Below, piece after piece: positions 1-35,396 of a stretch of DNA of 35,396 nt. The DNA comes from Planctomycetota bacterium (GTDB lineage Bacteria; Planctomycetota; Planctomycetia; Pirellulales; Pirellulaceae), in NCBI GenBank assembly GCA_027622275.1, contig JAQBZB010000062.1, positions 1 to 35,396 of the forward strand, read 5' to 3'. The first letter of the stretch is position 1. Each line of letters starts with the position of its first letter. A program made the translations under genes and the position numbers. Below the pieces are notes generated by a model that searched no databases, was not told where the DNA came from, and worked only from the letters and a program-made list of their open reading frames with translations.

Positions 1-1740
1 CCACACTTCGACGTGTGTTCGGTCCAAATCTTCGAAGCAAGGAGGCTCGACTTCAGTGCGAATTCCCCATCACAAACAACTCTACTTGGGCTGTCCGGCC
101 ATCTCGCAAGTCACGCTCAATACCAATTGCAGAGACCGCATGATTCCGATTCTTCGCGGCCTGCAACATCTTTACTCGCAGCCAAAGCTCCGTCAGCAAG
201 CACTCGACTTGATCGAGCAGGATGTCCTCGGCGATGCCGATGCCAACCGCGGCCGACCTGGTATGACATTGTGGCAGATTCTCGTCCTCGCGTCAGTACG
301 CCAGGGATGCGATTGCACCTACGATCATTTGCAAGATCTGGCCGAGAACCACAACAACCTGCGGCACATCCTGCAAGTCTTCCAAGACTGGAAAGACGAG
401 CCTTTCGACTGGAGACGCATCCGTGACAACGTGTGTCTGGTCCAACCCGAAACGATCGAGAAGATCAATCACTTGATCGTCGCCGAGGGACATCGCCTGG
501 CACCCGCCGCCGTCGAAACAATCCGGGGCGATACGTTCGTCGCCGAGACCAACGTTCACTATCCCACCGAGTCGAGTTTGATCCTCGACGGTTTGCAGAA
601 GATCCTCACGTTGGCGCCGGAGTTGGCGAGCCTGCTCGGTCTGCTCGGCTGGCGGCAAGCCAAGTCGCTGTACAAGAAAGCGAAGCGGGCGGCCCGCGAG
701 ATCGGACGCGTGAAGAAGGGCCGCAACTATGAAGCTCGCTTGCAAGCCGGTTATGACAAGCTGCTGCAAATCACGGAGATGGTGTTGCCCCGGACGCAAG
801 ACTTGCTGGACCGAGCGCTGCAGAACCTGCCGACCGATGCCGATGTATTCGCCGCCGCGGAAGCCGCTAACTTGCTGAATGACTTGGTTTATTGGCACGC
901 GGCGACCACGCAGGTGTGCGGCACGGCTCGTCGTCGCGTGATGGAAGGCGAGAAGGTTCCCAACACGGATAAGCTGTTCAGCCTCTTCGAACCCGACACC
1001 GAACTCCTCATCCGCGGCAAAGCCGGCCAGCCGATTCAATACGGCCACAAGGTGTTGGTGATCGAAGATGCTTTGGGGTTTCTGTGTCATTACAAAATCG
1101 TGCCGCTGGCCACGGACGACCGCGATGTTCTGATCCCGGAAGTCACGTCGTTGCAGCAGCGTTTGGGAGGCCAGATCCAACGCGCGTCGTTCGATCGCGG
1201 CTTTCACTCTCCCGAGAATCAAACGCAGCTTGCCGAGTTGATCGCGCATCCTTGCTTGCCGAAGCCGGGCGTGAAGCAAGCGGCAGCGCAAGCGAGTCAG
1301 GCCTCGGTCGAGTTCCGTCAAGCCCGGCAGAAACATCCCGGCATCGAGTCGGCGATCGGTGCCTTGCAGTCGGGTAACGGCTTGGATCGTTGCCGCGACC
1401 ACAGCCAGATCGGTTATGCCCGTTACGTTGGCTTGGGAGTGTTGGGTCGCAACCTTCTGACCTTGGGCAAGCTGCTGTTGTCGCGTGAGCATCCGGACTG
1501 CATCGCCGCCGCGAGTTTGCGCGACGCAGCTTAGCTCAGTCGCCGTCACTGCCTCTTTCAGTTCCGTGCATCGCACCGGTCGGCAACACGTCTGCGCCCC
1601 GATCACCCCAAGACGCTCCATCACGTCATCTCACCGAGCATTCTCGCCTCAGCAGCCGCAAAAACGCCTCCTTGCCACCGCGCTCGCCCACGCCCACCAA
1701 CCGCAATTCAGAAAATCGCCCTTTTCCCGACAGGCACTAG
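1..1740 (+). mobile_element. Insertion sequence, ISNCY-type, left end outside the window
   Basis: The element carries one transposase gene and ends somewhere between that gene's stop and the hairpin next to rplQ. I could not locate terminal inverted repeats: only 55 bases lie upstream of the transposase start, so the left terminus is probably outside the window. The right boundary near 1740 is a guess. A sequence around 1708-1738 (a run of cccttttcccgacaggc) looks like an IS tip, but no partner is visible. The stretch 1535-1740 shows no supportable gene. Confidence 0.5.
56..1534 (+). CDS. ISNCY-family DDE transposase
   Basis: A 492-residue transposase that cuts and rejoins its IS element's DNA. 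The N-terminal pattern (MRIP..., then NCRD..IPILRGLQHLYS) and the motif ETNVHYPTESSLI are those I know from ISNCY-family transposases. A likely catalytic triad is visible: D159 in RGDTFVAETN, D380 in SFDRGFHS, and E431 in HPGIESAIGAL. The reading frame is intact, so it may be active. The start is GTG at 56, chosen because aaggagg sits about 10 bases upstream and the MRIP start matches the family. It faces rplQ tail to tail (convergent), so insertion should not disturb expression of the ribosomal cluster. The long antisense frame across it is a codon-bias shadow. Confidence 0.88.
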   Translation: MRIPHHKQLYLGCPAISQVTLNTNCRDRMIPILRGLQHLYSQPKLRQQALDLIEQDVLGDADANRGRPGMTLWQILVLASVRQGCDCTYDHLQDLAENHNNLRHILQVFQDWKDEPFDWRRIRDNVCLVQPETIEKINHLIVAEGHRLAPAAVETIRGDTFVAETNVHYPTESSLILDGLQKILTLAPELASLLGLLGWRQAKSLYKKAKRAAREIGRVKKGRNYEARLQAGYDKLLQITEMVLPRTQDLLDRALQNLPTDADVFAAAEAANLLNDLVYWHAATTQVCGTARRRVMEGEKVPNTDKLFSLFEPDTELLIRGKAGQPIQYGHKVLVIEDALGFLCHYKIVPLATDDRDVLIPEVTSLQQRLGGQIQRASFDRGFHSPENQTQLAELIAHPCLPKPGVKQAAAQASQASVEFRQARQKHPGIESAIGALQSGNGLDRCRDHSQIGYARYVGLGVLGRNLLTLGKLLLSREHPDCIAAASLRDAA

Positions 1741-1760
1741 CTACGAGGTGGAGGTTACGC

Positions 1761-1814
1761 GGCCGTTCGCTCAGCGACCGGAATTTAGAACGCTCGTTCG
1801 CGGAGCGAACGGCC
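1761..1814. repeat. Hairpin repeat after rplQ
   Basis: The 11-bp arms ggccgttcgct (1761-1771) and agcgaacggcc (1804-1814) are perfect inverted repeats. A smaller hairpin, gttcgc-gga-gcgaac, is nested in the right half (1796-1810). It begins 9 bases past the rplQ stop and could end the ribosomal transcript, but no T tract follows on the minus strand. It may instead be a REP-like dispersed repeat. Confidence 0.6.
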
Positions 1815-1822
1815 ACGTGGGA

Positions 1823-2491
1823 CTACTCGTCCTTCGAATCCGCTTCGGGCTCGTCAGAAGCGGCAGCGTCTTCAGACGCTGCTGATTCGGCCACGGCTTC
1901 GGTCGATGACTCTGACTCAGCTTCGTCATCGCCACCGAAGGACGGCTTCTCGCTACGAACAGTTTCTCGGTCGTGGACACCGACAAACTCGATGATGGCC
2001 TGTAGGCCAGCATCACCCAAACGCGGCTTTGCCAGACGCAACACGCGCGTGTAGCCACCATCGCGGTCGGCAAAGCGCGGAGCAATATCGTCAAAGAGAA
2101 TTTTCACGGCTTGCTTGTCCCCGAGCAACTGCAATGCACGCCGTCGAGCAGCCACCGTGGGTGCAATGGCTGCGCACCACTTCTGCCACTGATCGCTGGA
2201 ACGCCACTGCTTCCACTCGGAACTGCCACGTTCGGCCGTCGTTGCGAACTGTTCTGCGTTCTCTTGGTGCTTGAGAGAATGACGGGCAATCGTGATGCAC
2301 TTCTCGACCAGCGGACGGACTTCCTTGGCCTTGTGCAACGTCGTGGTGACGCGTCCTTTGACCTTAGGTTGGTTCGCATCGAACTCGGCATCTCGTTCTG
2401 TCAGAATCAAGCTACTCGCCAAATTGCGCAACATCGCGCGGCGATGGCTTGGGGATCGTCCTAGGATTCGGCCTCGTCGTCGGTGTCGCAT
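1823..2491 (-). CDS. rplQ: 50S ribosomal protein L17, extended
   Basis: Large-subunit protein at the polypeptide exit-tunnel side, and last gene of the cluster. The N-terminus (MRHRRRGRILGR.PSHRRAM) is the classic L17 signature, and the core resumes at RFADRDGGYTRVLRL. At 222 residues it is much longer than the usual 115-140. About 45 extra residues, rich in Trp, Gln and Glu, separate the two conserved halves (around residues 80-125). A low-complexity Glu/Ser/Ala tail fills roughly residues 185-222. The ribosome-binding site is weak, which fits translational coupling to rpoA 38 bases upstream. The extension is probably lineage-specific, since the frame is clean throughout. Confidence 0.95.
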   Translation of the reverse strand: MRHRRRGRILGRSPSHRRAMLRNLASSLILTERDAEFDANQPKVKGRVTTTLHKAKEVRPLVEKCITIARHSLKHQENAEQFATTAERGSSEWKQWRSSDQWQKWCAAIAPTVAARRRALQLLGDKQAVKILFDDIAPRFADRDGGYTRVLRLAKPRLGDAGLQAIIEFVGVHDRETVRSEKPSFGGDDEAESESSTEAVAESAASEDAAASDEPEADSKDE

Positions 2492-2529
2492 GGCTTCAGT
2501 GCGTCCCGTGTGTGCTCGATGACTTGTTG

Positions 2530-3525
2530 TTAGAAACGTGCTGGTTGTGCCGCGGGCACTCGCATGCCCAAATGCATGCCCAACTCTGTCAGCTTCTCAC
2601 GAACTTCGGTCATCGTTGTATCGCCGAAGTTGCGAACTTCCAGAAGCTGATCTTCGGTTCGCAGAACCAGATCACGAACCGTATTGATGTTCTCTGACTC
2701 GAGGCAATTCATTGCTCGAGCCGACAGTTTAAGTTCCGCCAAGCTGAGATTCAATTTCGACTCAAGCGCTGCATCGGCTCCCCCACTTGATGCGCGCGGA
2801 GCGGAATACACCTTGGGGCCTAGCTCGACATACTGCACGAACGGGTTGAGGTGTTTACGAAGGATCTTGGCCGCTTCAACCAGAGCCATCTCCGGATGTA
2901 CCGAACCGTTGGTCCAAATATCGAGATTCAATTTGTCGTAGTTGGTTTTCTGTCCAACACGAGTCTCCTCAATCTCGTAACGAACTCGAGTTACGGGGCT
3001 GTAGACTGCGTCGATCGGAATGATTCCGATCTCGTGTTCGCCCGAACTGTGCTCCGTCGCTGGAACGTAACCCCGGCCATTCTCGACAACCATTTCCATC
3101 ATGAATGGAACATTATCGGTGAGCGTCGCGATCACATGATCCTTGTTAATGATCTCGACGTCCGCATCGACTTGCACGTCCGCACCAGTGATCACGCCCG
3201 CTTCACTCTTTTCGACCGTGATGACGCGCGTTGAATCGCTGTGATTCTTGACGACGAGCGACTTGACGTTCAAGACGATGTCGGTGACATCCTCTAGAAT
3301 CCCAGGAATCGTCGAGAATTCATGTTGGGCACCGCGGATTTTGATCTGAGTTACCGCGCTGCCTTCCAAACTGGAAAGGAGGATACGACGAAGGCTATTG
3401 CCAATCGTCACGCCGAATCCCCGTTCGAACGGCTCTGCAACGAACTTTCCGTACGTTGCCGACAACGAGTCCTTGTCACAGTCCACTACACTCGGCAGTT
3501 CCAAACCACGCCATCGAATATGCAT
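2530..3525 (-). CDS. rpoA: DNA-directed RNA polymerase subunit alpha
   Basis: The alpha subunit nucleates RNA polymerase assembly and contacts upstream promoter DNA and activators. At 331 residues it is the usual length. The N-terminal dimerisation domain (about 1-235) contains [21 protein letters not shown] short linker leads to the C-terminal domain (about 260-320), with [16 protein letters not shown], which keeps the DNA-contacting Arg, and [15 protein letters not shown]. The frame is open back to 3558, but I start at ATG 3525 ([11 protein letters not shown]) because AGGGAG lies 8 bases before it and family members begin there. rpsD, which precedes rpoA in many bacteria, is absent; rpsK is the direct neighbour. 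Confidence 0.97.
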
Positions 3526-3594
3526 CAGTCGTCTCCCTAGAACGATGTCGCTGAGCAATCAGCGAACATGAGAAATCCGGTGCAAAAGTTTATC

Positions 3595-3975
3595 CTAGAC
3601 TCGCCGCTTTTTTCGAGGACGACATCCGTTGTGGGGAATCGGGGTACAGTCTTCGATCAACTTCACGTTCAAGCCAGCAGACTGAAGTGATGTGATCGCG
3701 CTTTCACGTCCCGAGCCAGGCCCTTTGACGCGGACCTCCACGTCTTTCATTCCAAACTTTGTCGCCTTTTCAGCGGCCTGCTGCGCGGCACACTGTCCGG
3801 CAAACGGCGTACTTTTTCGACTTCCCTTAAAACCGGAAGTCCCCGCACTGGCCCAACACAATGTATCACCTTTGCTATCCGTGATCGTAACCGTCGTGTT
3901 GTTGAAAGTCGCTTTGATGTGGGCGACACCAACTGTCACATTACGCCGAACTCTTCGCTTCTTCGTCTTCGCCAC
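3595..3975 (-). CDS. rpsK: 30S ribosomal protein S11
   Basis: Small-subunit platform protein that, with S7, shapes the mRNA exit region. The 126 residues carry the family core: [16 protein letters not shown], then [17 protein letters not shown], and the C-terminal [18 protein letters not shown]. Translation starts at GTG (3975), supported by AGGAG about 9 bases upstream. It lies 46 bases downstream of rpsM and precedes rpoA directly, without the rpsD usually found between them. Confidence 0.97.
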
Positions 3976-4021
3976 GAGGGAGAACTCCTATGAATACCTT
4001 GGACGTGTGGTCAACTGAAGC

Positions 4022-4405
4022 TTACTTCAGATCCTTCACGCCCTTCTTACCGGCGACTGTCTTCTTGGGGCCTTTGCGAGTACGAGCGTTGGTTCTGGTT
4101 CGCTGACCACGCACGGGCAAGCCGACACGATGTCGAATACCTCGATAGCACTTCACATCACGCAGCCGCGTGATCGATTGTTGTACCTGGCGCCGTAACG
4201 GGCCTTCGACGACGTAATCCCGCTCGAGTAGTGCGGCCAATCGGCCGAGTTCATCGTCCGCCAGTTCACGCGCCTTCCGGGCGGGATCAACGCCAGCCTT
4301 GTGGCACAAATCTCGAGCCGTCTTGGGACCGACACCGTACAGATAGGTCAAAGAAACGACTGCTGCTTTGTCGTTTGGAATATCAACACCGAGCAAACGA
4401 GGCAT
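4022..4405 (-). CDS. rpsM: 30S ribosomal protein S13
   Basis: Head protein of the small subunit that forms intersubunit bridges and contacts the P-site tRNA through its C-terminal tail. At 127 residues it has the normal length. The start MPRLLGVDIPN is followed by the helix-hairpin-helix region LTYLYGVGPKTARDLC, then CYRGIRHRVGLPVRGQRT, and ends in a Lys-rich tail. The ATG has GAGGAG 10-15 bases upstream. It follows rpmJ, as in most bacterial alpha operons. Confidence 0.97.
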   Translation of the reverse strand: MPRLLGVDIPNDKAAVVSLTYLYGVGPKTARDLCHKAGVDPARKARELADDELGRLAALLERDYVVEGPLRRQVQQSITRLRDVKCYRGIRHRVGLPVRGQRTRTNARTRKGPKKTVAGKKGVKDLK

Positions 4406-4456
4406 CTATTTGTCGCTCCTCACAAGTACCGAGTGACCCAACATGGACTCTCGCCT

Positions 4457-4573
4457 CTAACCTTGACGTTGCTTATGGCGTGGATTGGTGCTGCAAACGA
4501 CATACACGCGGCCCTTGCGACGTACGACTTTGCAATTCTCGCACACACGCTTAACGCTGGCACGTACTTTCAT
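4457..4573 (-). CDS. rpmJ: 50S ribosomal protein L36, zinc-binding form
   Basis: A 38-residue protein of the large subunit that binds 23S rRNA near the peptidyl transferase region. The translation begins [17 protein letters not shown], continues [10 protein letters not shown] and ends NPRHKQRQG with TAG at 4457-4459. The ligands C11, C14, C27 and H33 are all present, so this is the zinc-containing (C+) form. It lies between secY and rpsM, as in many bacteria, although adk, map and infA, often found in this gap, are missing. A candidate promoter lies about 35 bases upstream of its start. Confidence 0.95.
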
Positions 4574-4607
4574 CACTCATCCCCAATCCGCTCAAGTAAA
4601 GCGTGTC

Positions 4608-4637
4608 AGTATATGATCTTTTTTGTCTAGTCTTCAA
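4608..4637 (-). promoter_or_regulatory. Candidate internal promoter before rpmJ
   Basis: On the minus strand, TTGAAG (complement of 4632-4637) and TATACT (complement of 4608-4613) are separated by 18 bases, close to the sigma-70 pattern. Initiation near 4600 would give a leader of about 28 bases before rpmJ. The 162-base gap between secY and rpmJ otherwise holds no gene, and the promoter would let the alpha segment (rpmJ to rplQ) be transcribed separately. Evidence is sequence match only. Confidence 0.4.
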
Positions 4638-4735
4638 GGCCCACTTGGACAAACTTTCGAAAATGCCCGTTCTTACGGCAGTTCGAGCCGCCCCGGCGGC
4701 ATGTCGTCGGCCGTCCGAGTCGCAGATGCGATAGA

Positions 4736-6109
4736 CTACCCTTCCAAGAGACCTCGGTAGTTCCGCATGACCAAGTGGCTGTCGATCTTCTGGACGAGAT
4801 CGAAGGCAACGCTAACCGCAATCAGCAAACCAGTGCCGCCGTAGAAGCTCGCAATCTGGAAATCGACCCCCAGCGAACCGGAGATCATCGTCGGCACGAT
4901 CGCCACGAGTGCCAGGAAGCCAGCCCCCACGTACGTGATCCGCACCATCACCTTTTCAAGATAGTCAGCGGTACGTTTGCCGGGACGATAGCCCGGAATG
5001 AACGTGCCGTAGTCCTTTAGATTCTCCGCCATCTCTTTCGGATTAAATGTAATTGCCGTCCAGAAGTAGCAGAAGAAGTAGATCAAGACGACGTACAGCA
5101 AGTTGTATGTGAACGACAAGCCTCCGCCTAACATCCGCCCCAACGCGCCAAAGACGTCTTGCACTCCACCCGACGTAACATTGGCGATCGCCCCGAATAC
5201 CATCGTCGGCAGCATTAAAAGACTGCTGGCAAAAATGATTGGCATCACGCCCGCTTGGTTAATTCGCAATGGAAGGTGCTGCCGCGTTCCCCCGTACACC
5301 CGACGACCGCGGACATGCTTTGCACTTTGTGTCGGAATTCGTCGTTGGCCCAACGTGATAAAGACAACGCCAAACACCACCGCCACAAACAGAAAGCACA
5401 GAACAATCAACGTCTCGATGCCAGTTCGTGAAGATTGGAACCCAAGCAATTCCAAATCGGCATTCTTGATCAGATTAATCATCGCCCCTGGCATCCGGGC
5501 GAGAATACCAGCCATAATCAGCAAACTGATACCGTTGCCGATACCAAATTCGTCGATCTGCTCACCAAGCCACATCAAAAAGATCGTGCCGCAGGTCATT
5601 GTGACGACGGAGGTCAACTGCCAGCCGAAAGACAAGCTCGTTGGGTCAGTTGGGTCGGACAAGAACTGTGCAGCAATCATTCCAACACCGCTTCTCGGCT
5701 GCATGATCGCCCAGAGATAGAACCAACTCTGCACGAAACAAAGCAACACCGTCACATAACGCGTGTACTCGTTAATCTTCTTTCGACCGGTCTCGCCTTC
5801 CTTTTTAAGCGCTTCAAGCGGCTTCCACACGCTGCCCAACAACTGAAAGATAATCGACGCCGAGATGTAGGGCATGATGCCCAAACCAAAGATCGTCGCC
5901 TTCTGCAGGTCGCTCGCCGCAAAGATCGCAACCTTATCGACAAAGTCACCGAAGGTACTCTGTGTGGTGGTGGAGGCCATTGCACTTTGGTCGATGATCG
6001 GCAGCGTAATCTGAAAGCCGACTCGATAGATCCCGAGAAAGATCAGCGTCAGGAAAATCTTCTGACGCAATTCGGGAATCGTAAAGACAACGCGAAGCTT
6101 CTCCCACAT
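4736..6109 (-). CDS. secY: Protein translocase subunit SecY
   Basis: Forms the protein-conducting channel of the inner membrane with SecE and SecG. The 457 residues fit the family (420-460) and contain about ten hydrophobic segments. Recognisable stretches are the N-terminal MWEKLRVVFTIPELRQKIFL, then GIMPYISASIIFQLL, GNGISLLIMAGI in the middle, a basic loop with the cytoplasmic TLGQRRIPTQSAKH, FYGGTGLLIAVSVAFD and the C-terminal RNYRGLLEG. It ends the spc portion after rplO, with a 123-base gap that contains a hairpin repeat. That gap has no strong ribosome-binding site, only AGGGA about 12 bases ahead. Confidence 0.97.
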   Translation of the reverse strand: MWEKLRVVFTIPELRQKIFLTLIFLGIYRVGFQITLPIIDQSAMASTTTQSTFGDFVDKVAIFAASDLQKATIFGLGIMPYISASIIFQLLGSVWKPLEALKKEGETGRKKINEYTRYVTVLLCFVQSWFYLWAIMQPRSGVGMIAAQFLSDPTDPTSLSFGWQLTSVVTMTCGTIFLMWLGEQIDEFGIGNGISLLIMAGILARMPGAMINLIKNADLELLGFQSSRTGIETLIVLCFLFVAVVFGVVFITLGQRRIPTQSAKHVRGRRVYGGTRQHLPLRINQAGVMPIIFASSLLMLPTMVFGAIANVTSGGVQDVFGALGRMLGGGLSFTYNLLYVVLIYFFCYFWTAITFNPKEMAENLKDYGTFIPGYRPGKRTADYLEKVMVRITYVGAGFLALVAIVPTMISGSLGVDFQIASFYGGTGLLIAVSVAFDLVQKIDSHLVMRNYRGLLEG

Positions 6110-6152
6110 GATATCGATCCGTCCCTAGTCAAGTAGAGGGCTCGTTCAACGG

Positions 6153-6209
6153 AGGTAGCCGGACTCGTGAGAGTTCGGGAACCCAGAAGCCTCACGACTT
6201 CTGCTACCT
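6153..6209. repeat. REP-like imperfect hairpin between rplO and secY
   Basis: Two arms of about 28 bases, starting aggtagccggactcgtgag at 6153 and ending gacttctgctacct at 6209, are imperfect inverted repeats. Aligned against each other they share aggtagc, tcgtgag and a ttc-ggg end, with about six mismatches. The repeat sits inside the ribosomal cluster, in the 123-base rplO-secY gap. It lacks a T run, so it is not a convincing terminator. Confidence 0.6.
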
Positions 6210-6232
6210 TTAAAACGAAGCCTGACGAAGCC

Positions 6233-6721
6233 CTACGACTTCGCCTGCTTCTTCTTTTCTTCCACCGAAGTCTTGCCGGGAAGAACCACAACCTCGCCGC
6301 CGGCATTCTCAATCTTCTCGCGAGCCGAGGCACTGAATCGGTGACCGCAAACTTTGAGCTTCTTCGTCAGCTCGCCGTCGCCAAGGATTTTTAAGATATC
6401 GTAGCGAACCTTGGCAAGATCCTTTTCGCGCAGCAACTGAAGCGTGACTTCATCGCCAGCATTGAAAGCACTGTCGAGGTCACCGACGTTCACGACCGCC
6501 ACGTTCAGGGCAAACTTGTTGTTAAACCCACGCTTCGGAATTCGCCGAACAATCGGAGTGCTTCCACCCTCGAAAACCGGAAGGGCCGAATATCCACGAT
6601 TGGACCTTTGGCCTTTGTGTCCACGACCAGCCGTCTTGCCATGTCCAGATCCGGGACCGCGCCCGAGTCGCTTTCGTTTCTTGAATTTCGTGATGCCACG
6701 ATGTACGTCGTTCAAATTCAT
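6233..6721 (-). CDS. rplO: 50S ribosomal protein L15
   Basis: Late-assembly protein of the large subunit. The Gly/Arg-rich N-terminus (KRLGRGPGSGHGKTAGRGHK) binds 23S rRNA; the globular part contains GGSTPIVRRIPKRGF and a C-terminal SASAREKIENAGG motif. It has 162 residues, slightly longer than the usual 144-150, because of a Lys-rich tail. The ATG overlaps the rpsE stop by four bases (ATGA), so the two are translationally coupled. L30 (rpmD), which lies between S5 and L15 in most bacteria, is absent. Confidence 0.97.
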   Translation of the reverse strand: MNLNDVHRGITKFKKRKRLGRGPGSGHGKTAGRGHKGQRSNRGYSALPVFEGGSTPIVRRIPKRGFNNKFALNVAVVNVGDLDSAFNAGDEVTLQLLREKDLAKVRYDILKILGDGELTKKLKVCGHRFSASAREKIENAGGEVVVLPGKTSVEEKKKQAKS

Positions 6722-7203
6722 GACAGCGAAACTCCCCGGAGTCGTTCGATCTCTTGTTTCGTTCTGAGTTTGCTCAGTGCGTCGAAAGTTGCCTTGACCA
6801 AGGTGATTGGGTTATTGGTCCCAATGCTTTTGGTAAGAATGTTGTGAATGCCAGCCGCTTCGCAGACTGCGCGAACCGCCGCTCCAGCGATGATCCCAGT
6901 ACCAGGCCCGGCCGGAACCAAAATGACGGTACCGGCACCGAAATGTCCCTTCACGACGTGCGGCACCGTACCTTCCTGGACGGGAACGTCAACCTGCTCG
7001 CGTGAAGCCTGTTTGGTAGCCTTCTCGACGCTTGGCGGAACTTCGTTCGCCTTCCCGTACCCCCAGCCGACTTTGCCGCGACCGTTTCCGACGACAACCA
7101 TCGCGGCGAAGCTAAACCGACGGCCACCCTTCACGACGGCGGCACAACGGCGAATTTTCACCGTCCGTTCGAGATCTTGAGAATGCGATGAGTCTGTAGA
7201 CAC
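6718..7203 (-). CDS. rpsE: 30S ribosomal protein S5
   Basis: Small-subunit protein at the mRNA entry site, involved in decoding accuracy and helicase activity. The 161 residues have the double-stranded-RNA-binding fold: VKIRRCAAVVKGGRRFSFAA, VVGNGRGKVGWGYGKANEVP, then the C-terminal domain LVPAGPGTGIIAGAAVRAV. It starts with GTG at 7203, with GGAG 12 bases upstream. Its stop overlaps the rplO start, with no rpmD between them. Confidence 0.97.
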   Translation of the reverse strand: MSTDSSHSQDLERTVKIRRCAAVVKGGRRFSFAAMVVVGNGRGKVGWGYGKANEVPPSVEKATKQASREQVDVPVQEGTVPHVVKGHFGAGTVILVPAGPGTGIIAGAAVRAVCEAAGIHNILTKSIGTNNPITLVKATFDALSKLRTKQEIERLRGVSLS

Positions 7204-7237
7204 GGCCTGTTCGCTCCGATGGATTCTTGATGTTGCG

Positions 7238-7606
7238 TTAGAGGGTCAGTCCGGCTTCGCGAGCGGCATCCGCCAAAGCGGCGATGCGTCCGTGATACTT
7301 CGAGGATCCGCGATCAAGTCGAACGGTTTTGATTCCCGCGGCCAACGCGCGTTCGGCGATTGTCTTGCCGATCGCTTGAGCCGCATCCTTATTGCCACCG
7401 TTCGAAACGGACTCACGAAGATCCTTATCTCGCGTGCTGACGGATACTAATGTTGTTTTTGCGACATCGTCAATCAGCTGACAACCAATATGCTTGTTGC
7501 TGCGATAGATGCACATGCGAGGCATCTCGCCATCACCGCGAAGTTTCTTTCTCACGCGGAAACGACGACGCTCACGTTGCTGTTGGAGAAATTTGTTCTT
7601 ATCCAC
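7238..7606 (-). CDS. rplR: 50S ribosomal protein L18
   Basis: Binds 5S rRNA together with L5 and L25 and anchors it to the central protuberance. The 122 residues include the basic N-terminus (RERRRFRVRKKLRG), RMCIYRSNKHIGCQLIDD and the C-terminal RGSSKYHGRIAALADAAREA. It starts with GTG at 7606, with AGAGGAA about 8 bases upstream. It keeps the normal spc order, between rplF and rpsE. Confidence 0.96.
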   Translation of the reverse strand: MDKNKFLQQQRERRRFRVRKKLRGDGEMPRMCIYRSNKHIGCQLIDDVAKTTLVSVSTRDKDLRESVSNGGNKDAAQAIGKTIAERALAAGIKTVRLDRGSSKYHGRIAALADAAREAGLTL

Positions 7607-7623
7607 GACCGGTTCCTCTTATA

Positions 7624-8166
7624 CTATGTAGCCGATTTACCCGGCTTGATCTTCACATGCTCGCCTTGATAGCGAATTCCCTTACCCTTGTAGGGCTCCG
7701 GCTTTCGACAAGCTCGGACTTCCGCCGCGAACTGTCCAACCATCTGTTTGTCGCAACCCTTCACGACGACATGCGTCTGATCAGGACAGCTGACGTCCAG
7801 GCCATTGGGAACCTTCTTCTTGATCTCGTTCGCAAACCCGACACGCAGGCTCAAGGTATCACCTTGCAGCGATCCGATGTAGCCGACGCCAATGATCTCC
7901 AGTCGCTTTTCATAGCCGTTCTTCACACCGATGATCATGTTATTGATCAGGGACCGTGTGAGGCCGTGATAGGCTCGTACTTCGCGATCATCGGAATCAC
8001 GACTGACAGAGATCTCTTTCGCGCCTTCGTCAACAGCAATCTTCACTTCCGGACGATGCTCGTACTGCAGTTTTCCGAGCGGTCCTTCGACAGTAATGAC
8101 ACGATCTTGCACGGCGACTTTCACGCCTTCCAACACCGATACAGGCTTATTCCCAATACGTGACAT
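7624..8166 (-). CDS. rplF: 50S ribosomal protein L6
   Basis: Large-subunit protein near the factor-binding region and the sarcin-ricin loop. The 180 residues match the family length and show the two duplicated domains: MSRIGNKPVSVLEGV with TVEGPLGKL in the first half, and the signature PEPYKGKGIRYQGEHVKIKPG at the C-terminus. The order rpsH-rplF-rplR is conventional. An ATG start is used. Confidence 0.97.
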   Translation of the reverse strand: MSRIGNKPVSVLEGVKVAVQDRVITVEGPLGKLQYEHRPEVKIAVDEGAKEISVSRDSDDREVRAYHGLTRSLINNMIIGVKNGYEKRLEIIGVGYIGSLQGDTLSLRVGFANEIKKKVPNGLDVSCPDQTHVVVKGCDKQMVGQFAAEVRACRKPEPYKGKGIRYQGEHVKIKPGKSAT

Positions 8167-8232
8167 CGTTACGTCGATTCGCTCAAGTTCGTTGCTAACA
8201 CAGTACCCAGTTACTACTACGCTTCTTAGTTA

Positions 8233-8628
8233 CTACCACACTTCGCACAGGACTTCCCCGCCAAGCTTGCGTTGCCGCGCTTCGCGATCGCTCACCAAAC
8301 CACGGCTGGTACTCAAAATCGTAATACCAAGACCGTTCAACACCGGCTTCAAGTCGCGTGCCTTGCGATAAACGCGGCAGCCAGGCTTACTGACGCGACG
8401 GATCTTTTGAATGACCCGCTCGCCGTTCGGTCCATACTTCAATTCGATTCGCAGCTGGTTGACGGGCTGCTCTTCCACTTCTTGCCAGTCCCAGATATAG
8501 CCTTCTCGCTTGAGCACATCGGCCAAGCCTTGCTTAACTTTCGAGAGCGGCATATCCACGTTCGGACGTTCGACACGAACGGCATTTCGTATCCGTGTCA
8601 ACATATCGGCAATCGGGTCGGTCATCAT
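8233..8628 (-). CDS. rpsH: 30S ribosomal protein S8
   Basis: Primary 16S rRNA-binding protein of the small-subunit body; in E. coli it also represses the spc operon. The 131 residues begin MMTDPIADMLTRIRNAV and end with the signature ITILSTSRGLVSDREARQR and GGEVLCEVW. Two adjacent ATG codons (8628 and 8625) are possible starts. GAGGA lies 10 bases before the first, so I keep that one. It follows the 61-residue rpsN. Confidence 0.97.
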   Translation of the reverse strand: MMTDPIADMLTRIRNAVRVERPNVDMPLSKVKQGLADVLKREGYIWDWQEVEEQPVNQLRIELKYGPNGERVIQKIRRVSKPGCRVYRKARDLKPVLNGLGITILSTSRGLVSDREARQRKLGGEVLCEVW

Positions 8629-8646
8629 GTGACTTGGGTCCTCTGC

Positions 8647-8832
8647 TTACCAACTGGACTTTCGGACGCCAGGAATCAATCCCTGCAACGCGAACTTTCG
8701 GAAACAGATACGGCAAATACCGAACTTGCGATAAACGGCACGCGGTCGCCCGCAGAGATTACATCGCCGCTCTTGCCGAGTGGAAAACTTCGGCGTCCTG
8801 CTAGCCTTTGCGATCTTCGATTTGCTCGCCAC
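8647..8832 (-). CDS. rpsN: 30S ribosomal protein S14, type Z
   Basis: Small-subunit head protein. At 61 residues it is the short zinc-binding form, with the paired motifs [20 protein letters not shown] providing four Cys ligands. The C-terminal [13 protein letters not shown] is the family ending. The start is GTG at 8832. Together with the zinc form of L36 and the Cys pairs in L24, the cluster uses zinc-dependent versions throughout. Confidence 0.97.
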
Positions 8833-8867
8833 AACACATTCCTGTTAATCGATTAACCGGACAGAGC

Positions 8868-9434
8868 CTAAGCCGCACCCGCGGGCGTCTCCGCCTGACG
8901 GAACGGCATCCCAAAGAGTCGCAGTAATTCGCGCGCCTCATCGTTGCTGTCCGTCGAAGTTACAAACGTAATATTCATTCCTTGGACCTTCAGGAACTTA
9001 TCCGGATTCAACTCCGGAAACACCAACTGTTCCGTCAAGCCAAGGCTGTAATTTCCTTTGCCGTCAAAGGCTGTATCGCTCACACCGCGAAAGTCACGAA
9101 CACGCGGCAACGCGATCGCAATCAATCGATCGAGGAACTCATACATCCGTTGTCGTCGCATTGTGACTTTCGCACCAATGCTCTGACCTTCCCGCAACCG
9201 AAAGCCGGCGATTGACTTTCGTGCCTTGGTAATGATTGGCTTCTGGCCAGTGATCTGTGTGAGTGCATCGACGGCCGTCTCAAGAAACTTCTTATCCTGA
9301 GTCGCTTCGCCAACGCCCATATTCACGACAATCTTCTGAAGCCGAGGAAGTGCGAGACGATTATCTCGCTGAAGCTGTTCCTGCAAAGCCGGAAGTATCT
9401 CGTTTTGATATTTTTCTTGTAGTCGAGGGACCAT
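8868..9434 (-). CDS. rplE: 50S ribosomal protein L5
   Basis: Binds 5S rRNA and contacts the P-site tRNA at the central protuberance. The 188 residues begin [18 protein letters not shown] and contain [35 protein letters not shown] and the C-terminal [18 protein letters not shown]-like region (here [18 protein letters not shown]). It has a normal length, with a short Ala-rich tail. It lies between rplX and rpsN, as expected. Confidence 0.97.
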
Positions 9435-9491
9435 GGTTTCGTTGCCTTCGGGAGGTCAGCGTTGTGCTGCCTCAGTTTCCTAATAGGTCTG

Positions 9492-9839
9492 CTATTTGGC
9501 GGCCTGTTTCTCTTTTGCCGGCGCGATCTGTCCGAGTGCGTTGCCGCACTTCCGACAAAACCGTTCTTTGCTGCCGTCGTTCGCGAATCGTGCTCCAGTG
9601 CGAACGCCGACACCACATTTACCACAGAGCAGAAGCACGTTTGACATCTGCAGTGGCATCTCTTTGGAAAGCCGACCACCCTGTGGATTCTTCTGACTTC
9701 GCCGCACGTGTTTGTAAACGCGGTTGCAACCTTCAACAACGAGCTTGCCGCTCGCGCGGTCGATGCTCAGCACACGACCTTGCTTGCCGCGGTCGTTGCC
9801 AGCGATCACATGTACCGTATCATCAACTTTAATATGCAT
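9492..9839 (-). CDS. rplX: 50S ribosomal protein L24
   Basis: Assembly-initiator protein of the large subunit. The N-terminal KOW motif region (DTVHVIAGNDRGKQGRV) is followed by LVVEGCNRVYKHVRRSQKNP. The C-terminal third carries two Cys pairs, LCGKCG and FCRKCG, that look like a small zinc ribbon; many bacterial L24 proteins have partly lost these. The start ATG overlaps the rplN stop (TAATG), implying translational coupling. At 115 residues the length is normal. Confidence 0.96.
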   Translation of the reverse strand: MHIKVDDTVHVIAGNDRGKQGRVLSIDRASGKLVVEGCNRVYKHVRRSQKNPQGGRLSKEMPLQMSNVLLLCGKCGVGVRTGARFANDGSKERFCRKCGNALGQIAPAKEKQAAK

Positions 9840-10207
9840 TAGACCACCTCGTTTGCGAGGCTCACGATCTTCATAAAGTTCCGGTCTCGCAACTCGCGGG
9901 CGACAGCACCAAAGATGCGTGTCCCCCGAGGATTGCCATCGTTGTCCACGATCACAGCAGCGTTGCTGTCAAACCGGATATAGCTGCCGTCGGCGCGTCG
10001 CGTTGACTTTCTCACGCGCACGATGACGGCCCGCACAATCGTTTTCTTCTTCACTTCACTGCCCGGGATGACGCTCTTGACACTGCAGATGATAACATCG
10101 CCGAGCCCGGCGAATCGACGTCGCGATCCTCCGAGCACCTTGATGCACTGTATTTCCTTCGCGCCGGTGTTGTCCGCGACTGTCAGTCGCGATTCTTGCT
10201 GAATCAT
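9839..10207 (-). CDS. rplN: 50S ribosomal protein L14
   Basis: Binds 23S rRNA at the subunit interface. The 122 residues are the standard length: [19 protein letters not shown], then [39 protein letters not shown] and [10 protein letters not shown]. It is one of the most conserved proteins in the cluster. Its stop codon shares a base with the rplX start. Confidence 0.98.
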
Positions 10208-10219
10208 CGTGCTCGATCC

Positions 10220-10522
10220 TTACTCCAAATCTTCCGCTACTTGATCGCGTGCGGCCTTCAACGCCGCGACGTCGACCGCACGACTCTTCTCGATGACGCG
10301 TACCAATTCCCACCGCTTCGTTTTCGATAATGGTCGCGACTCGACGATCTCCACCGTGTCGCCCTCGCCCGACGCATTGCCTTCGTCATGGACGTAGCAA
10401 ACCGTTCGCTGGCGGATGAACTTGCCGTACTTTGAATGCCGGACCTGGCGGGCGATCTCCACGCGGCGCGTCTTGTCGCACTTGTCGCTCGTGACAACTC
10501 CGGTGGCAACTTTCTTGGGCAT
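10220..10522 (-). CDS. rpsQ: 30S ribosomal protein S17
   Basis: Early-assembly 16S rRNA-binding protein with an OB fold. The 100 residues include [20 protein letters not shown], the basic [17 protein letters not shown], and the S17 signature [21 protein letters not shown]-terminal extension of about 20 residues, rich in Ala, Asp and Glu, goes beyond the usual 84-90. It starts at ATG 10522, downstream of rpmC. Confidence 0.96.
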
Positions 10523-10556
10523 GTTTTACTACTCTTTCAAGGACCTTCTGAGTCGC

Positions 10557-10760
10557 TTAGGCGGAAGCCGCCGGCGTTTGTCTTTGATGCAACAATGTCT
10601 TGATCCGGGCTACGAGCCGGCGGGCCTTACGCAATTCGCTGGGCGCGTCCAAGCGCTCCGTCTGTGACTGCAATCGCAGCCGGAACAGGCGATCACAGGT
10701 CTCCTTGAGCGTCAACTCAAGCTGTTCGTCACTCATCTCTCGAAGTTCCGCGGCCTTCAT
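10557..10760 (-). CDS. rpmC: 50S ribosomal protein L29
   Basis: Small two-helix protein at the polypeptide tunnel exit, part of the docking site for trigger factor and SRP. The 67 residues (MKAAELREMSDEQLELTLKE, then LFRLRLQSQTERLDAPSELR, RRLVARIKTLLHQR) match the family in length and pattern. AAGG lies about 9 bases upstream of the ATG. It sits in the standard order, between rplP and rpsQ. Confidence 0.96.
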   Translation of the reverse strand: MKAAELREMSDEQLELTLKETCDRLFRLRLQSQTERLDAPSELRKARRLVARIKTLLHQRQTPAASA

Positions 10761-10792
10761 CGACCCAACCTTTTGTCTATCGTTAAGTAAAC

Positions 10793-11209
10793 CTAAGCAG
10801 GACGGCGTCGCACCAATCGAACACGCACTGGCATCTTATGAGCCAACCGTGCAAAGCAAACTTTGGCTTGTTCTTCCGTCACACCGCCGAGTTCATACAA
10901 AACCGTTCCAGGACGAACCGTGGCCACCCAGGCTTCCGGCTCACCCTTACCTTTTCCCATTCGTGTTTCCAGCGGCGTCGAAGTAATCGAGCGATGCGGA
11001 AACAGCCGAACGTACAAACGACCTTCGCCACGAATATACTGTTGGGCGGCAATACGCCCCGCTTCGATGGTCTGCGCCTTGATCCAACCACCCTCGAGTG
11101 ATTGTAAGCCGAAGTCACCGAAGACAACTTTGTTGCCACGAGTCGCGTTACCTTTTATACGCCCTCTTTGGCTTTTTCGGTGCTTGACTCTCTTGGGCAT
11201 CAGGGCCAT
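10793..11209 (-). CDS. rplP: 50S ribosomal protein L16
   Basis: Large-subunit protein that helps place the A-site tRNA. The 138 residues contain PKRVKHRKSQRGRIKGNATR, the signature GWIKAQTIEAGRIA, then LYVRLFPHRSITSTPLETRM and GKGKGEPEAWVATV. Two starts are possible: MALMPKRV (11209) and MPKRV (11200). AAGGAG lies 6 bases before the first, so I choose 11209. That gives a 62-base overlap with the rpsC 3' end in another frame, which is unusually long for this cluster. Confidence 0.96.
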   Translation of the reverse strand: MALMPKRVKHRKSQRGRIKGNATRGNKVVFGDFGLQSLEGGWIKAQTIEAGRIAAQQYIRGEGRLYVRLFPHRSITSTPLETRMGKGKGEPEAWVATVRPGTVLYELGGVTEEQAKVCFARLAHKMPVRVRLVRRRPA

Positions 11210-11858
11210 CGGAGACTCCTTCGTACATACCTTGGTTAACCCAGACTTGAATTCCGATGTGACCTTGCGCGGTCTTGGCTTCGTGGAAGCCGTAGTCGAT
11301 CTTGGCCCGCAAGGTGCTTAACGGAATCGATCCGGAAATCTGTTTTTCAATACGCGCCATTTCGGCACCGCCGAGACGCCCGGCCAAACGAATCTTGATA
11401 CCCTTGGCACCAGCGTCCATCGTCTGCTCCATCGAACGCTTGATCGTCCGGCGGAAACTAGCTCGCTTGGACAACTGCTGACCAATATCTTCAGCGACCA
11501 ACTGTGCCATAAGCTCAGGCCGGCCGACTTCTTCGATCTTCAAATTCACGCGACGACCGATCAGGTTCTGAAGCTCCTCTTGCAGCAGCTCCACTTCCTG
11601 ACCCTTCTTGCCGATGATCAAGCCCGGTCGAGCTACGTGCAGCACGACTTTCACTTCGTCCCGCGTTCGCTCGATCTCGATGCGGTCGATGCCGGCGTTT
11701 CGATACTGCTGCTTCTTTGGATGATTCTTGATAAAGTCGCGAACCTTATGATCCTCAAGAAGCAAGGTGGCAAACTCCTGTTTAGAAGCAAACCAACGGC
11801 TCTTCCAGCCGATCATCACACCGGTTCGAAAACCGATCGGGTTGACTTTTTGTCCCAT
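11148..11858 (-). CDS. rpsC: 30S ribosomal protein S3
   Basis: Small-subunit head protein at the mRNA entry channel. The 236 residues show the N-terminal MGQKVNPIGFRTGV, the KH domain RPGLIIGKKGQEVELLQEEL and the C-terminal domain GAKGIKIRLAGRLGGAEMAR followed by LSTLRAKIDYGF. The last 15-20 residues (Pro/Lys/Arg-rich, ending KKPKRAYKR) are encoded by DNA that also encodes the start of L16. It starts only 2 bases after the rplV stop. Confidence 0.97.
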   Translation of the reverse strand: MGQKVNPIGFRTGVMIGWKSRWFASKQEFATLLLEDHKVRDFIKNHPKKQQYRNAGIDRIEIERTRDEVKVVLHVARPGLIIGKKGQEVELLQEELQNLIGRRVNLKIEEVGRPELMAQLVAEDIGQQLSKRASFRRTIKRSMEQTMDAGAKGIKIRLAGRLGGAEMARIEKQISGSIPLSTLRAKIDYGFHEAKTAQGHIGIQVWVNQGMYEGVSDGPDAQESQAPKKPKRAYKR

Positions 11859-11860
11859 AT

Positions 11861-12217
11861 TTAGATCTCGTTAATGTCTTCCAGTGTGACGTGAATGTGC
11901 GACATACGCTTCTTGATTAGAAAGGCCATTCCACGGGCACGCGGACGCATCCGCTTAAACATCGGGCCGCCGTCAACACGCGCATCCACCACAACAAGCC
12001 GCTCGACTCGAATCGTTTTACCGGGATTCTGGTCGGGATCCTGAGCGTTACCCAGCGCGCTTCGCAGCACCTTCTCGAGCATTCGGGCGCCACGATGCGG
12101 CTGGTACTTCAAGAGATCCAACGCCTCGTCAGCAAAACGACCGCGGATCATGTCCGCAAGGTGGCGCACCTTGCGAGGACTGATCTGAGCGTTGCGATGC
12201 GTGGCACGAAACGGCAT
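11861..12217 (-). CDS. rplV: 50S ribosomal protein L22
   Basis: Lines the polypeptide exit tunnel with its beta-hairpin; variants in that loop give macrolide resistance in other bacteria. The 118 residues include RNAQISPRKVRHLADMIRGR, the YQPHRGARMLEKVLRSALGN helix, and the loop and C-terminus FKRMRPRARGMAFLIKKRMS with HIHVTLEDI. Its length is standard. It is separated from rpsS by an 81-base spacer with a hairpin. Confidence 0.97.
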   Translation of the reverse strand: MPFRATHRNAQISPRKVRHLADMIRGRFADEALDLLKYQPHRGARMLEKVLRSALGNAQDPDQNPGKTIRVERLVVVDARVDGGPMFKRMRPRARGMAFLIKKRMSHIHVTLEDINEI

Positions 12218-12250
12218 TGTGTTAACCCTTTAACTTTGTCTTTTACTTGC

Positions 12251-12287
12251 GTTCGCTCAAGGCCCACTACGACGGCCTGACGCGAAC
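12251..12287 (-). ncRNA. Structured spacer hairpin between rpsS and rplV
   Basis: The arms gttcgctcaaggcc and ggcctgacgcgaac pair over 13 positions with one internal mismatch and a 9-base loop. It lies in the only gap of about 80 bases in this tightly packed part of the cluster. On RNA it could be a protein-binding or processing site. No T tract follows, so it is not a standard terminator. The arms share gttcgc with the hairpin after rplQ, so a dispersed repeat is also possible. Confidence 0.4.
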
Positions 12288-12298
12288 CAACGATCTGC

Positions 12299-12568
12299 TT
12301 AACGCTTACCCTTACCACCATGACCACGGAAGGTTCGCGTCGGAGCAAATTCACCTAACTTGTGGCCGACCATGTCTTCAGTCACAAAGACCTTCAAATG
12401 CTGTTTGCCGTTGTGAACCATGAAGGTCACGCCGACGAATTCCGGTACGATCGTACACGCTCGCGCCCAGGTCTTAATCGGATCGGCCTTGCCGCGCTCC
12501 TGCTGCTTCTGAACCTTCTGGTACAGTCCAACATTAACGAACGGGCCTTTTTTGGTGGATCTACTCAT
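12299..12568 (-). CDS. rpsS: 30S ribosomal protein S19
   Basis: Small-subunit head protein that complexes with S13 and contacts 16S rRNA and the tRNA region. The 89 residues are standard: [19 protein letters not shown], then [40 protein letters not shown] and [19 protein letters not shown] lies ahead of the ATG within the rplB-rpsS spacer. The order rplB-rpsS-rplV is the usual one. Confidence 0.97.
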
Positions 12569-12603
12569 ACCGACCTAATTACTCCAAAAAGCCTTTCGGC
12601 AGA

Positions 12604-13467
12604 CTATTTCTTCGGTAGCTTCAACTGACCATAGCGACGAGAACGACGACGACGAACGATCGCCGAATTCGACGCCTTCTTTCGCTGGCGAGTTCGGCCA
12701 CCCTTGGCCAGCACACCAGTCGGACTCACCGGATGACGACCGCCTTTCGTCCGACCTTCACCCCCGCCGTGCGGATGGTCGACCGGATTCATGCAGGTAC
12801 CGCGAACATGTGGGCGACGGCCAAGCCAACGATTCCGGCCGGCCTTACCTATCACGATCGCCATGTGATCCCCGTTGCCAACCTTGCCGATCGTCGCTCG
12901 GCAGGCAGCCGGAACACGTCGAATCTCACCGCTTGGCAACGAGACCTGCGCCCAACTGCCCTCGCGAGCCATCAACGTGGCGTTCGTGCCGGCACTGCGA
13001 CACATCCGGCCACCGCGCCCAGGCAACATCTCGATGCAATGAATCGTCGTGCCGAACGGGATGTTTTTCATCGGCAGCGTATTTCCAACAGTCGGTGGCG
13101 CGGTTGGGCCGTTCATCAGCTGAGTCCCAACTTGCAACCCATCGGGGGCCAGAATATATCGCTTCTCGCCATCGGCATAATGCAGCAATGCGATGCGAGC
13201 ACTTCGATTCGGATCGTACTCGATGGACGCAACCTTTGCCGGTATGCCATCCTTGGTTCGAGCAAAGTCGATCAAGCGGTACTGCCGCTTATGACCGCCG
13301 CCGCGGTGCCGAGACGTAATCTTGCCTTGATGATTTCGGCCACCGGTCTTGGTTAATGGCCGCATCAACGACTTCTCAGGCTTCACACCGGGCGTCAGGT
13401 CCGCGAAATCGCTGACCGTCGCGCCGCGCCGTCCGGCCGACGTCGGCTTGTAATGTCGAATTCCCAT
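12604..13467 (-). CDS. rplB: 50S ribosomal protein L2
   Basis: Large-subunit protein needed for subunit association and peptidyl-transferase activity. The 287 residues are slightly longer than the E. coli form and contain [20 protein letters not shown], the RNA-binding fold, and the C-terminal signature [20 protein letters not shown], which includes the conserved His near the active centre. A strong GGAGGGAG site lies about 10 bases before the ATG. The C-terminus is very basic ([16 protein letters not shown]). Confidence 0.98.
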
Positions 13468-13513
13468 GACCTAACTCTCCCTCCGGCCCTCGCCGGAGAC
13501 ACCTATTCCGTTC

Positions 13514-13837
13514 CTAGAAGAAATCAATCCGATGCTCTGAATTCAAAGTCACCAGAGCCTTCTTCCAATTCTTGGTATATCCGTAGCGAAACTTGTGCCG
13601 ACGCGGCTTACCCTTCCGATTCTGAGTACGAACCTTCTCGACACTCACTTCAAACAATTCTTCGACGGCTCGCTTCACATCACTTTTGCTGGCAAGAGCG
13701 TTCACCTCGAAGGCGTACTGATTATTTCGCGTCGAACGATGCACGCCCTTCTCGGTCACCAGGGGCCGCAAAATGACTTGATGGGGCTCCAGGACGGGAC
13801 CGCTCTCCACCTGCTTGTTGACGTTTGTTTTCACCAT
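13514..13837 (-). CDS. rplW: 50S ribosomal protein L23
   Basis: Large-subunit protein at the tunnel exit and the docking site for trigger factor, SRP and SecYEG. The 107 residues contain HQVILRPLVTEKGVHRST, NQYAFEVNALASKSDVKRAV and the tail VRTQNRKGKPRRHKFRYGY. The frame is open to a GTG at 13846, but GGAG overlaps that codon. GGAG is correctly spaced (8 bases) for the ATG at 13837, so I choose MVKTNVNK. It follows rplD in the S10 order. Confidence 0.95.
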   Translation of the reverse strand: MVKTNVNKQVESGPVLEPHQVILRPLVTEKGVHRSTRNNQYAFEVNALASKSDVKRAVEELFEVSVEKVRTQNRKGKPRRHKFRYGYTKNWKKALVTLNSEHRIDFF

Positions 13838-13864
13838 CACTATCACTCCAAAATCTCAGCAGAC

Positions 13865-14509
13865 TTACGAAGCCACGGCAGTCGAACCGTGCTTCTCGCG
13901 GATCGCATCCAAAGCCGCCTTCGTAACCAGCAACTTGCGAGGAGCTAAAACCGAATAGGCATTTAACTCGGAAACGGGCGACACTTCGACCTTCTCGATA
14001 TTTCGGGCACTCTTATAGACGTTCATGTCCAGAGAATCCGTCGCAACCAACGCCGAAGCACCCGCCAAACCAAGCGCCTTCAACACGGCCGCCATCTCTT
14101 TGGTACAAGGCTTCCCAAATGACAACTCGTCAATCACGACGACCTGATTGTCACGCAGCTTCGAGGCCAGCGCCATGCGAGTCGCAGCCTGCAAAGCCTT
14201 GCGAGGCAAACGATACGAATAATCTCGCGGCGACTTGGCATGAATATGACCACCACCACGGCGGACGCCCGAACGCCGAGACCCGGCACGAGCATTACCC
14301 GTTCCCTTTTGGCGATACATCTTCTTGGTTGATCCAGCCACCTCGGCCCGCGTCTTCGACTTATGACTTCCTTGACGCTGATTTGCCTGATACATCACGA
14401 CCGCATCATGCAACAACTGCTTGCTGATGCGAACCGCCAGATCCGACGGTGCAATCTCGTAGTCACCAACTTTAGCGCCGGTGCGGTCGTAAATCGGTAA
14501 GCTTGCCAT
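13865..14509 (-). CDS. rplD: 50S ribosomal protein L4
   Basis: Large-subunit protein that reaches into the exit tunnel; in E. coli it also represses the S10 operon by binding its leader. The 214 residues contain the extended loop QGSHKSKTRAEVAGSTKKMY, RQKGTGNARAGSRRSGVRRG and GGHIHAKSPRDYSYRLPRKA. A Rossmann-like core and ALVATDSLDMNVYKSARNIE follow. Its length is normal. Confidence 0.97.
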   Translation of the reverse strand: MASLPIYDRTGAKVGDYEIAPSDLAVRISKQLLHDAVVMYQANQRQGSHKSKTRAEVAGSTKKMYRQKGTGNARAGSRRSGVRRGGGHIHAKSPRDYSYRLPRKALQAATRMALASKLRDNQVVVIDELSFGKPCTKEMAAVLKALGLAGASALVATDSLDMNVYKSARNIEKVEVSPVSELNAYSVLAPRKLLVTKAALDAIREKHGSTAVAS

Positions 14510-14556
14510 GACTCAAGTCTTTTTCAATGTGAGCGGACGGAACAGTTTAGCCCAAC

Positions 14557-15249
14557 TCAACTTACTTTGTTCGTTTCCCGTATCACCAATAACCCACCAT
14601 TTGGTCCGGGAACCGCGCCACGGACCAACAGCAGGTTGTTCTCCGCATCAATGCGAACAACCTTTAGATTCCGGACGGTGACGCGCGTGTTACCGTACTG
14701 ACCCGCCATGCGAATGCCCTTAAATAGGCGGCTTGGACCAGCACTACCACTCCCCGTACCGCCCGCATGGCGATGACACTTCTTGACACCGTGCGAGGCC
14801 CGTTGTCCAGAAAAATTGTGCCGCTTCATAACACCGGTAAAGCCACGCCCCTTACTGGTGCCGGTAATGTCGAGCAGATTGACATCCGCCAGAGAGTCAA
14901 GTGTGACCTGCTGGCCAATCTCATAGCCAGCGGTATCACCCCGTAGCTCGCGAACATAACGCTTGGGCTCGCACCCGGCCTTCGGAGTGGCCACTTGACC
15001 GCCGGCAGCGAGCTTCTTCGACCGCTTACTGCCAAGTTTTGCGACGTGACCACGTTCGCTGCGACGGGCAAGGCGACGGGGCTTATCTTCAAAGCCCAAC
15101 TGGATCGCCTCATAACCATCACGGTCGGACGTCCGAATCTGAAGCACATCGCACGGCCCAGCAGCGATCACCGTCACCGGGATCGCCGTACCAGACTCTT
15201 CGTATATTTGCGTCATCCCGACCTTGCGGCCGAGCAAACCCTTCGTCAT
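14557..15249 (-). CDS. rplC: 50S ribosomal protein L3
   Basis: Large-subunit protein whose extension approaches the peptidyl transferase centre. The 230 residues start MTKGLLGRKVGMTQIYEESG and include the signature LLDITGTSKGRGFTGVMKRH, then NFSGQRASHGVKKCHRHAGG and GIRMAGQYGNTRVTVRNLKV. It is slightly longer than the E. coli protein (209), with an insert in the middle barrel region. AAGGA lies 8 bases before the ATG. Confidence 0.97.
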   Translation of the reverse strand: MTKGLLGRKVGMTQIYEESGTAIPVTVIAAGPCDVLQIRTSDRDGYEAIQLGFEDKPRRLARRSERGHVAKLGSKRSKKLAAGGQVATPKAGCEPKRYVRELRGDTAGYEIGQQVTLDSLADVNLLDITGTSKGRGFTGVMKRHNFSGQRASHGVKKCHRHAGGTGSGSAGPSRLFKGIRMAGQYGNTRVTVRNLKVVRIDAENNLLLVRGAVPGPNGGLLVIRETNKVS

Positions 15250-15358
15250 CGGTCATATCCTTGTGGTCACGTGCTAAGCGGGAGTGAGTGAAGTTCACTC
15301 GACTTACCCGCTCAACTTCCGATCCATAAGCAAATTACGTCGCTTTAAGGAGGGAGCC

Positions 15359-15685
15359 TCACGATCGCTGCGAGGCTTTAATCTTGATATCAACACCTGC
15401 AGGCAGGCTCAATTTATTGAGCGATTCGATCGTCTTTGCAGTCGCCTGCACAATTTCGATCAGTCGCTTGTGGGTCCGAATCTCGAACTGCGTGCGAGCT
15501 TTCTTGTCGATAAACGGGCCGGAGAGAACCGTGTATTTCTCAATTCGAGTCGGAAGTGGAATGGGGCCATGCACTTCGGAGTGGGTTCGTTTAGCCGTGT
15601 CCACGATTTCCTGGGCGCTCTGGTCCAGGATCGCGTGATCGTAAGCTTCCATCCTGATTCGGATTACTTCTCGAGCCTGGGCCAC
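15359..15685 (-). CDS. rpsJ: 30S ribosomal protein S10
   Basis: Small-subunit head protein; as NusE it also joins the NusB antitermination complex. It is the first gene of the cluster. The 108 residues include [40 protein letters not shown] and [20 protein letters not shown]. The frame stays open to 15817, but I choose GTG at 15685 ([11 protein letters not shown]) because AGGAG lies 8 bases upstream and the length then fits the family. The usual upstream str genes (rpsL, rpsG, fusA, tuf) are not adjacent. Confidence 0.96.
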
Positions 15686-15742
15686 TAACGCAACTCCTAA
15701 GTTTCCCGGGCAGCCAGCCAATCGGCCACTTACCTTTTGATC

Positions 15743-15757
15743 TTCCCGATGCGGGAA
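15743..15757 (-). promoter_or_regulatory. Small hairpin in the rpsJ leader
   Basis: ttcccg-atg-cgggaa forms a perfect 6-bp stem with a 3-base loop about 60 bases before the rpsJ start. It could be part of a leader structure bound by a ribosomal protein, as L4 does in E. coli. Resemblance to any known leader fold cannot be shown from sequence alone. Confidence 0.3.
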
Positions 15758-16040
15758 ACCAACGATCTTAGGGATCTGCCATCGGGTCGTCAACACCTCC
15801 GAGCGGCCGCTTCCCACAAAAAGTGCGTTCTCCGCGCCATCGGCTCGGCACCATCAAATCTCGTGGTCTCGCATCACCTCCGGCGGAGCGGGAGCATCCT
15901 CAAGCGGCCCCATCGAACAGCTAGATTGCCGGTCGTTGGCGTAGCCGACGCATTCCTGCCAGCCACGGTTCGTTCTGCGGAACTCTCTGCTTGGCGGATG
16001 AAATTGTTCCTCGTTCAGCGGGAAATCATCGGAGGGTTTT

Positions 16041-16070
16041 CCCAGTCTTGGCTGACCCAGTCTTGGCTGG
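16041..16070. repeat. 15-bp tandem duplication, two copies
   Basis: cccagtcttggctga is followed directly by cccagtcttggctgg: two adjacent 15-bp units differing only in the last base. It lies in non-coding DNA upstream of rpsJ. Confidence 0.8.
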
Positions 16071-16160
16071 CCGCTTTTCCGCATTTTGTCGATGAGATAG
16101 ACTTGGCGGCCCTGGTGCTCACCTCCGAGCTAAAGGATAGGCTGGTCTCATTGACAACAT

Positions 16161-16234
16161 GGCGGAGTAGCTCAGTTGGTTAGAGCAGCGGAATCATAAT
16201 CCGCGTGTCGGGGGTTCGAGTCCCTCCTCCGCTA
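16161..16234 (+). tRNA. tRNA-Met (CAU), elongator type
   Basis: A complete 74-base cloverleaf: acceptor ggcggag/ctccgct with discriminator A, D stem gctc/gagc, anticodon stem gcgga/tccgc with loop atcataa giving anticodon CAU, 5-base variable loop, and T stem ggggg/ccctc around ttcgagt. The first acceptor pair is a G-U wobble, so it is not the initiator type (which has an unpaired 1-72). A CAU anticodon could also mark a lysidine-modified tRNA-Ile, which I cannot exclude. CCA is not encoded. Confidence 0.93.
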
Positions 16235-16525
16235 CTTGTTTTTGTTGGGTTTGGAGGGAAGATCCGAGGCGGTTGGCTCCCAAATTGGCACCCAGGCATG
16301 GTGGACCCGAACGTCAAGGGTAACGCATTGAAGACAGCCGTCTGCGCTATCGGGTCGGCTATCCTGAAATCCAACCCGGAACTCGCCGACCGCACGTTCT
16401 GTGTTGAGCCTAAGCTCGACGCACGAAACCGAGAGCGCCCGTCTAACGCGACGCTCATCGCAAAGTCTTTCGGACATTGCGGATAAGTGGCGGCTTCCAA
16501 AAACCCGGCAAGAACGGCCCGAGAG
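16235..16525. other. Non-coding spacer, tRNA-Met to MITE
   Basis: About 290 bases with open frames on both strands but no ribosome-binding site, no recognisable domain and no clear repeat. I see nothing supportable here. Confidence 0.5.
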
Positions 16526-16702
16526 TTAAGAGGTCGTGCAGCTTTTAAGTTGTTTGTTATTCGGGAGTTTTGAGTTGTAGGCGTGCGGAGTTGGGAAACA
16601 ACAGATTGGATGCGACGCCAACTCCGTGGTTCTCCGCGAACTGGTTCAGCGTTACTCTAAACATCTAACTCAGTTCGACTTAAAAGCTGCACGACCTCTT
16701 AA
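16526..16702. mobile_element. MITE-like element with 25-bp perfect inverted ends
   Basis: The left end (16526-16550) begins ttaagaggtcgtgcagc and continues ttttaagt; the right end (16678-16702) is its exact reverse complement over all 25 bases. Both ends sit on TTAA, so the natural reading is a 169-bp body (16530-16698) with 21-bp terminal inverted repeats flanked by a TTAA target duplication. Inside is a 9-bp inverted pair, cggagttgg and ccaactccg. It has no coding capacity. TTAA fits the YTAR target pattern of some IS5-group elements, but no cognate transposase is visible here. Confidence 0.75.
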
Positions 16703-16738
16703 GAGGCGGGTCGTGATGATTTCACGAAAGTGAGAAAG

Positions 16739-16812
16739 TATCCCCGACTGGATTCGAACCAGTAACCTTCGGCTTCGGAGGCCGACGCGCTATCCAATTG
16801 TGCCACGGGGAC
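16739..16812 (-). tRNA. tRNA-Arg (CCG)
   Basis: A 74-base cloverleaf on the minus strand: acceptor GTCCCCG/CGGGGAT with discriminator A, anticodon stem TCGGC/GCCGA with loop CTCCGAA giving anticodon CCG (reads CGG, Arg), and T stem ACTGG/CCAGT around TTCGAAT. The first acceptor pair is G-U and the D stem GCAC/GCGC has one A-C mismatch; otherwise pairing is complete. CCA is not encoded. Confidence 0.92.
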
Positions 16813-17146
16813 AAACGGGCGACAAGACACGACGGATTATGACAAGACGCGATACGTAGCGTCAAGAAGCCGTTCCCACGCGAGGTACGCCGATTGCGGA
16901 TTGCTACCAAGTTTGCGACGCACGACGCCGCGGTGGAAGTCTAATTCCGGCGACATCGGAGATCGAGAGATCGTTCAGTGAAATCGGAAATTGACGCGCT
17001 GCGCCGGAATCTCCGGCACGTTGGGCAAAGAAAGTTCGCGGGAAGCGATCGCAAAGAGCGGCAATCTCATTTCACAGGGGAACACGATCAACAGGATTCG
17101 CATCGTCTTCAAGTATGGCGACGATTTCTGGTTGCTCGATTGACCG
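16813..17146. other. Non-coding spacer, tRNA-Arg to SDR gene
   Basis: About 330 bases. A short open frame starts near 16978 but runs into the SDR gene on the opposite strand and has no recognisable features. No repeat or terminator with a T tract is visible. Confidence 0.5.
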
Positions 17147-17941
17147 CTAGAAGCCTTGCGGCGGATCAGGCTGTTGCCAGATGCTCATGCCGCCGTCGAT
17201 TAGCAGCATTTGGCCGTGAATGTGCCGAGCGGCGTCGCTGACCAGAAACACGGCCGCCTCGCCGCACACCTCCGGCCCAGGCACTAGACCGTTCGGCGTG
17301 TGAAGCTTCATCCAGCGATCCAGCGCAGGATCTTCGTCGAGCGCCTTGGTCAGCGGCGTTCGGACCAGTCCGGGAGCGAGCCCGTTGACGCGAATGTTAT
17401 GGGGGGCCAACGAGACGCAAAGCGTCTTGACCATCGTGGCGACCGCGCCCTTGGAGGTGTCGTACGCCGTGTGATCCGGTTCGGCCAACATGCCGTTGAT
17501 CGAACCTGTGAACAGAACTCGGCCCGCCACACCGCGGTCGATCCAGCGGCGAGCGAACGATTGCGTGAGGAAGTAGCCGGCCGCCACATTCAACCGCATC
17601 GTGTATTCATAGCGTCCGAGATCCATGTCCAAGAACGGCGTGTCGATAAACGTTCCGGCATTGTTGAGCAAGATATCGATGTCCGGCATGATCGCCATGG
17701 CTTGATTGAACAGTTGCGGCACACAAGTCTCGGTCGGACCGCTCAAATCGGCAGACACTAACTCGGCGGTCACCCCCGCGTTCCTGCAAGCCAAGACGGC
17801 ATCGCGAGCCATCTCGTCGGCGTTCAGCCCATGAATCAGGACATCGGCACCTGCCAATGCCAACGTTTCCGCCATCGCTCGCCCAACTCCTTGCGTCCCG
17901 CCTGTGACGAGGGCTTGATGTCCGCGAAGATCGATCGTCAT
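17147..17941 (-). CDS. SDR-family NAD(P)-dependent oxidoreductase
   Basis: A cytosolic short-chain dehydrogenase/reductase of 264 residues, typical of the classical subfamily. The cofactor-binding motif TGGTQGVG is at residues 13-20, and NNAG follows at about 92. The catalytic Ser is in FTGSINGM, and the YxxxK motif is in TAYDTSKGA. The C-terminal part (IRVNGLAPGLVRTPLT, then GQMLLIDGGMS) is also standard. The substrate cannot be told from sequence. It is divergent from the UbiD-family gene, sharing a 156-base intergenic region, so co-regulation is possible. AGGTGA lies upstream of the ATG. Confidence 0.92.
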   Translation of the reverse strand: MTIDLRGHQALVTGGTQGVGRAMAETLALAGADVLIHGLNADEMARDAVLACRNAGVTAELVSADLSGPTETCVPQLFNQAMAIMPDIDILLNNAGTFIDTPFLDMDLGRYEYTMRLNVAAGYFLTQSFARRWIDRGVAGRVLFTGSINGMLAEPDHTAYDTSKGAVATMVKTLCVSLAPHNIRVNGLAPGLVRTPLTKALDEDPALDRWMKLHTPNGLVPGPEVCGEAAVFLVSDAARHIHGQMLLIDGGMSIWQQPDPPQGF

Positions 17942-18009
17942 TACGTTTTCTCACCTGTTTGGACTTACGTGAAACAGCGTTTCTGCAACATATCAAATGC
18001 GGCTGCCAC

Positions 18010-18037
18010 TTGTGAACCATTCACGGTACGCAATAAT
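18010..18037 (+). promoter_or_regulatory. Candidate promoter for the UbiD-family gene
   Basis: TTGTGA (18010-18015) and AATAAT (18032-18037) are 16 bases apart and resemble a sigma-70 promoter, about 60 bases before the ATG. The short palindrome gtgaa-cca-ttcac (18012-18024) overlaps the -35 box and the spacer and could bind a regulator. Evidence is pattern match only. Confidence 0.35.
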
Positions 18038-18097
18038 CCTGTTGCGTGGCTTTTACTGCTCTATCTTCGGCCCCATTCGCCCCATTCGTGGCACAAT

Positions 18098-19939
18098 ATG
18101 ACATACCGCTCACTTCGACAGTGCCTCGATGACCTCGCGAAGAATAGGCATTTGGTCCGTGTCGAGCAGGAAATCGATGCACGCCTGGAAGCGGCCGAAA
18201 TCCAGCGGCGAGTGTACCGGTCGGGCGGGCCGGCCGTGCTGTTCGAGAATGTGAAGAACTGCCAATTTCCGATGGTCTCGAATCTGTTCGGGACGATCGA
18301 GCGGGCCAGGTTCATCTTTCGAGACACCTACGATGCGGTGCGGCGTGTGATCGAACTAAAGGTCGATCCCAATAACTTCTGGCGGCAGCCGACTCGTTAT
18401 TGGAAAGCACCGCTCACCGCGTTTGGCATGTTGCCGCGAAGATGCTCTAGCGGTCCAGTACTTGCGAACGAAACCACGATCTGCCAACTTCCACAGCTCG
18501 TCTCGTGGCCGGACGACGGTGGCGCGTTCATCACGCTCCCGCAGGTTTATACCGAAGATGTCGAGCAACCGGGGCTAATGCGCTCGAACCTCGGCATGTA
18601 TCGCATTCAAATCTCGGGGAATCAGTACGAGCGCGATCGCGAGATTGGGCTTCACTACCAGATTCATCGCGGCATTGGCGTTCATCAAACCAAGGCGATC
18701 CAATCGGGCAAGCCTTTCCAAGTCAACATCTTCGTGGGCGGGACGCCGGCGATGTCGCTGTCCGCCGTGATGCCGCTGCCGGAAGGGATGTCCGAACTGA
18801 CGTTCGCCGGCGCTCTGGCGGGACGTCGCATTGGGATGATCACCCGCCAGGATCAACCAGCCATCTATGCGGACGCGGACTTTTGCATCACGGGCACCGT
18901 CCACCCAGACAAGAAGCTTCCGGAAGGCCCGTTCGGCGATCATCTTGGTTACTACAGCCTGGCCCACGACTTTCCCGTATTGACCGTGGACAAGGTCTAT
19001 CATCGCCAGGACGCTATTTGGCCGTTCACGGTCGTCGGGCGTCCGCCTCAAGAGGACACGGTGTTCGGCCAGTTGATTCACGACTTGACGGGGCCCATCA
19101 TCCCGACGGTGATTCCGGGGATTCATGCGGTTCACGCGGTGGACGCCGCCGGTGTGCATCCATTGATGCTGGCCATCGGCAGCGAACGCTACACGCCTTA
19201 TCAAGAGAAGCGGGAACCGGCGGAACTGCTGACGCAGGCCAACGCGATTCTCGGCCAGGGGCAGATGTCGCTGGCGAAGTATCTGCTCATCATCGACCGG
19301 GCCGACGATCCCAATTTGGACATTCACGATATCGAGTCGTTTTTGCGTCACCTACTGCAGCGAGTTGATTGGCGTCGCGATTTGCACTTTCAAACTCGGA
19401 CCACTATCGACACGCTCGACTATTCAGGCAGCGGACTGAACCAAGGCTCGAAGCTCGTGATGGCGGCGGTTGGCGGGCCGGTGCGTGAGTTGCCTGGATC
19501 GATCGCTGGTGACCTGCGGTTGCCGGGCGGATTCTCCGAACCGAAGGTTTGTCTGCCGGGCGTGTTAGCCGTCCGCGGACCGGCTTATGCGGCTGATCCG
19601 AACGGTAGCGATGTTGCTGTCGAGAGGTTCTGCGACGGTTATCGCGATGACGATGCAATCAATCGGTTCCCTCTAATCGTAATAGTCGACGACAGCGAGT
19701 TTACGGCCTACACGCTTAACAACTTCCTGTGGGTCGTCTTCACGCGCAGCAATCCGGCCGCCGATGTTTATGGAATTGGGGCATCAACATTGCAAAAGCA
19801 TTGGGGATGCCGCGGCGGGCTCGTCATCGACGCGAGAATCAAACCGCATCACGCACCCCCTTTGATCGAAGACGCCGAAGTCACCAAGAAGATCGATGCC
19901 CTGGCGGCTCGCGGCGGCCCATTGGCGCAATACCTGTAA
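18098..19939 (+). CDS. UbiD-family decarboxylase
   Basis: A 613-residue protein of the UbiD family, which decarboxylates aromatic or alpha,beta-unsaturated acids using prenylated FMN. The family core is clear: RSLRQCLDDLAKNRHLVRV at the start, LGMYRIQISGNQYERDREI, and the catalytic loop region KLPEGPFGDHLGYYS with the conserved Glu. It is about 110 residues longer than E. coli UbiD (497). The substrate is unknown; the family includes ubiquinone, menaquinone and aromatic-acid enzymes. No ubiX, which makes the cofactor, is in this window. The frame is open back to 17831, but that part resembles nothing and overlaps the SDR gene, so I start at ATG 18098. The stop is followed immediately by the next start. 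Confidence 0.88.
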   Translation: MTYRSLRQCLDDLAKNRHLVRVEQEIDARLEAAEIQRRVYRSGGPAVLFENVKNCQFPMVSNLFGTIERARFIFRDTYDAVRRVIELKVDPNNFWRQPTRYWKAPLTAFGMLPRRCSSGPVLANETTICQLPQLVSWPDDGGAFITLPQVYTEDVEQPGLMRSNLGMYRIQISGNQYERDREIGLHYQIHRGIGVHQTKAIQSGKPFQVNIFVGGTPAMSLSAVMPLPEGMSELTFAGALAGRRIGMITRQDQPAIYADADFCITGTVHPDKKLPEGPFGDHLGYYSLAHDFPVLTVDKVYHRQDAIWPFTVVGRPPQEDTVFGQLIHDLTGPIIPTVIPGIHAVHAVDAAGVHPLMLAIGSERYTPYQEKREPAELLTQANAILGQGQMSLAKYLLIIDRADDPNLDIHDIESFLRHLLQRVDWRRDLHFQTRTTIDTLDYSGSGLNQGSKLVMAAVGGPVRELPGSIAGDLRLPGGFSEPKVCLPGVLAVRGPAYAADPNGSDVAVERFCDGYRDDDAINRFPLIVIVDDSEFTAYTLNNFLWVVFTRSNPAADVYGIGASTLQKHWGCRGGLVIDARIKPHHAPPLIEDAEVTKKIDALAARGGPLAQYL

Positions 19940-21955
19940 ATGAATCTGTTCGCCACGGCCATCGCCTCGCTCCTGCTCGCCCGCCTCGGCTACGATTACG
20001 TGCCGTGGTGGGGCAACCTGTTGCTGGCCGTGTGGCTGTGGAGCTTTGGTGCCAACGTAGGCAGCTTCATGAACGTCGTGATCTTTCGCATTCCGGCCGG
20101 AAAGAGTGTCGTCTATCCCGGCTCGCGCTGTCCGAAGTGTTTGAATCACATCGCGTGGTACGACAACGTTCCCGTGCTGAGCTGGTTGTGGCTGCGGGCC
20201 AAATGCCGCCATTGCGCGCTGCCGATTTCCACGCGATACCCCACCATCGAAGCCATCGTCGCGGCGGTCTTCTTGATTTTGGCGTTCGTGCAACCCGTGT
20301 CCGGCGGCGCGAATTTGCCATACCTCGGCGAGCCCTATCGCCGCGGACTCGATCTGGCGCTGTGGTTGATGTACGCCTACCACGCTTTGCTGCTGTGCGC
20401 CCTGATCTGCGCGGCAATGATCCGCTATGACCGGCAACAGACGCCGATGCGGCTCTACGTGCCAGCCTTGTTCGTCGGTGTCGTCGCGCCTTCCATCTGG
20501 ACGGTCATGCCGGTGTTGCTCGAGAACTTTGAATTCGGCTGGTTACCTCTGCGACCAGTTGCGTTTCACTCCGTCGCGCATCTCGACTGGAAGGGCGGAT
20601 TCGCATTGTTTCCGTGGCAAGTGGGGCTCATCAACAGTTTAATTGGGCTGGTTGTTGGTCTGTCGCTGGGGTTGCTGGTTGCCAGCCTTGGCAAATCGGA
20701 TCGACGACGACTGATCCCCGCTGAAGTCCCAGCGGTCGCCTTAACCGGCTTGTTCCTCGGCTGGCAGGCGGTCTGCGTGCTGGTCGCGGTCGCCTCGGTA
20801 GGTGATTTCTTGTTCCTGCTCGCCGCCCGAGTATGCTCGCGTCGCTGGCGGGTTCCTTGGACGGGCCATCTCGCCGCAGCGACTTTTCTATTTTTGATGA
20901 TCTGGGGTTGGCTCGTCGCACGCTGCCCGTGGCTCAGTGCCGACGCCGACATTAGATCCTATGGCATCGCCGCCGCGGTCAGCATCATCTTCGGGGCGCT
21001 GGCAACTCGTCTGGCGACGCCGAATGAATTTATCGAGCCACATTACTTTGCGAAGGAGCACGACTCCTCCGCGGTTCCAAAGAGGAATGAATACGCCATG
21101 CCCAAACCCATTGAAGGCAACACGCTTGCGATCCTGAATTCGCCGAGTTACCGGCTCGCGGAAGAGGATACGGACTTCCTCAAGCAAGACGCCTTGCGCC
21201 CCGTGCGACTCCAACTCGAATTGCTCAAGCCCGAGATGACGCTCGCCGAGCACGGAATTCGCTCGATGATCGTGGTCTTCGGCGGAACTCAAGTCGTCGA
21301 GCAGCGAGACGCCGAAGAACGACTCGCGCGGACGCGACAAACGCTGGCCGATGCCATCGATGATCCGCAAGCCCAACGAGCTGTCGCGCGTGCCGAACGG
21401 GTCGTGGCCAAGTCGAAATACTACGACGCGGCACGAGAATTCAGCCGGCTTGTTTCCTCCAGTTGCCAAACCAACGGCGATTGCGAGTACGTGATCACCA
21501 CCGGTGGCGGGCCGGGGGTGATGGAGGCCGCGAACCGGGGCGCGTACGACGTCGGGGCCAAGTCGATTGGTTTGAACATCACACTTCCGCACGAGCAACT
21601 TCCGAATTCGTATATCACGCCGGAACTCTGCTTCCAGTTTCACTACTTCGCGCTCCGCAAGATGCACTTTCTGTTTCGCGCCAAGGCGCTCGTGGTGTTT
21701 CCAGGCGGCTTCGGGACGCTGGATGAACTGTTCGACGCACTGACGCTCCGGCAAACGCATCGCATGCAAGCCATTCCGATCATCCTGTACGGCAAGGAGT
21801 ATTGGAGCCGCGTGATTGATTTTCAGTTTCTGGCCGACGAAGGAGTGATCGCCGACGAACATCTCGATCTGATCGACTTTGCCGAGACACCGGAGGAGGC
21901 GTGGGAGATCATTACCAAATTCCATGGAAGCGGCCAGGGCGATGAACCAGCTTGA
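19940..21955 (+). CDS. Prepilin peptidase-like domain fused to LOG-family domain
   Basis: One uninterrupted 671-residue frame with two unrelated parts. Residues 1-370 resemble a type IV prepilin peptidase (A24): NVGSFMNVVIFRIPAGKS, the zinc Cys pairs C64/C67 and C89/C92, YPTIEAIVAAVF, then several membrane segments. However, the GxGD motif position reads IPAE (E262), aligned by the conserved FLGWQ that follows. Residues 387-671 are a LOG-family (TIGR00730-type) domain: GGGPGVMEA at 522-530 and PGGFGTLDE at 588-596, as in nucleotide 5'-monophosphate hydrolases such as PpnN. An internal ATG (21098, MPKPIEG) has AGAGGA 11 bases upstream, so the LOG part may also be made alone. The start ATG directly abuts the UbiD stop. 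Confidence 0.85.
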   Translation: MNLFATAIASLLLARLGYDYVPWWGNLLLAVWLWSFGANVGSFMNVVIFRIPAGKSVVYPGSRCPKCLNHIAWYDNVPVLSWLWLRAKCRHCALPISTRYPTIEAIVAAVFLILAFVQPVSGGANLPYLGEPYRRGLDLALWLMYAYHALLLCALICAAMIRYDRQQTPMRLYVPALFVGVVAPSIWTVMPVLLENFEFGWLPLRPVAFHSVAHLDWKGGFALFPWQVGLINSLIGLVVGLSLGLLVASLGKSDRRRLIPAEVPAVALTGLFLGWQAVCVLVAVASVGDFLFLLAARVCSRRWRVPWTGHLAAATFLFLMIWGWLVARCPWLSADADIRSYGIAAAVSIIFGALATRLATPNEFIEPHYFAKEHDSSAVPKRNEYAMPKPIEGNTLAILNSPSYRLAEEDTDFLKQDALRPVRLQLELLKPEMTLAEHGIRSMIVVFGGTQVVEQRDAEERLARTRQTLADAIDDPQAQRAVARAERVVAKSKYYDAAREFSRLVSSSCQTNGDCEYVITTGGGPGVMEAANRGAYDVGAKSIGLNITLPHEQLPNSYITPELCFQFHYFALRKMHFLFRAKALVVFPGGFGTLDELFDALTLRQTHRMQAIPIILYGKEYWSRVIDFQFLADEGVIADEHLDLIDFAETPEEAWEIITKFHGSGQGDEPA

Positions 21956-22069
21956 AGCCGTCTTCGGAACGGCGCATCCGGTCCAGCGGTAAACTTGCCC
22001 GTCAAGAGCCTCATACGGTAAGATATGAAAACAACACGTGCATGACTCAGCAGCAAACGGGAATGCGAC

Positions 22070-22654
22070 ATGGCAACGATGGCGACAGAAACGATGACGG
22101 CTGCGCAATTCTTCGAATGGGTTCACCGCCCGGAGAATGCGAATCGACATTTCGAATTGGAACGTGGAGAGGTGATCGAGATGCCACTCCCAGGAAAATA
22201 CCACGGATTTGTTTGCGGGAACGTCTCTGCGATCCTCGGGAACTTCGCGGCAAGTCGTGGCCGAGGATACGTCTGCACGAACGATGCCGGCGTGATCGTT
22301 GGCGGCGATCCCGATACGGTGCGCGGACCCGATGTCACTTTTTACGAAGATGCTCAAACGTCGGATGATATGGAGCGACAGTACGCCGCCGATCCCCCCT
22401 TGCTCGCGGTCGATGTGATGTCTCCCACGGACCGCATCAACCGAGTCAGTATCCGCATCTCGCAACTCTTGCGTCGTGGAGTTCCGATGGTCTGGGTGAT
22501 CGACCCGGAAGCCCGCGACATTTCGATTTATACGCTCGGACGTGATCCCATTCTGTTGACCGAGAAGGACACATTGGTGGCGGAAGAGCTGTTGCCTGGC
22601 ATTCGCATTCCGGTCAAAGATTTGTTTGCGTTACCGGGCCAAACCACTCACTGA
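22070..22654 (+). CDS. Uma2-family (DUF820) protein
   Basis: A 194-residue protein of the Uma2 family, which has a PD-(D/E)xK nuclease-like fold and is abundant in planctomycetes and cyanobacteria; its function is not established. Visible motifs are FELERGEVIEMPLPGKYHG, RGPDVTFYED and LLAVDVMSPTDR, followed by RRGVPMVWVIDPEARDI. The usual ExSP is DxSP here, and the Lys normally seen 10-12 residues later appears to be Arg, so catalysis is uncertain. It stands alone, with 114 bases upstream and 162 downstream. The ribosome-binding site is weak. Confidence 0.8.
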   Translation: MATMATETMTAAQFFEWVHRPENANRHFELERGEVIEMPLPGKYHGFVCGNVSAILGNFAASRGRGYVCTNDAGVIVGGDPDTVRGPDVTFYEDAQTSDDMERQYAADPPLLAVDVMSPTDRINRVSIRISQLLRRGVPMVWVIDPEARDISIYTLGRDPILLTEKDTLVAEELLPGIRIPVKDLFALPGQTTH

Positions 22655-22816
22655 TTGGGTCGAGCAGTGTGTTTCCGTTCTCAGCTTACAGTTGGACACC
22701 GTGTTGTCGCTAGCATTTGCCACGATCTGGCCCGCCGGTTGTTCATCAGCGGTCGGCGTGCGATACTTGGACTTCCCGCCTGAACACCGAATTATTCCCC
22801 ACCAAGGACGACTCCC

Positions 22817-23842
22817 ATGTTTCGCCGATTCTGTTGTGCGCTAGTCCTTGTGTCGTTTTTCGCCCCTGCCATTGCCCCGGTCGCGCTCCGCGCGGAAGAC
22901 GAAGTCGCAAAGCCCGCCGGTCGCTACGCCGTTCCCGACGGTGACGTGGCAGCGATCCTCAAATTCTTGAAGGGCCTCGAAACGTATCGCCCAACGACAA
23001 CCGACGAGATCCTCGCTTATCGCCAAAATGCTCGAAAGGCAATCCAGACTGCGGCGGATCGAATCGTCAAGTTGGAAAAGGACAAGACTTCGGATGCCTA
23101 TCGTAAGGCTGGTGGGATTCAGTTGCAGCTCCGCTTGTCGGACGTTCAACAGGGGACCGCCGAGACGCATCGCACTTTCTACAACGACTTGCTGGCTCAT
23201 CTGAAAACGGCGAAGGCGGCTTCGCAGCAGGATCTCGCGATCGCCTTTACTTTCGGTCAAGCGATTGAACAACTTGGCAACGTCGAGCTGGCCAAAGAAG
23301 CGTATGGCGAATTCGGCAAGATTTTCTCGGGGAGCAAGGATAAGACGCTGGCCGGCTACGGCGAGAAACTCGCGGGTGTCGCTCGCCGGCTCGACCTGCT
23401 GGGTAAGGAGATGAAGATCGAAGGCGCTACCGCCAGCGGTGAACCGTTCGACTGGAAGGCGTATCGCGGCAAGGTTGTGTTGATTGACTATTGGGCGACC
23501 TGGTGTGGTCCGTGCATCGAGGAATTGCCGAACGTCAAAGAGAATTACGACAAGTATCACGGCAAAGGATTTGAAGTGGTCGGCATCAGCTTGGATTCGG
23601 ATCGCGGTCCGCTTCGGCGTTTCCTGGCGACGCACGAGATTCCGTGGGCCTGCCTGTTCGAGGAAGGCGCAGGCACCGATCACCCGATGGCCAATTACTA
23701 TGGCGTCATGCAGATCCCCACGACCATGCTCTTGGATCGCGATGGCAAAGTCCTGTCGATCGGAGTTCGCGGCAGTGAACTCGGTCGTCAGTTGGCAAAG
23801 CTACTCGGTCCTGATGATCAAGCCGGAGGAGCTTCCGAGTAG
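22817..23842 (+). CDS. TlpA-like thioredoxin, secreted
   Basis: A 341-residue extracytoplasmic protein-disulfide oxidoreductase of the TlpA/ResA type. A signal peptide covers about residues 1-26 (RFCCALVLVSFFAPAIAP, cleaved near LRA-ED). A helical region of about 180 residues with no recognised fold precedes the thioredoxin domain (about 205-335), which carries W229-C230-G-P-C233, GFEVVGISLDSD and the cis-Pro motif QIPTTMLLDRDGKV. AAGGA lies upstream of the ATG. It is followed, 126 bases later, by a longer paralogue. Confidence 0.88.
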   Translation: MFRRFCCALVLVSFFAPAIAPVALRAEDEVAKPAGRYAVPDGDVAAILKFLKGLETYRPTTTDEILAYRQNARKAIQTAADRIVKLEKDKTSDAYRKAGGIQLQLRLSDVQQGTAETHRTFYNDLLAHLKTAKAASQQDLAIAFTFGQAIEQLGNVELAKEAYGEFGKIFSGSKDKTLAGYGEKLAGVARRLDLLGKEMKIEGATASGEPFDWKAYRGKVVLIDYWATWCGPCIEELPNVKENYDKYHGKGFEVVGISLDSDRGPLRRFLATHEIPWACLFEEGAGTDHPMANYYGVMQIPTTMLLDRDGKVLSIGVRGSELGRQLAKLLGPDDQAGGASE

Positions 23843-23968
23843 GAAAATGCTAACCCGAGTTGGCGAAAGTCTAACCGAACGGCTTTACTCCAAACGCTCG
23901 GAATTCGCGCAGCCGCCCGCTCGCCTTTCGCGTAGAATGCGAGCAACTTTCTCCAACGAGGTACACGC

Positions 23969-25663
23969 ATGTCTCTCAAATTCATGACCGTTATAGCCGT
24001 CGCTTTCTGCGCACTCGTCATCGGTTGCGGGACCGAATCTGGGCCAATAACTTCCAAGTCGACGAACTATGAAGTCGGCGATGATTCGACGGGTGCGACA
24101 ACATCCAACGCCGCGGCTCCCGAAGCCACGGTTACGGCAGCGCTGTCGGACGCCACTTCCGTCGTCAATGGGCAGGTTCCGCCGCGACGCCCCGAGCCGA
24201 TGAAACAAACGCCCGCCGCCGGATCGAATTCGTCGGACATCGTGCAGCCAACTCCAGAGCAGCTCTTGACGGTGATTCGCCAGTTGCGTCAGCAGCAACC
24301 GAAGGGGGTGAATAACGAAGAAGTTATCGCGGACTTTGTGAACATTCAATCAAAACTCATTCCGGCCATCGACATGCTGCTTGCTCTGAAACCAGCCGAC
24401 GACACCGTCACGGAAGTCGCGGCCGCTAAAATCGAGGCTCTCACGGCCGTCTCGCAGTTGGGAGCGAAGGACGCGATGGAACAAGTGTTCGCCTTTATCG
24501 AGGAACTTGAACAGCATCCCAGCGAGAAGGTCAGCGCCTTCGGCCGGCAACAGTCTTTCGTCACGTTGCTCAACGCCTTCTCAACCGATCAGGTGACCGA
24601 TGCCCAGCAAGTAATCGATGCCTACAAGAAGCTGGCCGGGGAACAACCGAAGGAGGGCGGCCTGCTCGCGTTTGGACGCGATGTCGCCTCGCGGTTGATG
24701 GAGAAAGGACTGAATAACGAGGCGGCGGAGTTGTTGCGGTACACCGCCGGACTGGTCCAACCGACGCAGGACGCGAGGCTGAACGCCGCGGCTGACGCGA
24801 TTCTCGAACAGGCCAAGTTCGCGGAACTTGATTTGGGTACCAAACTGAGCGCGGTCGCCGAAGGGAAAGAAGGTGCGATCGAAGAGTTTACGAAGATGCT
24901 TGGCGAATTGACTGCAGGCGAAAAAGTCGGTCTCACGACTTTGCAAACGATCATGCAAATTGCCAGCATGCTCGAACCGGAACATGGGGACGCCGCCACG
25001 AAGGTCTATGATGTTCTCGAAGCGTCCTCGGCCAAGAGTTCGGACGAGGAATTCGCGGCGATCATCAAGGAGACGATTGACAAATATCGCCTGCGTTCCG
25101 CAATCGTCGGCAAACCATTCATCTTGGAAGGCAATCTGCTCGACGGAACGCCATTCGATTGGAATCAATACCAAGGGAAGGTGGTGCTCGTCGACTTCTG
25201 GGCGACGTGGTGCGGACCTTGCCTGCGAGAGATGCCGAACATTCGCGCCAATTTCGAGACGTATCGCGATCAGGGTTTTGAAGTCGTCGGCGTCAATCTC
25301 GACGAAGACGTCCAGGAACTCAAGGATTTCTCCTCGTTACAGCCGCTTCCTTGGCCGAGTGTGTTGAGCGCCGATCCGACCGCGGTTGGCTGGGAGCACC
25401 CGATGGCGGTGAGGAATGGTGTCGCAGCCATTCCATTTCTCGTGCTCGTCGATCGCGAAGGAATCGCGATCGCGTTGAACACGCGCGGCCCCGCGCTGGG
25501 CGAGAAACTGGCCGAACTGTTCCCCGATGCTGCTTCCGAAAGCGAGAAGCCGGCAGCAACGAAACCTGCCGACGACAAGCCGGCTGAGGCCGAACCGGCA
25601 TCGGAATCCGCGGCGGCAAATCCCGCGGAAGGAACTGCCAGCGACCCGGCTCCGCCCGAGTAA
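23969..25663 (+). CDS. TlpA-like thioredoxin lipoprotein
   Basis: A 564-residue lipoprotein. The lipobox LVIGC places the lipidated Cys at position 20, so the protein is probably membrane-anchored outside the cytoplasm. A helical, Ala/Glu-rich region (about 85-370) precedes a thioredoxin domain (about 375-525) with W414-C415-G-P-C418, GFEVVGVNLDEDV and the cis-Pro loop AIPFLVLVDREGI. The last 40 residues are a low-complexity Ala/Pro/Lys/Glu/Ser tail. The domain order and the sequence GKVVL(V/I)D.WATWCGPC match the upstream gene, so this is a diverged tandem paralogue. GAGG precedes the ATG. Confidence 0.88.
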   Translation: MSLKFMTVIAVAFCALVIGCGTESGPITSKSTNYEVGDDSTGATTSNAAAPEATVTAALSDATSVVNGQVPPRRPEPMKQTPAAGSNSSDIVQPTPEQLLTVIRQLRQQQPKGVNNEEVIADFVNIQSKLIPAIDMLLALKPADDTVTEVAAAKIEALTAVSQLGAKDAMEQVFAFIEELEQHPSEKVSAFGRQQSFVTLLNAFSTDQVTDAQQVIDAYKKLAGEQPKEGGLLAFGRDVASRLMEKGLNNEAAELLRYTAGLVQPTQDARLNAAADAILEQAKFAELDLGTKLSAVAEGKEGAIEEFTKMLGELTAGEKVGLTTLQTIMQIASMLEPEHGDAATKVYDVLEASSAKSSDEEFAAIIKETIDKYRLRSAIVGKPFILEGNLLDGTPFDWNQYQGKVVLVDFWATWCGPCLREMPNIRANFETYRDQGFEVVGVNLDEDVQELKDFSSLQPLPWPSVLSADPTAVGWEHPMAVRNGVAAIPFLVLVDREGIAIALNTRGPALGEKLAELFPDAASESEKPAATKPADDKPAEAEPASESAAANPAEGTASDPAPPE

Positions 25664-25673
25664 CGCCTTCGAA

Positions 25674-26165
25674 TTACGCCTCTGCCGCATTCACATACGG
25701 CACGACGGATTCGACTCCCGCGATGACCGTCAAGGACTGATCGGGCACTGGCTGATCGGGCACTGGCCGATCGATGGCGGATAGAAAGCGGCCGCCGTTC
25801 TCGTACCATCCGTGTCCATTGAATCGGCACCAAGTCAGGTCCATCAGCATTTCCACGCGTTCTGACAATTCGCAATCAAAGCTCACGATCACGCGGCGAT
25901 ACGACACCGGATGCTGGTAGTAAAAGTCGAACCCCTGATTGGTGAGATGCTTGCCGAGAACAACGATCGGCTCACCAACGATTTCGTTGCGAGCGTTCAC
26001 CGGAAGCAAACGGACCGGGTATGGAAACGGGTGTCGCTTGTGACGCCGCCGCTCGTCATGGGAGCGGTTTGGCGACGCCCCCTGCAGCGCGAACTGAACG
26101 CATCGCTCAATCTGTTCGTCCACGCCCATTCGCCGCTTCGCATTGCCACGAGATTCTTGTTGCAC
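25674..26165 (-). CDS. PilZ-like domain protein
   Basis: A 163-residue cytosolic protein. The block RRRHKRHPFPYPVRLLPVN, then GKHLTNQGFDFYYQHP and YENGGRFL, follows the layout of PilZ c-di-GMP-binding domains (an RxxxR-like basic turn, then a strand ending near Gly). However, the second motif reads LTNQG rather than (D/N)xSxxG, so binding is uncertain. The C-terminus contains a tandem repeat VPDQPVPDQ from a 15-bp duplication. The start is GTG at 26165, supported by GAGGAG 6 bases ahead. It converges with the TlpA lipoprotein gene, with stops only 10 bases apart. Confidence 0.6.
   Translation of the reverse strand: MQQESRGNAKRRMGVDEQIERCVQFALQGASPNRSHDERRRHKRHPFPYPVRLLPVNARNEIVGEPIVVLGKHLTNQGFDFYYQHPVSYRRVIVSFDCELSERVEMLMDLTWCRFNGHGWYENGGRFLSAIDRPVPDQPVPDQSLTVIAGVESVVPYVNAAEA
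25737..25766. repeat. 15-bp perfect tandem duplication
   Basis: ctgatcgggcactgg occurs twice in direct succession (25737-25751 and 25752-25766). It lies inside the 3' end of the PilZ-like gene and keeps the frame, adding five residues (VPDQP repeat). A third, partial copy follows (ccgatcg). Confidence 0.85.
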
Positions 26166-26232
26166 GGTTCTCTCCTCATGGGGGCGCGGAGCGGAAGATG
26201 TGTCCAGACAAATACACTAACCCGGATTATTC

Positions 26233-26305
26233 ATCAGCCGCCTGGCGCTAGCCTGCGGTTCTCGCGAACTTCGAGAGAACCGCTCGCTAGCGCGTGGCGG
26301 CTGAT
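26233..26305. repeat. Long hairpin repeat, planctomycete type
   Basis: The arms atcagccgcctggcgctagc... and ...gctagcgcgtggcggctgat pair over more than 30 positions with only two 2-base mismatches, closing on a loop near gcgaacttc. It lies in the 215-base gap between the PilZ-like gene and the TPR gene. The sequence looks like the cagccgcc...gctagc hairpins I associate with planctomycete intergenic regions, though I could not confirm other copies here. Confidence 0.65.
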
Positions 26306-26380
26306 TTGCGCGAGTGGAGCGCAAAAGTCTCGTGCATCCGTAACGAATGGCGGATCACGAAAGGCCATTAGTCATATACG

Positions 26381-27643
26381 TCACAGATCGGCAGTCGTCA
26401 AACGGCTGGCGGCGTTTTGGAGCTGTGGATCGGTTGGATCAAGTTCCAGTCCCCAGCGCATGAGTCTGTCCGACTCGTCGCGGCGTCCACCGCGTTCCAA
26501 CCGTTCGGCGGCTGCTTGAATTGCAAGCGAGCGATAGCGGGAGATCTCGGCCAAGTCATCGAACCATTCGCCTGCCTCCTCGAACAACTTAGCGGCACGC
26601 TCAAGATCGCCACTCTCATAGAACGAACTCGCCCACTGTCCGAGAACAGCCAAGCGACCGCGATCGAACAAGGCAACCTCGGGGCGTCGCTGGCGGGCCG
26701 CGTGAAGAATCTGCATCGCCTCGGCATAGCGACGTTCCTCGCACAAATCGACTGCCCACCGCTGGTGAATATGAACGTCATTGGCCAACAAGGGCTCGAA
26801 TTCGGAATGTTCGCGGCAACCTTCTTGGATCAACTCGACTGCCCGCTCAAAGTTCCCCGCATCACATTCCGCCAACGCCCAGTTATTCAAGCCGGCTGCC
26901 ATGTTATCCCGAGTCGGCTCGTCCGCCGGATCGAGCAACTGGCTGGTCCGCAACAAGGCAATCGCCTGGTCAAAGTCCTTCTTTTCCAAGAGCGAAACGC
27001 CGCGATTGTAGTAGATTTTGGCCAATAGCTGGACGTCCGATAGCTGACGCGTCACTTGCCCTTGCGTCCGGAGCACTTGCGCCTGCGGATCGCGGCGCAC
27101 GACATCGAACCATTCACGGCAGGTCGTCTCGACGTCGCAGGTCTGATCTTCCAGAAACCGGCTTCGCACGTGCGTGTTCGTCGCTACGGCAACCGGCGAC
27201 AGACCGTGAACGTGGCAGATGCAATGGTACAAGATCGTCGCCGTGACACAGTTGTAATCGCCCTCGTCCAGCGTCCGGTCAAGCTCGGTACAAGTACTGT
27301 GATACTGACCTGTCAGGATCTCGCTGTGCAGGAATTGATAAACGCGCTCCGAAGTTGTGATTGCCGTCGGCCCATCGCCGCCGGAGGTAACAATCGCCGC
27401 AATGCGATGGGCGAAGTCCGAGCGATAGTGCTCAACTTTTTGCAGGTCGGTCACACCACTGGCAATCAGGGCACCTTCCAGCAATGAAAAATCATCCAAC
27501 GAATCGTCCGTGGCATCCGCCAGCAGAAGCTGCTCCGTCACCGCGGGATCATCCGCGCGGACCTGTGCTGTCGTTGTAACCGATCCAAGTAAGATCGAAG
27601 CGACAACGATCGGCAAGTTGCGGATTGTCGGCCGTACAATCAT
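26381..27643 (-). CDS. Secreted transglutaminase-like/TPR protein
   Basis: A 420-residue exported protein. Residues 1-31 form a signal peptide (LPIVVASILLGSVTT, cleaved near VRA-DD). An N-terminal domain (about 60-190) looks like a transglutaminase or SirB1-type fold: C132 in GDYNCVTATILYH, followed by H158 in ATNTHVRSRF as possible Cys-His pair. From about 220 onward there are TPR-like helices (IYYNRGVSLLEKKDFDQAIA, NNWALAECDAGNFERAVELI and others). The function is unknown. GTG at 27646 is also possible, but ATG 27643 has AGGA at better spacing. It is divergent from the motor-like operon, sharing a 180-base regulatory region. Confidence 0.72.
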   Translation of the reverse strand: MIVRPTIRNLPIVVASILLGSVTTTAQVRADDPAVTEQLLLADATDDSLDDFSLLEGALIASGVTDLQKVEHYRSDFAHRIAAIVTSGGDGPTAITTSERVYQFLHSEILTGQYHSTCTELDRTLDEGDYNCVTATILYHCICHVHGLSPVAVATNTHVRSRFLEDQTCDVETTCREWFDVVRRDPQAQVLRTQGQVTRQLSDVQLLAKIYYNRGVSLLEKKDFDQAIALLRTSQLLDPADEPTRDNMAAGLNNWALAECDAGNFERAVELIQEGCREHSEFEPLLANDVHIHQRWAVDLCEERRYAEAMQILHAARQRRPEVALFDRGRLAVLGQWASSFYESGDLERAAKLFEEAGEWFDDLAEISRYRSLAIQAAAERLERGGRRDESDRLMRWGLELDPTDPQLQNAASRLTTADL

Positions 27644-27711
27644 CACGACTGGTCCTGCTGGTTTCCGAAGGCCACAAACGACCCACTTGACGAGTCACTT
27701 TGGAAACATAG

Positions 27712-27748
27712 GTTGCGAAAATGCAACAGGCGGAGAAGTTTTCGCAAC
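27712..27748. promoter_or_regulatory. 10-bp inverted repeat before the motor-like operon
   Basis: gttgcgaaaa (27712-27721) and ttttcgcaac (27739-27748) are perfect inverted repeats 17 bases apart, in the divergent region between the transglutaminase-like gene and the operon. The right arm is followed by ttgaca (27756-27761). It could be an operator serving both directions or the end of a transcript. Confidence 0.45.
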
Positions 27749-27825
27749 TTGCCCAGTTGACAGCGTGATTAGAATTGTGGCTGATAGGAGGCTCACCGAA
27801 GTTCCTCCAGTGCCTCCCTCCATTG

Positions 27826-29391
27826 ATGGTGCAATCTCAAGTGAATCTTTTGCTGGCGTCTGGCCTGACCGACATGATTGGCAGCCACTGGTCGATCGTA
27901 CTCGCGGTCGGCCTGTTGTTTTTTGCGGTCCAGATCACCCTCTGTTTCCGTTTCTTTCGCTGGCTGAGCAAATACGTCCGGACACTGACCACTCTGAGCG
28001 AAGATGCGGAGCGCGGAGGCGACGGGCGGAAGAACATCGAACAGCTGGCGGCTCATTTTCCGTGGTTGAAATGGGTGAACAGCAACTTTCCTACGGGAAC
28101 GACCACACCGGGTAACTACACGCGCGAAGACGTCTTGCACGAACTCGACACACGGATCGCAAGCAGCTCCGATTATTTGTTGCTTCAGCGGATGGGAGTG
28201 ATGGCTCCGTTGTTGGGCGTGATTCTGACCGTCCTCGGGTTCCCGTTCATTCAACTGCCCGAGACGGAAGATCCCAGTCTCGACCAAATGCTGGATGTTG
28301 TCACACCCTTGGTTGCCGGTGTCGGCACCGGTGCGGTTCTCGCGCTGATTAATCAGTGGCTCTTGCACATCGCCGGCGGCCGCGCCGAAGCGATGCGAAT
28401 GATCGGCCGGACTTGGTTCGATTCCGCGATTTGGTATTCGGTCGGCTTGGACACGCAGGCGGCGACGGTCAAGGCGATCGCGGCCATCGAGCGGATGGCC
28501 AAGTCGGTTTCGGAATCGGCGGACCATCAGGCCGAGAACGCTCACCGCTTGGTCGAATCGACATCGGCCATACGGCACGCGGCGGCCGAGTTCCGGGAAA
28601 TCGTTCAAGTCTTTGGCACCGACATCAAGGATCTACCCGACACCTTGCGCGATGTGCGCGATGCCAGCGCCGCATCGGCCCAGGCGCTCAACGCTTTGAT
28701 TCCGGTTGGCCAGCGGGCCGTTGCCGGACTTGATGTCTCGGTCTCCGCATTCCGCACGTCCGTGGAGCAGGACTTCATCCCGGCGGCGACGCGGCATCGC
28801 GAGTCGCTCGATTCTCTGTCCGACTGCAACTTGAAGGCGCTGGGCGATTCGTCGTCGCGAATCCAGGCAGCGGCAAAGGCAGTGACGGAAGGAACGGCGC
28901 TCTTCAGCAAAGTCTTGGGCGAACAGTCACAATTCTCCGAACTTCTGAATCCCATTCAGCAGACGCTGCACGAGTCGATCGATCGGCTCTCGAAATCGGG
29001 AGCCCAGTTGGAAGCGACGGTAAACACCGAGATGAATCCTTCGCAGCGGGCATTTAGCGAAGCGGCAGCGTCGTTCACCACATCCGCCTCGCAATTGGCA
29101 AGCTTCATCGAAAAAGGCGTTGAACCCGCGACGAAACGGCTCGCCGAACTGCATCGGACGCTCGCGGGGCTGGAACAGACCGCGAAAGCCATGCAGGAAT
29201 TTGGCCGCGCCGGCGGCGACGTCGACCGGATTACGAAATCGCTGGCCGACGCTGCCGACGTCGCCGATGCCATCGCGGCTTTGCCGGGTCAGATCCGTGA
29301 AGCGCTCGACCAGCACGCCGAGGCCCAGGCCGTGGTCGCTGGTTCCAAAGGGAAGTTGATGGGTTGGCTCCGCAGCCGTCCGGTTGAATAA
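27826..29391 (+). CDS. MotA/TolQ/ExbB-like membrane protein with long tail
   Basis: A 521-residue inner-membrane protein with the topology of the proton-channel family: helix 1 at about 20-44, a cytoplasmic segment of about 80 residues, helix 2 at 124-146 and helix 3 at 158-184. Helix 2 carries MAPLLGVILTVLGF, matching the family aP-lG-lGTvlG pattern, and helix 3 reads VVTPLVAGVGTGAVLALINQ, like the aL-tTa-GL-vAi pattern. The remaining 330 residues are helical, Ala/Ser/Glu-rich and predicted cytoplasmic, reminiscent of the tail of ZorA. No flagellar or Tol/Ton partner is nearby. The ATG at 27826 is the best start but lacks a good ribosome-binding site; an AGGAGG at 27786-27791 is 34 bases away. 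Confidence 0.72.
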   Translation: MVQSQVNLLLASGLTDMIGSHWSIVLAVGLLFFAVQITLCFRFFRWLSKYVRTLTTLSEDAERGGDGRKNIEQLAAHFPWLKWVNSNFPTGTTTPGNYTREDVLHELDTRIASSSDYLLLQRMGVMAPLLGVILTVLGFPFIQLPETEDPSLDQMLDVVTPLVAGVGTGAVLALINQWLLHIAGGRAEAMRMIGRTWFDSAIWYSVGLDTQAATVKAIAAIERMAKSVSESADHQAENAHRLVESTSAIRHAAAEFREIVQVFGTDIKDLPDTLRDVRDASAASAQALNALIPVGQRAVAGLDVSVSAFRTSVEQDFIPAATRHRESLDSLSDCNLKALGDSSSRIQAAAKAVTEGTALFSKVLGEQSQFSELLNPIQQTLHESIDRLSKSGAQLEATVNTEMNPSQRAFSEAAASFTTSASQLASFIEKGVEPATKRLAELHRTLAGLEQTAKAMQEFGRAGGDVDRITKSLADAADVADAIAALPGQIREALDQHAEAQAVVAGSKGKLMGWLRSRPVE

Positions 29392-29418
29392 TGGATTACC
29401 CAACGGGAGGAAACCGCC

Positions 29419-30861
29419 ATGCAACTTGAAAGAGCATCGTCACATTCGGGCGAGGCCGGTCTCGCCGGATGGATCTCGACCAACGACGTTACGCTGTTCA
29501 CCATGGTCCTCGTGGTGCTGATCGCGTTGCTTTTGAACAGCAATCTGCTGAAGAAGTCGAAGGCGCTCGACGAGAAGTCGGCCGAAGCGAAGACGTTGCT
29601 CCAGGATCTGGATTCGACCAGTGCCGAGCTTGGAGCGACGTCGCAGCAGCGCGACTCGCTCGACGAACAGTTGGAGGCCAGCAGGCTGGATCTCAAAACG
29701 ACGAGCGAATCACTGCGGATCACTCAGGAAGAACGGGCGGCGTTGAAGAAGCAGCTGGATGAGACGATGTCGCATGTCGCGAGCCTGACCGATAAGCTCG
29801 CAGGTCTCAAGCTCGAAAAGACCGATCTGGAAATCGCGAAGTCGGTCTTGGAGAAGCAGAAGGAAGATCTGACAACGCAGGCAGGCACGCTGACAAAGGA
29901 GAAAACGACGCTCAACGATCAGCTTGCGACGCTCACCGAAAAGCTCCAGGAAAAGTTGGATGCACTGAAGGACGTCGAAGTGCAGCGGGAGCGTCTTGAG
30001 AAACAAGCCGATGAACTCGACAAGATCGTGCTAGGACTGCAAGCGAAACTCAACGCCGCCGGAACCGATTTGGTCGCCATGCGGAAGTTAAGCGAGCAGG
30101 AGAAGGCGCTCGCCGCGGCCCAGCTCAAGGCACTTGAAGAGAAGACAGCCACGGAATCGGCCAGGGCGGAAGATTACCTGGCTCGTCTGCGTCGCGCTGC
30201 GGAACTGTTCAAGGGCCTGCAGGCTGACAAGAAGAATCTCACGACCCAGTTGACCGACGCCGAACAGCGATTCCAGCAACAGTTGCTCGTCGAAACGCGG
30301 ATTAACCGCGAGCTGGTCGGGATCAAAGGTGACTTGAAACGCGTGGCCGTGCTGTTCGACGCATCGGGCAGCATGAAACAGGCCGGCAACGGCGGCGGGG
30401 ACCGCTGGCAGGAGGCACAACAGATTGCTCGGACCTGGTTACAACATCTAGACGTCGATGAATGTGTCTTGATTGTCTATTCGTCCGATGTGCGGACGTT
30501 CCCGGCGGACGGGACGCTGGCCAACGTTCGTGGCGAGAACGGCGAGGCCGCGCGGCACGCGTTGCTCGAACACCTTACCGGCGTCGAGCCGAAGGGTTGG
30601 ACCAATACACTCGAAGCCATGCGGAAGGCCTACGCGTACGAAGGCATCGATTCGATGATATTGTTTTCCGACGGAGCCCCGACGAATCCGAATCTCGGAC
30701 GATTCGATCAAGCCGTCGCCGACGAGATTTATGCGTTGTGCCGCGAGCATGAAAAGATTCCGGTGAACACCGTCGGCTTGGGCAATTACTTCGACGCCGA
30801 CCTGGGCACCTTCCTCCGCACGGTGGCCAGCGTCACCGGCGGGTCATTTCTTGGGCGCTAA
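29419..30861 (+). CDS. Membrane-anchored coiled-coil vWA-domain protein
   Basis: A 480-residue protein in three parts. Residues 18-42 (WISTNDVTLFTMVLVVLIAL, then LLN) form one membrane helix preceded by an Asp (D23), like the MotB/ExbD/ZorB helix. Residues 44-305 form a long, heptad-rich coiled coil with many Glu, Lys and Leu. Residues 308-480 form a von Willebrand A domain with an intact MIDAS: D314-A-S-G-S, T395 in WTNT and D418 in FSDGAP. Most MotB or ZorB proteins end instead in an OmpA-like peptidoglycan-binding domain, which is absent here. The ATG has GGGAGGAAA upstream and lies 27 bases after the partner gene, so they form an operon. Confidence 0.8.
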   Translation: MQLERASSHSGEAGLAGWISTNDVTLFTMVLVVLIALLLNSNLLKKSKALDEKSAEAKTLLQDLDSTSAELGATSQQRDSLDEQLEASRLDLKTTSESLRITQEERAALKKQLDETMSHVASLTDKLAGLKLEKTDLEIAKSVLEKQKEDLTTQAGTLTKEKTTLNDQLATLTEKLQEKLDALKDVEVQRERLEKQADELDKIVLGLQAKLNAAGTDLVAMRKLSEQEKALAAAQLKALEEKTATESARAEDYLARLRRAAELFKGLQADKKNLTTQLTDAEQRFQQQLLVETRINRELVGIKGDLKRVAVLFDASGSMKQAGNGGGDRWQEAQQIARTWLQHLDVDECVLIVYSSDVRTFPADGTLANVRGENGEAARHALLEHLTGVEPKGWTNTLEAMRKAYAYEGIDSMILFSDGAPTNPNLGRFDQAVADEIYALCREHEKIPVNTVGLGNYFDADLGTFLRTVASVTGGSFLGR

Positions 30862-30908
30862 GGGAACTAAGGACCGTTCCAGAAACAAGAGTCCGATATT
30901 GAAGTGGC

Positions 30909-30953
30909 GGTGGCTTCCAGCCGCCGTTGAATAGGTGGCGGCTGGAAGCCACC
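30909..30953. repeat. 17-bp perfect hairpin after the vWA gene
   Basis: ggtggcttccagccgcc (30909-30925) and ggcggctggaagccacc (30937-30953) are perfect inverted repeats with an 11-base loop. It sits between the vWA gene and the permease, where a terminator would be expected, but has no T tract. The cagccgcc core is shared with the hairpin at 26233-26305. Confidence 0.7.
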
Positions 30954-31030
30954 ACTACGCCAGCTATATCTCGATCGGTCCTAACGCGCAGGCCGCGCCG
31001 GCGTCAAAGGGCTCCGCGTGAAAGGATTCC

Positions 31031-33256
31031 ATGTCGCCCGATTCTGATTCAGAGCGTTCGCTCGGCTTGTTCGGTGCGACAGGCGTCGGCGTCGGAGCCA
31101 TAGTTGGCGGCGGCATTCTCGCACTCGCTGGAGCAGCATTCGCCGCCACCGGCCCCAGCGCGGTCGTCGCCTTCGCGCTGAACGGCGTCATCGCCGTGCT
31201 GACAGCCTTGAGCTTCGCCGAAGTCTCGTCGAAGTTTCCGCAGTCAGGCGGAACGTACACATTCGCCAAGAAAGTGCTGTCCGTCGAGGCGGCGTTCACG
31301 GTTGGCTGGGTCGTCTGGTTCGCATCGATCGTGGCGTCTGTCCTGTACGCCTTTGGTTTCGCTCAGTTCGCCGTCGTCATCGTCGAGCAATTGTGGCTCG
31401 CCGGCGAAGCTCCCGCCTGGCTCACGAGCCGCGCGATGGTTTGCGGTACGGCAATCACCGCGATTCTGTTCTACGCCGCGATGCTCACGCGTTCGAGCGC
31501 CGGGGGCGGCCAGTGGCTCAATGTCGGCAAGGTCGTTGTGTTCGCGATCCTGATCGTCGGTGGAATGTGGGCGATGCGTGGTCGCTCGGCGGCCGAATTG
31601 AGCGACAGTTTGACCCCCTTCTTCACGTCGGCGGCTCCCGGCTTGTTCGCGGCGATGGGATTCACGTTCATTGCATTGCAAGGTTTCGATCTGATTGCGG
31701 CTGTGGCGGGTGAAGTTCGTGAACCAGTCCGGACGATTCCGCTCGCCATGTTCCTCTCGCTTGGCATCGCGATCGTGATTTACCTTCCGCTGTTGCTGGT
31801 CATCAGCACCGTGGGCGTGTCCGCGGATGAATCGATCGCCGACGCCAGCCGCGCGAATCCCGACACGATCGTCGCCATCGCCGCGCGAAACTATCTAGGA
31901 CCGTTTGGCTACTGGCTGGTCATGGTAGCCGCGATCTTGTCGATGCTGTCGGCGTTGCAAGCGAACTTGTTCGCGGCGTCGCGGGTTGCAGTTGCGATGG
32001 CCAGGGACCAGACCTTGCCCATGTCCCTGGCGCTGCTCAACCGGCGGTACAGAACTCCGATGAATGCCGTCATTCTTACCGCGACCGTGGTGATCGTGAT
32101 CGTATTGATCGTTCCCGACCTCGCTTCGGCAGGGGCCGCGTCGAGCTTGATATTTCTGGTGACGTTTGCTCTGGCGCACTGGATTGCGATTCTCGTACGC
32201 CAGAGAAGCGCGCAGTCTCCGCCGCCATTTCGTTCGCCTTGCTTTCCGCTAGTGCCGGTTACCGGAGGGCTCTGGTGCATTGCGCTAGCCGTCTATCAAG
32301 GCGTTGCGGTGCCGTCCGCGGGATTGATCGCCGTGTTCTGGCTGGCCGTTGGCGGTGTCCTGTTCCTAGGCTTGTTTGCCAAGCGGGCTCGCGTTGCGGA
32401 TGCAAGTCATTCCGCGCTGGACCCGGAAGTTGTGACGTTGCGAGGCCGGAGTCCGCTAGTCCTGGTGCCAATCGCCCGGCCCGACAGCGTGGAAGGGCTG
32501 GTCGGCGTTGCGAATGTGCTCGCGCCGCCCGGCGTGGGGCGCGTGTTGCTGCTGTCCGTCGTTGTCGTACCCAGAGAGTGGCGGCCCGACGAAGAACCGA
32601 AGCCGCTCACGAACGCTCAAGCCGTGCTCGGAGAATCGCTTCGCGCCTCGGCATCCGTCGGCGTGTTTCCTGAAACGCTGGCGACCGTGGCGCAGGAGCC
32701 TTGGGACGAGATCGCGCGAGTCGCCAAGACACATCGGTGCGAGACACTGCTGCTGGGGCTGAGCGAACTGGACGGAGCGAGTGCCGGGTCAGCGCTGGAA
32801 CGCCTCATCAATCAAGTGGAATGCGACGTCGTGCTGCTCCGCGCTCCCAAGGGTTGGCAACTCGCCACCGCCAATCGCATCCTCGTGCCCACGGGAGGTC
32901 AAGGCGGACACGATCGGCTGTTAGCTCGCTTGCTCGGCAGCTTGGCGCGAACCGTCCAACGACAAGTCACACTCTCCAAGGTCGTGCCGACACCGGCCAC
33001 GAAGCAACAAGAGGAGGCCGCCTCACGCGATCTCACACGACGCAACCATGACTTGTGTGCCGGCGCTGCCAACGTCCGTGTCATCCGTGACGACAACGCC
33101 GTTGACTGCATTGCGAGCGCGGCGAACGAGAATGACCTCGTGATTCTAGGCATTCAACGTTCGTCACGCCGCGTGAAGGTACTGGGGAATTTCGTACTCG
33201 ACTTGGCACGTCGGACGGACGTGCCTCTTCTGATCATTTGCCGGGGACGTCATTAA
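31031..33256 (+). CDS. APC-family transporter with UspA-like C-terminus
   Basis: A 741-residue inner-membrane protein. Residues 1-460 look like an amino acid/polyamine/organocation permease with about 12 helices: GVGVGAIVGGGILALAGAA at the N-terminus, then AEVSSKFPQSGGTYTFAKKV and the helix GFTFIALQGFDLIAAVAGEV. From about 474 (SPLVLVPIARPDSVEGLVGV) to 741 there are two universal-stress-protein-like domains; the second ends DLVILGIQRSSRRVKVLGNF. Such fusions occur in bacterial APC transporters; the cytosolic Usp part may sense nucleotides. Substrate unknown. AAAGGA lies 6 bases before the ATG. Confidence 0.88.
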   Translation: MSPDSDSERSLGLFGATGVGVGAIVGGGILALAGAAFAATGPSAVVAFALNGVIAVLTALSFAEVSSKFPQSGGTYTFAKKVLSVEAAFTVGWVVWFASIVASVLYAFGFAQFAVVIVEQLWLAGEAPAWLTSRAMVCGTAITAILFYAAMLTRSSAGGGQWLNVGKVVVFAILIVGGMWAMRGRSAAELSDSLTPFFTSAAPGLFAAMGFTFIALQGFDLIAAVAGEVREPVRTIPLAMFLSLGIAIVIYLPLLLVISTVGVSADESIADASRANPDTIVAIAARNYLGPFGYWLVMVAAILSMLSALQANLFAASRVAVAMARDQTLPMSLALLNRRYRTPMNAVILTATVVIVIVLIVPDLASAGAASSLIFLVTFALAHWIAILVRQRSAQSPPPFRSPCFPLVPVTGGLWCIALAVYQGVAVPSAGLIAVFWLAVGGVLFLGLFAKRARVADASHSALDPEVVTLRGRSPLVLVPIARPDSVEGLVGVANVLAPPGVGRVLLLSVVVVPREWRPDEEPKPLTNAQAVLGESLRASASVGVFPETLATVAQEPWDEIARVAKTHRCETLLLGLSELDGASAGSALERLINQVECDVVLLRAPKGWQLATANRILVPTGGQGGHDRLLARLLGSLARTVQRQVTLSKVVPTPATKQQEEAASRDLTRRNHDLCAGAANVRVIRDDNAVDCIASAANENDLVILGIQRSSRRVKVLGNFVLDLARRTDVPLLIICRGRH

Positions 33257-33424
33257 CGGCGGCCGGTGACAATACACGGGTGCCACTCCGAGGTCTGGTG
33301 CAGTTCCCTCGGTTCCCCTCAAGATTAGGACACTACCGAGGTTCGGCTCTGGTTGAATCCCCACTTGGTGGGCATTATTATTGCTGAGTTCACGCGATAG
33401 ACCCATCTGCGATGAGATCAGAGA

Positions 33425-33754
33425 ATGAAGTACCGAGTAATCCTTCTGCTCATTGGTGTCGGCACACTGTTTCTGACGACTCCGACTTACGCCCAGCGTC
33501 TCCCGATCCGTGGACACGTCCTACCTTCCCCGCACGCGCGGTGCCTCGAGTTCCTGCGTGGCCTGATGGCCGATGATCCGCCTCACGTCCCGTCTTTCTT
33601 CATGGCCGGCCAGCACCTGACGAAGCAGGATCGGATTGCCGAGGCACGAGACGTCCTGCGCGTCGGGATCGAGCAGGCGCGCCAGCAAGGCAACACCCAC
33701 GCCGCTGGCGAGATGAGCGAATTCCTGGCCGGGCTCGGCAGCTTGGGTGAGTGA
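33425..33754 (+). CDS. Small secreted helical protein
   Basis: A 109-residue protein I do not recognise. It has a clear signal peptide (KYRVILLLIGVGTLFLTT, cleaved near YAQ-RL) and a mature part of about 85 residues. The mature part includes one TPR-like helix pair (FFMAGQHLTKQDRIAEARDV, then LRVGIEQARQQGNTHAAGEM). The start has GAG just ahead of ATG and no other strong support. It stands alone, between the permease and the IS debris. Confidence 0.6.
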   Translation: MKYRVILLLIGVGTLFLTTPTYAQRLPIRGHVLPSPHARCLEFLRGLMADDPPHVPSFFMAGQHLTKQDRIAEARDVLRVGIEQARQQGNTHAAGEMSEFLAGLGSLGE

Positions 33755-33908
33755 TTTCCCTTGCAAGAGGCGAAGATCACAGACGACGTTTTGTGGCGAT
33801 CCCTCGAAACGACTTGAACGCCAAAAACCCGTCCGGTCGAGAAGGATCTCGACACTCAGGGCCAAAGCCGACAAACGGCACCGCCTACCGGCAAAAATGG
33901 TCGCTCGT

Positions 33909-34222
33909 TCAATCTGCCTCTAACACAACGCGGAAGCCATAGAAATAGTGCCGGGCATCTGCATAGTTCCGGCTTCGATTTGCGGAACGGGAGTATCTCG
34001 CGCCGTGAAGCCATGAGCCACCACGAAGGACTCGCTTAGGGCCGATGATGGCCGGCCCTGTCGGGTCGCTCGTCGGCGAATTGGCGTAGTAGTCACCATC
34101 GTACGAATCTTGGCACCACTCCCAGACGTTCCCGTGCATGTCAAATAAGCCAAGAGGATTTTCAGCGAATTGTCCAACCTTCGAGGTAAAGACAATGCCA
34201 TCGTTAGCTGACAGGTATTCGT
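33909..34222 (-). pseudogene. SUMF1/FGE-like domain, 5' truncated
   Basis: The translation (EYLSANDGIVFTSKVGQF, GLFDMHGNVWEWCQDSYD, RVLRGGSWLHGARYSRSANR, YFYGFRVVLEAD) is the C-terminal third of a SUMF1 (formylglycine-generating-enzyme-like) domain. The two catalytic Cys of true FGE in the region after RGGSW are absent, so the parent was probably a non-FGE SUMF1 protein. The upstream part is missing: beyond about 34222 the DNA belongs to a transposase in another frame. The stop is TGA at 33909-33911. Confidence 0.8.
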
Positions 34223-34229
34223 GTTCAAC

Positions 34230-34651
34230 GCTCGAAAGACACGCTCCAAGCAACGCCCGACGCGATCGTCGTTGAGCTGCTTGATTTGTTCGGGTCGCAA
34301 GTCGAACAGACCGGGATCGAACTCGCGCGCCCACTCGGCCACGCCGTAAACCGGTTCGCGCGAGACCAGCAGATTGTTGAGCAGCAACAAGAGGACGCGC
34401 GGCGCGGCGACCTTGGTGCGTCCGTCCTCGGGCGGCAGGTGCTGTTGCAGAAAGTCGTGCAACCGCAGGCGTTGGAGCAACCGCTGGAGGATGGGGAGCG
34501 CTCCGATCGAGTGCGTGACGAGTGTTGTGCCGTCGTGCGTGTGGGCGGTTCTTCCGGTCGCGGAGTGGCGTGGTTGAGTGGTTGGTGTGGTGGTTGTTTG
34601 CTTGGTGGTCTTGTGCTTTCGGGTTGACGGCTTGGCTTTCCGTTTCGACAT
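34230..34651 (-). pseudogene. IS1634-type transposase, N-terminal fragment (DUF4277)
   Basis: From ATG 34651 (MSKRKAKPSTRKHK) the frame reads HSIGALPILQRLLQRLRLHD, LLNNLLVSREPVYGVAEWA and LNDDRVGRCLERVFRA, the pattern of the DUF4277 N-terminus of IS1634-family transposases. It stops resembling the family after LERVFRA, at about 34230, where the SUMF1 fragment begins. The catalytic domain is lost. It was probably a full element cut by a deletion that joined it to the SUMF1 gene. Confidence 0.75.
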
Positions 34652-34990
34652 GAGCGTGCCTTCTTGGCGAGGTGGTGGTGAGGTCATCGAGACGCCACCA
34701 CGGTAGGCCACACCACGTGTCGCGTCGCGTCATCGGCGCGCGCCGCCAACAAGTTACGTCGAGGAGCATGGACGTAAGTCGAGTCGAACTCAACTTACGT
34801 CGAGGTGATTTTTCGCAAGTCAACATCTGCCGACTTTCTCGCGTGCTGGACACCTAGTTGCGCGTCTACAATCCGGCAAGTTCACCTCGCTCCGTTTGCC
34901 AATTCACAGTAGGTCTGCCCGCGTTTACGCGCACCGCCGTCATCATTCGAAAGCCACAAAATCAAAAGTTATTCAGGACGAGATGTGCGG
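34652..34990. other. Non-coding stretch between two transposase remnants
   Basis: About 340 bases upstream of the IS1634-type fragment. It holds an inverted repeat at 34771-34801 and a direct repeat ttacgtcgagg (34754-34764 and 34795-34805). It then runs into the broken IS1380 copy with no recognisable gene. Confidence 0.5.
34771..34801. repeat. Inverted repeat near the IS1634-type fragment
   Basis: gacgtaagtcgagt (34771-34784), loop cga, then actcaacttacgtc (34788-34801): 13 of 14 positions pair. It lies about 120 bases before the transposase start and may be part of the element's end, but no partner end is available. Confidence 0.5.
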
Positions 34991-35396
34991 AAAGTGCGCT
35001 ATTGTTATCTGCCGTTGTAGGTGTTTTGCGGCGAGTTTCTGCTGGCAGCCCAGTGCTGGCAGCCCAGTTGCGACCGAGCGACGTCGGTGCGATGTCCGGA
35101 GCGTTGGAGCTGTTGCAAAAGATCGTGACGCGAATCCGCCCGCGTTGGCCGCACGTGCGAATCATCGTGCGGGGCGACGGGCATTTCAGCGACGACCGCT
35201 TGATGAGTTGGTGTGAATCGACGCCCAGACTGGAGTTTACTGTCGGGATGCCGAGCAACGCGCGGTTACTGAAAGAGGTGCAGGAGGCCCAGCGCCAAAT
35301 TGCCGGGGAGTTTGCGGGTGCGCGTGAGGCGGATGAACTCGACGGACGCGCGGCCTACGAGGACGGTTACTGCCCGCGCGGCGACGCGGAGAATCG
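34991..35396 (+). pseudogene. IS1380-type transposase, broken and running off the window
   Basis: The translation matches the middle of IS1380-family transposases: CYLPL, VFCGEFLLAAQ, LRPSDVGA, LELLQKIVTRIRPRWPHVRI, IVRGDGHFSDDRLMSWCES. It has two lesions. A TAG at 35018-35020 replaces the Tyr codon expected in YLPLYVFCG. A 14-bp tandem duplication at 35040-35067 shifts the frame between LLAAQ and LRPSD. After the duplication the frame stays open to the window end. The 5' part, including the first catalytic Asp region, was not recognised, so it is also truncated. The left limit is approximate. Confidence 0.75.
35040..35067. repeat. 14-bp tandem duplication in the IS1380 remnant
   Basis: tgctggcagcccag occurs twice in succession (35040-35053 and 35054-35067). 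Removing one copy restores the frame LLAAQLRPSDVGA, so the duplication is a frameshifting lesion. Confidence 0.85.

What the first reader, a model, noticed from the sequence alone, without database searches (positions are those of the whole stretch)
27826..30861. Possible ion-driven motor with a vWA head instead of a peptidoglycan-binding domain
Sequence shows a two-gene operon. Protein 1 has the TolQ/ExbB helix layout, MAPLLGVILTVLGF in helix 2 and a long helical tail. Protein 2 has a single helix with an Asp at its start, a coiled coil of about 260 residues and a vWA domain with complete MIDAS residues (D314, T395, D418). Established knowledge: MotA/MotB, ExbB/ExbD, TolQ/TolR and ZorA/ZorB are 5:2 motors whose second subunit usually ends in a periplasmic peptidoglycan-binding domain. 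Inference: this is a related motor whose stator subunit carries a vWA domain for binding a protein ligand.
Basis: partly seen in the sequence, partly recalled or inferred. Interest (0 to 1): 0.78.

Follow-up and report, generated by a model that had tools for sequence, protein, structure and literature searches.

The report
Planctomycete membrane motor with vWA head
Two neighbouring genes in a planctomycete bacterium probably encode an ion-driven membrane motor whose long stalk ends in an adhesion-type (vWA) domain, a divergent version of a motor type proposed in 2025 and not yet tested at the bench.

Summary
Gene 1 (27826-29391) and gene 2 (29419-30861) are adjacent, 27 bp apart, and under purifying selection. 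Gene 2 is one transmembrane helix, about 260 residues of coiled coil and a vWA domain with an invariant MIDAS. Gene 1 has no Pfam MotA_ExbB hit. Its AlphaFold model, however, finds chains of ZorAB, ExbB and TolQR entries at Foldseek ranks 1-43 of PDB, and its conserved TM2 Thr aligns with theirs.

Strong gene-2 matches occur in 13 of 241 family genomes, all among the 14 with gene 1, and the two proteins co-diverge (r = 0.955, 14 pairs). vWA-coil relatives sit beside genuine MotA_ExbB genes in two other genomes. Best reading: a 5:2-type ion motor whose B subunit carries a vWA head instead of a peptidoglycan binder.

The kind is not new: PMC12204202 (2025) proposed TolQ + 'transpore-helix vWA' motors without TolR. 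New here are a Pfam-invisible A subunit, a single B gene, a very long stalk, and relatives with the head replaced. Topology is the weak point: positive charges follow the gene-2 helix in 16 of 17 rows, against a periplasmic vWA. Ion flow, stoichiometry and ligand are untested.

The parts
27826..29391 (+). Gene 1: ExbB/TolQ/ZorA-like A subunit with long helical C-terminal tail, 521 aa
   Evidence: ORF; AlphaFold model of residues 1-330 finds ZorAB/ExbB/TolQR chains at Foldseek ranks 1-43; dN/dS about 0.07
27883..27951 (+). TM1, residues about 20-42, followed by a K/R-rich flank, predicted cytoplasmic
   Evidence: hydropathy and flank charges
28180..28251 (+). TM2, residues about 119-142, with invariant A127-P128-G131-V132
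28228..28230 (+). T135, Thr in 15 and Ser in 1 of 16 rows; aligns with the invariant TM2 Thr of MotA/ExbB-type proteins
28297..28371 (+). TM3, residues about 158-182, with invariant P161, G165, G169, A173; no conserved Thr/Ser as in ExbB/TolQ TM3
28438..29388 (+). Long helical tail, residues 205-521, predicted cytoplasmic; ORFs of relatives are 364-878 aa
   Evidence: model reaches residue 330 only
29405..29410 (+). GGGAGG, probable ribosome-binding site of gene 2
   Evidence: sequence; function inferred
29419..30861 (+). Gene 2: B subunit, 480 aa: TM helix, coiled-coil stalk, vWA head
29479..29547 (+). Transmembrane helix with motif G17-W18-I19 ... D23
   Evidence: G17, W18, I19 in 17 of 17 rows, D23 in 16 of 17 (Glu in the other)
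29485..29487 (+). D23, proposed ion-carrying residue
   Evidence: role inferred from MotB/ExbD/TolR/ZorB
29551..30318 (+). Coiled-coil stalk, residues 45-300; model shows helix 21-217, a break at 218-228, helix 229-300
30334..30858 (+). vWA domain, residues 306-480, MIDAS D314-x-S316-x-S318, T395, D418

Best explanation
The pair encodes a trans-envelope ion-driven motor of the ExbB-ExbD / TolQ-TolR / MotA-MotB / ZorA-ZorB type. Gene 1 is the ring-forming A subunit: three TM helices and a long cytoplasmic helical tail. Gene 2 is the axle (B) subunit: a short N-terminal tail, a transpore helix with D23, a stiff coiled-coil stalk up to tens of nanometres long, and a metal-dependent vWA head. Ion flow past D23 and the ring Thr (T135) would turn or pull the stalk, and the vWA head would hold a protein or surface ligand in place of the peptidoglycan-binding domain of MotB/TolR/ZorB. 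Shown here: the gene pair, the predicted folds, the conserved residues, co-occurrence and co-divergence. Inferred: 5:2 assembly, ion flow, periplasmic position of the vWA, force output and ligand.
For: Fold of gene 1: Foldseek PDB ranks 1-43 of the 50 shown are chains of ZorAB, ExbB/ExbBD or TolQ/TolQR(A) entries, probability 0.96-1.00; VIA-align ExbB Z 11.9, rmsd 5.5 over 201 residues, TolQ-TolR chain Z 11.7, rmsd 4.0 over 190. Profile-profile comparison with 13 MotA/ExbB-type proteins (11 PF01618 members of the window's genome, 2 from other genomes) gives P = 7.5e-4 and puts T135 on their invariant TM2 Thr. T135 is Thr or Ser in 16 of 16 rows. Gene 2: acidic residue at helix start in 17 of 17 rows, vWA fold, MIDAS invariant in 14 of 14 rows. 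Partnership: the 13 genomes with a gene-2 match at E<=1e-70 all lie among the 14 gene-1 genomes of 241 searched; distance matrices of 14 pairs correlate at r = 0.955, 0 of 5000 permutations reaching it, two unlinked pairs included. vWA-coil relatives of gene 2 lie beside genuine MotA_ExbB genes: G030/L119 (PF01618 6.3e-13; gene-2 profile 2.3e-42 and 1.6e-25) and G127/L124 (6.6e-8; 5.0e-26).
Against: No Pfam MotA_ExbB hit for gene 1 at E<=1, and it is absent from the 11 PF01618 places in its own genome. Foldseek E-values are 0.009-0.14, none <=0.001; unrelated long-helix chains also reach Z about 11. hhalign probabilities are low: 25%, and 21% and 10% in two further comparisons. The TM3 Thr is not conserved. 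Gene-2 helix against ExbD/MotB helices: prob 16%, with D23 not placed on the ExbD Asp. K/R in the 15 residues after the gene-2 helix outnumber those in the 15 before in 16 of 17 rows (sums 45 against 6), against 4 of 12 ExbD/MotB-type controls (sums 18 against 27): by the positive-inside rule this favours a cytoplasmic vWA. Profile searches of PDB sequences showed no motor chain among the 60 best rows listed. No complex was modelled.
Confidence: 0.57

Rival explanations
1. Gene 2 is inserted the other way round: short N-tail outside, coiled coil and vWA in the cytoplasm next to the long tail of gene 1. The pair is then a membrane-anchored cytoplasmic vWA scaffold or sensor, or a motor working on the cytoplasmic side.
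For: K/R lie on the C-terminal side of the gene-2 helix in 16 of 17 rows, against 4 of 12 ExbD/MotB-type controls. One distant non-vWA relative locus holds an Hsp70-family gene, Pfam HSP70 2.2e-54 (L027), and another (L076) has genes similar to it, pointing to the cytoplasm.
Against: Controls with known B-type helices also break the rule (for example MotB, 0 before and 2 after). MotA_ExbB-linked vWA relatives have 3, 3 and 3 K/R in the N-tail against 1, 1 and 3 after the helix; of all 7 vWA relatives counted, 3 have more before, 2 equal, 2 more after. Some close relatives have an acidic C-flank (L022, L024, L078). An acidic residue at the N-end of the helix is the B-subunit arrangement.
Confidence: 0.26
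2. The pair kept the 5:2 architecture but lost ion conduction, and is a passive trans-envelope tether or mechanosensor.
For: The TM3 Thr is not conserved; gene 1 is too diverged for Pfam; one relative has Glu at the Asp position.
Against: TM2 Thr/Ser is kept in 16 of 16 rows and the acidic residue in 17 of 17; both genes are under purifying selection.
Confidence: 0.11
3. A Zorya-like phage-defence motor: ZorA-like long tail, ZorB-like partner with a swapped sensor head.
For: Best Foldseek hit is ZorA; long cytoplasmic tail; patchy occurrence, 14 of 241 family genomes.
Against: PADLOC ZorA hits are weak and their best stretches lie in the helical tail. The neighbouring genes of the window scanned with Pfam gave no defence effector apart from a Uma2-type putative nuclease about 5 kb away.
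Confidence: 0.06

Closest known systems
TolQ-like + 'transpore-helix vWA' (TPH-vWA) motors, PMC12204202 (Mol Biol Evol 2025; section 8 with Fig. 4 legend read)
   Same: TolQ-type gene directly beside a TM-vWA gene with an Asp in the helix and no TolR/ExbD; vWA in place of a peptidoglycan binder; the paper's AF3-based proposal is that the vWA protein is the dimeric partner
   Different: Published ones are stated to be mostly heterologous vWA pairs, mainly in Proteobacteria and Verrucomicrobia. Here one B gene, about 260-residue stalk, A subunit not found by Pfam, planctomycetes. Direct comparison with the Idiomarina proteins was not possible; L119 (MotA_ExbB + two tandem relatives of gene 2) is the nearest case examined
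ZorA-ZorB of Zorya
   Same: A subunit with long cytoplasmic helical tail; ZorA is the best Foldseek hit; B subunit with a conserved Asp (PMC11890865, passages)
   Different: vWA instead of a peptidoglycan-binding domain; no Zorya effector seen beside it; ZorA profiles match the tail
ExbB-ExbD / TolQ-TolR / MotA-MotB
   Same: Three-TM A-subunit core (MotA has four, recalled), TM2 Thr, acidic residue at the B-helix start
   Different: TM3 Thr lost, no ExbD/TolR/OmpA-like periplasmic domain, long tails
TolA/TonB-like vWA transducers of PMC12204202 (first type)
   Same: Inner-membrane vWA protein linked to a motor
   Different: Those have an SHLS-motif helix and lie beside TolQ- and TolR-like genes; in the window the genes next to the pair are a TPR gene and a permease, and the helix has no SHLS

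Membership tests
MotA/TolQ/ExbB (PF01618) | Match to the Pfam profile above cut-off | tested here: not met
   No hit at E<=1; own-genome PF01618 search finds 11 other places
MotA/TolQ/ExbB (PF01618) | Three-TM A-subunit fold | tested here: met
   Foldseek ranks 1-43, VIA-align Z 11.9; model pLDDT 75, pTM 0.51; predicted fold only
MotA/TolQ/ExbB (PF01618) | Conserved TM2 Thr | tested here: met
   T135 Thr/Ser in 16 of 16 rows, aligned with the family's TM2 Thr
MotA/TolQ/ExbB (PF01618) | Conserved TM3 Thr | tested here: not met
   No conserved Thr/Ser in TM3
MotA/TolQ/ExbB (PF01618) | Pentamer around a B dimer, ion flow | not testable with these tools
   No multimer prediction or assay
TPH-vWA motor class (PMC12204202) | TolQ-type gene adjacent to TM-vWA gene, no TolR/ExbD gene | tested here: met
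   In the window. Of 14 family genomes with gene 1: 11 have the vWA gene adjacent, 2 have it elsewhere, 1 has a partner without vWA; their other neighbours were not scanned for TolR
TPH-vWA motor class (PMC12204202) | Conserved Asp in the vWA protein's helix | tested here: met
   D23 in 16 of 17 rows, Glu in 1 (the 14 vWA-bearing rows all have Asp)
TPH-vWA motor class (PMC12204202) | Helix inserted in the pentamer with vWA in the periplasm | tested here: inconclusive
   Flank charges lean the other way, relatives mixed; no multimer model
TPH-vWA motor class (PMC12204202) | Two heterologous vWA genes (stated as predominant, not required) | tested here: not met
   One vWA gene at the locus
Zorya (ZorAB) | ZorB peptidoglycan-binding domain | tested here: not met
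   vWA at that place
Zorya (ZorAB) | Linked effectors ZorC/D/E | tested here: inconclusive
   Neighbour genes scanned with Pfam only, not with PADLOC
vWA domain | vWA fold with full MIDAS | tested here: met

The most novel reading that the evidence does not exclude
A planctomycete family of ion-driven motors with exchangeable heads: the same diverged ring subunit and the same G-W-I-(S/A)-x-x-(D/E) axle helix are paired with a vWA head here and, in L027, L075 and L076, with a coiled coil ending in a different domain in which Pfam sees no vWA. Two of these copies (L027, L076) lie near Hsp70-type genes, so some members may couple ion flow to a cytoplasmic chaperone machine rather than only to the outer membrane.
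Probability: 0.2. Interest if true: 0.72.

Novelty: new variant of a known kind. Interest (0 to 1): 0.46.

Why it matters
If right, it adds a branch to the 5:2 motors whose A subunit Pfam does not see, so counts made with PF01618 would miss it. It would be a single-axle version with a very long stalk, simpler to model and mutate than the heteropaired published class. Lacipirellula limnantheis strain I41 (L050) carries the pair, so the idea can be tested in a named strain. It bears on how planctomycetes, with their unusual envelope, transmit force to the surface.

Tried and rejected
Single-sequence Pfam, NCBIfam, PADLOC and PDB searches: for gene 1 in effect only matches in the helical tail, for gene 2 coil matches and the vWA. 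Profile searches of PDB with A6 and A2 were swamped by coiled coils (spike proteins, myosins); the 60 rows shown of 383 and of 317 hold no motor chain, which is no evidence either way. A ZorA profile over 149 phylum genomes gave four weak places, none at a gene-1 locus; two of them (L079, L082) went into the comparison set A4. Viral contigs: no relative. Zorya membership was rejected for the reasons in the table. The first-type vWA transducer (SHLS helix beside TolQR) was rejected for want of a TolR-type neighbour. Of the 43 VWA_2 places in the genome none lies within 20 kb of its 11 PF01618 places on the same contig, so no second motor-vWA pairing was seen there with these profiles.

An own error: one search gave a gene1-gene2 matrix correlation of 0.61 because one reference was out of frame. 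One search checked the frames, and one search repeated the test in frame (0.955). stands only for the charge counts and the co-occurrence figure (hypergeometric 1.3e-20), which ignores shared descent and uses a threshold (E<=1e-70) chosen after seeing the list. Rows left out: A6 omits G001 (near copy), G037 (X residues, short ORF) and G145 (gene 1 lacks its first half); A7 omits G001 (cut by a contig end) and G099 (found later); the matrix test uses 14 pairs and omits G001 and G145.

On recounting the flank charges for this report (16 of 17 rows against 4 of 12 controls) I lowered the best explanation from 0.62 to 0.57 and raised the cytoplasmic rival from 0.20 to 0.26.

Not done: complex prediction; direct comparison with the Idiomarina TPH-vWA proteins; a signal or topology predictor beyond charge counts; PADLOC scan of neighbours.
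Full report
Observation. The window holds two same-strand genes as described: gene 1 at 27826-29391 (521 aa) and gene 2 at 29419-30861 (480 aa), 27 bp apart. Gene 1 has TM helices near residues 23-41, 124-142 and 157-180, an acidic TM2-TM3 loop, K/R after TM1 and TM3, and a long helical tail. Gene 2 has one TM helix starting at D23, a coiled coil (heptad excess 0.33 against a maximum of 0.28 in 500 shuffles) and a vWA domain (PF13519 2.3e-6; Foldseek matches vWA chains such as CLCA1, 7.9e-8, rmsd 2.3 over 180 columns). In the four comparisons made with G001 and G002, dN is 0.07-0.12 and dS 1.0-1.5.

Is gene 1 an A subunit? Sequence profiles do not show it: no PF01618 hit at E<=1, and the genome's 11 PF01618 places do not include it. 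Structure says yes: the model of residues 1-330 (16-row alignment, pLDDT 75, pTM 0.51) has chains of ZorAB, ExbB or TolQ entries at Foldseek ranks 1-43 of the 50 shown, E 0.009-0.14, none <=0.001. VIA-align puts ExbB first (Z 11.9, 201 residues, rmsd 5.5) and a TolQ-TolR chain at rmsd 4.0 over 190 residues. The tool warns that long helices can reach such Z by shape alone; unrelated chains do here, for instance Z 11.0 at rmsd 18.9 over the whole model, and Z 10.8 at rmsd 1.6 for a chemoreceptor matching the tail only. Profile-profile comparison with 13 MotA/ExbB-type proteins gives P 7.5e-4, probability 25%, in the expected register: T135 lies on their invariant TM2 Thr; two further comparisons gave P 1.1e-3 and 3.2e-3. 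T135 is Thr in 15 and Ser in 1 of 16 rows; the TM3 Thr is not conserved.

Is gene 2 its partner? Gene-2 matches at E<=1e-70 occur in 13 of 241 family genomes, all within the 14 that hold gene 1. Two of the 13 matches are partial in the profile (G020 from position 80, G145 from 271), and G001's is cut by a contig end. In 11 of the 14 a vWA gene 2 is adjacent; in G021 and G099 it lies elsewhere; in G010 the partner has no vWA. G145's gene 1 is a partial match (E 9.5e-7) whose ORF lacks the first half. Over the phylum, 5 of 392 sampled genomes matched gene 1, the window's own included and one of them only at 5.9e-4. Three more linked pairs come from one peptide-pattern scan of the 84,980-species collection: 72 stretches, 11 confirmed loci, 8 of them genomes already seen, 3 new (L047, L048 and Lacipirellula limnantheis L050); ten of the 11 record titles name planctomycete taxa (partly by recall), one says only 'bacterium'. 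Gaps between the genes are 1-264 bp in 14 loci. Distances of gene 1 and gene 2 correlate at 0.955 over 14 pairs, 0 of 5000 permutations reaching it, with two unlinked pairs included. Shared species history alone could give part of this.

Link to known motors. At E<=1e-10 profile A7 also matches 20 of the 241 genomes more weakly, mostly over vWA and coil. I looked at 11 such genomes. In G030 (L119) two such genes in tandem (2.3e-42, 1.6e-25) follow a gene with PF01618 at 6.3e-13; in G127 (L124) a single one (5.0e-26) follows PF01618 at 6.6e-8. Pfam itself sees a vWA in only one of these three above cut-off (L119 4842-5600; L124 at 5.9e-5 is below, L119 3717-4820 gives none), so the other two rest on profile A7. 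G107, G040, G267 and G204 (L118, L120, L122, L123) have such a gene next to, or in L120 near, a small multi-TM protein; the two partners scanned (L118, L122) have no PF01618 hit. For G268 (L121) no partner was seen on its short contig. G261, G255, G210 and G008 (E 1e-11 to 1e-13) are proteins with another N-terminal part and no motor gene among the ORFs listed: vWA relatives without a motor. L119 looks like the arrangement described in PMC12204202. In the window's own genome the best other vWA scores only 4.4e-4 with A7 although 43 VWA_2 places exist. So gene 2 is closest to TM-coil-vWA proteins, of which two sets examined are motor-linked; this is a lean, not a proof.

Topology. If the helix lies as in MotB/ExbD (N-end inside), the vWA is periplasmic. 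An acidic residue at the N-end of the helix fits (17 of 17 rows). Charges do not: in the window's protein no K/R in the 15 residues before the helix and 4 in the 15 after; over 17 rows the sums are 6 and 45, with more after than before in 16, while in 12 ExbD/MotB-type controls they are 27 and 18, with more after in 4. In seven vWA relatives the N-tail has more K/R than the 15 residues after the helix in 3, equal in 2, fewer in 2; the three MotA_ExbB-linked ones have 3, 3, 3 against 1, 1, 3. I keep periplasmic as more likely, at about 2 to 1. The helix profile did not align with ExbD/MotB at the Asp.

How it would work (inferred). Five A subunits around two B helices; ions pass D23 and T135 and turn or pull the B stalk. 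The model stalk is a helix of 197 residues, a break, then 72 residues: at 0.15 nm per residue about 40 nm if straight or about 20 nm if folded back at the break. The MIDAS vWA head would grip a ligand with a metal ion, in place of peptidoglycan binding. What the ligand is cannot be told.

Novelty. PMC12204202 (passages; section 8 in full) already proposes this kind. PMC12505986 and PMC11890865 were seen in passages and PMC7159879 in passages; none of those passages describes such a pair. Searches listed no other paper that by its listing describes a TolQ-vWA motor; one search found none, searches showed 10 of 56, 12 of 36 and 12 of 26 papers, and the library is open-licence PMC only. The variant features are the Pfam-invisible A subunit, one B gene, the long stalk and the exchange of heads: L027, L075 and L076 keep the axle motif but show no vWA among the Pfam families listed (for L075 the best 25 of 34). 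Verdict: a real, probably functional motor-type pair, a new variant of a known kind, with unproven topology.

Noticed in passing
window 30905-30960: Strong hairpin just after gene 2 (RNA fold of 30895-30965: -46.6 kcal/mol, z -7.7) is one copy of a genome-wide repeat: GGTGGCGGCTGGAAGCCACC with up to 1 mismatch occurs 53 + 62 times in the genome against 0 for the reversed control, often as facing pairs and at contig starts; a REP-like element.
   Followed up: partly
L027 2546-12821 and L076 164-10974: Distant relatives of the pair lie near Hsp70-family genes (Pfam HSP70 2.2e-54 in L027; blastp cluster with two L076 genes); their B proteins end in a domain without Pfam vWA that shares a V-x-D-P motif and Cys residues by eye.
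   Followed up: partly
L118, L120, L122, L123: A further two-gene kind in other genomes of the family: a small multi-TM protein with a coil (no PF01618 hit in the two scanned, L118 and L122) next to or near a TM-coil-vWA protein related to gene 2 with W-x-x-x-D/E at the helix start.
   Followed up: no
window 22817-27646: Upstream block (two redoxin-type genes, a 163-aa gene without Pfam hit, a TPR gene with a signal-like N-terminus) has counterparts beside the pair in G001, G002 and G018 (one longer ORF there in place of the two redoxin genes), out of 20 loci compared. Downstream or nearby, one other gene cluster is shared by L023, L024, L047 and L073.
   Followed up: partly
L038 and L039 (own genome): Two MotA_ExbB proteins with long tails are followed by TM-coil proteins whose helix (S-L-F-P-F-L) carries no Asp by eye, unlike normal B subunits.
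   Followed up: no
window 33909-34853: An FGE-sulfatase-type domain (PF03781 1.1e-23) is at the C-terminal end of an ORF whose first part looks out of character by eye, possibly a fused or broken gene; an overlapping frame (33920-34711) reads like a transposase start by eye.
   Followed up: no
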